Shown in pieces: positions 1 through 64,000 of a DNA stretch of 64,000 bases; the first letter of the stretch is position 1; every line of letters begins with the position of its first letter. The stretch comes from Luteimonas kalidii. GTDB lineage: Bacteria; Pseudomonadota; Gammaproteobacteria; Xanthomonadales; Xanthomonadaceae. The stretch is taken from assembly GCF_029887935.1 (NCBI RefSeq), contig NZ_JARXRO010000007.1:1-64000 (forward strand), in the 5' to 3' direction. Position numbers and translations under genes: made by a program. The notes beneath the pieces were generated by a model. It did no database searches. It saw nothing but the letters and a program-made list of their open reading frames with translations, and was not told the origin of the DNA.

Positions 1-240
1 CACGCCATCCATGGCGTGCTTGCCGCGGTCCCTGCCGGCCGCGCTCGGCTTCCGGTGACCGGTGGGCTTTGGATTCTTCAGCAGTTGCAACCTGTTGCCA
101 AAGCTGCGTTCCGACACGTTTCCGGGACGGTCCAAATCCGCCGCGATTTCCTTCCCTGAAATCCAGCGCCTGCAGTCGCCGACGCCGTAGCCGACACACC
201 CGACTGACGAAGCGACGCGGACGAAGCTCAACGAGCCGCG

Positions 241-341
241 CCCTCTCGCCCGGTGGTCGCGGCCAGCGCGCCATGGATGGCGCGCGCCCGAGTCGGGGAA
301 GGAGCCCCGACCGAGGGAAGAGCGACCACCGGGCGGGAGGG
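241..341. repeat. Three-way-junction structured element
   Basis: Positions 241-260 are complementary to 322-341 over 20 bp with a single G-T wobble. Inside this outer stem are two more hairpins. The first is 266-285 (8-bp stem, loop TGGA). The second is 292-311 (7-bp stem GTCGGGG/CCCCGAC, loop AAGGAG). Together they form a clear three-way junction. There is no T-run afterwards, so it is not a simple terminator. It may be a BIME-like repeat of palindromic units or a structured RNA; both loops display ANGGA, the recognition core of CsrA/RsmA. The structure is read directly from the sequence; the role is unknown. Confidence 0.6.
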
Positions 342-439
342 TGCGGCGTCCCACTCGAAGGCGCCCTGCAGCGCCATCAGCCACCCCATCTGCAACACAT
401 CGTGCGATCCGGATCCGCGCCCCGTCACGCCGCCCGGGT

Positions 440-445
440 TAGCAT
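440..445 (+). promoter_or_regulatory. Possible -10 box just before the sirtuin start
   Basis: The hexamer TAGCAT ends six bases before the ATG at 452. A transcript initiated from it would begin at or next to the start codon, giving a leaderless or nearly leaderless mRNA. No good -35 and no Shine-Dalgarno sequence are visible, so this is a weak call. Confidence 0.25.
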
Positions 446-451
446 CTTCCC

Positions 452-1294
452 ATGTCCGCGTTGCCCGAAATCGCGAGCGACGACGAATCGGCCGCCGTGC
501 TGCGCGACTGGCTCGCCCTCCACCGGCGCGTGTTCGTGCTGACCGGCGCCGGCTGCAGCACCGCCTCGGGCATTCCCGACTACCGCGACCGCAACGGCGA
601 GTGGAAGCGCACGCCGCCGATCACGCTGCAGGCACTGACCGGGAGCGATGCCGCCTACCGGCGTTACTGGGCGCGCAGCAGCATCGGCTGGCCCCGTTTC
701 CTCGCCGCACGGCCCAACGCGGCCCACCGGGCACTGGCCGAACTCGAAGCACGCGGCACGATGCACCGACTGCTGACCCAGAATGTCGACGGCCTGCACC
801 AGCGTGCGGGCAATCGCGAGGTCATCGACCTGCACGGACGCCTGGACGGCGTCGTCTGCCTGGGCTGCGGCGCCCGCAGCGGGCGCGAGGCCATCCAGGC
901 CGACATCGAAGCGGCCAACGCCGACTGGATCGCCGGCCCCGCGGGCACCGCCCCCGACGGCGACGCCGACCTCGACGACGACGCGGTCACGGGCTTCCGC
1001 CCGCCCTGGTGCGAACAGTGCGGCGGACAGCTCAAGCCCGATGTCGTGTTCTTCGGCGAGAACGTTCCGCGACAGCGCGTGGCCGACGCCCAGCAGGCGC
1101 TGCAGGCCTCGGACGCCCTGCTGGTGGTCGGATCCTCGCTGATGGTCTGGTCGGGCCTGCGCTTCGTGCGCATGGCCGCCACGGCCGGCCTGCCGATCGC
1201 GATCCTCAACCGCGGGCGCACCCGCGCCGACGAGCTGGCCACCCTGCGCCTCGACGCCGAGATCGCCACCACCCTGCACGGGGCCCTGCAATGA
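452..1294 (+). CDS. Sir2-family NAD-dependent protein deacylase
   Basis: A 280-residue sirtuin that should remove acyl groups from lysine using NAD, releasing nicotinamide and O-acyl-ADP-ribose. The NAD-binding motif GAGCSTASGIPDYRD lies at about residues 32-46, followed by TQNVDGLH near 107 and the catalytic His in DLHGRLD near 128. Two Cys pairs (CLGC and CEQC) should bind the structural zinc. The wording of the motifs resembles class II (SIRT4-like) bacterial sirtuins more than E. coli CobB. The protein is cytoplasmic with no signal peptide. Its stop overlaps the trehalase start by four bases (ATGA), so the two are probably co-translated. The ATG at 452 lacks a clear ribosome-binding site. 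Confidence 0.9.
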   Translation: MSALPEIASDDESAAVLRDWLALHRRVFVLTGAGCSTASGIPDYRDRNGEWKRTPPITLQALTGSDAAYRRYWARSSIGWPRFLAARPNAAHRALAELEARGTMHRLLTQNVDGLHQRAGNREVIDLHGRLDGVVCLGCGARSGREAIQADIEAANADWIAGPAGTAPDGDADLDDDAVTGFRPPWCEQCGGQLKPDVVFFGENVPRQRVADAQQALQASDALLVVGSSLMVWSGLRFVRMAATAGLPIAILNRGRTRADELATLRLDAEIATTLHGALQ

Positions 1295-2871
1295 TCCGGC
1301 GCCTGCGCCGCAGCCTGCTCGCCGCCGTGCTGTGCGCCTGCGTTGCCCCAGCCGCCGCCCAGCAGTGCGTGGCCGGGTTTCCCGAGATCTACGGTGACCT
1401 GTTCGCCGATGCCCAGCGCGCGCTGCCGGACGCGAAGGCGATGGTGGACGCCATTCCCGCCGCTGCCCCCGCGGCGATCGCCGCCGAGTACGCGCAGCGC
1501 CGCGACGAGCCCGGCTTCGACCTGCCGTACTTCATCGCGCAGCGTTTCGAACTGCCGGCGCAGGCCGCGGGCGGCTACCGCACCGATCCGCGCCACGACG
1601 CCTCCACCCACATCGACCGGCTCTGGCGCGAACTCGAGCGTCCTCCCACGGACGGCGATGCGCGCAGTTCGCTGCTGCAGCTGCCGCATCCGTACATCGT
1701 GCCGGGCGGGCGCTATGGCGAGATCTACTACTGGGATTCGTACTTCACGATGCTGGGCCTGGTCGAGAGCGACCGCCTGGACCTGGTGCGCGGCATGGTG
1801 GCGAACTTCGCCGACATGATCGACCGCTACGGGCACGTACCCAACGGCAACCGCACCTACTACCTCAGCCGCTCGCAGCCGCCCTTCTTCGCCGCGATGG
1901 TGCAGCTGCTGGCCGCGCACGACGGGCGCGACGTGCTGACGGACTACCTGCCGCAACTGGCGCGCGAATACGCGTTCTGGATGGACGGTGCCGACGCGCT
2001 GGCGCCCGGCAGCGCGTACCGGCGCGTGGTGCGTCTGGCCGACGGCACCGTGCTCAACCGCTACTGGGACGATTGCGACACCCCGCGCGACGAAAGCCAC
2101 GTGATGGACGTGGACACTGCCGCCAGATCCACGCGGCCACCAGCCGAGGTCTACCGCAACCTGCGCGCCGGCGCCGAGAGCGGCTGGGATTTCAGTTCGC
2201 GCTGGCTGGCCGACGGGCGCAGCCTGCATACGATCCGCACCATCGAGATCGTGCCGCCCGACCTCAACAGCCTGCTGCACAGGCTGGAGTCGACGCTGGC
2301 CGAGGCCTACGCGCTCGCCGGCGATCCGGCGCGCGCAGCCGACCTGCGCACCCGCACCGACGCGCGCGCGGAGGCGATCCGGCGCCTGCTGTGGGACGAG
2401 GCTGCGGGCGCGTTCGTCGACCTGCTGTGGCGCGAAGGGCGGCCCAGCGGCCAGTTGACCCTGGCCACGGTCTACCCGCTGTACTTCGGCATCGCCGACC
2501 CGCCGCAGGCCGCGCGCGTCGCGGCCACCGTGCGGGCGCAACTGCTGCAGCGCCACGGCCTGGCCACCAGCACGGTGCGCAGCGGCGAGCAGTGGGACAT
2601 GCCCAATGGCTGGGCACCGCTGCAGTGGCTGGCGATCGGTGGTTTCGAGGGCTACGGCGAGCAGGCGCTGGCCAACGACATCGCGCATCGCTGGATCCGC
2701 CGCAACCTCGAGGTGTTCCGCGCCGAGCGCAAGCTGGTGGAGAAATACGATGTCACCGGCGACGCCGCCGCGGGTGGCGGTGAGTATCCGCTGCAGGACG
2801 GCTTCGGCTGGACCAACGGCGTGCTGCGCGCGCTGATGGCGCGCTATCCCGACGTCGCCGGCGCCCGCTGA
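1291..2871 (+). CDS. treA: Periplasmic alpha,alpha-trehalase (GH37)
   Basis: Hydrolyses trehalose to two glucose molecules in the periplasm. The 526-residue protein starts with a basic stretch and a hydrophobic segment ending in APAAAQQ, a good signal peptide of about 24 residues. Both family signatures are present: PGGRYGEIYYWDSY near residue 145 and QWDMPNGWAPLQW near 432. The glycine-rich GGGEYPLQDGFGW follows near 494. The Asp and Glu expected for inverting GH37 catalysis fall in the usual places, and the length matches TreA (about 535-565). A longer upstream reading frame exists, but the ATG at 1291, overlapping the sirtuin stop, is the start that yields the signal peptide. It ends 13 bases from the convergent CFA-synthase gene. 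Confidence 0.95.
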   Translation: MIRRLRRSLLAAVLCACVAPAAAQQCVAGFPEIYGDLFADAQRALPDAKAMVDAIPAAAPAAIAAEYAQRRDEPGFDLPYFIAQRFELPAQAAGGYRTDPRHDASTHIDRLWRELERPPTDGDARSSLLQLPHPYIVPGGRYGEIYYWDSYFTMLGLVESDRLDLVRGMVANFADMIDRYGHVPNGNRTYYLSRSQPPFFAAMVQLLAAHDGRDVLTDYLPQLAREYAFWMDGADALAPGSAYRRVVRLADGTVLNRYWDDCDTPRDESHVMDVDTAARSTRPPAEVYRNLRAGAESGWDFSSRWLADGRSLHTIRTIEIVPPDLNSLLHRLESTLAEAYALAGDPARAADLRTRTDARAEAIRRLLWDEAAGAFVDLLWREGRPSGQLTLATVYPLYFGIADPPQAARVAATVRAQLLQRHGLATSTVRSGEQWDMPNGWAPLQWLAIGGFEGYGEQALANDIAHRWIRRNLEVFRAERKLVEKYDVTGDAAAGGGEYPLQDGFGWTNGVLRALMARYPDVAGAR

Positions 2872-2884
2872 CGCCGCGCCGTCC

Positions 2885-4003
2885 TCAGCGCGGCGCCACG
2901 TATCCGGCCGGCACGCCGCGCGGCGACAGCACCAGTTGCCAGAGCTGGATCAGCCGCACCCGGAAGCAGGCCATCGACGCCGCCAGGTAGTAGCGCCACA
3001 TCCGCCGGAAGCGCTCGTCGTAGCGTGCGCCCAGTCGCGGCCAGGCGCCCTCGATGTTGCCGCGCCAGGCCTGCAGGGTGCGGTCGTAGTCGGCGCCGAA
3101 GCTGTGCCAGTCCTCGATCACGAAGCGGCCCTCCAGCGCGGTGGCCAGCTGCGCCGCGGACGGCAGCATCGAGTTGGGGAACACGTACTTCGCGATCCAC
3201 GGGTCGGTGTGCGTGCGACTGCGGTTGCCGCCGATCGTATGCAGCAGGAACAGCCCGTCGGGCGCGAGCCAGCGGCGCGCCAGGTCGAAGTAGCCGGCGT
3301 AGTTGCGTACGCCCACGTGTTCGAACATCCCGATCGAGACGATCCGGTCGAAGCCGCCGTCGAATTCGCGATAGTCCTGTACCCGGATCTCGACCGGCCA
3401 GCCGGCGCACAGCGTTCGCGCGTAGGCCGCCTGCTCGCACGAGATGGTCAGGCCCACCCCGGACACGCCGTAGCGCTCGGCCGCGAACCGGAGCATCTCG
3501 CCCCAGCCGCAGCCGATGTCGAGCAGGGTCATGCCGGGCCGCAGCCCGAGCTTGCGGCAGCACAGGTCGAGCTTGGCCTCCTGCGCGGCGTCCAGGTCGG
3601 CCGCCTCGCGCCAGTAGCCGCAGCTGTAGACCAGGCGCCGCCCGAGCATCGACGCATACAGGTCGTTGCCCAGGTCGTAGTGGCGTTCGCCGACCGCGCG
3701 ACCGCGGCGGCCGCGCTGCAGGTTGAGCAGGCGCGCGAGCAGCGCGATGCGCATGTCGGCCAGTCCCAGGACCCGCCGCTCGAGACCCGCGCCCAGCAGG
3801 CGCTGCAGGCAACCGTCGAGCGAATCCGCGTCCCAGCCGCCGTCCATGTACGACTCGCCGAGTGCCAGCGATCCACCCGCCAGCAGCCGCGCCGGCACCT
3901 GCGGATCGAGCACGCGCAGGTCCCACGGCCGCTCACCGTCCAGGCGTACGTCCGCCTCGGCCAGCAGGGATTGCAGACGGTTCCGGAACCGGTCCTCGCG
4001 CAT
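2885..4003 (-). CDS. Cyclopropane-fatty-acyl-phospholipid synthase family protein
   Basis: A 372-residue SAM-dependent methyltransferase of the CFA/mycolic-acid synthase family, expected to add a methylene bridge across double bonds of membrane phospholipid acyl chains. The SAM-binding motif LLDIGCGWGEML is near residue 160, preceded by HYDLGNDLYASML and YSCGYW, which are typical of the family. SIGMFEHVG follows near 223 and the C-terminal part holds the conserved YDRTLQAW region. The protein is cytoplasmic or peripheral. The neighbours are the convergent trehalase and, upstream, a lipoprotein gene on the same strand. Genomes of this group can carry several such paralogues, so I do not assign a gene symbol. 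Confidence 0.9.
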   Translation of the reverse strand: MREDRFRNRLQSLLAEADVRLDGERPWDLRVLDPQVPARLLAGGSLALGESYMDGGWDADSLDGCLQRLLGAGLERRVLGLADMRIALLARLLNLQRGRRGRAVGERHYDLGNDLYASMLGRRLVYSCGYWREAADLDAAQEAKLDLCCRKLGLRPGMTLLDIGCGWGEMLRFAAERYGVSGVGLTISCEQAAYARTLCAGWPVEIRVQDYREFDGGFDRIVSIGMFEHVGVRNYAGYFDLARRWLAPDGLFLLHTIGGNRSRTHTDPWIAKYVFPNSMLPSAAQLATALEGRFVIEDWHSFGADYDRTLQAWRGNIEGAWPRLGARYDERFRRMWRYYLAASMACFRVRLIQLWQLVLSPRGVPAGYVAPR

Positions 4004-4051
4004 GCTCCCGCCTTCGGGGCGGGACGTGGCCCGGCCCCAGCGGGAACGAGT

Positions 4052-4900
4052 CTACTGCGACGCGGACGGGTCGGAAAACAGCGGCCGGTACTGCTCGACG
4101 ATGTGCGGCAGCAGCACGCCCGCAGGCACCTCGACGGTCTGCACGCCGTCCGAGTAGGGGCCCACCTGGTAAGGCGGGAAGACGAACCGCAGCGCGACCA
4201 CACGACCGTCGGCGCCGATCACCGGCTCGAACTCGGCGAAGCTGTCGGCCTCGGGGGTGGCGCCCTCGTCGATCATGCGTCCGGCCGACCGCACCACGCG
4301 TTCGCGCTCGGCTGGCTCGAGGTCGTCGGCATCCACCCGCTGCGAGAGGGCGGCATGCAGCTGTTCGCGCACGTAGCGTGCGATCGTGCGCCAGGCCTCG
4401 GGATCGCGCACCAGCGCGTCGGCGGTCAGCAGGCGGTCGTGCTGCGGCAGCCACACGAAGCGCGCGATCAGCGGCGCACCGTGGGCGCCGCCGGTGAAGC
4501 TGCTGCCGTCGGCGGCCACGGCGAAGATCTCCGGCGTGTCGGCGATCACCTTGTACTCCAGGGCGAGGTCGTACATCGTGGTGCCCGACCCGCCATCGGC
4601 GTCGAGCCCGGCGACGGCCTGCATCAGGTCCTCGCGCGCGGCATCGGAATAGGCCTTCAGTTCGGTGGCGAGCCCCGGATAGCGATTGACCTCGGGCGGA
4701 TAGGTGATGCCGACGATGTAGCGCGGATCGGATTCCACGACGTCGTTCAGCTCGACCGGCTCACGCGGCGGCGCGGGGTCCGGCGATTCGACCGCGGCCT
4801 GCGGCGCCCGGGTGTCCGGCGCGCGCGGCGCCTCGTCGCGGCAGGCGGCCAGTGCCAGCAACAGCAGCGGCAGGACAATCGGGCGAGACAACCGGTTCAT
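4052..4900 (-). CDS. DUF3298/RsiV-like lipoprotein
   Basis: A 282-residue lipoprotein: a basic start, a leucine-rich hydrophobic stretch and the lipobox LAAC with the Cys near residue 20. A proline-, alanine- and acid-rich linker follows to about residue 50. The remainder (YIVGITYPPEVNRYPGL, then GGAHGAPLIARFVW and FVFPPYQVGPYSDG) resembles the DUF4163/DUF3298 pair found in RsiV-type and PdaC-type proteins. In RsiV that fold binds lysozyme; whether this protein does is unknown. No sigma-factor gene adjoins it, so an anti-sigma role is not supported. The final VQTVEVPAGVLLPHI matches the usual end of the domain. Confidence 0.75.
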   Translation of the reverse strand: MNRLSRPIVLPLLLLALAACRDEAPRAPDTRAPQAAVESPDPAPPREPVELNDVVESDPRYIVGITYPPEVNRYPGLATELKAYSDAAREDLMQAVAGLDADGGSGTTMYDLALEYKVIADTPEIFAVAADGSSFTGGAHGAPLIARFVWLPQHDRLLTADALVRDPEAWRTIARYVREQLHAALSQRVDADDLEPAERERVVRSAGRMIDEGATPEADSFAEFEPVIGADGRVVALRFVFPPYQVGPYSDGVQTVEVPAGVLLPHIVEQYRPLFSDPSASQ

Positions 4901-5217
4901 TCCTCACGTCCCCTGTGAACGATGTCATGTGGAAGGCGCGCAAGCATACGCGCGGTCTAACGCTTTTGTAACAAGCCATCGGTGCACGCAGAGTCAAGGC
5001 CGCACATCGCGGCCGGGGGGCACCGGTCGACGCCGCCGACCTCCGGATGCTCCGCGGCGGCGCAGCGGCTGGCTGGCTCGAATGCCGTCGTGCAGGGAGA
5101 CCGCCACGGACCCGGCAGCGGCCGTCCGACCGGGCGCCGTGCCGTCCGATCGCCGCATCGGTGTGCTGCAAGGCGGTGGCAGCAGGCAGGGACGACACCT
5201 GCGCGGCGCACAAAGAA
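4901..5217. other. Intergenic region upstream of the DUF3298 lipoprotein
   Basis: About 320 bases between the lipoprotein start and the cold-shock terminator. It must hold the lipoprotein promoter. On the minus strand a TTACAA hexamer near 4972, a 17-base spacer and TATGCT near 4946 form a weak sigma-70-like pair. I see no gene, repeat or riboswitch here. Confidence 0.4.
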
Positions 5218-5247
5218 GAAGCCCCGGGTGTCGCCACCCGGGGCTTC
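5218..5247 (-). terminator. Rho-independent terminator of the cold-shock gene
   Basis: A 13-bp perfect stem (5218-5230 with 5235-5247, core GCCCCGGGTG) with a four-base loop, directly downstream of the cold-shock stop. On the minus strand it is followed by TTCTTCTTT, a T-rich but interrupted tail. It should end the single-gene cold-shock transcript. Confidence 0.85.
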
Positions 5248-5272
5248 CTGGCATCGCGAATCGCGGCGTCGC

Positions 5273-5485
5273 TTAGAGCGGCTGCACTTCGTCGGCCTGC
5301 AGGCCCTTCTGGCCCTGCACGACCTTGAACGAGACCTTCTGGCCTTCCTGCAGCGACTTGAAGCCGGTGCCCTGGATCGAGCGGAAGTGGACGAACAGGT
5401 CCTGGCCGCTTTCCGGGGTGATGAAACCGAAGCCCTTGGCGTCGTTGAACCACTTGACGGTGCCGGTCTGGCGATCTCCAGTCAT
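5273..5485 (-). CDS. Cold-shock protein (CspA family)
   Basis: A 70-residue single OB-fold cold-shock domain that binds single-stranded RNA and DNA. Both nucleic-acid motifs are intact: RNP1 KGFGFITP near residue 17 and RNP2 LFVHF near 29. The length is typical of CspA-type proteins. A strong ribosome-binding site, AAGGAG, lies seven bases before the ATG. It is monocistronic, with its own terminator just downstream and a long leader upstream, as expected for a post-transcriptionally controlled cold-shock gene. Which paralogue it is cannot be told from sequence alone. Confidence 0.97.
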
Positions 5486-5520
5486 GGAGCTACTCCTTGA
5501 AACTAGACAGTGGATGGATA

Positions 5521-5544
5521 CCAGGCTCCCTCTGGGATGCCTGG
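5521..5544 (-). promoter_or_regulatory. Hairpin in the cold-shock gene leader
   Basis: On the minus strand, 36-59 bases before the cold-shock ATG, CCAGGC pairs with GCCTGG and TCCC pairs with GGGA inside it (one bulged base, three-base loop), giving a 10-bp hairpin. It lies in the expected untranslated leader and could act in leader folding or transcript stability. A temperature-switch role is inference only. Confidence 0.4.
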
Positions 5545-5729
5545 ACTGTATCGAGCAAGGGGTAACGCGAACGATGGAGCGGATCGCCTGGAGCGGCCGC
5601 CGGGGGGGACGGCTGGAGACTCTTGTGATCTACCGCATCGGAGCCACGATGTACCGTGATCCCGGCCTTGAACAGTGGGCGAACGATATCGCACTTTCCG
5701 GGCGATGTGTAAATACCCTCGGGTACGCC

Positions 5730-6443
5730 CTACCACGCCTCCCGGCCGGGGACCAGGGCCGCCAGCTCGGGGTCGGTCAGGTTGCGCCACTGGCCGGGTT
5801 TGAGGTGTCCCAGCTGGACCGGGCCGATCCGCACCCGCCTCAGCTGTTTCACCCGCAGCCCGAAGTGCGCGGCCATCAGCCGGATCTGCCGGTTCAGTCC
5901 CTGCACCAGCACGATCCGGAATCCGAAGCGCCCGACCTTGCCGGTCCGGCACGGCAGGGTGACCTGGCCGTGCACCGGCACCCCGCGGCTCATGCCGCGC
6001 AGGAATTCGGGCGTCACCGGGTGGTTCACCGCCACCAGGTACTCCTTCTCCAGCGTGTTCTCGGCGCGCAGGATCGCGTTGACGATCTCGCCGTTGCTGG
6101 TGAGCAGGATCAGGCCTTCCGAATCCTTGTCCAGGCGCCCGATCGGGAAGATCCGCTGCTCGTGGCCGACGAAATCGACGATGTTGCCCTTGACCGAGGA
6201 CTCGGTGGTGCAGGTCACGCCCACCGGCTTGTTGAGCGCGATGTACACGTGCCGGCGCCTGCCCTTCGCCGCACTGCGCGGCTTGAGCGGCTGGCCGTCG
6301 AGCAGCACCGCGTCGCCCTCGCCGACCTCGGCACCGATGCGCGCGCGGACCCCGTTGACGCTGACCCGGCCCTCGCCGATCAGGCGGTCCGCCTCGCGTC
6401 GGGAACAGTGGCCGGTGTCGCTGATGTAGCGGTTGAGACGCAT
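5730..6443 (-). CDS. rluF: 23S rRNA pseudouridine synthase RluF
   Basis: A 237-residue RsuA/RluB/E/F-family pseudouridine synthase expected to isomerise U2604 of 23S rRNA. An S4 RNA-binding domain occupies about residues 1-60 (RLNRYISDTG, READRLIGEGRVSVNG). The catalytic Asp is in GRLDKDSEGLILLT near residue 102. The segment KEYLVAVNHPVTPEF and the closing RIVLVQGLNRQIR match RluF rather than RluB or RsuA. It is shorter than E. coli RluF (290), lacking a C-terminal extension. I chose the ATG at 6443, which places the S4 motif at the N-terminus; an upstream in-frame start would add 21 unconserved residues. Confidence 0.88.
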   Translation of the reverse strand: MRLNRYISDTGHCSRREADRLIGEGRVSVNGVRARIGAEVGEGDAVLLDGQPLKPRSAAKGRRRHVYIALNKPVGVTCTTESSVKGNIVDFVGHEQRIFPIGRLDKDSEGLILLTSNGEIVNAILRAENTLEKEYLVAVNHPVTPEFLRGMSRGVPVHGQVTLPCRTGKVGRFGFRIVLVQGLNRQIRLMAAHFGLRVKQLRRVRIGPVQLGHLKPGQWRNLTDPELAALVPGREAW

Positions 6444-6533
6444 CACGGGGCGGTCGGTCGGCGTGGGGCGCGCAGTCTGGCAGATCACGCGTGCGACGCG
6501 CAGCACGACGGCGGCGCGGCGCGCCCCGGGACC

Positions 6534-6815
6534 TCAGCCGGTCGCGAGCAGATCGGCGAACTCGGGATGGCGCCCGCTCCATTCGGCGGCGTAGCTGCAG
6601 CGCGGTTCCACCCGGAGTCCCGCGGCACGTGCGTGCTCGAAGGCTGCACGGACCAGTTGCCCGGCCACGCCGCGCCCGCGCAGTTCGGCCGGAACGCCGG
6701 TATGCACGATGACCAGGCGTCCGTCCGCCAGCTGGTAGTCCAGCACCGCCCGCCCTTCCGGAAAGACGGCCTCGAAGCCCTCGCCGTCACGGTGGCGGAT
6801 GTCGATCGGGTCCAT
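6534..6815 (-). CDS. Small GNAT-fold acetyltransferase (YjdJ-like)
   Basis: A 93-residue protein of the short Gcn5-related N-acetyltransferase family. The acetyl-CoA pyrophosphate-binding loop is VPAELRGRGVAGQLVRAA near residues 43-60. The C-terminal CSYAAEWSGRHPEFADLL matches the family signature, in which a Cys precedes a Tyr/Trp-rich segment and HPE. Such mini-GNATs are found across bacteria and their substrates are mostly unknown. The ATG at 6815 has AGGAA a suitable distance upstream, so the longer frame from 6887 is rejected. It is upstream of rluF on the same strand with a 90-bp gap. Confidence 0.85.
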   Translation of the reverse strand: MDPIDIRHRDGEGFEAVFPEGRAVLDYQLADGRLVIVHTGVPAELRGRGVAGQLVRAAFEHARAAGLRVEPRCSYAAEWSGRHPEFADLLATG

Positions 6816-6996
6816 GGGGGGTTCCTGTGTCCGCTGGGGGGCCTGCATTGTGGGTCGGGCGGCGGTGGCCGTCACCTCGGCGCGCATCGCGCCTGCGGGT
6901 GACGCACCGGGGCGACAGATCGTTGACGGCGATCACGCTTCCGGCTGGCACGGAACCTGCTTCCCCATGGAACACACGCGCCAGACCGGGGGATCC

Positions 6997-7179
6997 ATGA
7001 TCGACCACGCAACCCAGCAGCAGGCCATCGTGCGCCTGTTCGACCTCGTCCGGAACGGCGATGTCGACAATCTCGAATTCTCGCAGCTCGACTCGCTGAT
7101 CTACGGTGCGCTCGAGCAGACCTACCAGGTCACCGACGCCGGGAACGACCAGCACATGGTCCGCACCACCGCGCTGTAG
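6997..7179 (+). CDS. Hypothetical 60-residue protein
   Basis: A short acidic protein that I do not recognise. It has a predicted helical first half (QQQAIVRLFDLVRNGDVDNL) and no Cys, signal peptide or membrane segment. The ATG at 6997 is preceded by GGGGGA at good spacing; an in-frame ATG at 6967 would add ten residues. The gene faces the rhomboid gene tail to tail, and a stem-loop lies in the short gap. Codon use looks like the rest of the window, which supports a real gene. Confidence 0.5.
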   Translation: MIDHATQQQAIVRLFDLVRNGDVDNLEFSQLDSLIYGALEQTYQVTDAGNDQHMVRTTAL

Positions 7180-7186
7180 TCCGGGC

Positions 7187-7203
7187 ACGCGGCCCGGCCG
7201 CGT
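7187..7203. terminator. Stem-loop between convergent genes
   Basis: A 7-bp perfect stem, ACGCGGC/GCCGCGT, with a three-base loop lies in the 39-base gap between the 60-residue ORF and the rhomboid gene. It lacks a T-run on either strand, so it may only assist termination. Confidence 0.3.
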
Positions 7204-7218
7204 ACCGCCCCGCCCTGC

Positions 7219-7833
7219 TCAGCCGAACGACGGGCTGAGCAGCCGCGACGCGAAGGTGGACGCCACCCTCGGCTCCATCAGCACCGTGAACAGCACGCCG
7301 TAGGCCGCGCCCCACAGGTGGGCGCTGTGGTTGACGTTGTCGCCGCCGCGCCGGTCCATCCAGATCGAATAGCCGATGTACAGCGCGGCGTACACGATTG
7401 CCGGCACCGGCAGGAAGAACACGAAGATTAGGTTCCACGGCGCGAACAGGATGAAGCTGAAGAGCACCGCCGACACCGCGCCCGATGCGCCCAGGCTGCG
7501 GTAGCCCGCGTCCTTCTGGTGCCGGAAGTAGGTCGGCATGATCGCCATCACGATCGCCGACAGGTAGAACGCGGCGAAGCCCAGGTGGCCGATGCGGTCG
7601 ACGAACACCGGCTCGATCGAACGCCCGAAGAAGAACAGCGTGATCATGTTGAACAGCAGGTGCTGGGCGTCGGCATGGATGAAGCCGTGCGTCACCAGCC
7701 GGTCGTACTGGCGGTGGCGGTCGATCGCCGGCGGCCAAAGGATCAGGCGGTCCAGCAGGCGGCGGTCGTTGAACGCGCGCCAGGACACGAACACGGTGAC
7801 GGCGATCAGGACGAAGGTGACGATGGATTGCAT
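7219..7833 (-). CDS. Rhomboid-family intramembrane serine protease
   Basis: A 204-residue polytopic inner-membrane protein with about six hydrophobic segments. The catalytic Ser is S117 in GASGAVSAVLF and its partner His is H172 in AHLWGAAYG. HADAQHLLFNM near residue 53 matches the conserved His/Asn-containing stretch of TM2. The GxSG and His pair show an active rhomboid that should cleave substrates within the membrane. The substrate is unknown. It lies 18 bases downstream of the POT transporter on the same strand and may be co-transcribed with it. Confidence 0.92.
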   Translation of the reverse strand: MQSIVTFVLIAVTVFVSWRAFNDRRLLDRLILWPPAIDRHRQYDRLVTHGFIHADAQHLLFNMITLFFFGRSIEPVFVDRIGHLGFAAFYLSAIVMAIMPTYFRHQKDAGYRSLGASGAVSAVLFSFILFAPWNLIFVFFLPVPAIVYAALYIGYSIWMDRRGGDNVNHSAHLWGAAYGVLFTVLMEPRVASTFASRLLSPSFG

Positions 7834-7851
7834 GCGGGCTGCCGGCTGGCC

Positions 7852-9483
7852 TCAGGTCGCGACGCGGTAATTGTCCTGCATCGGGTAGCGCCGCGCATAC
7901 AGCGCGAACGCCAGCGCGGCCATGAACGCGAACGCGGCGAAGAAGAACATCAGGAACGCCGGCTCGCTCAGGCCGGTCTGCACGATCATCGCCTTGAAGC
8001 CGTCGTTGCGCACGCCGGCGTTGGTCAGCAGCACCCACAGGCTGCCGAAGGTGCTGGTGAGGTACCAGAACGCCATGATCACGCCCTTCATCGCGTGCGG
8101 CGCCTGGCTGTAGGCGAACTCCAGGGCGGTCGCCGACACCAGCACCTCGCCGAAGGTCAGCAGCAGGTACGGGAGCGACTGCCACGCCAGCGACACCTCG
8201 GCGCCGCCGTCGATCCACAGCTGCAGCACGCCGGCGACCACCCAAGATGCGCCGGAGATCGCGATGCCCCAGCCCATCCGCCGCAGCGCGGTGACCACGA
8301 AGCCCAGCCGACGCAGCAGCGGGTACAGCACGAGGTTGTTGAACGGGATCAGCAGCATCACCAGCAGCGGGTTGAGCGCCTGCATCTGCGCCGGCTCCTT
8401 GACCAGCCAGCTGGGCCACCACCACTGCTCGTGCGGCACCACCATCGCGTTGCCCTGGATGATCCAGGTCGAGGCCTTCTGGTCGAACAGCGACCAGAAC
8501 GGCGTCACCAGCGCGAACACGATCAGGATCCGCAGCACCGCGCGCACGCCGTCCACCGCCGCGTCCGGGTGCCGGCCGCGGGCGCGTTCGAGCTGCAGCG
8601 ACGCGCCCCAGCCGCCGAACGCGATCAGCACCCCCAGCGCCAGGCAGGCGGTGATGACGAACCCGAACGAGTCGGGCCACCACGCCAGGCCCACGCCCAC
8701 TGCCTTGAGCGCCCACAGCACGAGCATCAGCGCCGCCACCGCGATCCCGCCCCACGCCACCAGCGTGCCGGCGTTGCCCTGCCCCGCGCGACGCTCGCGC
8801 AGCGCCGTGCGGATCACGCTGAGGAAGGAATCCGGGTCGTTGCCCGAAGGCGGAACGTTGACGTACTGCTTGCGCCCCATCCAGAAGATCACCGTGGCGA
8901 TGAACATCAGCACGCCCGGCACCCCGAACGCGACCGCCGGACCGAAGTTGCGCAGCAGCAGCGGCGCGAACAGCGAGGCGAAGAACGAACCGAAGTTGAT
9001 GATCCAGTAGAACGCGTCGAAGACCAGCTTGGCCTTGTCCTTGTTCGACTGGTCGAACTGGTCGCCGCAGAAGCTCACCACCAGCGGCTTGATGCCGCCC
9101 GAGCCCAGCGCGATCAGGAACAGGCCGGTGTAGAACCCGGTGCGGTGGCCCTCGAACAGCGCCAAGCACGCGTGGCCCGCACAGTAGATCAGCGAGAACC
9201 ACAGCACGGTGTTGTACTTGCCGAAGAACCGGTCCGACAGCCAGCCGCCGAGCAGCGGGAAGAAGTACACCCCGATCACGAAGGTGTGGAACACGTCCTT
9301 CGCCATCGCCTCGCGTTCGCTGCCCTCGGGCAGGTAGCCCAGCAGCACCGAGCTGATCAGGAACGGCACCAGGATGTTGCGCATCCCGTAGAAGCTGAAG
9401 CGCTCGCAGGCCTCGTTGCCGATGATGTACCTGATCTGGCGCGGCATCGGCCCCTGCGGGGCGGGCGTCACGGGTGAGCTCAT
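7852..9483 (-). CDS. POT-family proton-coupled peptide transporter
   Basis: A 543-residue major-facilitator protein of the proton-dependent oligopeptide transporter family, importing di- and tripeptides. The proton-coupling motif ExxER is in NEACERFSFYGMR near residue 24. The POT signatures GGWLSDRFFGKYNT and ALGSGGIKPLVVSFCGDQF follow near 79 and 127. About 14 transmembrane segments can be traced. The ATG at 9483 places a short cytoplasmic N-terminus before ExxER, as expected; longer upstream frames are rejected. With the exported M14, M17 and S9 peptidases nearby it fits peptide scavenging. Confidence 0.93.
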   Translation of the reverse strand: MSSPVTPAPQGPMPRQIRYIIGNEACERFSFYGMRNILVPFLISSVLLGYLPEGSEREAMAKDVFHTFVIGVYFFPLLGGWLSDRFFGKYNTVLWFSLIYCAGHACLALFEGHRTGFYTGLFLIALGSGGIKPLVVSFCGDQFDQSNKDKAKLVFDAFYWIINFGSFFASLFAPLLLRNFGPAVAFGVPGVLMFIATVIFWMGRKQYVNVPPSGNDPDSFLSVIRTALRERRAGQGNAGTLVAWGGIAVAALMLVLWALKAVGVGLAWWPDSFGFVITACLALGVLIAFGGWGASLQLERARGRHPDAAVDGVRAVLRILIVFALVTPFWSLFDQKASTWIIQGNAMVVPHEQWWWPSWLVKEPAQMQALNPLLVMLLIPFNNLVLYPLLRRLGFVVTALRRMGWGIAISGASWVVAGVLQLWIDGGAEVSLAWQSLPYLLLTFGEVLVSATALEFAYSQAPHAMKGVIMAFWYLTSTFGSLWVLLTNAGVRNDGFKAMIVQTGLSEPAFLMFFFAAFAFMAALAFALYARRYPMQDNYRVAT

Positions 9484-9613
9484 GCGGAAGGACCGGTCGG
9501 CGCGAAGCGCGCAGGCTACCCGATCCCGGCGCGGCGCGCGCCCGGACCATCGCCACATGCGCCCCGGCCGCGGGCTGGCATCATGCCCGCTCACCGAATG
9601 CCCCGGACTGCCG

Positions 9614-11377
9614 ATGAAGCCGCTGCTGCTCGCCACCGCCCTCGTCCTGCTGGCCGCGCCGCCCGCCACACCGGCGCAGGCGCCGCTGACCACCGCCGCC
9701 GAACGCGGCGGCTTCGCCACGACCGGCCGCTACGACGAGACCATCGCCCTGTGCGCCGCCTTCGCCCGGGACTATCCCGACGCGGTGCGCTGCATCGACT
9801 TCGGCACCACGCCCGAGGGCCGGCCGATGAAGGCGCTGATGGTCTCGCGCAGCGGTGCGCTGACGCCAGGCGACGCGCACGCGGCCGGCCTGCCGGTGGT
9901 GCTGATGCAGGGCGGCATCCACGCCGGCGAGATCGACGGCAAGGATGCCGGCTTCCTCGCGCTGCGCCAGGTGCTCGAAGGCGAGGCCGCCGCCGGCGTG
10001 CTGGAGCGTCTGGTGTGGGTGTTCGTGCCGGTGTTCAACGTCGACGGCCACGAGCGTTTCGGCGCCTGGAACCGCCCCAACCAGCGCGGCCCGGAGCAGA
10101 TGGGCTGGCGCACCACGGCGCAGAACTACAACCTCAACCGCGACTACGCCAAGGCCGATTCGCCCGAGATGCGCGCGATGCTGCGCCTGGTCGACGACTG
10201 GGACCCGATCGCCACCATCGACCTGCACGCCACCAACGGCGCCCAGTTCGAGCACGACATCTCGATCCAGGTCGAACCGCTGCACGGTGGCGACGAGGCG
10301 CTGCGCCAGGCAGGGCGGTCGCTGCGCACGCGCACCATTGCCGACCTCGCCGCGCAGGGCTCGCTGCCGCTGCCGTTCTATCCCTCGTTCGAGGACTACC
10401 AGGACCCGGCCTCTGGGTTCGAGGACGGCGTGTCGCCACCGCGCTTTTCCACCGGCTACTTCCTGCTGCGCAACCGGCTGGCGATGCTGGTCGAGACCCA
10501 CTCCTGGAAGCCGTATCCGGTGCGGGTGCGGATCACCCGCAACACGATCGTCTCGGTGCTGGAGCAGATCGCCCGCGAGGGTCGCGACTGGATGGCGCTG
10601 GCGCGCGCCGCCGATGCGCGCGACCTGGCAGGCACGCCGGTGCCGCTGGACTACCGCGCCACCGAACGCGCGCGCACGATCGACTTCCGCGGCTATGCCT
10701 ACACGCGCACGCCCTCGGAGATCTCCGGCGCCCTGATGACCCGCTACGACGAATCGACGCCGCAGGTGTGGAAGGTGCCGCTGCGCGACGAGATCGTGCC
10801 GCGCACGGTGGTCGAGGCCCCGCGCGGCGGCTACCTGGTGCCGGTCGCGTTCGCGGCGCGCGTGGGCGAGACGCTGCGCGCGCACGGGATCACCCACAGC
10901 GTGCTGGCCGGCCCCTGGCGCCACGACGAGACCGAGACCTTCCGCGCCACCGCCACCACGCTCGCCACCGGTACGGTGGAAGGCCACCAGCGGCTGGCCG
11001 TGGAAGGCGCCTGGGCGCGCGAGCGACGCGAGGTGCCGGCCGGATCGCTGTTCGTGCCGATCGCGCAGCCGAAGGCGCGGCTGGTGATGGCCCTGCTCGA
11101 ACCGCAGGCGCCGGACTCGCTGCTGCAGTGGGGCGTGTTCAACAATGCCTTCGAGCGCAAGGAATACATGGAGGCGTACGTGGCGGAAGCCGTGGCGCGC
11201 GAGATGCTGGCTGCGGATCCGGCGCTGCGCAGCGCGTTCGAGCGCCGCCTGCGCGAGGACGAGGCGTTCGCCGCCAGCCCCACCGCGCGGCTGGAGTTCT
11301 TCCATCGCCGCCACCCGTCGTGGGACGAGCGGCTCGACCTGTATCCGGTCCTGCGTACCGCGCACCGGCCCGAGTGA
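9614..11377 (+). CDS. Exported M14-family zinc carboxypeptidase-like protein
   Basis: A 587-residue protein with a cleavable signal peptide (hydrophobic run ending APPATPAQA near residue 22). The zinc ligands His103 and Glu106 are in GGIHAGEIDG, and the third His is in TIDLHATNG near 203. The catalytic Glu is in LVETHSWKP near 296. The family removes C-terminal residues from peptides, here presumably in the periplasm. The C-terminal 250 residues lie beyond the peptidase fold and resemble the beta-rich tail of other proteobacterial M14 proteins of this size. It is divergent from the POT transporter gene with 130 bp between them. Confidence 0.9.
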   Translation: MKPLLLATALVLLAAPPATPAQAPLTTAAERGGFATTGRYDETIALCAAFARDYPDAVRCIDFGTTPEGRPMKALMVSRSGALTPGDAHAAGLPVVLMQGGIHAGEIDGKDAGFLALRQVLEGEAAAGVLERLVWVFVPVFNVDGHERFGAWNRPNQRGPEQMGWRTTAQNYNLNRDYAKADSPEMRAMLRLVDDWDPIATIDLHATNGAQFEHDISIQVEPLHGGDEALRQAGRSLRTRTIADLAAQGSLPLPFYPSFEDYQDPASGFEDGVSPPRFSTGYFLLRNRLAMLVETHSWKPYPVRVRITRNTIVSVLEQIAREGRDWMALARAADARDLAGTPVPLDYRATERARTIDFRGYAYTRTPSEISGALMTRYDESTPQVWKVPLRDEIVPRTVVEAPRGGYLVPVAFAARVGETLRAHGITHSVLAGPWRHDETETFRATATTLATGTVEGHQRLAVEGAWARERREVPAGSLFVPIAQPKARLVMALLEPQAPDSLLQWGVFNNAFERKEYMEAYVAEAVAREMLAADPALRSAFERRLREDEAFAASPTARLEFFHRRHPSWDERLDLYPVLRTAHRPE

Positions 11378-11464
11378 CCCCGCCGCGTCGGCATCGCGCG
11401 GCCGGTTTGCGCCGCTGCCGCGCATGGCCGACAGTGGCGTCCCGGCCCCCCGCGGAGACCCGCC

Positions 11465-12190
11465 ATGCGTCAGCCCGCATTCCGCCCCGTGCTGTCCTGC
11501 GTGCTCGCCCTGCCCCTGCTGCTCGCCGCCGGCTGCCGTCCGGCGCCGACGCCCGACGTCCCGGCTCCGGCACCCGACGCCGTCCCGCCCTCGGCCGATG
11601 CCGCGGCGCCGCCTGCACCGCCCGACACCGCCTCGGCCCGCTTCCGCTGCGGCGACATGCTGGTCTCTGCCCGCTTCGACAACACCGCCGGGCAGGTGAC
11701 CCTGTCCACCGGCCTGCGCCAGGTGCAGCTGCCGCAGGCGATGGCGGCCTCCGGCGCCCGCTACGCGGATGCCGCCGGCAACGAATTCTGGAACAAGGGC
11801 GACCAGGCGAGCCTGACGCTGGACGGCGCGACTTCCGGCTGCCGCGTCACCGACGACGTATCGCCCTGGGACGAGGCCCGCGACCGCGGCGTCCGGTTCC
11901 GCGGCCTGGGTACCGAGCCGTTCTGGTCGCTGGAAGTCGGCGAAGGCGAGCCGCCGGAGATCGCGCTGGCGCTGGACATGGGCGAACGCGAACTGGTGGT
12001 GGCCGGCGCCGGCCCGCTCGCATCGGGCGAGGGCTTCGCCGGCCACGCGGACGACGGCAGCCCGGTCACGCTCCGCATCACCCGCGGCGACTGCAGCGAC
12101 GGGATGAGCGACCAGGTCTATCCGGCGGCGGTCGAGCTGGGCGTCGGCGACCAGGTCTACCGCGGCTGCGGCGCGTTCCTGCAGGAGTAG
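11465..12190 (+). CDS. Lipoprotein with MliC-like and COG3650-like domains
   Basis: A 241-residue lipoprotein: signal sequence with lipobox LAAGC (Cys near residue 24) and a Pro/Ala-rich linker to about 55. A short domain with FRCGDMLVSARFDN resembles MliC, the lysozyme-inhibitor fold. A second domain starting at GVRFRGLGTEPFWSLEV and ending YRGCGAFLQE resembles the COG3650 periplasmic family, and its Cys pair (GDCSDG and GCG) could form a disulfide. A role in protection from host lysozyme is known for true MliC but is inference here, since the key inhibitor loop is not confirmed. Confidence 0.75.
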   Translation: MRQPAFRPVLSCVLALPLLLAAGCRPAPTPDVPAPAPDAVPPSADAAAPPAPPDTASARFRCGDMLVSARFDNTAGQVTLSTGLRQVQLPQAMAASGARYADAAGNEFWNKGDQASLTLDGATSGCRVTDDVSPWDEARDRGVRFRGLGTEPFWSLEVGEGEPPEIALALDMGERELVVAGAGPLASGEGFAGHADDGSPVTLRITRGDCSDGMSDQVYPAAVELGVGDQVYRGCGAFLQE

Positions 12191-12201
12191 CGACGACGGG
12201 C

Positions 12202-12255
12202 GCGATGGGCCGCGCGGTGGCGATGGGCCGCGCAGGGGCGATGGGCCGTGCGGGG
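12202..12255. repeat. Three tandem copies of an 18-bp unit
   Basis: Units start at 12202, 12220 and 12238 and share GCGATGGGCCG followed by a variable seven-base end. They begin 11 bases after the lipoprotein stop. The period is a multiple of three, but no gene is supported here. It looks like a small slipped-strand repeat. Confidence 0.7.
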
Positions 12256-12373
12256 CGTTCGCATCGACCGGCCGGCCCGCCCCCGCCCCGTGCCCGGACG
12301 GCCGGGCGTCCTGCCCCTGTGCGCCCGGCGCGCGCCGCAGTAAGCTTGCGCCGCCAACCACCGGGAGACCGCC

Positions 12374-12475
12374 ATGGCCAAGAACCTGGACAAGCGCAAG
12401 GAAGACAAGAAAAAGCCGGAAAAGTCGCTGAAGGAAAAGCGCGCGGCGAAGAAGGACAAGAAGGCCGGCAAATAG
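12374..12475 (+). CDS. Lysine-rich 33-residue protein
   Basis: A very short gene encoding a highly basic protein: 15 of 33 residues are Lys, with Glu and Asp spaced between (KRKEDKKKPEKSLKEKRAAK). It has no membrane segment or signal. Support comes from GGGAGA before the ATG and from a strong terminator whose stem overlaps the stop codon. A charged single helix that binds nucleic acid or ribosomes is possible, but nothing in the sequence proves it. I do not recognise a named family. Confidence 0.6.
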   Translation: MAKNLDKRKEDKKKPEKSLKEKRAAKKDKKAGK

Positions 12476-12488
12476 CCGGCCTTTTTTT
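12461..12488 (+). terminator. Rho-independent terminator overlapping a stop codon
   Basis: Stem GGCCGGC (12463-12469) pairs with GCCGGCC (12475-12481) around the loop AAATA, followed by seven T. The stop codon TAG at 12473-12475 lies in the loop and the first base of the descending arm, so the last codons of the lysine-rich gene form the ascending arm. Confidence 0.9.
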
Positions 12489-12593
12489 GCCTGCTCCCAC
12501 ATGGGACAGGCACTGGACCGGCGCGCGTCACGGCATCAGGAATGGCCACCTCGAGCATGGGGCCGCCTGCGTGAGTGCCGGGTGCCAGCGTCG

Positions 12594-14195
12594 TCAGGAG
12601 CTGCACGACAGCATCGAACACCCCGCCCGCGTGCGCGCCCACTCCGGACGCTTCGCGGCAAAGGCCTCGCGACCCGGCTGGTCTTCGTAGGGCCGGCGCA
12701 TGACGTCCAGCAGTTCCGCGACGCCCGCCACGTCGCCGGCTTCGGCGCGGTCGATCGCCTGCTGGGCGAGGTAGTTGCGCAGCACGTACTGCGGGTTGGC
12801 CGCCGACATCCGCGCGCGGCGGGCAGCGGCGTCGAGCGGGTCACGCGCCAGCCGCTGCGCGTAGGCCTGCAGCCACGCATCCAGCCCGGGCGCATGCGCC
12901 TCGCGCAGCGACGGATCGTAGAACGCGTGTGCCAGCACGTCGGCCGAGGGATGCGCCGGATCGAGCCTAGCCAGCGCGCGGAAGCCCAGGGTCATGTCGA
13001 CCTGCGCGGCCTGCATCAGCGCCTGCATACGCTGCATCAGGGCGACGTCGTCGTCGTCGCAGGCGGCCAGGCCAAGCTTGCGCGCGATCGTGTCGCGCTC
13101 GGCCTGCACGTAGACGTCGGCATAGCGGTCGAGCCCCGCCTGCAGCGGCGCGGCATCGTCGAACAGCGGCGACAGGGCCTGCGCCAGCCGCGACAGGTTC
13201 CAGTGCGCGACGCGCGGCTGCCAGCCGAAGCGGTAGCGCCGGCCCTGGGCATCGGTGGTGTTCGGCGTCCAGTCCGGATCGTAGTCGTCGATCCAGCCGT
13301 AGGGCCCGTAGTCGATGGTCAGGCCCAGGATCGACATGTTGTCGGTGTTGAGCACGCCGTGCACGAAGCCCACCCGCATCCATCCGGCCACCAGCCGCGC
13401 GGTGCGCTCGCAGACCTCGGCGAACCAGGCGGCGTAGCGCGCCTGCGTGAAAGCGCCACGGCGCTGCAGCGTCGCGAGCGGTTCATCGGCATCGGACTCC
13501 AGCAGGTGCGGGAAGTCGCGCCGGATGCAGACGTCCGCCAGCTGCCGCAAGAGCGCCGTGTCGCCGCGCGCGGACGGCAGCTCGAAATGGCCGAAACGCA
13601 GGAACGAGGGCGCGACCCGGCACACGACCGCGCCCGGCTCCGCCTGCGGATGGCCGTCGTAGAACATGTCGCGCACCACGGTTTCGCCCGTAGCCACCAG
13701 CGACAGCGCGCGCGTGGTCGGGATGCCGAGGTGGTGCATCGCCTCGCTGCACAGGAACTCGCGCACCGACGAGCGCAGCACCGCGCGGCCGTCGGCGCTG
13801 CGCGAGTACGGGGTCAGTCCCGCACCCTTGAGCTGCAGTTCGCGTCGCTCCCCATCGGGCAGCACCGCCTCGCCCAGCGTGATCGCGCGGCCGTCTCCGA
13901 GCTGCCCGGCCCAGTGGCCGAACTGGTGGCCGCCGTAGTTGGTGGCGAACGGATCCATGCCCGGCACCAGCGCATTGCCGGCGAAGACCTCGGCGAACGC
14001 GGGCGCGCGCACCTCGGCCTCCGACCAGCCAAGCTCGGCCGCCACTTCGCGCGAGTGTGCGAGCAGGACCGGCGCGGCGACCGGCGTCGGCCGTACCCGC
14101 GACCAGGCCGCCTCCACCTGGCGCAGGCGCGGGCCCTGCTCGGGATCGCCCGGCAGTTCGCGCAGCAGCACGTTGTCGAAGCGCGGCGCGTGCAT
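12594..14195 (-). CDS. selO: Protein adenylyltransferase SelO
   Basis: A 533-residue pseudokinase-fold AMPylase (YdiU/SelO family) that transfers AMP from ATP to Ser, Thr or Tyr of target proteins and protects against oxidative stress. Family markers are [21 protein letters not shown] near residue 84, [22 protein letters not shown] near 118 and [21 protein letters not shown] near 265, the last carrying the metal-binding Asn and Asp. It ends CSMLSCSS; the Cys near the end corresponds to the selenocysteine of animal SelO. Length is slightly above E. coli YdiU (478). It is divergent from deaD with a 224-bp gap. Confidence 0.95.
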
Positions 14196-14370
14196 GTTCA
14201 GCGGCCCGCCGCAGACCGGGCCTCGCCGGCAGCGTGGCCGACGGGGTCGGCCGAGCGGCGGATGCCGGGCAGCGGCGGCGAATGGAGCATGGCGTGGCCG
14301 AAGATCGGGAATTCCATCGTAATGCGTAGTCCGTCACCGGCACGCGACGGCGCCCTGATGGCGCGGCGCG

Positions 14371-14376
14371 TACACT
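14371..14376 (+). promoter_or_regulatory. Possible -10 box for deaD
   Basis: TACACT lies 44 bases before the deaD ATG, within GCGTACACTGTG. The same 12 bases occur upstream of the TPR gene at 29639. A T-run (14386-14392) follows in the leader. No convincing -35 is visible. Confidence 0.35.
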
Positions 14377-14419
14377 GTGTCCCCCTTTTTTTCACGAGAC
14401 CGGCGCAGCCCGGATCCCC

Positions 14420-16354
<1,935 letters not shown>

Positions 16355-16443
16355 CGCGGGGACGCTCCCGCTTCCTGTGAAGCGCACGGGCGGCTGGACG
16401 GGGAGCCCGCAGCCGCACCCCATCCGCCTTCGTCACCTTCCAC

Positions 16444-16606
16444 CCGTGAAGGGTGCACTGCCCGCAAACGTGGGAAGGAAAGCGCGGACCGGGCTGGTAC
16501 GAGCACGCGCCTGCGGCACGACCCTGTCCGCGTTCGCCGCCGTCCCGCCGTGAAGGGCGCAATGCCTCCGCAGGCGAAGGGCCGGCCGAACCGGGATTGG
16601 TCCGAG
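16444..16606. repeat. Two degenerate 59-bp direct repeats
   Basis: Unit 1 (16444-16502) and unit 2 (16548-16606) both open with CCGTGAAGGGYGCAMTGCC. They continue with shared blocks ACCGGG and GGT-CGAG, with 104 bases between unit starts. Divergence is substantial. I do not recognise the family, but the layout suggests a dispersed intergenic repeat. Confidence 0.5.
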
Positions 16607-16712
16607 GCCGACCGCCCGGCCAGGCGATCGCGTCCGCCTGAAGATCGACTCCCGCCCCGATGCAATCCGGACCCCGATCCGGTCCGCATTCGTCACAGCC
16701 GCAACCGCGTGG

Positions 16713-16741
16713 TTCCGCTCCAGGCCATCGCTTCCTAGAAT
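16713..16741 (+). promoter_or_regulatory. Possible promoter giving a leaderless amidotransferase mRNA
   Basis: TTCCGC (16713-16718), a 17-base spacer and TAGAAT (16736-16741) form a sigma-70-like pair whose -10 ends six bases before the ATG. Initiation would fall at or beside the start codon. No Shine-Dalgarno sequence is visible, consistent with a leaderless message. Confidence 0.35.
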
Positions 16742-16747
16742 CGCTGC

Positions 16748-17506
16748 ATGCCCCGCATCCTCGTCTTCCAGCACGTGGCCGCCGAACCGCTCGGCACCCT
16801 CGACCCGCTGATCCGTCGCCGCGGCCACCGCATCCGCTTCGTCAACTTCGAGCGCGACCCCGACGCCCAGCCCAGCGTCGACCGCTACCAGGGGCTGGTG
16901 GTGCTCGGCGGCCCGATGAACGTGCAGGAGCAGGCCACGCGCCCGCACCTGCGCACCGAACTGGCCGCGATCGAGCGCATGCTCGGCCAGGGCAAGCCGG
17001 TACTCGGCATCTGCCTGGGCGCGCAGCTGCTGGCGCACGCGCTGGGCGCGCCGGTGAAACGCCACCACGTGCCCGAGATCGGCTGGTACCGCCTGCGCGC
17101 GACGCAGGCCGGACGCGACGATCCGGTGCTCGCCCCGCTGGGCGAGGACGCCCCGGTGTTCCAGTGGCACGGCCACCACTTCGAGATCCCGCGCACCGCG
17201 ACCCATCTCGCGCGCAGCGATACCTGCGAACAGCAGGCCTTCCGCTGGGGCGAGAAGGCCTACGGGTTCCAGTTCCACCTGGAGATGGACGAGCCGCTGA
17301 TCGAACGCTGGCTGGCCACGCCCGGCTACCGCGAGGAACTCGAACGCCGCGAAGGCCTGCACGACGAAGCCGCGATCCGGGCCCATACCCGCGAGCACAT
17401 CGCGACGATGCAGGCCGGCGCCGACGCGGTATTCAACAATTTCCTCGACCTGGTCGGGCGCCCGGACCGGCGCATCGCCCTGCCCTCGCGCGAGTTCGGC
17501 GAGTAG
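16748..17506 (+). CDS. Class I glutamine amidotransferase-like protein
   Basis: A 252-residue stand-alone GATase of the GMP-synthase-like type. The nucleophile Cys89 is in GICLGAQLLA, and the other triad members are His177 and Glu179 in FQFHLEM. The oxyanion strand is GGPMNVQ near residue 54. No synthetase partner is adjacent. Homologues are often annotated as catabolic gamma-glutamyl hydrolases or as GMP synthase-like proteins, so the real substrate is open. The protein is cytoplasmic and converges with the four-helix membrane protein. Confidence 0.88.
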   Translation: MPRILVFQHVAAEPLGTLDPLIRRRGHRIRFVNFERDPDAQPSVDRYQGLVVLGGPMNVQEQATRPHLRTELAAIERMLGQGKPVLGICLGAQLLAHALGAPVKRHHVPEIGWYRLRATQAGRDDPVLAPLGEDAPVFQWHGHHFEIPRTATHLARSDTCEQQAFRWGEKAYGFQFHLEMDEPLIERWLATPGYREELERREGLHDEAAIRAHTREHIATMQAGADAVFNNFLDLVGRPDRRIALPSREFGE

Positions 17507-17518
17507 CGCCGCGCCAAT

Positions 17519-17548
17519 CGACGGCGGGCCGCTGCCGGCGCGCCGTCG
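17519..17548. terminator. Stem-loop between convergent genes
   Basis: CGACGGCG (17519-17526) pairs with CGCCGTCG (17541-17548), with a further GCCG/CGGC pairing inside the loop. It lies in the 53-base gap between two convergent genes. There is no T-run, so termination is only likely, not proven. Confidence 0.35.
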
Positions 17549-17559
17549 CGTTGGCGGGC

Positions 17560-17970
17560 TCAGGCGCGGGCCACCGGCCGCGCGCGCAGCCCGAACCAGC
17601 CCAGCTCGGCGAACGCCAGTACCGCCAGCGCCTGCGCCAGCACGAAAGCGACGCCCATCGGGCCCGGTTGCCAGGCCCCGCCCCACACGACCCATGCGCT
17701 GGCCGCGACCCATGCGAGGTTGACCACGACCACCGCGGCCACCCAGCGCCGTGCCGGTGCCACCTGCCGCGACAGGCCGTAGACCAGCGCCACGAACGGC
17801 AGCAGCACGACGCCGGCGCCACGCAGCAGTCCGGCAGGCAACTGCAGCACCGGGGCGAGCACGTCGGCGGCGGCCACCAGCACCACCGCCGTGGCGCCGG
17901 AGGCGACGGCGTCGAGCAGCAGCACGCGCGGCAGGAAGCGGGGATGGGCAAGCATCTGGCGCAGTGTCAT
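17560..17970 (-). CDS. Small four-helix membrane protein
   Basis: A 136-residue integral membrane protein with four hydrophobic segments (about residues 18-40, 48-66, 78-98 and 105-127) and a basic C-terminus. I recognise no catalytic motif. It is transcribed away from the HTH regulator at 18083 across a 112-bp gap. That is a common arrangement for a regulator and the gene it controls, so it is probably the regulator's target. Function unknown. Confidence 0.75.
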   Translation of the reverse strand: MTLRQMLAHPRFLPRVLLLDAVASGATAVVLVAAADVLAPVLQLPAGLLRGAGVVLLPFVALVYGLSRQVAPARRWVAAVVVVNLAWVAASAWVVWGGAWQPGPMGVAFVLAQALAVLAFAELGWFGLRARPVARA

Positions 17971-18082
17971 GGCGATCTCCTCGGGTCGGATGGGACGCCG
18001 TCATGCTGGCTGCGCGGCGTCACCGCCGCGATTACCTCCCGGGTAAGGTCAGGGCGCCGGGCCAGCGGCTATCGTGTGGTCC

Positions 18083-18916
18083 ATGAACACACCTTCCCCC
18101 ATGCGTCCCGCCGTCGGCACCCAGCTGCGCGACTGGCGCCAGCGCCGGCACCTGTCCCAGCTCGACCTCGCCGGCCTGGCCGACATCTCCGCGCGCCACC
18201 TGAGCTTCGTCGAGACCGGGCGCTCGCTGCCCAGCCGCGCGATGCTGCTGCGCCTGTCGGACCGGCTCGAGGTGCCGCTACGCGAACGCAATGCGCTGTT
18301 CGTGGCTGCGGGCTATGCCCCGGTCTACAGCGAGCGCCGCATCGACGATCCCTCGCTCGACCAGGCGCGGCAGGCGATCGAACTGGTGCTGCGCGGCCAC
18401 GAGCCGTATCCGGCGCTGGCGGTGGACCGCCACTGGCGGCTGCAGGCGGCCAACCGCGCGCTCGCACCGCTGCTGGCCGGGGTGGCGCCACACCTGCTGG
18501 AGCCGCCGGTCAACGTACTGCGCCTGAGCCTGCACCCCGAGGGCGTCGCGCCGCGGATCGCGAACCTGGGCCAGTGGCGCGCGCACCTGCTCCACCGCCT
18601 GCGCCAGCAGGTGGCGGCGACCGGCGACCCGGTGCTGGTGGCGCTGGACGCCGAACTGTCGGCCTACCCGTCACCCGACCACGACGAGACGCCGGACGCG
18701 AACGCGGTGGTGGTGCCGATGCGCCTCCATTCCGCACTGGGCGAACTGGCCTTCCTCAGCACCACCACCGTGTTCGGCACGCCGGTGGCGGTGACCCTGT
18801 CGGAACTGGCGATCGAATCGTTCTTTCCGGCCGATGCGCAGACCGCGGAGGTGCTGCGCAGCGCCGCGTTCGCCGACGCGATCGAAGCGAGTCCGTTCCT
18901 GGCTCCGGGCGCGTGA
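18083..18916 (+). CDS. XRE-family regulator with MmyB-like ligand domain
   Basis: A 277-residue transcription factor. An N-terminal helix-turn-helix (LRDWRQRRHLSQLDLAGLA, then ISARHLSFVETGRSLPSR) occupies about residues 12-66. It is followed by an MmyB-type C-terminal domain (HEPYPALAVDRHWRLQAANRA near 112, ending PFLAPGA), which in homologues binds a hydrophobic ligand, probably a fatty acid. It likely represses the divergent membrane-protein gene at 17560. The ATG at 18083 was preferred over an in-frame start nine bases upstream because it sits closer to the family's usual N-terminus. Confidence 0.88.
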   Translation: MNTPSPMRPAVGTQLRDWRQRRHLSQLDLAGLADISARHLSFVETGRSLPSRAMLLRLSDRLEVPLRERNALFVAAGYAPVYSERRIDDPSLDQARQAIELVLRGHEPYPALAVDRHWRLQAANRALAPLLAGVAPHLLEPPVNVLRLSLHPEGVAPRIANLGQWRAHLLHRLRQQVAATGDPVLVALDAELSAYPSPDHDETPDANAVVVPMRLHSALGELAFLSTTTVFGTPVAVTLSELAIESFFPADAQTAEVLRSAAFADAIEASPFLAPGA

Positions 18917-19060
18917 GCGCGCCACGCCCGGGCCTGCCGCGTGCGACCGCATCGCGCCGCAGCCGTGCACCGGGGCCGCATGCAGTCCGCACGCTGCCGC
19001 GCGCGCCCCGCACCTGCCGTGGGCGATGGCATTCCGCCCGCGCCGTGGCGACAAGACGCC

Positions 19061-19432
19061 CTACCGAATCGGTTGCACGTCCCCGTCGGCCGGCACCGGC
19101 GGCGCCGGTTGGTCCGCCGGCGCGACCTCGGGCGGGGATCCGGGCGCCGTGACGCGCTCCATCACCCCGTCGGCCACCTGGTCGGCGACCCGCCCGGCCA
19201 CCTCGCCCGCCACGGAGGACGGTTGCAGGACCTCCTCGATGCGGCGCCCGCCGAAGTCCGGCCCCAGCACGTAGACCAGCTCCGAGACCGTGGGCCAGCC
19301 CAGGTGCGGGGCGAGGAACCAGTACGCGCCCACCAGCGCCAGCACGAAGAACACGATCTTGAGCAGCGCGCCGACCAGCTTGTAGGCCAGGTAGGCGCCG
19401 AGCACCAGCAGTACCAGCCCCATCCAGCTCAT
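19061..19432 (-). CDS. Hypothetical membrane protein downstream of trhO
   Basis: A 123-residue protein with one long or two short hydrophobic segments at residues 3-45 (LVLLVLGAYLAYKLV, IVFFVLALVGAYWFL). A soluble, Val- and acid-rich C-terminal part ends in a Pro/Ala-rich tail. I do not recognise a family. Its start codon overlaps the trhO stop by four bases (ATGA), so it is translated with TrhO. No further functional clue is visible. Confidence 0.65.
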   Translation of the reverse strand: MSWMGLVLLVLGAYLAYKLVGALLKIVFFVLALVGAYWFLAPHLGWPTVSELVYVLGPDFGGRRIEEVLQPSSVAGEVAGRVADQVADGVMERVTAPGSPPEVAPADQPAPPVPADGDVQPIR

Positions 19433-20205
19433 GCGGCCTGCACTCCCGCATGGACCGGCGCGGGATGCGCGCCGCCGGCCAGCGGCCGCAGGTCGGGATC
19501 GAGTGCGACCCGGTCGTCGAACACGAAGCAGCGCCCCTCGAAGCCCTCGCCGCCCACGGCTTCGAAGTAGCCGAGGATGCCCCCTTCGAGCTGGAACACC
19601 CGGTCGATGCCGCTGGCGCGCATCCACGGCGCCGCCTTCTCGCAGCGGATGCCGCCGGTGCAGTAGCTGACCACGGTGGCGTCGGCCAGCGCGGCGCGAT
19701 GCGGAGCCAGCGCCGCGGGCAGGTCGGTGAAGTTGTCGATCGGCAGGGTCAACGCCCCGGCAAAGGTGCCGTAGCCGGTTTCCTCGCGGTTGCGCGTGTC
19801 GAGCGTCACCACCGGGCGGCCATCGTCGTCGCGGCCCTGGCGCAGCCAGCGCGCCAGCACCGCGGGCGCGACCGCGGGTGCGCGTCCGGCACGCAGCGGC
19901 GACGCCCCGTCACGCCGGAAACTGATGATCTCGCGCTTGAGCTTCACCTTCAGCCGCGCGAACGGCACCGCCTGGCTCCAGCTGTGCTTGACTCCGATCG
20001 CGGCGAAGCGCGGATCCGCGCGCAGCCGATCGAGGAAACCCTCGATCGCGTCGTCGGCCCCGGCCAGGAACAGATTGATCCCCTCGGGCGCCACCAGCAC
20101 AGTCCCGCGCAGCGCACCGGCCTCGGCCCAGGTGCGCAGGTCGGCGGCGAGGGCCGGCGGGTCGTCGACCTCGACGAAACGGTAGGCGGCGATGTTGCGG
20201 ATCAT
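19429..20205 (-). CDS. trhO: tRNA uridine(34) hydroxylase TrhO (YceA, rhodanese-like)
   Basis: A 258-residue protein that uses O2 to hydroxylate U34 of tRNAs, the first step toward 5-methoxy- or 5-oxyacetyl-uridine. An N-terminal acylphosphatase-like domain (RGTVLVAPEGINLFLAG near residue 33) is followed by a rhodanese domain. Its active-site loop SYCTGGIRCEKA, near 182, carries the essential Cys and the second conserved Cys. KLKREIISF is another family marker. E. coli TrhO is longer (350) and has a C-terminal extension missing here; shorter forms are common in this group. Confidence 0.93.
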   Translation of the reverse strand: MIRNIAAYRFVEVDDPPALAADLRTWAEAGALRGTVLVAPEGINLFLAGADDAIEGFLDRLRADPRFAAIGVKHSWSQAVPFARLKVKLKREIISFRRDGASPLRAGRAPAVAPAVLARWLRQGRDDDGRPVVTLDTRNREETGYGTFAGALTLPIDNFTDLPAALAPHRAALADATVVSYCTGGIRCEKAAPWMRASGIDRVFQLEGGILGYFEAVGGEGFEGRCFVFDDRVALDPDLRPLAGGAHPAPVHAGVQAA

Positions 20206-20232
20206 GGCGCCATTGTAGGGGGCCGACCGGCG

Positions 20233-21783
20233 CTACTCGTGGTGGTCGCGCACGAAGCGGTCGAGCAGGCGCACGCCGAAGCCGGAGGCTCCCTCGGGCA
20301 CGGTGGGATCGGCGCTGTCGTTCCAGTCCGCGCCGGCGATGTCCAGGTGCGCCCACGGCAGCGCGCGATCCACCCATTCACCGATGAAGTAGGCGCCGAC
20401 ACCGGCCCCGGGCGAACCGCCCCCGTTGCGCAGGTCAGCGATCGGCGATTCCAGGCGCTTGCCGTAGTCGTCGCGCAGCGGCAGCCGCCACAGCGGCTCG
20501 CCGCTGGCCTCGCCGGCCGCGAGCAGTTGCGCCGCCAGGGCGTCGTCGCGCGAGAACAGGCCCGCGTAGTCGCCGCCGAGCGCGGTGACCACTGCACCGG
20601 TGAGCGTGGCCACGTCGATCACCAGCTTCGGGCTGTCCTGCCGCTTCACGTACCACAGCGCGTCGGTCAGCACCATGCGGCCCTCGGCGTCGGTGCTCAT
20701 GATCTCGAAGGTCTTGCCCGATGCCGTGCGCACCACGTCGCCGGGTCGCGACGCGCTGCCCGAGGGCATGTTCTCGGCCAGCGCCGCCACCGCCACCGCG
20801 TTCACCGGCGCCTGGCGGCCGGCCAGCGCCAGCACCGTGGACACGACCGTCGCCGCGCCCGTCATGTCGCCCTTCATCTGCCACATGTTGGTATTGGGCT
20901 TGATCGAGATGCCGCCGCTGTCGAAAGTGATGCCCTTGCCGACGAAGGCCAGCGGCGGCTCGCCCGCGGCACCGCCGGCGTAGCGCACCAGCAACAGGCG
21001 CGGCGGGCGCACGCTGCCCTGACCGACGGCGAGGATGCCGCCCATGTCCAGCGCCCGCATCGCCGGCACGTCGAGCACTTCGATGCTGAGCGGCAGGCCG
21101 CGCGCGGCGGCACGCACGCGGTCGACGAACTCCTCGGGCCACAGCGCGTTGCCCGGTTCGGTGGACAGGTCGCGCGCGAAGGCGACCGCCCCGGCCACCG
21201 GCTGCCACTGCGCGCGATACCCCGCTTCGGCCGCGGCGCCCTCGCGGGTGCGGATCGCCAGCGTTCCCTGCCCGGCCGCGGCCGGCGCGTCCTCGTCGGA
21301 CTTCGAGCGGTACTTGTCGAAACGGTACTGACCGATCGCGGCGCCGAAGGCCAGGTGCGCGGCGGCCCCGGCTTCGGCGCCGTCCCACACCAGGTCCACG
21401 CGCGCGGCGCGGCTCTTCGCGAACGCCTGCGCCACGCGGCCGCCGACGTCTTCCAGCTCGCGCGCCGACTGCAGACCGGCGTCGCCCAGTCCGAGCACCA
21501 GCAGGCGCTCGTAACCGGCGAAGCCACGCAGCTCCAGCCGGCTGTCGGCCTTGCCGCGGAAGCCGTCGGCCTCCGCCGCGCGCCGCAGCGCCCCGCCTGT
21601 GCGCGCATCGACGATGTCGAAGCTGCCACCAGTGGGCAGCCCTTCGGCAACCGTGATCGCGACCGAGCCGTTCTCCGGGACCTGGTGCGCCTCGAACGCC
21701 AGCGCGCGCTGCGCCAGGGCCACGGACGGCCATGCGGACACCATGCCCAGGAACATTGCGAGCGCGAACAAGAATCTGGACAT
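20233..21783 (-). CDS. Exported leucyl aminopeptidase (M17, PepA-like)
   Basis: A 516-residue di-zinc aminopeptidase that removes N-terminal residues from peptides. Metal and catalytic residues lie in GKGITFDSGGISIKP and MKGDMTGAA, and the family signature is STDAEGRMVLTDAL. Unlike cytosolic PepA it begins with a hydrophobic signal peptide ending SVALAQ near residue 25, so it should act in the periplasm or outside. The start at 21783 gives a compact signal peptide; an ATG four codons upstream is also possible. With the POT transporter and the other exported peptidases it suggests growth on peptides. Confidence 0.92.
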   Translation of the reverse strand: MSRFLFALAMFLGMVSAWPSVALAQRALAFEAHQVPENGSVAITVAEGLPTGGSFDIVDARTGGALRRAAEADGFRGKADSRLELRGFAGYERLLVLGLGDAGLQSARELEDVGGRVAQAFAKSRAARVDLVWDGAEAGAAAHLAFGAAIGQYRFDKYRSKSDEDAPAAAGQGTLAIRTREGAAAEAGYRAQWQPVAGAVAFARDLSTEPGNALWPEEFVDRVRAAARGLPLSIEVLDVPAMRALDMGGILAVGQGSVRPPRLLLVRYAGGAAGEPPLAFVGKGITFDSGGISIKPNTNMWQMKGDMTGAATVVSTVLALAGRQAPVNAVAVAALAENMPSGSASRPGDVVRTASGKTFEIMSTDAEGRMVLTDALWYVKRQDSPKLVIDVATLTGAVVTALGGDYAGLFSRDDALAAQLLAAGEASGEPLWRLPLRDDYGKRLESPIADLRNGGGSPGAGVGAYFIGEWVDRALPWAHLDIAGADWNDSADPTVPEGASGFGVRLLDRFVRDHHE

Positions 21784-21893
21784 CGGATGCCCCATGAGGA
21801 CGGAACGGGAGATTGCGCGCGACGCACTCTGAAGCGCCGGCGCAGGAACGACGACCTTACCCCGCGCCATCCGGCGTCGCGGCCTGCCGAAAG

Positions 21894-23204
21894 TCATGCG
21901 CGCTGCGAGCTGCGCTTCCCCATCGCCGCCGCCAGCGCCATCAGGGCCGCGCCGACCGCCATCGCGATCGCCACGTTGCGCAGTTCCGCCAGCGCCGCGT
22001 GCGCCACCAGCCAGGCGATCACCAGCATCGCCGCGGCGGCGACCCAGCCGCCGGCCGGGACCCGGAACGCGGCCGGTGCGATGCCCGCCCCTTCACGCCG
22101 CCGCAGGACCGGCAGCGCGAGGCAGGTCGCCGCATAGGCCAGCAGGCGCGTGATCGTGCTCAGCGCCACCGCGGTGAGGAACGATCCCGACAGGGTGAGC
22201 GCCAGCATGCACACGGCGGTGAGCGCGATCGCCCAGTGCGGCGTGCGGTAACGCGCGTGCGTGCGTGCGAACGCGGCCGGCAGCTGGCCGTGTTCGGCCA
22301 TCGCGTACAGCAGCCGCGGCGCGGCCAGCACCAGGCCATTGAGCGTGCCCGAGATCGACACTACCGCGCCGAACACGATCACCGCGGCCCCGAGGCTGCC
22401 CGCGAAGCGCCCCGCGGCATCGGCCAGCGGCGTGGTGGAATCCGCCAATTCGGGCAGGGTGCCGATCGAGACCACCTGGATCAGCAGGTAGAGCGGCACG
22501 ATCACCGCCATCGAGGCCAGGATCGCGAACGGCAGGGTGCGCCTGGGTTCGCGCACTTCGCCCGCCGGCACCGTGGCGGTCTCGAAGCCGGTGAAGGCGA
22601 ACACCAGCAGCAGGATCGCTGCCGGGTACTCGCCCGCCGCAGGCGTGGCGGTCGGCACGAAGTTCGCGGGCGCGACGAAGAACAGGCCCACCGCCACGAA
22701 CAGCACCAGCGGCACCAGCTTGCCCACCGTGAACACGTTGGCGACGATCGCCGCGGTGCGCACGCCGCGGATGTTGATCGCCGCGATCACCAGCGTCGCC
22801 AGCGTCGCCACCGCCACGCGACCGGGGAGCGAGGCGACCGCCGGCCACGGATGCGCCAGGTAGTCGATCAGCAGGTTGCACAGCGCCGCGAACGCGGTCA
22901 CGCGCGTCAACCAGACCAGCCAGCCGACCTGGAAGCCCACCAGCGGGCCGAACGCGGTGCGCGCGTACAGGTACGGTCCGCCGGTGTCCTCGAAGCGGCT
23001 GCCCACCTCGGCGAAGCACAGCACCACCAGCAGCACCAGCAGCGCGCACGCCAGGTAGGCCAGCAGCGCATACGGCCCGAGGAGGTCGTGCACGCGCGAG
23101 GGCAGCCCGAAGATGCCGGCGCCGATGACGGAATTGATGAACAGCGCGACCATGCTGCCCCGTCCGATGCCGCGGACGAGGTCGCCCTGCGCGCGTGACC
23201 CCAT
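21894..23204 (-). CDS. APC-superfamily amino acid permease
   Basis: A 436-residue inner-membrane transporter with about 12 hydrophobic segments. The first helix holds SVIGAGIFGLPS near residue 26, the discontinuous substrate-binding GxGIFG loop of the amino acid-polyamine-organocation family. CFAEVGSRFEDTGGPYLYA near 62 and FAFTGFETATVPAGEVR near 206 are further family markers. The substrate cannot be assigned from sequence. It is four bases from the DUF6164-type gene on the same strand. Confidence 0.88.
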   Translation of the reverse strand: MGSRAQGDLVRGIGRGSMVALFINSVIGAGIFGLPSRVHDLLGPYALLAYLACALLVLLVVLCFAEVGSRFEDTGGPYLYARTAFGPLVGFQVGWLVWLTRVTAFAALCNLLIDYLAHPWPAVASLPGRVAVATLATLVIAAINIRGVRTAAIVANVFTVGKLVPLVLFVAVGLFFVAPANFVPTATPAAGEYPAAILLLVFAFTGFETATVPAGEVREPRRTLPFAILASMAVIVPLYLLIQVVSIGTLPELADSTTPLADAAGRFAGSLGAAVIVFGAVVSISGTLNGLVLAAPRLLYAMAEHGQLPAAFARTHARYRTPHWAIALTAVCMLALTLSGSFLTAVALSTITRLLAYAATCLALPVLRRREGAGIAPAAFRVPAGGWVAAAAMLVIAWLVAHAALAELRNVAIAMAVGAALMALAAAMGKRSSQRA

Positions 23205-23207
23205 CGA

Positions 23208-23573
23208 TCAGCGCCCGATCAGGATGGCGGGCAGCGCCATCAGCCCGAGTAGCAGCGCGATCGCGACCACGATCAGCGCCACCCGCAGCGGATTGGCGCG
23301 CGCGATGTCGGCGAAGGTCTCCGCGGTGCCATCGCGCACGGCCTGTGCGTGCTCGCCCCGTACGCGTTCGGCGCGCTGGCGCTGGTACTCGGCCATGCGG
23401 CGCTTGGCCTCGGGCACGTCGGTGTCGTGGCGGACCCAGATCCCGCCGGCGGAAATGCCGAACGGCCCCGGCCGGGTCTCGTAGTGTTCGATCCGCGCCG
23501 CGTCGAGGAAGGCGCGGACGTCGTCGGCCTCGTCGTCGGGCACGTGGCGCAGGTTGAGCAGGAGTTTCGCCAT
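23208..23573 (-). CDS. DUF6164-family membrane-anchored protein
   Basis: A 121-residue protein: an N-terminal small domain (KLLLNLRHVPDDEADDVRAFL, then HYETRPGPFGISAGGIWV) and a charged helix (residues 53-85). One C-terminal transmembrane segment (VALIVVAIALLLGLMALPAIL) ends the chain. I recall this arrangement as the DUF6164 family of gammaproteobacteria, of unknown function. The N-terminal part resembles a ferredoxin-like fold, as in DUF2007-type putative signalling domains. The start at 23573 is preferred over further upstream frames with arginine-rich translations. Confidence 0.7.
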   Translation of the reverse strand: MAKLLLNLRHVPDDEADDVRAFLDAARIEHYETRPGPFGISAGGIWVRHDTDVPEAKRRMAEYQRQRAERVRGEHAQAVRDGTAETFADIARANPLRVALIVVAIALLLGLMALPAILIGR

Positions 23574-23744
23574 CGACGCGATCATAGCCCGATCCGCCGC
23601 GAGGCCGTCGCCACGATCGTCTTCCCGCCTACGCGGATCCGCCGGTTTTGAGCGCACGACACCTGCGCGCCATCGCAATGCACCCGGTGGAGCGCCGCGC
23701 CACGCTCGCAGACGGGCGCGCGCGATCGACCGCACGGTGCATGC

Positions 23745-24356
23745 TCAGCGCTTGCCGGTGACGACCCGCCGCAGGTTGGCGCGCGCCTGCGCGTCGAGGC
23801 GCGCATGGAAGAAGTCGCTCAGGTAGATCCGCGGCCTGGCCAGCAGCGCCTTGAGGAAGCGGCGGCGGTTGATCCGGAACAGCCAGTCCGGCACGTGGCC
23901 GCGATATTCGGCGGCGATCGCACGGTCGTAGGCGTCGAACACGTCCGGGTCGGCGCCGAGGATCGCCATGTCGCAATCGAGGAAGTGGCAGCTGTCGACG
24001 GCGACCGCGGTCTTGCCGAAATCGTGGGCCGACAACTGGCCGTGGCGTGCGGTGAGTTCGATCAGTTCGGCCACGCGTGCGCGGTCCAGCGGCGCGTCCG
24101 GCAGCCAGCGCGCGATCTCTTCCAGCGCGAACTGCGCCGAGCGCGCCTCGTTGTCGCGCCGGCCGGCCTCGTACACCGCATCGTGGTACAGCACCGCCAA
24201 CCGCACCTCGTCGGGCTGCACCCAACCCGGACCCGCCGCGACCGCATCGTAATGACGCAGCACCTCGCGCACGTGGTCGAAGTGGTGGTACGCGCGCGGC
24301 GGCGTGGCATAGGCGGCCTCGAGCGCCTCGAGCTGTCCCGGCGGCAGCGCGATCAC
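23745..24356 (-). CDS. HD-domain metal-dependent phosphohydrolase (COG4339-like)
   Basis: A protein of about 203 residues with the HD-type metal centre: RAYHHFDHV near residue 19 and the HD pair in LAVLYHDAVYE near 56. A later RHGQLSAHDF contributes another His, and SCHFLDCDMAILGAD near 126 completes the COG4339 pattern. The substrate is unknown; family members are assumed to be phosphohydrolases. There is no ATG. I chose GTG at 24356; TTG at 24368, which would overlap the upstream stop, is an alternative. It follows the DMT transporter on the same strand without a gap. Confidence 0.82.
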   Translation of the reverse strand: MIALPPGQLEALEAAYATPPRAYHHFDHVREVLRHYDAVAAGPGWVQPDEVRLAVLYHDAVYEAGRRDNEARSAQFALEEIARWLPDAPLDRARVAELIELTARHGQLSAHDFGKTAVAVDSCHFLDCDMAILGADPDVFDAYDRAIAAEYRGHVPDWLFRINRRRFLKALLARPRIYLSDFFHARLDAQARANLRRVVTGKR

Positions 24357-24364
24357 CTGCGCCG

Positions 24365-24826
24365 TCAACCCGACTGCCAGGGGCGCACGACCAGCGCCGC
24401 GCCCACGATCACCAGCAGCGCGCCCGTGACGCGCACGAGGTCGGCCGGCCGTGCCGTTCCGAGCACGCCGAAGTGGTCGAGCACCAGCGACGACACCACC
24501 TGGCCGAGCACCACCAGGCAGATCATCGCGCCGGCGCCGAGCGTCGGCACCAGCCAGGTGGCCGCGAACACGAACACCGCGCCGATCGCGCCGCCGACCC
24601 AGATCCACGCCGGCAGCGCAGCCACCGGCACAGCGGGCAGCAACGGCGTGCGCGTGACGACGATCACCACCCCCAACAGGCAGGTCCCCACCAGGAACGA
24701 GACGAACGCGGCATACAGCGCGCCCTGCGTGAGCGCGCCCAGGCGCGCGTTCACCAGCGCCTGCAGCGGCAGCAGCGCCCCGATCGCGACCGCCGCCACG
24801 ATGCCCAGCGATGCCCAACCCTTCAT
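24365..24826 (-). CDS. DMT-superfamily transporter (DUF606/YdcZ type)
   Basis: A 153-residue inner-membrane protein with five hydrophobic segments, the half-size relative of EamA transporters. LLPLQALVNARLGALTQGALYAAFVSF near residue 19 (Q, N and S conserved) and GQVVSSLVLDHFGVLG near 108 are the family markers. Such proteins usually work as homo- or heterodimers. The substrate is unknown. It probably forms an operon with the HD hydrolase downstream. Confidence 0.85.
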   Translation of the reverse strand: MKGWASLGIVAAVAIGALLPLQALVNARLGALTQGALYAAFVSFLVGTCLLGVVIVVTRTPLLPAVPVAALPAWIWVGGAIGAVFVFAATWLVPTLGAGAMICLVVLGQVVSSLVLDHFGVLGTARPADLVRVTGALLVIVGAALVVRPWQSG

Positions 24827-25187
24827 GCCTGTCCCGCTCCGGAGATCGTTCGTCGGATGTTGACCAGTCTAGTGGGTCGGGCGTGGAAAGCCGCATCCGT
24901 GGCCGTGGGCGCCCTGAGGGCCGATCACCGCCCCCGGGTGCGCTGCGCTTACCCGGGCTACGCCGACAAGCCCCCCGTCGGGCATGAACTTCGCCACGGG
25001 TCGACCTGATCGACGCCACGACCGCACCGACGGACGCCACAGGCTCCCGGCGCGGAGGCGTTGCCAGGCACAGGGACGTGCCACGGCCGCGAGCGCGGTT
25101 ACGGACGCGTGCCCGAGCGGGGCCACGCCCCGGCGCCGTGGGCCTGCGGCCGATCCGGAGCCCTGTACGCCGCTCGCGATGCAGCGA
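24827..25187. other. Intergenic region with a REP-like hairpin
   Basis: About 360 bases between the DMT transporter start and the MFS transporter end. It must hold the DMT promoter. It contains a GTAG-type REP-like hairpin at 24932-24961. I see no gene. Confidence 0.5.
24932..24961 (-). repeat. GTAG-headed REP-like palindrome
   Basis: On the minus strand GTAG is followed by CCCGGGTAAGCGCAGCGCA and CCCGGG: a 7-bp stem (ACCCGGG/CCCGGGT) around a small inner GCG/CGC pairing. A GTAG head plus an imperfect palindrome is the known form of REP elements mobilised by RAYT proteins. I recall this very sequence as widespread in related genomes. No RAYT gene is in the window. Confidence 0.6.
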
Positions 25188-26483
25188 CTACCTGCCGCGC
25201 GAATCCCGCCGCACCGTGAGCAGCGCCAGCAGCGTCAGCCCCCCCATCGCCGCCAGGTACCAGCCCACCGACTGCAGCCCGTAGCGCTCGCCCAGGCGCG
25301 TGGCGATGTAGGGCGCGGGAGACGCCCCCAGGATGCCGGCCAGGTTGAAGGCCAGCGACGCGCCGGTGTAGCGCACCGCGGTCGGGAACATCTCGGCCAG
25401 GATGGTGCCGCACGGCCCGTAGGTCAGCCCCATCGCGCCCAGGCCCAGGGCGAGGAACGCGAGCACGCCCCAGTCGCTGCCCGATTCGAGCAGCGGCGCG
25501 AACGCGAATCCGAACGCGATGATCAGCACGGTGGCGGCGAGCATCGCGTTGCGCCGGCCGAACCGGTCCGCGTACAGCGCCGCGGCCGGGATGGTCAGCG
25601 CGAAGAACAGGACGCCCAGCATCTGCAGCCAGAGGAAGTGCTCGCGCGAATAGCCGAGCTTCGAGGTGCCCCAGCTCAGTGCGAACACCGTCATCAGGTA
25701 GAACAGCACGAACGTCGCCACCAGCGACAGCGTGCCCGCCAGCAGCCGGCCCGGATGCTCGCGCAGCACGCTCGCCATCGGCAGGCGCACGCGCTCGCCC
25801 TGCTCCAGCGCCTGCTGGAAATCGGGGGTTTCGGTGATGCGCAGGCGCACCCACAGCCCCACCAGCACCAGCACCGCGCTGGCCAGGAACGGGATGCGCC
25901 AGCCCCAGGCCAGGAACGCCTCATCGCTCATGAAGTGGGTGAGCGCGAGGAACACGCCGGTGGACAGCAGGAAGCCGATCGGCGCGCCCAGCTGCGGGAA
26001 CATGCCGTACCAGGCGCGCTTGCCCGGAGGCGCGTTCTCGGTCGCCAGCAGCACCGCCCCGCCCCACTCGCCGCCCAGGCCCACGCCCTGGCCGAGCCGG
26101 CACAGCGCCAGCAGCAGCGGCGCGGCGATGCCGGCCTGGGCGTAGGTGGGCAGCAGGCCGATCACCACCGTCGACACGCCCATCGTCAGCAGCGCCGCCA
26201 CCAGCGTCGCCTTGCGCCCGACCCGGTCGCCGAAATGGCCGAACAGCGCCGAGCCGAACGGCCGCGCGATGAAGGCCAGGGCGAAAGTCGCGAACGACTG
26301 CAGCGTGGCCGTGGCCGGATCGCCGGGTGGGAAGAACAGGTGCGGGAACACCAGCACCGCCGCCGTGGCGTAGATGTAGAAATCGAAGAACTCGATCGTG
26401 GTGCCGATCAGGCTCGCGAACAGCACCCGGCGCTTGTCGGCGCCGGACACCGTGCGCACCGCCGCTGGGGCCGCTGCGCTCAT
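25188..26483 (-). CDS. MFS transporter, metabolite:H+ symporter type
   Basis: A 431-residue 12-helix transporter of the MHS subfamily (KgtP, ShiA and ProP relatives). TIEFFDFYIYATAAVLVF near residue 30 and FGHFGDRVGRK near 80 (MFS motif A) are typical. LCRLGQGVGLGGEWGGAVLLATE near 129 is the MHS signature. A second motif-A copy is ALYADRFGRRNAM. The substrate is probably a carboxylate or zwitterion but cannot be chosen. I preferred ATG 26483 over GTG 26501. Confidence 0.88.
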   Translation of the reverse strand: MSAAAPAAVRTVSGADKRRVLFASLIGTTIEFFDFYIYATAAVLVFPHLFFPPGDPATATLQSFATFALAFIARPFGSALFGHFGDRVGRKATLVAALLTMGVSTVVIGLLPTYAQAGIAAPLLLALCRLGQGVGLGGEWGGAVLLATENAPPGKRAWYGMFPQLGAPIGFLLSTGVFLALTHFMSDEAFLAWGWRIPFLASAVLVLVGLWVRLRITETPDFQQALEQGERVRLPMASVLREHPGRLLAGTLSLVATFVLFYLMTVFALSWGTSKLGYSREHFLWLQMLGVLFFALTIPAAALYADRFGRRNAMLAATVLIIAFGFAFAPLLESGSDWGVLAFLALGLGAMGLTYGPCGTILAEMFPTAVRYTGASLAFNLAGILGASPAPYIATRLGERYGLQSVGWYLAAMGGLTLLALLTVRRDSRGR

Positions 26484-26517
26484 CGCGTCGCCGCCCGCCA
26501 CCGGACGCGAACGTCGC

Positions 26518-28563
26518 TCACTTGCCTTCGGCTTCCGGCAGCGCGTATTCGAGCGCGTACGCCGGCGGCTCGCCGCCGGGGCCCTTGAGGTAGTGGTCCA
26601 TCCACCGCATCAGCCGCAGCGAGTAGTCGTAGCGCGACGCTCCGCGCGCGTTGCCGTGGCCTTCGCCCGGATACAGCACCAGCCGCACCGGCGCCTGGCC
26701 GGCCAGCTTGAGGTAGCGGTACATCATGTGGGACTGCATCACCGGCACCCGCGGGTCGGCCTCGCCGTGCAGGATCAGCGTCGGCGTCTTCGACTGCTGC
26801 GCGTAGGTGATCGGGCTGGTCTTGCGGAACAGCTCCGGGTCTTCCCAGGGCCACGTGCCCATGTGCACCAGGTGCTGTTCCCAGGGGATGTCGCCGGTGG
26901 TGACCAGGCTGGCCTGGTCGGAGATGCCGACGAACATCACCGAAGCCGCGAAGCGCTCGCTGTAGTACGTCGCGCCCCAGGCGCTGGCATAGCCGCCGTA
27001 GGAACCGCCGGTGATGCCGACCTTGTCCCTGTCCACCAGGCCGATGTCGACCAGGTGGTCGACGCCATCCACCACGTCGTCGAATTCCTCCATGCCCGGA
27101 CGCCCGAAGCCCTTCTTCGAGTACTCCACCCCGCGGCCGGTGCTGCTGCGGTAATTGGGCAGGAACACCGCATAGCCCTGCGCCGCAGCGTGGTGCAGCG
27201 GCTGCGAGTACGCCGTCAGCCAGCCGTTGGTGTAGTGCGATTCCGGGCCGCCGTGGACCACGACGATCAGCGGTACGCGCGCATTGCCGCGCCGCTGCAG
27301 CGGATGCACCAGCAGCCCTTCGATCCCGAGTCCGTCGCGGGCCTGATAGCGGATCACTTCCTGGCGCGCGAGCTGCACGTCTGCGAGCCACGGATTGCTG
27401 TCGGTCAGCCGGCGCGGCGATGCGCCTTCGCCGGTGAGCAGGAACACCTCGTTCGGATGCGACGGTGTGCTGCCGATCAGCGCGATGTCGCCGTTGCCGG
27501 CGCGGTCGAACCCGCTCCACACCGGCCCCTCGGGCGCCAGCACGGTGCGCTGCGGGCCACCCGCCACGCCGACTTCGCCCAGTCGGGCCTGCACGCCTTC
27601 CCAGCTCAGGAACAGCAGCGTGTCCGCATCGCGCCACTCCACGTCCACCACGTGCCCGGGCAGATCCGGCAGCAGGTCGCGCCAGGCGCCGCCATCGCGG
27701 CCGACAACGAACAGCCGTCCCTGCTGCGCGTCGTGCTCGTCCTGCGCCGAAATGAAGGCCAGGTGCGCGCCGTCCGGACTCCACGACAGCCCGCCCACCT
27801 TGCCGGGATTGTCGACGCGCCCCAGTTCCTTTCCGTCCGGGGACACGATGCGCACGCGGGTGAACACCAGGGTGTCGTCGGTCAGCTGGCGGGGCGCGAC
27901 CAGCAGCGCGAGGCGATCGCTACCCGGGCTCCACTGCACCGACTGCACGCTGCCCTCAAGCTCGATCCGGCGCGGCGATCCGGCATCGCTGCCGACATCG
28001 GCGATCCACAGCTGGACCGGGCGCCAGTCCTCCTCGTACACCTTCTGGCTGAAGCCCTGCTTCTTCAGCGCCTTGGCCTCGTCGCTCTCGGGTGCGGTGG
28101 CCAGAAGCGCGACGCGGCGTCCGTCGGGCGACAGGCTGAAGGCGGTGATGTCGGACTCGAGCGTGGCGATCGCCTCGGATTCGCCGCCGTCGACCGGGAT
28201 GCGGTAGAGCGTGCGCGTGTCGTCGCCCTGGCGCTTGGCCAGGTACGCCAGCGAGCGTCCGTCCGGGAACCAGGCCACGCCGGCCACGTTCACCTTGCCG
28301 GTGACGAAGCCGCGGCCGGCGCCTTCGCGCGAGAGCGTGTGCAGTTCGGCCCAGGCCGGACCGTCGTCGTCCTTGCCGATCTCGCGCGGCACCGACAGCA
28401 CGTACGCCATTCCGCGCCCGTCCGGGCTGATGGCGGCCTGGGTGACGGCCCGCGTCTTCGCGATCTGTTCGAGCGTCAGACCGCCACCGGCGGCGGACGC
28501 CGGCAGTACGAGCGCGAGCAGCAGCAACAGGCCCGCGGCCCGCAACATCGGATGGCGCATCAT
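26518..28563 (-). CDS. Exported S9-family prolyl oligopeptidase-like peptidase
   Basis: A 681-residue serine peptidase with a signal peptide (LLLLLALVLPASAAGG). The middle is a WD40-like beta-propeller (repeated SPDGRRVAL, SWSPDGAHLAF and similar). The C-terminal alpha/beta hydrolase holds the triad: Ser in ITGGSYGGYAS near residue 524, Asp in LHGEADPRVPV near 607 and His in GEGHGNARG near 641. It resembles acylaminoacyl and dipeptidyl peptidases that release short peptides in the periplasm. Two adjacent ATG codons (28563 and 28560) follow AGGGG; either could be used. Confidence 0.92.
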   Translation of the reverse strand: MMRHPMLRAAGLLLLLALVLPASAAGGGLTLEQIAKTRAVTQAAISPDGRGMAYVLSVPREIGKDDDGPAWAELHTLSREGAGRGFVTGKVNVAGVAWFPDGRSLAYLAKRQGDDTRTLYRIPVDGGESEAIATLESDITAFSLSPDGRRVALLATAPESDEAKALKKQGFSQKVYEEDWRPVQLWIADVGSDAGSPRRIELEGSVQSVQWSPGSDRLALLVAPRQLTDDTLVFTRVRIVSPDGKELGRVDNPGKVGGLSWSPDGAHLAFISAQDEHDAQQGRLFVVGRDGGAWRDLLPDLPGHVVDVEWRDADTLLFLSWEGVQARLGEVGVAGGPQRTVLAPEGPVWSGFDRAGNGDIALIGSTPSHPNEVFLLTGEGASPRRLTDSNPWLADVQLARQEVIRYQARDGLGIEGLLVHPLQRRGNARVPLIVVVHGGPESHYTNGWLTAYSQPLHHAAAQGYAVFLPNYRSSTGRGVEYSKKGFGRPGMEEFDDVVDGVDHLVDIGLVDRDKVGITGGSYGGYASAWGATYYSERFAASVMFVGISDQASLVTTGDIPWEQHLVHMGTWPWEDPELFRKTSPITYAQQSKTPTLILHGEADPRVPVMQSHMMYRYLKLAGQAPVRLVLYPGEGHGNARGASRYDYSLRLMRWMDHYLKGPGGEPPAYALEYALPEAEGK

Positions 28564-28628
28564 CGAACCCCTGTCAGGCATGAGCGGGAAACTTTGGCCC
28601 GGCCCGGGCGCGATGGCAAGCCGAACGG

Positions 28629-29501
28629 TCAGCGCGCGCGCCACGCCGCCGCGACCCGTTGGAACTCGCCGGCCAGGTCCTTGGCCAGGCGCGGGGGAAG
28701 GACACGCGCGATCGCCGGCAGGTCGATGCGCCCGTCCGGGAACGGATCGCCCACCCACGCGAACGCCACCCGGTTGCTCTGCCGCGCCTCCTCCAGCATC
28801 CAGACATGCTCCGCGCCGAAACTGCGCCGCAGTTTGGACAGGTGGTCGGCGAAATCGGTGGCGTAGAGGTTGCTGGCGAACACGCCGCCCGGCGCCAGCG
28901 CATCGCGGCAATCGTCGTAGAAGCGCTGGCTCGACAGTTCGGCCGGGATGCCGGACGCGTCGTATCCGTCCACCAGCAGGATGTCGAACCGACCGCGTCG
29001 TTCCTGGACGAATCGCGCGCCGTCGGCAAGCAGCACCTGCAACCGCGCGTCGTCGCGCGGCACGCGAAACGTGCGTCGCAGCGCGATCACGTGCGGATTG
29101 TTTTCCGCCACCTCCAGCCGGGTCTGCCGCAGGTAGCGATGGCAGAACTTCACCTGCGATCCGCCGCCCAGCCCGACCATTCCGATCAGTGCCGGCCGCG
29201 GACACCAGAGCAGGCTCGCCATCATGGTGCGCGTGTAGTCGACCGCGAGATGCCCGGGCCGGAAGGTCCGCATCCGGCTCTGCGACACGCCGCCCGCGAA
29301 CTGCAGGTCGGTGTGGCGCCAGCCGCGCAGGATCACCGGTTTGGCGGAGGCCGACGTGGCGTCGGCACCGCCGCCGGCAGTCTCGCCGACACACGGGACG
29401 TCGGATCCGGTGCGCACGGCATGTTCCCCCGCCCGCTGCCAAGTCGAGGCCCGGTGTTGCGTCGAGGTTCGCTGATCCCGCTCGTCGCCCGGCTCCGCCA
29501 T
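28629..29501 (-). CDS. Spermidine synthase-like methyltransferase-fold protein
   Basis: A 290-residue protein. After a low-complexity N-terminal stretch of about 50 residues comes the polyamine-synthase fold: FAGGVSQSRMRTFRPGHLAVDYTRTMM near residue 68, the SAM-site glycines MVGLGGGSQVKFCH near 107 and DILLVDGYDASGIP near 172. The Asp pair expected in true spermidine synthases for putrescine binding is only partly evident, and no SAM decarboxylase is nearby, so polyamine synthesis is unproven. Related proteins are often labelled spermidine synthase-like. The true start may lie downstream of 29501, since the first 50 residues look unconserved. Confidence 0.75.
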   Translation of the reverse strand: MAEPGDERDQRTSTQHRASTWQRAGEHAVRTGSDVPCVGETAGGGADATSASAKPVILRGWRHTDLQFAGGVSQSRMRTFRPGHLAVDYTRTMMASLLWCPRPALIGMVGLGGGSQVKFCHRYLRQTRLEVAENNPHVIALRRTFRVPRDDARLQVLLADGARFVQERRGRFDILLVDGYDASGIPAELSSQRFYDDCRDALAPGGVFASNLYATDFADHLSKLRRSFGAEHVWMLEEARQSNRVAFAWVGDPFPDGRIDLPAIARVLPPRLAKDLAGEFQRVAAAWRAR

Positions 29502-29640
29502 GTCCCCATCGTGTCCCGAAAAAGCGCCCGCGCAAGGCTACCCCAAGCCCGACCGCACAGGATCGCCCTTGTCGACAGGGACCGGTGTCGTCGGCGATGC
29601 ACCGCTGTCGCAGCGCAGCATCCGGATTCCCGCCACGGCG

Positions 29641-29646
29641 TACACT
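29641..29646 (+). promoter_or_regulatory. Possible -10 box for the TPR gene
   Basis: TACACT, in the context GCGTACACTGTG shared with the deaD upstream region, lies 34 bases before the ATG at 29680. A strong AGGAGGAGG ribosome-binding site follows at 29665. No clear -35 is visible. Confidence 0.35.
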
Positions 29647-29679
29647 GTGGACGGCTGCCACGCCCAGGAGGAGGCCGCC

Positions 29680-30759
29680 ATGATCGCCTGGTTGCTGGCG
29701 GCTGCACTGGCCGCATCCCCGGCCACCCCCGTGGATCACGGGATGCCATCACCGACGGTGCCATCGCCCGAACAGGTGATGGAACTGCCCCCGCCACTGG
29801 CGCAGGCGCTGCAGACGCAGGTCATCGACCGCACGCCACGCAGCATGGCGCGGCTCGAACGCCTGGTCGCGTTCATGTACGAGCCCGACGGGCTCGGTAT
29901 CCAGTACCGCCACGATGCCAACCACACGGTCGGCGAGACCTGGAGCACGCGCGAGGCCAACTGCCTCTCCTTCACCCTGCTCACGATCGCCCTGGCGCGT
30001 GCGGCGGGCATCGAGGCCTACGGCCAGGAAATCGCCAGGACGCTGGCGTGGTATGCCGAAGGCGACACCCTGTATTTCAGCAACCACGTCAATGCCGGCA
30101 TCCGCATCGGCAGGCACGAGTACACGGTCGACGTGGGCAGCGACAGCCTGATGACCCTCGACACGCCGCAACGGGTCGACGACCGCCGCCTGATGGCGGT
30201 CTACTACAGCAACCGGGCCGCGGACCTGTTGGGTCGCGGCGCAACCGTCGACGCCGCGCGCTACATCGACGCCGCGCTTGCGGCCGATGGCGGTTACGCC
30301 ACTGCCTGGAACAATGCCGGCGTGCTCAGGGTGCGCTCGGCGCAGCCCGACGCCGCCGAACAGGCCTTCACCCATGCGCTCGAACTCGACAAGGCCCACG
30401 ACGGGGCGCTCATGAACCTCGCCTCGCTGTACACCGCACGCGGCGACGACGCGAGGGCGGCGCGCTACCGCGACCGGCTCGAGCGCCTGCGCCTGCGCAA
30501 CCCGTACCACCACTTCATGCAGGCCGTGGACGCCGAGCGCCGGGACGATCATGCCGCGGCCGCGCGCCAGTACCGGCGGGCGATTTCCCTGTACGACGGC
30601 GAGCACCGCTTCCACTCGGGCCTGGCGCGTGCGCTGCTGCACCTGGGCGATGCGCGCGGGGCCGGGCGCGAACTGCAGCGCGCCCACGACCTCAGTAACG
30701 GCGACATGCAGGCGCGCTATCAGAGCAAGCTGGACCGGCTGCGGCGCGCAACTCCCTGA
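29680..30759 (+). CDS. TPR protein with transglutaminase-like N-terminal domain
   Basis: A 359-residue probably exported protein: a short signal-like start (MIAWLLAAALAASPATP). A transglutaminase-like segment follows, in which TREANCLSFTLLTIALARAAG (near residue 88) presents the nucleophilic Cys in its usual helix. Tetratricopeptide repeats run from about 170 to the end (AAWNNAGVLR-type and ALMNLASLYTARG-type helices). The Cys motif and NHVNAGIRI suggest a papain-like fold, but a complete Cys-His-Asp triad is not certain. The AGGAGGAGG before the ATG indicates strong translation. It is divergent from the spermidine synthase-like gene. Function unknown. Confidence 0.78.
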   Translation: MIAWLLAAALAASPATPVDHGMPSPTVPSPEQVMELPPPLAQALQTQVIDRTPRSMARLERLVAFMYEPDGLGIQYRHDANHTVGETWSTREANCLSFTLLTIALARAAGIEAYGQEIARTLAWYAEGDTLYFSNHVNAGIRIGRHEYTVDVGSDSLMTLDTPQRVDDRRLMAVYYSNRAADLLGRGATVDAARYIDAALAADGGYATAWNNAGVLRVRSAQPDAAEQAFTHALELDKAHDGALMNLASLYTARGDDARAARYRDRLERLRLRNPYHHFMQAVDAERRDDHAAAARQYRRAISLYDGEHRFHSGLARALLHLGDARGAGRELQRAHDLSNGDMQARYQSKLDRLRRATP

Positions 30760-30760
30760 G

Positions 30761-31027
30761 TCAACGCAGCTGGCTGTCCTTGCTGCCGCGGCGGTTGTAG
30801 CCGCTGCCGGGCTGCTCCTCGCTCTCCTCCGCCTCCTGACAGGCGATGCACAGCCGCACCCCGGGCATGGCCTTGCGCCGCGCCTCCGGGATCGGGGCGT
30901 CGCACTCCTCGCAGTGCATGCGGCCGGGGCCCTGCGGCAGCTGGCTGCGCGCACGCTTGATCGCATCCTTCACGGTCGCGTCGATCTGGTCCTGCACCGC
31001 GCCGTCACCCGCCCATCCGGTCGCCAT
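30761..31027 (-). CDS. DksA/TraR-type C4 zinc-finger protein (YbiI-like)
   Basis: An 88-residue protein with the C4 zinc finger CEEC and CIAC separated by 17 residues, as in the DksA/TraR family. It lacks the long coiled coil of true DksA, so it resembles the short YbiI-like members that may bind RNA polymerase's secondary channel weakly or not at all. Its helical N-terminus (DQIDATVKDAIKRAR) is acidic to basic. Its stop lies two bases from the convergent TPR gene stop. ATG 31027 was chosen because upstream residues are arginine-rich shadow. Confidence 0.85.
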   Translation of the reverse strand: MATGWAGDGAVQDQIDATVKDAIKRARSQLPQGPGRMHCEECDAPIPEARRKAMPGVRLCIACQEAEESEEQPGSGYNRRGSKDSQLR

Positions 31028-31076
31028 CGCCGTCCTCCCGGCTTTCGCCTGCCTGCGGTTGTACCCCAGGCGTTGT

Positions 31077-31973
31077 CTACGTCTCGTCGGGCCAGCGGAC
31101 CGCCGGCGCCGACGCTTCCCGCGGCATGGGCACGGCGGCCACCGCACTCCAGACCTTCAGCGCATCCACGGTCGCGGCCACGTCGTGGACGCGCACGATG
31201 CCCGCGCCCCGCTGCACCGCAACCAGGTGCGCGGCGACCGAGCCGGCGACCCGCTCACGCGGCAGCTCCCGCCCGGTCAGCTCGCCGATCGTGCGCTTGC
31301 GCGACAGCCCCGCCAGCACCGGCACGCCGAGCTCGATGAACCGCTGCAGTTGCGCCAGCAGCTGCAGGTTGTGGGCGGTCGTCTTGCCGAAGCCGAAGCC
31401 GGGGTCGACCAGCAGGCGCTGCTTCGGGATGCCGGACATCTCCGCGGCGAAGATGCGCTCGGCCAGGAACCGGTGCACCTCGCCGACCACATCGTCGTAC
31501 TCCGGTGCCTCCTGCATCGATCCCGGCTCGCCGTGCATGTGCATCAGCACCACCGGGACGCCCAGGGACGCGGCCGCGTCCAGCGCGCCGTCGCGGCGCA
31601 GCGCCTGGACGTCGTTGATCATGCCTGCGCCGGCCGCGACCGCCGCACGCATCACGTCCGGCTTCGACGTATCGACGCTGACCGGAAGCGCCGTTTCACG
31701 CACCAGGCGTTCGATGACCGGCACCACGCGCCGCAATTCTTCCTCGACCGGCACGTCGACCGCGCCCGGACGTGTGGATTCGCCACCGACGTCGAGCACG
31801 TCGGCCCCTTCTTCCACCAGCCGCAGTCCATGCGCGACCGCGGCGTCGGCATCGAAGTGCTCGCCGCCGTCGGAGAACGAATCGGGCGTCGCGTTGACGA
31901 TGCCCATGACCCGTGGCCGGTCGAGCCGCAGGATGCGTCCGCCGCAGTCGATCTGCGGACTGGTATCGAACAT
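31077..31973 (-). CDS. folP: Dihydropteroate synthase FolP
   Basis: Condenses 6-hydroxymethyl-dihydropterin pyrophosphate with p-aminobenzoate in folate synthesis and is the sulfonamide target. The 298-residue protein carries the signatures MGIVNATPDSFSDGG near residue 23 and DVGGESTRPGA near 60. VSVDTSKPDV, INDVQALR, VDPGFGFGKT near 196 and LSRKRTIGELTGR near 221 complete the TIM-barrel set. The extra C-terminal tail (VPMPREASAPAVRWPDET) is beyond the usual end. FolP normally lies beside ftsH; here one gene separates them. Confidence 0.96.
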   Translation of the reverse strand: MFDTSPQIDCGGRILRLDRPRVMGIVNATPDSFSDGGEHFDADAAVAHGLRLVEEGADVLDVGGESTRPGAVDVPVEEELRRVVPVIERLVRETALPVSVDTSKPDVMRAAVAAGAGMINDVQALRRDGALDAAASLGVPVVLMHMHGEPGSMQEAPEYDDVVGEVHRFLAERIFAAEMSGIPKQRLLVDPGFGFGKTTAHNLQLLAQLQRFIELGVPVLAGLSRKRTIGELTGRELPRERVAGSVAAHLVAVQRGAGIVRVHDVAATVDALKVWSAVAAVPMPREASAPAVRWPDET

Positions 31974-32018
31974 GGGCAGGCTCCGCGCCAGGGCGTTGCA
32001 TGATAGCGGGCGCCGCGT

Positions 32019-33644
32019 TCAGTCCAGGCAGGCGAGGATCCGGCGGTAGCGCGGCAGCCCGCGGACCGACGCCAGCTCCGGGTCACGTTCGATCCAGTCG
32101 CCGAAGCCCTGCCCCGTGGCGACCGCCCGCTCGAGCAGGTCCAGGGCCCGGTCCGCCTCCCCGGCCATGGCGTGGAAGCAGGCGGCGTTGTAGAGCACGT
32201 CGAAGTCGGCCGGACGCAGGGCAAGGGCAGTCACGACACACTGCCGCCCGCCCTCCACGTCGCCCTGCCGCAACAGCAGCGCCGCGGCCATGTAGTGGGC
32301 GCGGGCATTGTCCGGGTCGATCTCGACCTGGTGCAGCGCCGCCTCCAGCGCCTCGCGCGCCAGGCGCGCCGTCCGGTCCCGGTCTCCCTCGGCCTCGGCC
32401 GCGCCCACCGCCAGCGACAGCGCCTGGAATTCGCCGGGATCCACCGCGTGCGCGGACTCGAACAGGTCGGTCGCGCGCGCGAACTCGCCGCGTGCGAAAC
32501 AGTGCCTGGCGAAGTAGTAGTGCGCGACATACAGCGTCGGGTCGAGCTCGAGCGCGCGACGGAACGACGCCGCGGCCGCGTCGTGCCTGTCCTCCAGCCA
32601 CAGCGTGTGCGCGAACGCCACGTGCGCCTCGGCGAGTTCCGGCGCCAGCTCCAGCGCCCGGCGGGCGGCGGCGCGGGCCTCCTCCAGCACGGTGTCCGCC
32701 GGTTCCAGCCGCCACAGCGACAGCTCCACCAGCGCGTCGGCGAGACCCGCGTGCGCATGCGCGTAGCCGGGGTCCAGCGCGATCGCCCTGCGGAACATCT
32801 GCGGCGCCTGCCGCCAGCTCACCGCGGTCGTCCGCCCCTCCAGCTGGCGGCCACGCAGGTAGAACTCGTATGCACGCATGTCGCGTGGCGCATACCGCTG
32901 CAGGTCGAGTTCGGGCGCGGATCCGCACGACGGCCGCATCAGCTCGACCACCTTGCGCGCGATCTCTTCCTGGATCGCGAAGATGTCCTCCAGCCGGCGG
33001 TCGAAGGTGCGCGACCACAGGTGGTAGCCGTTGCCCGCGTCGATCAGCTGCGCGGTGACGCGCACCTGGTCGCCCGCCTTGCGCACGCTGCCTTCCATGA
33101 CCGCCGCGACCCTGAGCAGGCGGCCGATCTCGCGGGTATCGGTCGCGCCATCGCGAAACCGGAAGGAGGACGTGCGCGACGCCACACGCAGGCCACGCAC
33201 GCGGGTGAGCGCGTTGAGGATCTCTTCGGCCAGACCGTCGCAGAAGTAGTCCTGGTCGTGGTCTTCGCTCAGGTCGGCGAACGGCAGGATCGCCACCGAG
33301 GCTTCGGCCGGGGCGACGCCAGCGGCCGCAGTCGCGGATTGCGGCAGGACGTCGGCAGGTGCGGGCGGCTCCGTCGGTCCGGGCGGAGGCAGCGGGGTGC
33401 GGGCCACGCCCTGCGGCCCGATGTCATAGATCCATGCAAGCACCACGGTAGGCGCGAAGCCCAGCGCCAGCAACACGATCAGCAGCCGCGCCGACCACTC
33501 GGGCAGCGCCAGCGGCTCGAACGTGGCATCCGCGACCTGCACCAGCAGCCAGGCGACCACCAGGTAGACGGCCATGACGCGGAACACCCTGCGCCGCCGG
33601 AATTCGGCCAGGCCGCGCCTGAGCGCTCCGATCCAGTCCGACAT
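32019..33644 (-). CDS. Membrane protein with TolB-like domain and TPR repeats
   Basis: A 541-residue protein: a basic N-terminus (LRRGLAEFRRRRVFRVMA), two transmembrane segments (about 24-40 and 51-70) and a Pro-rich linker. A TolB-N-terminal-like domain follows (VAILPFADLSEDHDQDYFCDGLAEEILNAL near residue 130, then LRVASRTSSFRF). TPR repeats run from about 260 to the end. This is the C-terminal architecture of CadC- and adenylate-cyclase-like receptors of Xanthomonadaceae, but the DNA-binding or cyclase domain is absent. A sensory or scaffold role is inference. It lies between folP and ftsH, which are usually adjacent. Confidence 0.82.
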   Translation of the reverse strand: MSDWIGALRRGLAEFRRRRVFRVMAVYLVVAWLLVQVADATFEPLALPEWSARLLIVLLALGFAPTVVLAWIYDIGPQGVARTPLPPPGPTEPPAPADVLPQSATAAAGVAPAEASVAILPFADLSEDHDQDYFCDGLAEEILNALTRVRGLRVASRTSSFRFRDGATDTREIGRLLRVAAVMEGSVRKAGDQVRVTAQLIDAGNGYHLWSRTFDRRLEDIFAIQEEIARKVVELMRPSCGSAPELDLQRYAPRDMRAYEFYLRGRQLEGRTTAVSWRQAPQMFRRAIALDPGYAHAHAGLADALVELSLWRLEPADTVLEEARAAARRALELAPELAEAHVAFAHTLWLEDRHDAAAASFRRALELDPTLYVAHYYFARHCFARGEFARATDLFESAHAVDPGEFQALSLAVGAAEAEGDRDRTARLAREALEAALHQVEIDPDNARAHYMAAALLLRQGDVEGGRQCVVTALALRPADFDVLYNAACFHAMAGEADRALDLLERAVATGQGFGDWIERDPELASVRGLPRYRRILACLD

Positions 33645-33775
33645 GGCGGTGTGCCCCTCCCTGCGGTCGCGGCCCGCGAGCGTCCGGAGGTGCACGACAT
33701 GCACCTACGGCCTTCCGGCACCGTCATCCACAGGCAGAACGCGCGCAGCGGCCGGCAGCGGCCGCCGCGCCCGGG

Positions 33776-35692
<1,917 letters not shown>

Positions 35693-35722
35693 CGGGGTTT
35701 CCGGGACTCCAATAGGGGCATG

Positions 35723-36370
35723 CTACTTGATTGCCGCCAGCTTGCCCTGCGCGAGCGCATAGACTTCCGGCGAACGCCGACGCGATGCGGCCGGCTTGCG
35801 GATCGCGACCTTCGCGTAACGCTTGCGAAGGTCACGGACGAATCCGTCGAACCCCGTTCCCTGGAACAACTTGATCAGGAACGTGCCGCCGGGCTTGAGG
35901 TGGCGGTCGGCGAACTCCATGGCCAACTCGGACAGGTGCATCGCCCGTGGCTGGTCGACCGCTTCCACACCGCTTTTGTTGGGGGCCATGTCGGACAACA
36001 CAAGGTCCACCGACTGTCCGGCCAGCAACGTCTCAAGGCTGGATAAGACCGCATCCTCCCTGAAATCGCCATGAAGGAACTCGACCCCGGCCAGCGGTGG
36101 CATCTCCAGGATGTCGAGCGCCAGCACCCGGCCGGGGCGCGCCGGATCGAGGCGGTCGAGCTCCTGGCGCACCCACTGCGACCAGCCTCCCGGCGCCGCG
36201 CCGAGATCCACCACCAGCATGCCCGGCTTGAGCAGGCGGTCGCGGCCGGCGAGTTCCTCGAGCTTGTACGCAGCGCGCGAACGCAGGCCCTCGGCCTGCG
36301 CCTTCTTCACGTAGGGGTCGGAGAAATGTTCCTTCAGCCAGCGCTGGCTGCTCTTGCTGCGGGTGGCCAT
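35723..36370 (-). CDS. rlmE: 23S rRNA 2'-O-methyltransferase RlmE (FtsJ)
   Basis: A 215-residue SAM-dependent enzyme that methylates the 2'-OH of U2552 in the 50S A-loop. SAM motif [14 protein letters not shown] is near residue 53. The K-D-K-E tetrad is recognisable: Lys in [10 protein letters not shown], Asp in [13 protein letters not shown] near 124, Lys in [10 protein letters not shown] near 164 and Glu in the C-terminal RSPEVY. The length matches E. coli (209). It is divergent from yhbY with a 137-bp gap and is transcribed with ftsH. Confidence 0.97.
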
Positions 36371-36507
36371 CGGGTCATCCCCCTCCCCGCGGCGGGGAGG
36401 GTCGGTCGGGCGCGGTTGCCGCGCGGGCGGGCGCGGTGGCGTCCCGGTAAGGAGTCGCGGGGCGGCATGATACCCTGCCCGCACTCCTTCCCTCGCCGCC
36501 CTTCCCG

Positions 36508-36813
36508 ATGTCGACCGTCCTGACCGCCGCCCAGAACCGCTTCCTGCGCGGGCAGGCGCACGACCTCAAGGCGATGCTCCAGGTCGGGGGCAAGGGCGTC
36601 ACCGACGCGCTGGTGGCCGAGATCGACGGGGCGCTGGAGCACCACGAGCTCATCAAGATCAAGGTCGCCGCAGCCGACCGCGACGAGCGCGACCAGCTGA
36701 TCGCCCGGATCGCCGAATCCGCCGGCGCGGCGCTGGTGCAGCGGATCGGGCACGTGGCGGTGCTGTACCGCCCGTCGAAGGACCGACGCCAGATCGTCCT
36801 GCCGCGGGCGTAG
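36508..36813 (+). CDS. yhbY: Ribosome-assembly RNA-binding protein YhbY
   Basis: A 101-residue CRM-domain protein that binds pre-50S particles. The GxxG-like loop is [11 protein letters not shown] near residue 27, and HELIKIKV near 46 and [10 protein letters not shown] near 89 complete the fold. The length and position next to rlmE and ftsH match E. coli and Xanthomonas. GATACC near 36471 may be part of its promoter. Confidence 0.95.
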
Positions 36814-36826
36814 GACCGGGGTCGCG

Positions 36827-37201
36827 ATGCAGCTGGTCCACGAACGGCCCGACTTCGACTATTTCCTGCGCGGCGCCGACGGCCATTCGGCGCTCGTGAA
36901 CGACCGGCGCCTGGAACGCAGCTTCCTCGTCGCTCCGGATCGCCTGGTCGAGGATTGGCCGGTCGACGACGTCAGGGCGCTGCAGGTATCCGACCTCGAA
37001 CCGGTCCTGGCGCTGCAGCCCGAGCTGATCGTGCTCGGCAGCGGCGCGACCCAGGCGTTTCCGCCACCCAAGGCCATGGCCGCCTGCCTGGCACGCGGGG
37101 TCGGCCTCGAGACGATGACCAATGCGGCAGCCGCGCGCACCTACAACGTGCTTGCCGGCGAGGGCCGCCGCGTCGTCGCCGGGTTCATCCTGGGGGACTG
37201 A
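36827..37201 (+). CDS. Mth938-like domain protein (DUF498)
   Basis: A 124-residue single-domain protein of the Mth938/NDUFAF3 family. Markers are the LVAPDRLVEDWP strand, PELIVLGSGATQAFPP near residue 65 and the closing TNAAAARTYNVLAGEGRRVVAGFIL. The human relative NDUFAF3 helps assemble complex I, and bacterial members are often near translation or membrane genes. It follows yhbY after 13 bases and is likely co-transcribed. Confidence 0.85.
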   Translation: MQLVHERPDFDYFLRGADGHSALVNDRRLERSFLVAPDRLVEDWPVDDVRALQVSDLEPVLALQPELIVLGSGATQAFPPPKAMAACLARGVGLETMTNAAAARTYNVLAGEGRRVVAGFILGD

Positions 37202-37211
37202 CCGGCGTCAG

Positions 37212-37276
37212 ACGCCGCGACGCCTCAGCGGCAGGGGAGGTACTGGAGCGGATCGACCGGCTTGCCGTTGTAGCGG
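37212..37276 (-). repeat. Second copy of the nlpD 3' end
   Basis: These 65 bases align without gaps to 37364-37428, the true 3' end of nlpD plus ten bases past its stop, with seven mismatches. Read on the minus strand it still encodes RYNGKPVDPLQYLP, then Cys-Arg and a stop, where the gene has Arg-Arg and a stop. Five of the six codon differences are silent. It has no start of its own and cannot be expressed as a protein. It lies 152 bases beyond the real end. It looks like the tail of a diverged allele, not a simple drifted duplicate. Confidence 0.85.
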
Positions 37277-37283
37277 GTGAACG

Positions 37284-37343
37284 GACGCGGCTCGCGATCC
37301 GCAGGATCGCGCGTCCGTGAACGCCCGGCGCGCTGCGCCGGGC
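37284..37343. repeat. Hairpin doublet between the two nlpD tails
   Basis: Two strong hairpins fill the 87-base spacer between the two copies. At 37284-37317 an 8-bp stem (CGCGATCC/GGATCGCG) sits inside an outer GGACG/CGTCC pairing. At 37323-37343 there is a perfect 9-bp stem, GCCCGGCGC/GCGCCGGGC, with a three-base loop. Neither is followed by a T-run on either strand. Confidence 0.6.
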
Positions 37344-37376
37344 CGGGGATCCGCCGGCTCCGCACGCCGCGATGCC

Positions 37377-38204
37377 TCAGCGGCGCGGGAGGTACTGGAG
37401 GGGGTCCACAGGCTTGCCGTTGTAGCGGATCTCGAAATGCAGCATGTCGCGCGCTGTGCCGGTGCTGCCCATTTCCGCGATCTGCTGCCCGGCCTGGACG
37501 CGCGTGCCCTCGTTCACCAGGCGGGTGCGGTTGTGGCCATAGGCCGACAGCCACTGCTCGTCGTGCTTGACGATCACCAGTTCCCCGTACCCCACCAGTC
37601 CCGAGCCCGAGTACACCACCACGCCATCGCCGGCGGCGCGCACCGGCTGGCCACTCTTGCCGGTGATGTCGATGCCCTGACGGGTCGGGTCGCCGCCGGA
37701 GAAGCGGTTCAGCACCTGGCCGTCCGTCGGCCAGCGCCACCGCACGGCACTGTTCACGGGCGGCGGGGCAGATGGCTGTGGTGGTGCCTGCGTGGGACGC
37801 ACCGGCGGTCGCTGCACGGTGGACGCGCCGCCGGACGGACGCGATGCCTGGCCGCGGGTCGCGCCCGCGGCGGGATACAGCCGCAGCCGCTGTCCGGGAT
37901 AGATCGTGTACGGCGACGGGATGCCGTTCCAGAGCGCGAGGTCCATCGGACTGATGCCGTTGTCGACCGCCAGCCGGTAGAGCGTATCGCCGCGCCGCAC
38001 CACCACGCTTGCACCCGGCTTGGGCGTGGACGTGCCCGGTGCGGTCGATGCATCCGATGTCCGCACCACCTTGCTGCTGCAGGCCGCCAGCAGCGCAAGC
38101 GCAAGTGCCGCGACCACCACTCCTGCGACGCGCCGCGCCGTCGATGTCGTCCGTGGATCGAAAGAAGCCACCGTGCCCCCCGTGTCCGTATCGGTGCGGA
38201 TCAT
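37377..38204 (-). CDS. nlpD: LysM/M23 murein hydrolase activator NlpD
   Basis: A 275-residue lipoprotein that activates the amidase AmiC at the division septum in better-studied relatives. Lipobox LLAAC is near residue 38, LysM VRRGDTLYRLAVDNGISP near 70 and a Pro/Gln-rich linker near 130-150. The LytM/M23 domain runs to the end (RQGIDITGKSGQPVRAAGDGVVVYSG, HDEQWLSAYGHN, MLHFEIRYNGKPVDP). In the M23 core the zinc His of the HxxxD motif is replaced (GIDI for GHxxxD), so it is probably an activator rather than an enzyme, as in NlpD. The start overlaps the upstream gene stop by four bases. Confidence 0.93.
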   Translation of the reverse strand: MIRTDTDTGGTVASFDPRTTSTARRVAGVVVAALALALLAACSSKVVRTSDASTAPGTSTPKPGASVVVRRGDTLYRLAVDNGISPMDLALWNGIPSPYTIYPGQRLRLYPAAGATRGQASRPSGGASTVQRPPVRPTQAPPQPSAPPPVNSAVRWRWPTDGQVLNRFSGGDPTRQGIDITGKSGQPVRAAGDGVVVYSGSGLVGYGELVIVKHDEQWLSAYGHNRTRLVNEGTRVQAGQQIAEMGSTGTARDMLHFEIRYNGKPVDPLQYLPRR

Positions 38205-38836
38205 GCCGTGAACCGCTTGAACAGTTCCTGCGCGACCATCCCGCCGCCGCCGATCAGCAACGCGAAGTACACCATGGTGCCGACATTGGCGAGGTGGCCG
38301 AGCAGCACCGCACCGCCGTCGCGCTGGATGAATCCGACCCCATAGGCCAGCAGGGCCAGGGCCGGCAGCGTGTTGCTGAAGGGGACGAACCCGAACGGCG
38401 CCATCAGCAGCAGCGCGGCGAGGATGAAGCCCAGGTTGTTGACCACGTCCTGCGTGCGCCCGTCCACCAGCGCGGACAGTCGATGCGGCCGGCTGAGCCG
38501 TTCCATCCGCTGCACCCACCGCAGGCCACCGAGCAGCCCGGGCCGCAGGCGGTCCGACGGCAGCCGCCGGTCGCGCACGCGCCCGGGCAGCCACAGCTGG
38601 CGCGACAGCAGGCGGCTCACGCCCACCAGCAGGATCGCGGCGCCGAACACGGTGCTCACGCCGGGGATCGACACCGGGATCAGGAACACCAGCGTCAGCA
38701 GGATGCACAGCAGCAGCAGGCCTTCGTCGCCGAACAGGTCGAGCAGCTCGCCGAGGGTGACGTGGTCGGGCGGCAGGCGCTCGATCATGCCGGCGATCTG
38801 CGCGCCCAGGCTCTGGCCGTCCGGATCGGGCGGCAT
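38201..38836 (-). CDS. ExoD-family membrane protein
   Basis: A 211-residue inner-membrane protein of the ExoD (exopolysaccharide synthesis) family. After a hydrophilic start comes TLGELLDLFGDEGLLLLCILL near residue 30, with hydrophobic segments near 45-62, 115-150 and 160-185. LWLPGRVRDRRLPSDRL near 75 matches the family. In Rhizobium ExoD affects exopolysaccharide and alkaline tolerance; the biochemical role is unknown. I chose ATG 38836, with AGGACAG eight bases upstream, over GTG 38854. It lies between pcm and nlpD in the same operon. Confidence 0.85.
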   Translation of the reverse strand: MPPDPDGQSLGAQIAGMIERLPPDHVTLGELLDLFGDEGLLLLCILLTLVFLIPVSIPGVSTVFGAAILLVGVSRLLSRQLWLPGRVRDRRLPSDRLRPGLLGGLRWVQRMERLSRPHRLSALVDGRTQDVVNNLGFILAALLLMAPFGFVPFSNTLPALALLAYGVGFIQRDGGAVLLGHLANVGTMVYFALLIGGGGMVAQELFKRFTA

Positions 38837-38857
38837 GGCGGTCTGTCCTGTCACCGG

Positions 38858-39541
38858 TCAGTCGACCGTGCCGGAAAGCAGCGGCACGAACACCACCGGC
38901 CCGAGGTCGCGGCGCGTGATCGAGCCGTCGGCCTCCTTGCGCAGCATCAGCAACTGCTGTGCGCTTGCGGCGCCCACCGGTGCGACCAGGATGCCGCCGG
39001 GGGCGAGCTGCGCGGACAAGGCGTCCACCAGGGCCGGCGCGCCGGCGGTGACCAGGATACCGTCGTAGGGGCCGTTCTCGGGCCAGCCGATGCGGCCGTC
39101 GTCATGCTTGCTGCGCACGTTCAGGCCGAGCGAGCGGAAGCGCTTGCGCGCCACGCGCAGCAGGTCGCCAATGCGCTCGACCGTATGCACCTCCAGGCCC
39201 AGCGCGGCCAGCACGCTGGCTTGATACCCCGAACCCGTGCCCACCTCCAGCACGCGCGCGGGGGCATGGCCGTCCGTGAACAGCGCTTCGGTCATGCGCG
39301 CGACCACCCAGGGCTGGGAGATCGTCTGGCCGTGGCCGATCGGCAGCGCGGTGTCCTCGTAGGCGCGGGTGGCCAGCGCCTCGTCGACGAACAGGTGGCG
39401 CGGCACGGTGCGGATCGCGTTGAGCACACGCTCGTCGCCAATTCCGTTCGCGCGCAGTCGTTCGATCAGCCGGTCGCGCACGCGCTGCGAGGTCATGCCG
39501 ACACCGATGGCCTCGGGCTGCAGCCGCAGCCGCGGCGTCAT
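38858..39541 (-). CDS. pcm: Protein-L-isoaspartate O-methyltransferase Pcm
   Basis: A 227-residue repair enzyme that methylates isoaspartate in damaged proteins. Markers are [14 protein letters not shown] near residue 16, [19 protein letters not shown] near 64, the SAM motif [14 protein letters not shown] near 97 and [12 protein letters not shown]. Three consecutive ATG codons (39547, 39544 and 39541) are available. I chose the last because related proteins begin [10 protein letters not shown]. The upstream surE stop overlaps the first of them. Confidence 0.96.
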
Positions 39542-39543
39542 CA

Positions 39544-40326
39544 TCATCGCGCCGGCTCCGCGAGTTCGGCGGCCAGGCTGCCGACCCAGCTTGAGACCTG
39601 CTCCAGCGCCTGGTAGCGCGTCAGGTCGACGTGGATCGGGGTGATCGAGATGTGGCCGAAGCGCACGGCGTGAAAATCCGTGCCGGGCCCGGCGTCCGCC
39701 TCGGACCCGGCTGCGCCGATCCACCACCAGGTTCGCCCGCGCGGATCCTCCTGCTTGGTGCAGGGCTCGGCGCGGTGGCGGTTGCCCAGGCGCGTCACCT
39801 CGAAGCCGGCGATCTCGCCCCAGGCGCGATCGGGCACGTTGACGTTGAGAATGGTGTCGGCGGGCAGCGGATCGGCCTTGAGCCGTTCGACGATCTCGAC
39901 CGCCGCGCGCGCCGCGGTCTCATAGTGGCGCCCATCGTGGTTGACGGTGGCCAGCGACATCGCGATCGCCGGCAGGCCGAGGAAGCGGCCTTCCATCGCC
40001 GCAGCCACGGTACCGGAATAAATCACGTCGTCGCCGAGGTTGGCGGTGTTGTTGATGCCTGACACCACGATGTCCGGCTCATGCTCGAACATGCCGGTGA
40101 TGGCCACATGCACGCAGTCGGTGGGCGTCCCGTACACGCGCCAGACCGACCCCTCGAGCTGCTGCACGCGCAGCGGCATGTCGAGGGTCAGCGAATTGCT
40201 GGCACCGGAGCGATCGCGATCGGGGGCGACGATCAGGACCTCGTGGCCGGCATCGCGCAGACCCTGCGCCAGGATGCGGATGCCGGGGGCATCGACGCCG
40301 TCATCGTTGCTGACCAGTACGCGCAT
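39544..40326 (-). CDS. surE: 5'/3'-nucleotidase SurE
   Basis: A 260-residue metal-dependent phosphatase acting on nucleoside monophosphates, tied to stationary-phase survival. The metal site is in [14 protein letters not shown] near residue 3, with [15 protein letters not shown] near 34, [27 protein letters not shown] near 86 and FTP-like [10 protein letters not shown] near the end. First gene of the surE-pcm-exoD-nlpD operon. TATCAT about 40 bases upstream on the minus strand may be its -10. Confidence 0.97.
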
Positions 40327-40417
40327 GAACCTCTGGGACCAACCTCGTCGCGGATGTCGTGTCGCCATGATACCGGATGCGCACGCACGCATCCCGGACG
40401 TTCGCGACGGCTCGCGT

Positions 40418-40423
40418 CATACT
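40418..40423 (+). promoter_or_regulatory. Possible -10 box close to the Smr start
   Basis: CATACT ends eight bases before the ATG at 40432 with no Shine-Dalgarno sequence between, again suggesting a near-leaderless mRNA. The -35 is not clear. Confidence 0.2.
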
Positions 40424-40431
40424 GCCCGCAG

Positions 40432-40995
40432 ATGGCGAAACACCGTCCCCCGCCCGACACCGCCGCCGCGGCCCCCGACGACGACGCGGCCCTGTTCCGC
40501 AGCGCGATCGGTCCGGTGCGCGAACTGCCGCCGGTGCCGGCACCGCCGCCACGCCCCAGGCCGCGTCCCGCCGCCCGCATGGCCGAGCGCGACGATGCCG
40601 AGGCCAAAGGTGACTTCCTGCGCCTGCTCGACGAGGCACCGATCGAGCCCGGCGATACCCTGCGCCATCGTCGCGACGACGTGCCGGCGCGCGTGCTCAA
40701 GCGCCTCGCACAGGGCGAGTATGCCGCGCAGGACGAGCTGGACCTGCACCACGCCACCGCCGCGTCCGCCGAAGCGATGCTGCGGCGCTTCCTGCACGAT
40801 GCGCGCGACGCCGGCATCCACTGCGTACGCGTGATCCACGGCAAGGGCCTGAACTCGGAGGGCGTGCCGGTGCTGAAGAACCTGTGCGACCGGCTCCTAC
40901 GCCAGCGCGCGGACGTGCTGGCGTTCCATTCGGCCCCCGCCTCGCAGGGCGGGACCGGCGCGGTGCTCGTGCTGGTGGCGCCGCGCCGGGGGTGA
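40432..40995 (+). CDS. Smr (small MutS-related) domain protein
   Basis: A 187-residue protein with a Pro-rich, acidic N-terminal half and a C-terminal Smr endonuclease-like domain. Its markers are ELDLHHATAASAEAML near residue 102 and VRVIHGKGLNSEG near 133; the LDxH and HGxG motifs are both intact. E. coli homologues SmrA and SmrB cleave DNA or, for SmrB, mRNA at collided ribosomes. The length is close to SmrB (183). It lies on the plus strand within an otherwise minus-strand operon block. Confidence 0.9.
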   Translation: MAKHRPPPDTAAAAPDDDAALFRSAIGPVRELPPVPAPPPRPRPRPAARMAERDDAEAKGDFLRLLDEAPIEPGDTLRHRRDDVPARVLKRLAQGEYAAQDELDLHHATAASAEAMLRRFLHDARDAGIHCVRVIHGKGLNSEGVPVLKNLCDRLLRQRADVLAFHSAPASQGGTGAVLVLVAPRRG

Positions 40996-41003
40996 GCGCC
41001 CTG

Positions 41004-41234
41004 CTATTGCTGCCGAGGCGGTACGCGCGTCATCGGCGGGTTGACCCAGTGCACTTCGACGCCACGGCGCTGCGCCTTCGCGTGGACCGCCGCCATGTAG
41101 CCGCGATCGGTGACGGGCGTCCCGGGCGCCAGTGCGTCGGTGCCACGCGCGGCCGCAATTGGCGTGGTGCTCGCACATGAAGAGAACAGCATTGCCAGCG
41201 CGAACGTCGTTGCCAGACGAAAAACCCTGTTCAT
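41004..41234 (-). CDS. Small putative lipoprotein
   Basis: A 76-residue protein: a signal sequence with LFSSC (Cys near residue 21, a weak lipobox because of Phe at -3), then about 55 mature residues including DRGYMAAVHAKAQRRGVEVHWVNPP. I recognise no family. It is a single gene between truD and the convergent Smr gene, eight bases from the Smr stop. Confidence 0.6.
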   Translation of the reverse strand: MNRVFRLATTFALAMLFSSCASTTPIAAARGTDALAPGTPVTDRGYMAAVHAKAQRRGVEVHWVNPPMTRVPPRQQ

Positions 41235-41327
41235 GAGCCATGCCTCCCGGTCGTGCGCGGGCGCACGCTGCGCCCGGCGCAACCGCAGGTATACGCCGAC
41301 GGCGCGGCGGTGCCAGCACCGGGGATG

Positions 41328-42392
41328 TCATTCCGACGAATGGTCTCCCGCCTGCCGGCCGACCACCTCGCCCAGCTCGGCCAGCACGCTGGTGGCATAG
41401 GTGCCCGGCGGGAGGTCGAAGCGCAGGCGAAGTGTGGCGGCGTCGGGCCAGTCGCTTTCGAACGAGCCGGGTTTAAGTCGCGTCGCACGCCGCTCCTGCC
41501 GCAGCCCCGCCGCCTCCAGCCCCGCACGTAGGCGCAGGGCCATGTCATCCGACACGGCGTCGGTTTCCAGCGACTGCGCCAGGGCCTCGCTGCGCAGCGG
41601 TCCGCGCCCCCACAGCGGTGCGGTCGGGTGGATGTCGAACGCAGCCAGTCGCGCCGTGAGGCTGTCGTCGGGAGGGGGGACCGGGCCGAACACGCTGCGG
41701 CTGCCGTCGAGCATCCACACCTCTCCGTCCAGTCCGACGTCCCAGCAGGCCTCCTCCACCCGACGCGCCAGCACACGATTGAACAGTTCCGAACGGGCCG
41801 CCGACACCAGCAGCGGACGCTCGTCGCGCCTGACCCGGCGTCCGGCGAACATCGCCAGCGCACGCGCGACGTTGCCGCCCTCGCGTCCGAAGCGCTGTTC
41901 GCCGAAGTAGTTGGGAACGCCGCGCTGCGCGATCGCCAGCAAGCGCGCGTCGATGATGTCGCGCGCCCCTTCCACCTCGCGCAGCACCAGTTCGAAGCGG
42001 TTTCCGGCCAGCGCGCCGCGCGGCAGCTTGCGCGAATGGCGACGCGCATCGAGCACACGCAGCGACTCGCCGGTTCCAGGGTCGTCGAACGCCAGAGTGT
42101 CCAGTGGTGGATCCGGGCGCCCCGGCAACTGCACCGAGAAGCGCTGCCGGGCCACCGCGTGGCGATCCTTCAGGCCCGCATGCCCGACGGCGGAGTCCGC
42201 GACACCGGCCCACTGGGCGATCCGACGCGCCACGTGCGCAGTGTTGAGGCCGCGTTTCTCGAGCGTCAGCAACAGGTGCTCGCCGGCACCGTCGGCCGCG
42301 AACGCGTCGAGCTCCATGACGACGAAATCCTCGGGCGACTGGCGGAAACGCGCCCGCAACGCCGGGGCGCCATGCGCGCGCGGCAGGGTCAT
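41328..42392 (-). CDS. truD: tRNA pseudouridine(13) synthase TruD
   Basis: Isomerises U13 in tRNA-Glu. The 354-residue protein has the catalytic motif [16 protein letters not shown] near residue 72, with its essential Asp. [11 protein letters not shown] near 130 and [14 protein letters not shown] near 162 are further conserved motifs, and the TRUD insertion domain lies between. The length matches E. coli (349). It is part of the ispF-truD-surE neighbourhood but separated from ispF by 192 bases. Confidence 0.96.
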
Positions 42393-42584
42393 GCCGCGGG
42401 TCTCCCAGGTGGCTTCACCACGGAGAAACGCAACCGGGGTGCGCTTCGCCTGCCCGGGCGACGCGTGTGGGTCGAACCGGATCCCCCGCCCGGAAGAACG
42501 CCGCCGGGCAGGTGTGCGTCAGCGGCCGGCATCTCGCCGATCCATCCGCGTGCGCACGACAGCGCGATGCGGCGAATCGCCTGC

Positions 42585-43070
42585 TCAGCCCGCATCGCGG
42601 ACCAGCAGGCACACGGCGAGCGCGGCGATGCCCTCGGCGCGACCGGTGAAGCCGAGCCGCTCGCTGGTCGTGGCCTTGATGGAGACCTCGTCGAGGGCGA
42701 TGCCGAGGTCGTCGGCCACGACCGCACGCATCGCCTCGGCATGCGGCCCGACCTTGGGCCGTTCGCAGACGACGGTGATGTCGGCATTGCCGACCCGCCA
42801 GCCACGCTCGCGCAGCAAGGCATTGCAGTGGCGCAGGAAGGTCCGGCTGTCGGCATCCTTCCAGCGCGGGTCGGAGGGCGGGAAGTGGCGGCCGATGTCG
42901 CCCAGCGCCAACGCCCCGAGCATCGCGTCGCACAGCGCATGCAGCACCACGTCGCCATCGCTGTGCGCAATCACGCCGTGCTCGTGGGGCACGCGCACGC
43001 CGCCCAGCATCACGTGGTCGCCATCGCCGAAGGCGTGCACGTCGTAACCCTGGCCGATGCGGACATTCAC
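42585..43070 (-). CDS. ispF: 2-C-methyl-D-erythritol 2,4-cyclodiphosphate synthase IspF
   Basis: The fifth enzyme of the MEP isoprenoid pathway. The 161-residue protein has [11 protein letters not shown] near residue 5 (metal Asp and His), [25 protein letters not shown] near 36 and [13 protein letters not shown] near 132. It starts with GTG at 43070, overlapping the ispD stop (GTGA), so translation is coupled. Trimeric cytoplasmic enzyme. Confidence 0.97.
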
Positions 43071-43795
43071 GACGCACCACTCCCGTGCAGCCGCTGCGAC
43101 AGCACGAATCCGAATCGCGCCAGGTCGCCCGCGGTGGTGACCTTGAAGTTCTCCTCGTCGCCCTCGACCAGCAGCGGACGCATCCCCAGCAGCTCCATCG
43201 CCATCGCCTCGTCGGTCACGGCGATACCCGACTCCCGCGCCGACTCCAGCGCGCGGCCCAGCTGCAGGCGCCGGAACAGCTGCGGCGTCAGCGCGCGCCA
43301 CAGGCGCTCGCGCGGTTCGGTGCGGTCGATGCCGCCGTCGTCGCCGGCGCGCTTGAGCGTGTCGCGCACCGGCGCGGCCAGGATCGCGCCCACCGGATCG
43401 GCGCGTCCGCGTTCCAGCAGCGCGGTCAGGTCGTCGTGGCGCAGGTTGGGGCGTGCGGCGTCGTGCACCAGCACGAAGTCGTCCGCGCGGACCTCGTCGG
43501 GCAGCGCCTGCAGCCCCGCCAGCACCGAATCGGCGCGTGATTCCCCGCCAACGCAGCCCAGCAGCGGCTTGCCGGCCATCTCGCTCCAGCCCGGCCAGTG
43601 CGCATCGTCCGCCGCCAGGACCACCACCGCGCCGCGCACGCCGGGGTGCGAACACAGCGCCGACAGGGTGTGGCCGATCAGCGGCTGGCCCGCGACCGCG
43701 ATGTACTGCTTGGGCAGGGCGGCGCCGACCCGCGTCCCGCGTCCGGCGGCGACCACGACCGCCCACACCCCGCCACGCGCCACGTCCTGGATCAC
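43067..43795 (-). CDS. ispD: 2-C-methyl-D-erythritol 4-phosphate cytidylyltransferase IspD
   Basis: The third enzyme of the MEP pathway, joining MEP and CTP. The 242-residue protein has the nucleotide loop [16 protein letters not shown] near residue 17, [10 protein letters not shown] near 103 and [11 protein letters not shown] near 196. It begins with GTG at 43795, overlapping the ftsB stop. It forms a tight ftsB-ispD-ispF unit. Confidence 0.97.
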
Positions 43796-44124
43796 GGCGC
43801 GTCCTCCTGAGGGGTCCCGGCTTCCGGCACGGGGGCCGCGGTATCCTCGTCCACCACGCGGTAGAAGGTTTCCCCGGGGCGGATCATCCCGAGTTCGTTG
43901 CGCGCGCGCTCCTCGATCGCCGCCTCGCCCGATTTCAGGTCCGCCACCTCGGCGGCAAGCGCCGCGTTGCGCTGCTCCAGCCCCTCGTTCTGCCGCCGCT
44001 GCTGCACCACCCGCGCGTCGAGTTCCTCGACCGCGCGGGTGCCGCCCTCACCGAACCACAGGCGGTACTGCAGCCAGCCCAGCAGGACCACCAGCGCCAG
44101 CAGCAGCACGCGCAACCAGCGCAC
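43792..44124 (-). CDS. ftsB: Cell-division protein FtsB
   Basis: A 110-residue bitopic protein of the FtsQLB divisome complex. One N-terminal membrane segment ([20 protein letters not shown]) is followed by a coiled coil (residues about 28-75) and [19 protein letters not shown], the conserved family end. A Pro/Glu-rich tail follows. The start is GTG at 44124. Position between eno and ispD is as in E. coli and Xanthomonas. Confidence 0.95.
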
Positions 44125-44133
44125 GGTCGCGGA

Positions 44134-50507
<6,374 letters not shown>

Positions 50508-50533
50508 GCAGGCGATTCTTTTGCGGGGGCCGT

Positions 50534-50548
50534 GGCGACGGCGTCGCC
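50534..50548. repeat. Hairpin in the spacer between the parE tails
   Basis: GGCGAC pairs with GTCGCC around a three-base loop, in the 67-base spacer that separates the real parE end from its duplicate. It parallels the hairpins found in the nlpD spacer, though the sequences differ. Confidence 0.4.
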
Positions 50549-50574
50549 GTCATTGCGGCGGATGGCATCGGGCA

Positions 50575-50617
50575 GCGCGGCTGGAACAGAAGGGCGACCT
50601 GGCGACGCTGGAGGTCT
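50575..50617 (+). repeat. Second copy of the parE 3' end
   Basis: These 43 bases match 50463-50505 at 40 positions. In the parE frame they read RLEQKGDLATLEV and then TGA, where parE reads WLEQKGDLATLEV and then TAG. The GAT/GAC and GAA/GAG differences are silent; the single replacement is at the copy's edge. There is no start codon and no upstream gene. As with nlpD, it looks like the end of a diverged allele. Confidence 0.85.
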
Positions 50618-50662
50618 GAGCTCCCGGGATTGCCTGTACGTCGCGACCGGATGGGCCTCGCC

Positions 50663-50755
50663 GCGACCGGGAGGCCTCCGCGGCGAATGTCCCCCGGCTT
50701 CCGCCTGGAGGCGGAAGCCTCCTCCTTGATTTCGCCGCAAAGGCCTCCCGATCGC
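50663..50755. repeat. Structured element A (conserved internal loop)
   Basis: A long imperfect hairpin: outer stem 50663-50677 with 50741-50755 (one mismatch), a CC/AA mismatch and an 8-bp stem GCGGCGAA/TTCGCCGC. An internal loop of TGTCCCCC opposite TCCTCCTTGAT follows, then a 10-bp inner stem GGCTTCCGCC/GGCGGAAGCC with loop TGGA. Compared with element B in reverse orientation the internal loop is identical while the stems differ with full compensation. That pattern points to selection on structure. The family is unknown to me. Confidence 0.75.
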
Positions 50756-50831
50756 AGCGCGGCTCGGCTGACGGCCGGTCCCGGAAATGCGCGCGACTTT
50801 GGTGCTTCGCCCCAGAACCAGCGCGATCCTG

Positions 50832-50853
50832 GGCACGTCGGATGCGGGGGTGC
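50832..50853. repeat. Copy 1 of a 22-bp direct repeat
   Basis: These 22 bases (GGCACGTCGGATGCGGGGGT followed by GC) are repeated exactly at 51010-51031, where they run into the left side of element B. Here no element follows. Confidence 0.8.
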
Positions 50854-51009
50854 GCACACCTCCAGCCATCCCACCGTCCCCTGCTCGATGCGGCGCAAAA
50901 GACATGCATTCGTCCTGCTCCGACGCCAACGCACTAATGCGTGTCCTCCGGAGAACCCACTCGCAGGGCCAGTACCTATACCCCCCTTCCTTGAACCCCC
51001 GCGGATTCA

Positions 51010-51031
51010 GGCACGTCGGATGCGGGGGTGC
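51010..51031. repeat. Copy 2 of a 22-bp direct repeat
   Basis: Exact second copy of 50832-50853. Its last four bases overlap the outer stem of element B, so it may be part of the larger repeat family. Confidence 0.8.
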
Positions 51032-51100
51032 CCGGGGACGAAATCAAGGAGGAGGCGACGCCCTGCAGGGCGTCGCCGGGGGACATTCGTCACCGGGCGC
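51028..51100. repeat. Structured element B (conserved internal loop)
   Basis: Outer stem with one G/A mismatch (CCCGG and GACGAA on the left, TTCGTC and CCGGG on the right). Internal loop ATCAAGGAGGA opposite GGGGGACA, then a 10-bp inner stem GGCGACGCCC/GGGCGTCGCC with loop TGCA. It is the inverted counterpart of element A: the loop bases are identical, and the stems are different but paired. The loop contains AAGGAGG, a perfect Shine-Dalgarno complement. No gene starts after it, so that may be coincidental. Confidence 0.75.
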
Positions 51101-51247
51101 GCCCGTAGCCGGCGTCACCGCGTACCGACCCGATCGCTGCGGCGTTGCAGCGCTTGATCCGTCCACGCACAAACGGGTCACAACAAGACCGATGCTCGAA
51201 GGCGATCGAACTACGGCTCCGCTCCGGGCACCGCGCGAAGACTCGAC

Positions 51248-53353
51248 TCAGTCCGCGGCGACCGCCCGCCACCGCAGCACGGTCCCGTCCTTGCGGTCGG
51301 GCCGCGGGCCGGGCCGGTCGGCGGCATAGGGTTCGCCGCTCTCGGGCAGGATGCCGAGATAGCGGTTCGTCTTCAGCGACAGCAGCATGAACTCGCCGCG
51401 CATCAGGTCCTGCCACAGGAACAGGCTGGCGTCGGATTCTGGCAGCAGTCGCACGTCGGCCGACAGTCCGATGCCGACCACGGTCAGGAAGCCGCTGCCG
51501 TCCATCGCCTCCAGCGCCACCCGGCCGCGGCCGCGGTCGTGCACGCGGAAGCGCCCGCCCGCCTCGCCCGCCTCCTTCGTGTCGGCGGCCACCGGCTGCA
51601 GCACGCCCAGCGGATGCACGCGCGCCACCGTGTCGTCGCCGAGGTTGTGCAGCGCGACCACCTGCCCCAGCGGCAGGTTGCGCGAGCGGTCCGCCAGCGG
51701 CTCGTCCACGCGGAAGTCGTCGAAGTCGGCGTGGCCGCCATCGCGGCCGTCCGCGTTGTAGGCGAACAGCGCGTAACGCGTGCCCTGGAAGGTCTTGAGC
51801 TGGTAGGGCAGCCGCACCGGTTCGCCGATATCGGTGAAGCGCTCGCCATCCGCGCTCCAGGAGAATTGCGCCAGGTCCTCGTCGTAGTCGCCCGCCACGC
51901 GCAGGAAGAGTTGCGGCGAGACCAGCGGCAGGTCGACATGGCGGTCGCCGAGCTGCGAATGCCAGCGCAGCGTCGCGCGCTCATCGCCCTGCACCACGCC
52001 CAGCCATGCAGCGGGCATGTTGAGCAGGCCGAGACCGGCGATGTCGCCGGCTACGAGTCCCGATACGTCGACGCGGACGGTCGCGGTGGACAGCGGCCCG
52101 ATCACGCGCTGGGTCAGCGTGTTGCGTGCCCACAGGAAGTCGTCGGCCGGCGAGGCGTGCAGCCGCAACGCGTCCGGCCGCTCATCGAGCGACCAGCGCC
52201 CGGCCAGCGGCGCATGGTTCCACTGCCACACCGGCTGGAGGGTGGGCGCGGAGAAATCGTCGCTGCGCGCGTAGGTCGCGTGCGGCGCGGTGCCGGCGCC
52301 TACGTCGGGCTTGAACCAGGTGCGCGGCGAGCGGCCCAGGTTGCCGGGCAGTCCGAAGTAGGGCCAGCCTTCGTACCAGGTCACCGGCGAGAGGTAGGTG
52401 GTGCGGCCGATCGACTTGACGTCCATCATCGAGAAGCCCCACCAGCTGCCGTCCGGCGCCTGCACGATCCCGCCCTGGTGCAGCGGCACCGCGCCCAGCG
52501 CGTTGTCGCCCGGCTTGTGCATCGAGAACGCGGTGGTGCCGTTGGGCACCGGCGTGCGCTGGCCGACGCCGTCTTCCCACCAGCCGCGCTGCGTGCCCAT
52601 GGTCTCGCTGGCACTGATCGCCACCGTTTCCCATGGCCCGTCGAGCGAGTCCGCGCGCGCCGCCTGCATCCGCCCTACCGGCGCGTAGTTGGCGCTGATG
52701 ATGTAGTAGCGTCCGTCCACCTTGTAGAAGTGGTGGCCCTCGCCCATGCCGCTGCCGGCCGGGATGATCACCCGCTCGCTGCCGTCGACCACCCCGCTCA
52801 GGTCCGGTTTCAGCTCGACCAGGCGCACTTCGTTGTAGTTGAACACCGCCCACACGCGGTCGTCGTCGTCGAACAGCACTGACAGATCGTGCAGGTTGCG
52901 CTCGATCACCGAATGCGTCCACGGACCGGCGGCATCGGTGGCGGTGAACACGTGCAGCCCGCGCTGGTTGATGTTGGCGAAGATGTGGAAGCGGCCGTTG
53001 TGGTGGCGCAGGCTCGGCGCCCAGATGCCCTGCCCGTACAGGTCGCGGCCCTGTTCGAGCCGGTACTCGGGGCCCGGCGGGAAGTCCGCCATCGCATAGG
53101 AGACGAATTCCCAGTTCACCAGGTCGCGCGAGCGCAGCACCGGCAGGCCGGGCACCGCGTGCATGGTGGTGCCGGTCATGTAGAACCAGTCGCCGACGCG
53201 GATCAGGTCGGGGTCGGAGAACTCGTCGTGGAACAGCGGGTTGGTGTAGGTGCCGTTGCCGTTGTCGGCCATCCATGTGGGGGCGCGCGGGCCGGAGGCG
53301 TGGACGGTTCCGAGCGCGAACAGCAGGACCAGCCAGAAAACACATGCTCGCAT
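51248..53353 (-). CDS. Exported GH43 glycosidase (arabinofuranosidase/xylosidase type)
   Basis: A 701-residue secreted enzyme with a signal peptide (VFWLVLLFALGTVHASG). The five-bladed GH43 propeller holds the base Asp47 in FSDPDLIRVG, the modulating Asp156 in HDLSVLFDDD and the acid Glu205 in GMGEGHHFY. A concanavalin-like C-terminal domain follows (DDFSAPTLQPVWQWNH near residue 357 to DFRVDEP near 567). A last module of about 130 residues of unclear type closes the chain. GH43 enzymes of this form cleave xylosides or alpha-L-arabinofuranosides. It lies at the end of the furanose transporter and arabinose-type catabolic cluster, so an arabinose-containing substrate is likely. Confidence 0.88.
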   Translation of the reverse strand: MRACVFWLVLLFALGTVHASGPRAPTWMADNGNGTYTNPLFHDEFSDPDLIRVGDWFYMTGTTMHAVPGLPVLRSRDLVNWEFVSYAMADFPPGPEYRLEQGRDLYGQGIWAPSLRHHNGRFHIFANINQRGLHVFTATDAAGPWTHSVIERNLHDLSVLFDDDDRVWAVFNYNEVRLVELKPDLSGVVDGSERVIIPAGSGMGEGHHFYKVDGRYYIISANYAPVGRMQAARADSLDGPWETVAISASETMGTQRGWWEDGVGQRTPVPNGTTAFSMHKPGDNALGAVPLHQGGIVQAPDGSWWGFSMMDVKSIGRTTYLSPVTWYEGWPYFGLPGNLGRSPRTWFKPDVGAGTAPHATYARSDDFSAPTLQPVWQWNHAPLAGRWSLDERPDALRLHASPADDFLWARNTLTQRVIGPLSTATVRVDVSGLVAGDIAGLGLLNMPAAWLGVVQGDERATLRWHSQLGDRHVDLPLVSPQLFLRVAGDYDEDLAQFSWSADGERFTDIGEPVRLPYQLKTFQGTRYALFAYNADGRDGGHADFDDFRVDEPLADRSRNLPLGQVVALHNLGDDTVARVHPLGVLQPVAADTKEAGEAGGRFRVHDRGRGRVALEAMDGSGFLTVVGIGLSADVRLLPESDASLFLWQDLMRGEFMLLSLKTNRYLGILPESGEPYAADRPGPRPDRKDGTVLRWRAVAAD

Positions 53354-53512
53354 CAGCGCAACTCCTTCAACGTGCCGGACGACGCGCGTCGGGCCGACTC
53401 GCCTGTCCCGCACACCAGGCGACCACCAGCCGTCACGTGCGTCCGTCACGAACCGGTGTCAGGCACGCATCCCAGACCCGGCCTGCAGACGAGCGCACGT
53501 CCCGGCGCGCGC

Positions 53513-54526
53513 TCACACGGCCCCGTCGCGGCGCGCCAGCAACCGCTGCATCAGGCAGAACGCCAGCAGCAGCGCGCCGATCGCGATGCGCGTCCACCAG
53601 GAGCTGAGGGTGCCGTCGAACACGATCAGGGTCTGGATCAGCCCCAGCACCAGCACGCCGAACACCGTCCCGAGCACGTAGCCGCTGCCGCCGGCCAGCA
53701 GGGTGCCGCCGATCACCACCGCGGCGATCGCATCGAGTTCCAGCCCGCTGGCGTGCAGGCTGTAGCCGCTGAGCATGTAGAACGTGTAGACCACGCCCGC
53801 CAGCGCCGAGCAGAAGCCGCTGAGCGCGTAGACGCGCACCAGGGTGGCGTCGACGGCCAGGCCCATCAGCCGTGCGGACTGCTCGTTGCCGCCGATCGCG
53901 TACACCGTGCGCCCGAAGCGGGTCAGGCCCGCCAGCACCGCGCCGGCGGCCACCACCAGCAGCGCGATCACCGCGCCCACCGACAGCGACGCGCCGCCGC
54001 CGACCGGGATGCGCAGCCCCGCCACCGCGACGTGGAAGGCATGGTCGATGCCGATCGAATCCACGCTCACCAGGGTCGCCGCGCCGCGCGCCAGGAACAT
54101 GCCCGCCAGCGTGACCACGAACGGCTGCAGCCGGTAGCGCTGGATCATCGCGCCCATCGTCCCGCCGAACGCGGTGCCGGCCACCAGCACCGCCGCGATC
54201 GCCGCCAGCGGATGCCAGCCGTGGTGCTGCACCAGGCTCGCCAGCAGCACCGTGCTGAAGGCGACCACCGCGCCCACCGACAGGTCGATGCCGCCGGTCA
54301 GGATCACGAACGTCATGCCCACCGCGACGATCAGCACGAAGCCGTTGTCGATGAACAGGTTCAGGAACACCTGCGGGCGCAGGAAGCCGTCGTACAGCAC
54401 GCCACCGGCGATCGACATCGCCACGAACAGCGACACCGTCACCGCCAGCGACACGTAGCGCGGGTCGCGCCACAGCCGGCCGAGGCCGCCAGCGTGCAGC
54501 AGGCCGCGCGCGGGGACGGCGCTCAT
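53513..54526 (-). CDS. Sugar ABC transporter permease (YjfF-like)
   Basis: A 337-residue inner-membrane permease of the ribose/galactofuranose type with about ten hydrophobic segments. GGIDLSVGAVVAFSTVLLA near residue 78 is the EAA-like family signature and GLELDAIAAVVIGGTLLAGG near 262 is the second conserved loop. It pairs with the YtfT-like permease upstream (4-bp overlap), the arrangement of the E. coli YtfQRT-YjfF galactofuranose importer. Confidence 0.9.
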   Translation of the reverse strand: MSAVPARGLLHAGGLGRLWRDPRYVSLAVTVSLFVAMSIAGGVLYDGFLRPQVFLNLFIDNGFVLIVAVGMTFVILTGGIDLSVGAVVAFSTVLLASLVQHHGWHPLAAIAAVLVAGTAFGGTMGAMIQRYRLQPFVVTLAGMFLARGAATLVSVDSIGIDHAFHVAVAGLRIPVGGGASLSVGAVIALLVVAAGAVLAGLTRFGRTVYAIGGNEQSARLMGLAVDATLVRVYALSGFCSALAGVVYTFYMLSGYSLHASGLELDAIAAVVIGGTLLAGGSGYVLGTVFGVLVLGLIQTLIVFDGTLSSWWTRIAIGALLLAFCLMQRLLARRDGAV

Positions 54527-55587
54527 GCCGGCGCCCCGCGCGTGCGCCACAGCAGCGCCCGCGCCTGCGCACGGAATTCCGGCGACTGCAGCAGCAGCAC
54601 CACCAGCACCAGCAGCGCCTTGACCACCAGGTTGACCTGCGGCGGCACGCCGATGGCGTAGATGGTGGTGGTCAGGGTCTGGATGATCAGCGCGCCGACC
54701 AGGCTGCCGGCGAGGCTGAAGCGCCCGCCCGCGAGCGCGGTGCCGCCCAGCGCCACGGCGAGGATCGCGTCGAGTTCGAGCAGCTGCCCGGCGTTGTTGG
54801 CATCGGCACTGGCCACGTTCGCGCTCACCAGCACGCCCGCCAGCCCGGCGCACAGGCCGGAAAACACGTACAGCGACAGCGTGATCGCGCGCGCACGCAC
54901 GCCGGCCACGTGCGCGGCCACCGGGTTGTGTCCGATGGCGCGTACGAACAGGCCCAGCGCGGTACGCCCGAGCAATGCCTGCAGGGCGAGGAACAGCGCC
55001 AGCACCACGAACAGCGCGATCGGCAGCCCGAGCACGAAGCCGGTGCCGAGGAACACGTACGGCGCGTAGTAGATCGTCAGGATCTGTCCGTCGCTGACCA
55101 GTTGCGCGATGCCGCGTCCGGCCACCATCAGGATCAGGGTGGCGATGATCGGCTGCATTCCCACCTTGACCACCAGCACGCCGTTCCACAGCCCGCACAG
55201 TGCGGCCGCGCCGAGTGCGGCCGCGACCGCGGCGAACAGCGGCGCGAGACCGTCGCCACCGCCGGCGGTCATGCGCGCGATGGTCCAGGCCGCGACGGTG
55301 GCGGCGATCGCCAGCACCGCGCCCACGGAGATGTCCAGCCCGCGCACCGCGATCACCAGGGTCATGCCGAGCGAGACCAGGATCAGCGGCGCGGCGCGGT
55401 TGGCGATGTCGACCAGGTTTCCGTACAGGCGGCCGTCGCGCCACTCCAGCGCGAGGAAGCCCGGATTGAACAGGCCGTTGCCCAGCAGCAGCAGCGCCAG
55501 CGCGAGCAGCGGCCAGGCCAGCGGATGCGCGGCCGCTCGGCGCCAGCGTGGCTGCACCATCGGCGCAGGATCGGGTGGCGCGCTCAT
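54523..55587 (-). CDS. Sugar ABC transporter permease (YtfT-like)
   Basis: A 354-residue permease, the second membrane half of the same importer. IAVRGLDISVGAVLAIAATVA near residue 83 and LELDAILAVALGGTALAGGR near 286 are the family motifs. It overlaps the ATPase gene upstream and the YjfF-like gene downstream by four bases each. Confidence 0.9.
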   Translation of the reverse strand: MSAPPDPAPMVQPRWRRAAAHPLAWPLLALALLLLGNGLFNPGFLALEWRDGRLYGNLVDIANRAAPLILVSLGMTLVIAVRGLDISVGAVLAIAATVAAWTIARMTAGGGDGLAPLFAAVAAALGAAALCGLWNGVLVVKVGMQPIIATLILMVAGRGIAQLVSDGQILTIYYAPYVFLGTGFVLGLPIALFVVLALFLALQALLGRTALGLFVRAIGHNPVAAHVAGVRARAITLSLYVFSGLCAGLAGVLVSANVASADANNAGQLLELDAILAVALGGTALAGGRFSLAGSLVGALIIQTLTTTIYAIGVPPQVNLVVKALLVLVVLLLQSPEFRAQARALLWRTRGAPA

Positions 55588-57101
55588 GCGTGCCCCGCGA
55601 TCAGGTCCATGACCTGGGCACCGTCGCAACCGCCCGGCAGCTCGCCCGCCTTGTGGCGGTCGCGCATCACCGCGATGCGGTCGCCCAGGCGCGTGAGTTC
55701 CTCGATCTCGGCGGAGATGAAGAGCACCGCCATGCCCGTACGGGCCAGGCGCACCACCTCGGCCATGATCTCCTGCTTGGCGGCGATGTCGATGCCGCGC
55801 GTGGGTTCGTCCAGGATCAGCAGCGACGGTTCGGTCGCCAGCCAGCGCGCCAGCACCACCTTCTGCTGGTTGCCGCCCGACAGCGAACCCGCCGGCGCCT
55901 CGGTGCCGGCGGTGCGGATGCCGAGCAGGTCGACGTAACGCCGCGCCAGTTCGTCCTGCTTCGCGCGCGGCAGCGAGCGGCGCCAGCCGCGCCGCGCCTG
56001 CAGCGCCAGCACGATGTTCTCGCGCACCGACAGCCCGGCCACGATGCCCTCGGTCTTGCGCTCCTCGGGGCACAGCGCCAGCCCGCGCGCGACCGCCTCG
56101 GCCGGATGCCGGAACTGCACGGCGCGGTCGCCCACGCGCAGTTCGCCCGCATCGGCGCGGTCGAGCCCGAACAGCAGCCGCGCAAGCTCGGTGCGGCCCG
56201 ATCCGAGCAGCCCGCCGAGCCCGGTGACCTCGCCCGCGCGCAGTTGCAGGTCCACCGGCTGCAGCGCGCCGCGACGCGCCAGCCCCCGCGCCTCCAGCAC
56301 CACCGGCGCATCGTCGGGCACACGCGTGTCCGCATCGCGCCCGCCCGCCAGCGCCACCTCGCGCCCGACCATCGCCTTGACCAGCGCCGCGCGCGGCAGT
56401 TCGGCGGGCGCGTACTCGCCCACCAGCGCGCCATTGCGCAATACGGTGATGCGGTCGGACACCGCGTACACCTGGTCGAGGAAATGGGTGACGAACAGGA
56501 TCGCCATGCCGCGCTCGCGCAGGCGCTGCATCACCGCGAACAACTGCCGCACCTCGTCCTCGTCGAGACTGGAGGTGGGCTCGTCGAGGATCAGCACCCG
56601 CGCCGACACGCCCAGCGCGCGCGCGATCGCCACCATCTGCTGGATCGCGACCGGATAACCCGACAGCGGGCGGTCCACGTCCAGGTCCAGCTGCAGTTCG
56701 GCCAGCAGCGCGCGCGCCTGCGCCCGCACCCGCGCCCACTGCACCAGTCCGAACCGGCGCGGGAAGCGGCCGGCGAACAGGTTCTCCGCGACCGACAGGT
56801 TCGGGCACAGGTTCACTTCCTGGTACACCGTGCTGATGCCCAGCCGCTGCGCATCGAGCGGATCGGCGGGCGCGATCGCGCGGCCGTCCAGCGTCACCGT
56901 GCCCGCGTCCGGCGCCTCGACGCCGGTCAGCAGCTTGATCAGGGTCGACTTGCCGGCGCCGTTCTGGCCCATCAGGGCGTGGATCTCGCCCGCACGCAGG
57001 GTCAGGCCTGCACCGTCGAGCGCCCGCGTGGCGCCGAAGCGCTTGCGCAGGCCTTCGGCGTGCAGCACCACCGCGTCCGGGTTGCCGCCCTGCTCGCTCA
57101 T
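55584..57101 (-). CDS. Sugar ABC transporter ATPase (YtfR-like)
   Basis: A 505-residue double ATPase. The first half has Walker A GQNGAGKSTLIKLL near residue 45, signature LSGYPVAIQQM near 146 and Walker B VLILDEPTSSLDE near 168. The second half has a degenerate Walker A (GLLGSGRTELARLL near 296), signature LSGGNQQKVVLARWL near 407 and LLILDEPTRGIDI. One degenerate site is typical of the RbsA/MglA/YtfR group. It is six bases downstream of the binding-protein gene. Confidence 0.92.
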   Translation of the reverse strand: MSEQGGNPDAVVLHAEGLRKRFGATRALDGAGLTLRAGEIHALMGQNGAGKSTLIKLLTGVEAPDAGTVTLDGRAIAPADPLDAQRLGISTVYQEVNLCPNLSVAENLFAGRFPRRFGLVQWARVRAQARALLAELQLDLDVDRPLSGYPVAIQQMVAIARALGVSARVLILDEPTSSLDEDEVRQLFAVMQRLRERGMAILFVTHFLDQVYAVSDRITVLRNGALVGEYAPAELPRAALVKAMVGREVALAGGRDADTRVPDDAPVVLEARGLARRGALQPVDLQLRAGEVTGLGGLLGSGRTELARLLFGLDRADAGELRVGDRAVQFRHPAEAVARGLALCPEERKTEGIVAGLSVRENIVLALQARRGWRRSLPRAKQDELARRYVDLLGIRTAGTEAPAGSLSGGNQQKVVLARWLATEPSLLILDEPTRGIDIAAKQEIMAEVVRLARTGMAVLFISAEIEELTRLGDRIAVMRDRHKAGELPGGCDGAQVMDLIAGHA

Positions 57102-57107
57102 GCCGGC

Positions 57108-58085
57108 TCAGTACTTGCGGTTCGGCAGTTCGGCGTCGGCCTGGTCCTGGGTGAACACGCCCTCTTCCACCATCACCCGCTTGGGCACCTCGCGTCCGGC
57201 ATGCACCTCGCGGATCAGGTCCGCCAGCTGCGGGCCGAGCAGCGGGTTGCATTCCACCGTGGCGTTGAGCTTGCCGGCCTTCATCGCCTCGAACGCGCCG
57301 CGCACGCCGTCGATCGAGACGATGCGGATATCGGTGCCCGGCTTGCGCCCGGCTTCCTCGATCGCCTGGATCGCGCCGATCGCCATGTCGTCGTTGTGCG
57401 CGAACAGCACGTCGATGCCGTCGCCCTCGGCCTTGAGGAAGGCTTCCATCACTTCCTTGCCGCGGGCGCGGGTGAAGTCGCCGCTCTGCGAACGCACGAT
57501 CTCGAACCGGCTGTCGCCGTCGATGACTTCCTTGAAGCCGCGCATGCGGTCGTTGGCCGGGGCCGAACCCACGGTGCCCTGCAGCTCCACGATGCGGATC
57601 GGCCCGTCCTTGCCCTGGCTGTCCTCGATCACCCAGCGCGCGGCGCGGCGGCCTTCCTCGACGAAATCCGAGCCGATCAGGGTCGCGTACAGCGCGTCAT
57701 CGGACACGTTGACCGCGCGGTCGGTCAGCACCACCGGGATGTTGGCGGCCTTGGCCTCGCGCAGCACCGTGTCCCAGCCGGTCTCGACCACCGGGGAGAA
57801 CGCGATCACGTCGACGCCCTGGGCGATGAACGAGCGCAACGCCTTGATCTGGTTCTCCTGCTTCTGCTGCGCGTCGGAGAAGCGCAGGGTGAAGTCCGGC
57901 GCCACCAGCGCCTCCTTCACCGAACGCGTGTTGGCGGTGCGCCATTCGCTCTCCGCGCCGACCTGGCTGAAGCCGACGGTGATCGCATCTTCGCCGGCAG
58001 CCGCCTGGCCACCCTCGCCGCCGCCGGAGCACCCGGCCAGCACCGCGGCGCACAGCAGCGCCGCCATTCCCAGAATCTTCCGCAT
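57108..58085 (-). CDS. Sugar ABC transporter substrate-binding protein (YtfQ-like)
   Basis: A 325-residue lipoprotein (lipobox LAGC, Cys19) of the periplasmic sugar-binding type 1 family. ITVGFSQVGAESEWRTANTRSV near residue 35 closely resembles YtfQ, the galactofuranose-binding protein, in which Ser/Glu/Trp/Arg contact the furanose ring. FAHNDDMAIGAIQAIEE near 224 and IVSIDGVRGAFEAMKAGKL near 255 are the other hinge and binding loops. In E. coli the ligand is galactofuranose. Related systems beside arabinose catabolic genes carry L-arabinose, which also occurs as a furanose. Confidence 0.9.
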   Translation of the reverse strand: MRKILGMAALLCAAVLAGCSGGGEGGQAAAGEDAITVGFSQVGAESEWRTANTRSVKEALVAPDFTLRFSDAQQKQENQIKALRSFIAQGVDVIAFSPVVETGWDTVLREAKAANIPVVLTDRAVNVSDDALYATLIGSDFVEEGRRAARWVIEDSQGKDGPIRIVELQGTVGSAPANDRMRGFKEVIDGDSRFEIVRSQSGDFTRARGKEVMEAFLKAEGDGIDVLFAHNDDMAIGAIQAIEEAGRKPGTDIRIVSIDGVRGAFEAMKAGKLNATVECNPLLGPQLADLIREVHAGREVPKRVMVEEGVFTQDQADAELPNRKY

Positions 58086-58155
58086 CACTTCCTCCCGATA
58101 CTCGAATCGTCGTCTGCGCGGGCGCCATGCTGCCATGGCAAGGCCGCGCGTGCGC

Positions 58156-59595
58156 TCACGCCGCCGTGTAGGCGGTCTTGACCGTGGTGTAGAACTCGAC
58201 CGCGTGCCGGCCCTGCTCGCGCGGGCCGTAGCTCGAGGCCTTGCGGCCGCCGAACGGCACGTGCGGGTCGACGCCCGCGGTGGGCAGGTTGACCATCACC
58301 ATGCCCGCCTGGGCGTGGCGCTTGAAATGCGTGGCGTGCTTCAGCGACGTGGTGCAGATGCCGGCGCACAGGCCGAACTCGGTGTCGTTGGCCAGCGCCA
58401 GCGCGTGCCCGTAGTCGTCAGCGCGCAGCAGCGCGGCCACCGGCCCGAAGATCTCCTCGCGCGCGATGCGGTCGCCGGGCGTGGCGGCAAACAGGGTCGG
58501 CGCCAGGAAGTGGCCGTTGCCGGCACCGTCCACGCGCCCGCCGCCGGCCAGCAGTTCGGCGCCGTCGTCGTGGCCGGCCTGGATGTAGGACAGGTCGGTG
58601 TCGAGCTGCTGGCCGCTGGCGACCGGGCCGATGTCCACGCCCTGTATCAGCGGGTCGCCCACGCGCAGCGCGGCCAGGCGCGCGCGCATGCGTTCGGTGA
58701 AGGCGTCGTACACCGCCGCTTCCACGATCAGCCGGCTCGAGGCCGTGCAGCGCTGCCCGGTGGAGAAATACGCGCCGTTGACGGCGCAATCCACCGCGAT
58801 GTCCATATCCGCGTCGGCCAGCACCACCAGCGGGTTCTTGCCGCCCATCTCCAGCTGCACCTTCAGCGCGCGCGCCGCGGCCTGCACCAGCAGCGCGCGG
58901 CCGGTCGGCACCGAGCCGGTGAAGCTCAGCGCATCGAGCCGGGGATGTTCGACCATCGCCTGCCCGACCGTGCGCCCGCCGCCCAGCACCAGGTTGAACA
59001 CGCCCTCGGGCAGGCCGGCGCGCGAGAGGATCTCGGCCAGCGCCCAGGCGCAGCCGGGCACGATCTCGGCCGGCTTGAACACCACCGTGTTGCCGTAGGC
59101 CAGCGCCGGGGCGATCTTCCAGGCCGGGATCGCGAGCGGGAAGTTCCAGGGCGCGATGATGCCGACCGTGCCGACCGGCTCGCGGGTGATCTCGACCTCC
59201 ACGCCGGGCCGCGTCGAGGCCAGTTTCTCGCCGGGAATCCGCAGCGCCTCGCCGGCGAAGAACTTGAAGATCTGGCCCGCGCGCGCGGCCTCGCCGATCG
59301 CCTCGGGCAGGGTCTTGCCCTCCTCGCGCGCGAGCAGGCGGCCGAGCTCGTCCTTGCGCGCGAGGATCTCGGTGCCCACCGCGTCCAGCGCCTCGGCGCG
59401 GCGCTGCGGGGTCGACAGCCCCCAGGCGTGCTGCGCATCCGCGGCCGCGTCCACCGCCTGCGCCGTGGTGGCGGCGTCGAGCATGCCGTAGTGCCCCACC
59501 GGTGCGTCCAGGTCGGCCGGGTTCTCGTCCGCGTGGTCGCCCGCGCCGGCCACCCACTGGCCGTGGATATAGCTGCTGAAACGCGGTTCGCCCAT
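58156..59595 (-). CDS. Aldehyde dehydrogenase, probably 2,5-dioxovalerate dehydrogenase
   Basis: A 479-residue NAD(P)-dependent aldehyde dehydrogenase. The Rossmann region holds IIAPWNFPLAIPAWK near residue 147, the general base is Glu249 in LEMGGKNP and the nucleophile is Cys283 in STGQRCTASSR. Sequence and neighbourhood (AraD1 immediately upstream) suggest oxidation of alpha-ketoglutaric semialdehyde (2,5-dioxovalerate) to 2-oxoglutarate, the last step of the oxidative L-arabinose pathway. Substrate is inferred from context. Confidence 0.85.
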   Translation of the reverse strand: MGEPRFSSYIHGQWVAGAGDHADENPADLDAPVGHYGMLDAATTAQAVDAAADAQHAWGLSTPQRRAEALDAVGTEILARKDELGRLLAREEGKTLPEAIGEAARAGQIFKFFAGEALRIPGEKLASTRPGVEVEITREPVGTVGIIAPWNFPLAIPAWKIAPALAYGNTVVFKPAEIVPGCAWALAEILSRAGLPEGVFNLVLGGGRTVGQAMVEHPRLDALSFTGSVPTGRALLVQAAARALKVQLEMGGKNPLVVLADADMDIAVDCAVNGAYFSTGQRCTASSRLIVEAAVYDAFTERMRARLAALRVGDPLIQGVDIGPVASGQQLDTDLSYIQAGHDDGAELLAGGGRVDGAGNGHFLAPTLFAATPGDRIAREEIFGPVAALLRADDYGHALALANDTEFGLCAGICTTSLKHATHFKRHAQAGMVMVNLPTAGVDPHVPFGGRKASSYGPREQGRHAVEFYTTVKTAYTAA

Positions 59596-59623
59596 CTGCG
59601 TCCGGCTCCCGTTCGTCGCCGCG

Positions 59624-60631
59624 CTAGAGCGCGCGGACCCCGCCGGGCGCGAACCCGGCGACCACGCTGCGCAGCGGGTTGCGCAGCGGCGCGCCCAGGC
59701 CGGGCAGCTCGATCTCGAACACGTCGCCGTCCTGCGCGCGAACGCCGTCGGCGAAGCTCAGCGTCGCGGTACCGAAGAAGTGCAGGTGCACGTCGCCGGA
59801 CCGGCGGTGCGCGGCGTACTTGAAGTGGTGGTACTCGAGGTTCTCCAGCGAATGGCACATGTTGGCTTCGCCGGTGAGGAAAGGCTTTTCCCACACCACC
59901 TCGTCGCCGCGGCGCAGGCGGCTGGTGCCGCGCAGGTCGCGCGGCAGCGCACCGGTGCGCAGCTCAGGTCCCACGGCGCAGGTGCGCAGTTTCGAATGCG
60001 CCAGGTACAGGTAGTTCTGGCGTTCGGTGACGTGGTCGGAGAACTCGTTGCCGATCGCGAAGCCGAGCCGGTGCGGGGTGCCGTCCGGGCCGATCAGGTA
60101 CAGGCCGACCAGTTCCGGCTCTTCGCCACCATCGAGCGCGAAGTCCGGCGATTCCAGCGGCGCACCGGGCGCCACCACGTGGCTGCCGTCGCCCTTGTGG
60201 AACCACTCGGGCTGCGCGCCCGCGCTGCCCGCGGCCGGCATTCCGCCCTCGACGCCCCACTGGAACATGCGCATCGAATCGGTGAGCGTGCCTTCCTGCG
60301 CCTGCTGCTGCAGCTTCTGGTGCATCGCGTCGCGGGCCGCGGCGCTACCCAGGTGGGTCAGGCCGGTGCCGCTGACATGGCAGTGCGCGGGGTCCGGGTG
60401 GTGCAGCGGCGACAGCACCCGGCCGTCGCGCAATAGCGCGGCGTACGCCAGGTGGGCGCCGCCGGGCACCTCGGCCGCCGCTTCGGCCAGGCTGGTGCCG
60501 GTCGCGATCGCGGCGCTGGCCAGCGCGTACATGCTGGCGTGGCCCTCGAGCACGCGCACGCTCTGGCCTTCGGCGTCGACCACGCCGACGCGCACCTGCC
60601 CCGCATCGTCTTTCAGCTGGATCAGTCGCAT
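59624..60631 (-). CDS. AraD1-family FAH-fold dehydratase (GguC-like)
   Basis: A 335-residue member of the fumarylacetoacetate-hydrolase superfamily. EWFHKGDGSHVVAPGAPLESP near residue 142 and DGGEEPELVGLYLIGPDG near 167 carry the metal-binding acidic residues, and FAIGNEFSDHVTE near 190 is a family marker. It matches the GguC/AraD1 group, whose characterised members dehydrate L-2-keto-3-deoxyarabonate to 2,5-dioxovalerate. It is followed after 28 bases by the aldehyde dehydrogenase for the next step. Confidence 0.85.
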   Translation of the reverse strand: MRLIQLKDDAGQVRVGVVDAEGQSVRVLEGHASMYALASAAIATGTSLAEAAAEVPGGAHLAYAALLRDGRVLSPLHHPDPAHCHVSGTGLTHLGSAAARDAMHQKLQQQAQEGTLTDSMRMFQWGVEGGMPAAGSAGAQPEWFHKGDGSHVVAPGAPLESPDFALDGGEEPELVGLYLIGPDGTPHRLGFAIGNEFSDHVTERQNYLYLAHSKLRTCAVGPELRTGALPRDLRGTSRLRRGDEVVWEKPFLTGEANMCHSLENLEYHHFKYAAHRRSGDVHLHFFGTATLSFADGVRAQDGDVFEIELPGLGAPLRNPLRSVVAGFAPGGVRAL

Positions 60632-60685
60632 GCGTCGCGGCCCGTCGTTCCGGTGGAGGTGGAACGCCGATTCTGCCGGGTTGAC

Positions 60686-60731
60686 GGATACGCATCCAAT
60701 TCATTCCGGCGAGAACCCGATACCGGTTCTC
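60686..60731 (-). promoter_or_regulatory. Two inverted repeats upstream of the AraD1 gene
   Basis: In the 112-base gap before the AraD1 gene are GGATACGCATCC (60686-60697, near-palindromic) and GAGAACC/GGTTCTC (60711-60717 with 60725-60731), a perfect 7-bp inverted repeat with seven bases between. Spaced dyads before a catabolic operon often bind a GntR- or LacI-type regulator. No regulator gene is in the window and a promoter is not obvious. Confidence 0.3.
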
Positions 60732-60743
60732 GTATGGCGGCAC

Positions 60744-61667
60744 TCAGTCGTGGAAGGCGTCCACCAGCGTGCGCCGGCCGAGCATGAACGCGTCGGCCAC
60801 GTGCCGCAGCGGCGCCAGGTCCACGTCCGAGCGCCCGTCCCGGATCAGCGCGGCGAAGCGGCGGTACAGCGACGGATATTCCTGCTCGGGTTCCGCGTGC
60901 AGCAGCCGGCCATCGACCGACAGCTTCGCCCCGCCCTCCGACAGCCGCATCACCCCGGCGTCGGTCTCGGCCTCGATGTCCCAGCTCTGCGGGCCGGTCT
61001 GGCGCCAGTCGAACTCGGCCAGCAGGTCCAGCCCGTCGGCATCGGTGAAGCGGATCGTGGCCGCGATCGGCGCGTCGCGGTTCTCGGGAAACTCCAGCGT
61101 CGCCCCGGTGGCGAACACCGGCTGCGGCAGTATCCGGGTGACGATCGACAGCGCATTGATCCCCGGATCGAACACGCCCAGCCCGCCGGGCTGCCAGATC
61201 CACGCCTGCCCGGGGTGCCACTGGCGCACGTCCTCCTTCCACGACACCCGCATGGCGCGCAGCCGGGTGCCGGCCAGGAACCCGCGCGCGGCCTCCACGG
61301 CCGGCGCATGACGCGAGTGCCAGCTGGCGAACAGCGACACGCCCTTCTCGGCGGCGCGCGCGGCCAGGTCCTCCACCTCCGACAGCGTGGCCCCCGGCGG
61401 CTTCTCCAGGAGCACGTGCTTGCCGGCATCCAGCGCCGCCACCGCAGCTGCGTAGCGATACTGCGGCGGCATGCACAGCGAGACGGCGTCGATCGACGGC
61501 ACCGCGGCGAGCATCTCCCCGATGGCGCCGAAGTTCTCGATGCCCTCGACCCGCCCGTTGCGGCTGGCGGCCGCCACGAGTCGGTAGTCGGCATTGCCGG
61601 CAACGGCGGGCAGATGCTGGTCGCGCACGATCTTGCCGACGCCGACGATCGCGAGGGAAATGGTCAC
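60744..61667 (-). CDS. Gfo/Idh/MocA-family sugar 1-dehydrogenase
   Basis: A 307-residue NAD(P)-dependent oxidoreductase. The Rossmann glycines are in LAIVGVGKIVRDQHLPAV near residue 6, and the family signature EKPPGATLSEVEDL near 93 holds the catalytic Lys. WHSRHAPAVEAAR near 117 and GVFDPGINALSIV near 163 follow. It resembles the D-galactose/L-arabinose 1-dehydrogenases that form the aldonolactone in the oxidative pathway. It begins with GTG at 61667, with GGAG upstream. It is 88 bases from galM. Confidence 0.85.
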   Translation of the reverse strand: MTISLAIVGVGKIVRDQHLPAVAGNADYRLVAAASRNGRVEGIENFGAIGEMLAAVPSIDAVSLCMPPQYRYAAAVAALDAGKHVLLEKPPGATLSEVEDLAARAAEKGVSLFASWHSRHAPAVEAARGFLAGTRLRAMRVSWKEDVRQWHPGQAWIWQPGGLGVFDPGINALSIVTRILPQPVFATGATLEFPENRDAPIAATIRFTDADGLDLLAEFDWRQTGPQSWDIEAETDAGVMRLSEGGAKLSVDGRLLHAEPEQEYPSLYRRFAALIRDGRSDVDLAPLRHVADAFMLGRRTLVDAFHD

Positions 61668-61755
61668 GGATGCAGTCTCCAGAAGCAGGCGCGCAGGCAG
61701 GAATGATGCCGGGGATGGCGACGCTGCGTGCGCGGCCGCAGGGCGTGGCGCCGGA

Positions 61756-62838
61756 TCACGCGCGCGCCAGTGCCGCGGCCACGTCGTCCCAGGCGCAGTC
61801 GCACCCCGGACAGCCGAAGCGGTAGAGGATCCGGCGCCGGTAGGCCGTGCCCGGTCGCAGCACGGCGGGCGGGAAGCCCGGGTGGTTGGGCGCGTCGGGA
61901 TAGTCCTGCGGCTCCAGGCACAGCCCGTCGCCGAGCCCGGGATGCTGGCGCGCCAGGCCCTGGCCGCCGTAGAGCTGCAGCGCCGGCGCGTCGCAGTCGA
62001 TGCGCATCGCCACGCCGCTGTGCGGCGAGTACAGCTGCGCGGCACAGGCGTGGCCGGGTTCGAGCACCAGGCAGTGGTCGAAGCCGCCGGCGACGCGCAG
62101 CTGCGGATCGTCCGCGCCGAGCTTGGACCGCAACGTGGCGGCGGTTCTGAAATCGAACGGCGTGCCGTCCGCCGGTTCCACCCGGCCCAGCGGGATCAGG
62201 TCGTCCGCCACCGGCAGCACGCCCGCCACCGGCACCTGCAGCACCTGCGACGCCGCCGGCACGTTCGCGTCGCCGGCCAGGTTGAAGTACGGATGGTGGG
62301 TGGGGTTGAACGGCGTGGATGCATCGCTGCGTGCTTCGAACAGCAGTTCCAGGCGCGTGCCGTGCACACGATACGTGGCGACCACATCGAGGTTGCCGGG
62401 ATACCCCTCCTCGCCCTCGGGCGAGCGCAGCCGCAGCACCAGCGTGTCGGCGGTGTGCGATTCCACGTCCCACAGCCGACGCCCGAAGCCCAGGTGTCCG
62501 CCATGCAGGTGGTTGCGGCCCTCGTTGGCCGAGAGCGCGTGTTCGCGCCCGGCGAGGGAAAAGCGCGCGCCACCGATGCGGTTGCCGTAGCGGCCCACCA
62601 GGATGCCGAGGTACGCCGGATCGGCGAGATAGGCCCGCGCATCGGGCAGCCGCAGCACGGCATCCACGCGCCCGTTCGCGCCAGGCACCTGCAGCCGGGC
62701 GAGGATTCCGCCAAGGTCGAGGACCTCCGCGCAGATGCCGTCGTCGCCACCCAACCGGTAGGCGTGTACCGCGCGGCCGTCGTCGAGCTGGCCGAATGGG
62801 CGAATCCGTTCCACGCGCGTCTTGCTCCCGGTGGCCAT
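61756..62838 (-). CDS. galM: Aldose 1-epimerase (mutarotase)
   Basis: Interconverts alpha and beta anomers of aldoses. The 360-residue protein has GRYGNRIGGARFSLAG near residue 87, NHLHGGHLGFGRRLWDV near 109, PFNPTHHPYFNLAGD near 176 (catalytic His) and LCLEPQDYPDAPNHPGFP near 303 (catalytic Glu). It is the first gene of the minus-strand sugar cluster and would supply the anomer used by the adjacent dehydrogenase. Confidence 0.93.
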   Translation of the reverse strand: MATGSKTRVERIRPFGQLDDGRAVHAYRLGGDDGICAEVLDLGGILARLQVPGANGRVDAVLRLPDARAYLADPAYLGILVGRYGNRIGGARFSLAGREHALSANEGRNHLHGGHLGFGRRLWDVESHTADTLVLRLRSPEGEEGYPGNLDVVATYRVHGTRLELLFEARSDASTPFNPTHHPYFNLAGDANVPAASQVLQVPVAGVLPVADDLIPLGRVEPADGTPFDFRTAATLRSKLGADDPQLRVAGGFDHCLVLEPGHACAAQLYSPHSGVAMRIDCDAPALQLYGGQGLARQHPGLGDGLCLEPQDYPDAPNHPGFPPAVLRPGTAYRRRILYRFGCPGCDCAWDDVAAALARA

Positions 62839-63050
62839 GGGCAGAAGCGCGGCAGCATAGGGGTGGCAGCGACGGCGGCGCCATCCCGCATCGGGTATGG
62901 CAGCCGGCGGGAAACGAATCCCATGGCCGGTCCATCGCGCTGCCCGCGCGGGATCCGTACCGGGATGCGGTTGCGACGGCGCGTGGATGCGGTCGCGTAT
63001 CCTGCGCGCTGTCGGAGCCCGGACAGATCCGGACTGGGGAGGCGTACACA
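62839..63050. other. Divergent region between galM and the mgtC side
   Basis: About 210 bases with no supported gene, holding the galM promoter on the minus strand and probably the promoter of the genes to the right. TATCCT at 62998-63003 is a weak -10 candidate for the plus strand. No clear operator is visible. Confidence 0.4.
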
Positions 63051-63223
63051 TGTTCTCTGGCCCAGGTAAGGACCCGTCGAAGTCCGGGCATCGCCTTCTC
63101 CATGCAGGACGCCGGTCGCCGGGACGGGTGGGATCGCGATTGCGTCAGCGCACAGGCGCCTGCGGCAATCCCGGACGTCACCCCGCCGCCCTGGCGCAAG
63201 TCGATGTCCGGGGGGCCGCATGA
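63051..63223 (+). CDS. Possible 57-residue leader ORF upstream of mgtC
   Basis: A short ORF starting ATG with GGGGAGG seven bases upstream. It ends in TGA that overlaps the mgtC start codon (ATGA). The 57-residue translation is Gly- and Arg-rich (SGPGKDPSKSGHRLL at the start) and matches nothing I know. Its composition is close to that of shadow frames, so it may be only a leader ORF or not translated at all. The ribosome-binding site and exact overlap are the arguments for it. Confidence 0.3.
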
Positions 63224-63717
63224 GCATCCTGGCCGAGATCGGCGGCGCGCTCGCCCGCGAGTACCAGCTCCCGAGCGTGGCGACGCTGACCATCGTCGTG
63301 GCGCGCGTGTTCACCGCGGCCATCCTGGGCGGGATGATCGGGTTCGAACGCGAGCGCAAGGGGCGCTCCGCGGGGTTCAAGACGCACATCCTGGTGTCGA
63401 TCGGATCGGCCCTGTTCGTGCTGGCGCCGGCCATGTCCGGCGTGCCGATGGAGGACATCACCCGCGTGATGCAGGGCATCGTGTCCGGCATCGGTTTCCT
63501 GGGCGCGGGCGCGATCATCAAGATGGACAAGGACGCGCGCGTGGAAGGGCTCACCACCGCGGCGGGCATCTGGATGACCTCGGCCGTCGGCATGGCGGCC
63601 GGCATGGGCATGGAGATCGTGGCCCTCGTCACCACCCTGATGGCGCTGATGGTGGTGGGCGTGATCCCCAAGATCATGGGCCGGGACGACCCTCCCCCGG
63701 ATCGCGCGAAGCCCTGA
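63220..63717 (+). CDS. MgtC/SapB-family membrane protein
   Basis: A 165-residue inner-membrane protein with four to five hydrophobic segments. GGMIGFERERKGRSAGFKTHILVSIGSALF near residue 37, GIVSGIGFLGAGAIIK near 87 and GLTTAAGIWMTSAVGMAAGMG near 111 are the family signature. The C-terminal soluble domain of virulence-type MgtC is absent. Members affect growth in low magnesium or inside hosts, in Salmonella through inhibition of ATP synthase; here the role is unknown. Confidence 0.92.
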   Translation: MSILAEIGGALAREYQLPSVATLTIVVARVFTAAILGGMIGFERERKGRSAGFKTHILVSIGSALFVLAPAMSGVPMEDITRVMQGIVSGIGFLGAGAIIKMDKDARVEGLTTAAGIWMTSAVGMAAGMGMEIVALVTTLMALMVVGVIPKIMGRDDPPPDRAKP

Positions 63718-63734
63718 CGCCTGCAATGGCTGGC

Positions 63735-63750
63735 ACAAGGAAGTCCTTGT
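63735..63750 (+). terminator. Weak stem-loop after mgtC
   Basis: ACAAGGA pairs with TCCTTGT across a two-base loop, 18 bases after the mgtC stop. There is no T-run, so it is at best a weak terminator. Confidence 0.25.
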
Positions 63751-63753
63751 TCC

Positions 63754-63786
63754 GGGCTTCGGATGGATTTCGGGGCTTCGGATGGA
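63754..63786. repeat. Two direct copies of a 14-bp unit
   Basis: GGGCTTCGGATGGA occurs at 63754-63767 and again at 63773-63786, 19 bases apart. The gap between mgtC and the next gene has no other clear content. Confidence 0.6.
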
Positions 63787-63925
63787 CGCCACGTCCGGGC
63801 ACTTGGGGCCGGCAGGCGTCCAGGCCTGCGTCACAAGGGAGCCGTGGCACCCGACAGGGTGGGGTGACCGGTCGTGACGGGTCGGCACGTCCGCCTATCG
63901 TGTCTTCGGAAATCAGGAGCGGTCC

Positions 63926-64000
63926 GTGAAGCTCACAACCCTGCTGTCGCTGATCGTCCTGGGCGTCGTCGCCCTGGTCGCATTCGATCGGTATACGTCC
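63926..64000 (+). CDS. Start of a gene cut by the window edge
   Basis: GTG at 63926 with AGGAGC upstream opens a frame running to the window end. The 25 visible residues are a basic pair followed by a hydrophobic run (LLSLIVLGVVALVAFDRY), so the protein begins with a signal anchor or membrane segment. Nothing more can be said. Confidence 0.6.
   Translation, partial: MKLTTLLSLIVLGVVALVAFDRYTS

Follow-up and report, generated by a model that had tools for sequence, protein, structure and literature searches.

Mirror-paired hairpins between convergent genes of Luteimonas kalidii: a probable decayed copy of a gene-less mobile repeat with a conserved purine-rich loop

The DNA analysed here (the window) is a stretch of 64,000 nucleotides from Luteimonas kalidii, contig NZ_JARXRO010000007.1, and the locus of interest lies between two of its genes. 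A gyrase-B-type topoisomerase gene (parE-like) on the + strand ends at 50507, a GH43 glycosidase gene occupies 51248-53449 on the - strand, and the two converge on a pair of hairpins, A and B. One terminator-like site, against 0.3 expected, lies within A in the reading direction of parE (50707-50722, tail TCCTTGATTT), and a scan of 50450-51300 found no promoter-like site. The last 43 nt of the parE-like gene (50463-50505) are duplicated 112 nt downstream, at 50575-50617, with 93% identity; by eye, a like piece is present in genome G028 (locus L047) and repeated pieces in G260 (L202).

The sequence-only reading had reported A (50663-50755, - strand) and B (51028-51100, + strand) as inverted, structured elements sharing an asymmetric internal loop between unlike but paired stems, and folding bears this out. 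The RNA z-scores are -8.4 for A and -6.0 for B, equal stability being reached in 0 of 200 shuffles, and the DNA z-scores lie between -5.5 and -7.2 for the four strands folded. Both hairpins extend slightly beyond the limits first reported, to ~50655-50763 and ~51018-51110; the 94-position covariance-model span places A at 50662-50756 on the - strand (97.8 bits, E 6.7e-18, own genome) and B at 51017-51111 on the + strand (83.9 bits, E 8.7e-15, own genome), with their 5' sides facing one another across a spacer at 50757-51016 (gap ~261). The loop is identical in the two, ATCAAGGAGGA opposite GGGGGACA (11+8 nt, purine-rich), and is closed by GAA/TTC on the outside and by a G-C pair on the inside. 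Its 5' and 3' sides lie at 50720-50730 and 50688-50695 in A (- strand) and at 51043-51053 and 51078-51085 in B (+ strand), and they enclose inner variable stem-loops at 50696-50719 and 51054-51077, respectively, which differ in sequence and yet pair fully. With one mismatch or none, ATCAAGGAGGA occurs at two sites in the window, those in A and B, where 0.23 would be expected; since two or more sites occur in 4 of 100 shuffles of the window, the word alone is only mildly unusual. It is the structure, together with copies elsewhere, that must carry the weight of the case, rather than the loop word.

Copies elsewhere are numerous. In the window's own genome a strict pattern finds seven copies, a looser one nine, and the covariance model 16 hits that exceed 60 bits, with a further hit at 33 bits; the reversed pattern gave 0 matches in every genome listed of the family pattern search. 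Searching the genus with model R1 at E 1e-4, under stricter filters and with at most 81 candidates scored per genome, returned 3 to at least 80 copies in 18 of 52 genomes and none in 34, so that the expectation of many copies in related genomes is borne out. Copy-rich genomes include a congener, G284, with at least 80 model hits, G065 with 71 strict copies and a Polaromonas bin with 59. Across the window's family the strict pattern is present in 21 of 247 genomes and 7 of 54 genera, a count that misses some carriers (G071 has 0 strict matches vs 5 model hits). Model R1 at the same threshold finds 162 of 399 genomes in the family of a Polaromonas bin (G301), where scoring was limited to 10 candidates per genome, and 4 of 369 in a class sample, these being the window's own genome, two of its family and one outside it. 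Luteimonas, Stenotrophomonas, Thermomonas, Lysobacter and Pseudoxanthomonas are among the matches listed, as are Rhodoferax, Polaromonas, Ramlibacter, Hydrogenophaga, Variovorax and Pseudorhodoferax; the repeat is found in many bacteria related to Xanthomonas and to Comamonas. One contig binned as Clostridia (L106, 757-798) holds a member whose stems are AT-rich and whose loop is unchanged, reflecting either mis-binning or a distant member. Carriage by phage was considered and rejected, with 0 exact pattern matches in viral contigs.

The covariation of the stems is very strong. It was measured on 62 aligned copies out of 98 non-redundant hairpins with good outer pairing, in which 93.4% of pair cells hold standard pairs (61.1% in shuffles), 35 of 36 pairs are changed on both sides (shuffled mean 30.1; 1 of 500 shuffles reaches 35) and covariation scores 0.796, compared with 0.193 in shuffles (0 of 500 as high) and at most 0.148 when partners are slid; because these copies were picked by exact loop pattern and outer pairing, loop invariance is built into the set and pairing is favoured in it. 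Many stems of differing type are paired along most of their length. Constancy of the loop can be read instead from the covariance-model hits, in the best 150 of 171 of which ATCAAGGAGGA is exact in 122 and GGGGGACA in 139, with a model that itself still favours the consensus loop; the loop is near-constant, as had been proposed. Orthologous copies at the parE locus differ by compensated changes in place: the inner stem of B reads GGCGACG...CGTCGCC at L198 vs GGCAACG...CGTTGCC at L208, and that of A reads GGCTTCCGCC/GGCGGAAGCC in the window vs GGCCTGCGCC/GGCGCAGGCC at L208. Altered loops also occur at this locus, ATCAAGTAGGA and GGGGAACA at L208 and GGGGGATA at L198.

Where two hairpins lie close together they are almost always mirror images. 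Among neighbouring model hits within 1.5 kb, 50 of 52 have the '-+' arrangement of A and B, with 5' sides facing, and 2 are '--'; among neighbouring strict-pattern copies 30 of 31 are '-+' and one is '++'. The commonest gaps between partners are 55-61 nt (19 of 50). Lone copies occur as well, and in G065, by our own count, 44 of the 71 strict copies form 22 mirror pairs. This near-constant pairing, together with collinearity with the G284 unit, makes A and B two halves of one larger unit, in place of the two separate elements first proposed. More complex arrays were seen, one at L013 (874-1568), with three '-' hairpins at 192-nt intervals followed by one '+', and one in the window's genome (G000:C11:508972-509755), with one '-' followed by three '+' hairpins.

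Units avoid genes and favour gene 3' ends. Predicted genes contain 3 of 173 strict copies, and the 109 intergenic gaps with an element comprise 47 convergent, 55 tandem and 7 divergent ones, compared with 14, 88 and 54 among 156 long gaps without an element; genes were called by a simple codon-usage finder, and these counts are approximate. The family consists of ~95-nt hairpins in mirror pairs; it is present in multiple copies, is patchily distributed among congeners and is enriched between convergent genes. Two long gaps in G065 (L154, L155) were considered as single units and rejected, since the ORFs inside them look by eye like ordinary chromosomal genes; they are taken as separate units. 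In a Hydrogenophaga bin, a mirror pair (L128, 1224-2379) surrounds a 269-aa ORF with a Trypsin_2 match just under the cut-off, located between proC-like and ubiA-like genes, which is possibly a captured cargo gene.

The window unit can be compared with those of G284. Hairpin A with ~23 nt of left flank (50639-50769, + strand) aligns collinearly to the G284 unit consensus at positions 65-195 (83% over 131 nt, E 2e-35), and the core of B (51039-51086, + strand) to positions 279-325 (85% over 48 nt). On the outer sides of the window unit no ISL3 end was found, the best candidates matching 9-10 of 14 positions, and consequently no target duplication can be placed for it. Homology to the G284 unit is argued from this collinear similarity, the outer ends being no longer recognisable. 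Within the spacer between A and B, the stretch 50801-50814 agrees with the ISL3 end consensus at 12 of 14 positions. At parE loci the unit is present in 5 of 30, the window's own included, and most neighbours are without it. Comparison of G162 with G028 reveals a clean absence at an empty site, with a 13-nt direct repeat at the occupied one, a configuration that gain and loss would explain alike; direct repeats of such length are no more frequent than by chance in the general test given below (2 of 87 units).

Transposon-like anatomy is preserved in G284 and G065. Pairs in G065 combine a hairpin of type X with one of type Y inside a repeat of ~420 bp that has inverted ends (18 mirror-pair units aligned, 3 of them left out of the consensus). 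Searching G065 with the ends gave 89 sites, with facing pairs ~150-435 nt apart and many sites alone; no facing pair among the 89 has the length of a complete insertion sequence. Twenty copies fetched from G284 include 15 with both hairpins, two cut by contig ends and three without hairpin A. Both ends could be placed for 40 units (10 in G284 and 30 in G065, with two of the rows, L156 and L161, representing one segmental duplication); these measure 231-436 bp, most of them 390-436, and hold no transposase gene. Their flanking direct repeats average 4.3 nt vs 1.4 after re-pairing. Repeats of at least 6 nt flank 19 of the 40 (9 of 10 in G284, 10 of 30 in G065) vs 8.6% when re-paired, repeats of at least 8 nt flank 8 of the 40 vs 1.1%, and 11 units have none. 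Examples in A/T-runs are AAAAGGAA, TTATTTTC, AATGAAAA and TTTTTCTT, several of which lie, by eye, beside terminator-like hairpins, and the T-runs are outside the unit in both genomes. In both genomes, then, the majority of complete units measure ~390-436 bp; they have inverted repeats at their ends, and direct repeats of 6-9 bp, in A/T-runs, flank about half of them. A general target-duplication test on 87 units found direct repeats of at least 10 nt in two, as in controls; the duplication signal emerges only where unit ends can be placed.

The ends point to a particular transposase family. ISL3 elements duplicate ~8 bp of target, and a search with PF01610, guided by the unit end sequence and the repeat length, found ~1.31-kb ISL3 elements with such ends in G269, G028 and G266, which are other members of the genus. 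The right end of the G284 consensus agrees with these elements at 22/22 (L375), 23/23 (L380) and 21/21 (L377) positions, and the left end at 23/24 (L375) and 21/24 (L377 and L380). The element at L375 is flanked by CAACTTTT repeats, and its 407-aa ORF has DDE_Tnp_ISL3 plus ISL3 HTH and zinc-ribbon domains. The G065 ends are of the same kind by an eye comparison. In a test of 129 other units, which covered loci before L355 and G284 only through loci from searches, end-like sequence was present on both sides of 17 (0 in shuffles) and not of the remaining 112; fifteen of the 17 belong to G065, and one each, both degenerate, to a Lysobacter (L097) and to G266 (L309). The PF01610 search gave no hit in G284 or G065 themselves, and ISL3 presence was discarded as a predictor of units, with strong hits (>100 bits) in 5 of the 19 genomes that carry units, in 2 of the 13 that do not, and no association. 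Nor was a recurrent transposase gene recognised beside the copies when 4,305 locus ORFs were compared all against all, a weak test that took the start of one member from each of the 25 largest clusters. In G269, ISL3 elements whose ends are of a second type adjoin hairpins of this family (L390, 1200-3305; L397, 1292-2772).

Units of Burkholderiales have other, compact ends, and none in the 129-unit test had ISL3-type ends on both sides; the hairpin payload may therefore predate the ISL3 link or be independent of it. In a Polaromonas bin, degenerate repeats resembling the outer arm and the ...GTACAAAA tail adjoin full units in the flanks of L282, L283 and L284, as if earlier copies had been replaced.

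The loop itself contains a covarying position. For base 8 of the 5' side and base 3 of the 3' side, 327 unique hairpins comprise 302 with A-G, 13 with G-A, 7 with A-A, 5 with C-G and 0 with G-G, an association of Fisher p 1.5e-18 with the C-G rows excluded, among sequences that are related. Counted by eye among the 150 matches listed of a search allowing all four A/G combinations, A,G occurs 125 times, G,A 21, A,A three times and G,G once; the reversed-pattern control for this search gave one chance match among 56 genomes. The swap between A-G and G-A occurs with many inner and outer stems, in both Burkholderiales and Luteimonas-type units. A two-tetrad G-quadruplex in the loop (GG-A-GG / GG-G-GG) was considered, but a quadruplex alone does not explain why A-G and G-A outnumber A-A and G-G. 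The pattern fits a folded, non-canonical purine motif within each hairpin, on the purine-rich strand. A second non-canonical spot lies in the outer stem, where GCA faces GGA in 123 of 326 hairpins, chiefly of Burkholderiales as read from the rows. Literature word searches yielded no description that was recognised as this loop among the matches listed. We tentatively suggest, while doubting it somewhat, that this loop, in which GGAGG lies opposite GGGGG and the central A-G/G-A pair covaries, represents a new non-canonical motif and a portable recognition module, acquired separately by different mobile elements in two bacterial families and letting a host or element factor seize extruded or single-stranded DNA or act on a transcript.

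In light of this anatomy, A and B are probably the internal hairpin pair of a single decayed copy of a mobile twin-hairpin repeat, non-autonomous and gene-less, moved by ISL3 in the G284 and G065 lineages and carrying a folded recognition motif as its loop. In those lineages (some Xanthomonadaceae) the units would be moved by an ISL3 transposase that is provided in trans or has since disappeared, and their insertion into terminator T-tracts would account for their location at gene 3' ends; Burkholderiales units would have another mover. The internal loop would fold into a purine motif in which GGAGG lies opposite GGGGG around a central A-G pair, on the purine-rich strand, in extruded or single-stranded DNA or in RNA, and would be recognised by some putative factor, leaving the stem sequence free to drift as long as it stays paired.

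Conserved pairing between the two hairpins, rather than a motif within each, would be an alternative basis for loop constancy, in that the loop strands of inverted A and B are, by geometry, exact complements on one strand and close neighbours are nearly always mirror pairs. Such a kissing interaction is very improbable: of 110 pairs, 13 have one G-A hairpin and 0 have two, and by eye, among the four-combination matches listed, 16 pairs have one and a single pair (G297:C115) has two. The loop variants of partners are uncoupled, with counts about as independence predicts, and a swap that occurs within the hairpin while partners are uncoupled argues for a folded purine motif per hairpin and against loop-loop pairing. 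A more serious challenge concerns the stems. Template switching during replication can rewrite an arm of an imperfect palindrome so that it matches its partner, which would yield pairing without function, and the many stems of different types that pair along most of their length are consistent with this. Compensation alone is therefore no proof of selection on RNA, and the sequence-only reading, which took conserved loop plus covarying stems as a signature of selection on structure, was right about the covariation and is otherwise partly supported. That the compensated stems are wholly unselected is nevertheless rather doubtful, as template correction would erase the asymmetric loop, which persists in the model hits, and its covarying swap. 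The conserved asymmetric loop is thus a stronger argument for selection than the compensated stems. Template switching can act together with selection on the loop; it may help to keep the stems perfect, but cannot keep a non-complementary loop.

The mobile-repeat reading has also to be set against two others that concern what the element is. One makes it a relative of REPs and REPINs, moved by a single-strand Y1 transposase (RAYT) that recognises inverted hairpin doublets as single-stranded DNA. Doublets with a spacer, intergenic position and multiple copies all suit this, as do the compact ends of Burkholderiales units, with no duplication shown, and the distribution of Y1_Tnp hits (18 of 21 genomes with strict copies, 11 of 21 without, by a strict pattern that misses carriers such as G071). 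Yet three of the 21 carriers have no Y1_Tnp hit, 30 Y1_Tnp loci gave no convincing copy beyond a single hit of 25.7 bits, and the direct repeats at G284 and G065 unit ends do not fit. REP hairpins measure 20-40 nt, less than the 90-100 nt found here, and a RAYT origin is accordingly judged quite improbable. The other holds that the unit serves the host as RNA at the 3' ends of genes, whether as terminator, mRNA stabiliser or small RNA, and is selected on RNA structure. It finds its support in the enrichment between convergent genes, the terminator-like site in A, the compensated differences between orthologous parE-locus copies and, if the Beta-proteobacterial repeat element (BRE; Hot et al. 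2011, PMC3110155) is the same family, a ~80-nt transcript seen there by Northern blot. Patchiness among congeners and at parE loci, the clean absence in G162 relative to G028 and the empty promoter scan speak against it, and insertion at terminators, as in G284 and G065, would account for the location even if the units had no function. We regard a host RNA role as unlikely, and 'new structured RNA family', as initially proposed, is not the best frame for what is one unit of a non-autonomous mobile repeat.

Among known systems, the G284 units resemble ISL3 MITEs in being short, gene-less and multi-copy, in sharing their ends with complete ISL3 elements and in the 6-9-bp direct repeats at A/T-run targets, and the G065 units are alike, with the weaker repeat signal given above. 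They differ from such MITEs in their conserved twin-hairpin payload, which is present with other ends in Burkholderiales, and the window copy has no recognisable ends. REPINs and REPs with RAYT share the inverted, intergenic, multi-copy doublets around a spacer, but the hairpins here are much longer, the Y1_Tnp genes at the 30 loci are not flanked by the repeat, and the best-preserved units have direct repeats. ERIC, Correia/NEMIS and similar elements are imperfect palindromic intergenic repeats thought to be non-autonomous; by description the present family is likewise imperfect palindromic and intergenic, and to our knowledge a conserved asymmetric purine loop is not a feature of theirs.

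The view that the hairpins belong to no named family stands as far as Rfam is concerned. At gathering cut-offs there was no match in the window, ten other loci gave LSU and 5S rRNA only, and a permissive search gave hits far under the cut-offs (best 28.5 bits vs 268). For Betaproteobacteria that view may be wrong. BRE (PMC3110155) is 75-91 bp long with ~69% GC in Bordetella and mostly intergenic; a Polaromonas strain has 29 copies of it and a Delftia 13, and it is also found in Rhodoferax and Acidovorax. Its authors suspect mobility and leave function open. Compared by description, the hairpin family matches BRE in size, GC content and host range, and BRE may be its betaproteobacterial branch. 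Section 14 of that paper presents BRE as repeated in tandem and mentions neither a twin layout nor a loop nor any connection to transposons. BRE is the nearest published candidate among those found. With no Rfam match and BRE as the nearest candidate by description, we therefore regard the family as a miniature mobile repeat whose structured payload is unusual.

Many such repeats between genes carry no annotation, and the anatomy described here connects one of these families, over part of its range, with a family of transposases and with a target, namely A/T-runs at terminators. Should BRE belong to the family, this would also suggest an origin for a repeat whose function was left open. The findings also carry a warning, in that what is usually taken as the mark of a structured RNA, compensated stems around a constant loop, can be a property of mobile DNA. 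The strongly conserved non-canonical loop poses a precise question: what binds it, in DNA or in RNA.
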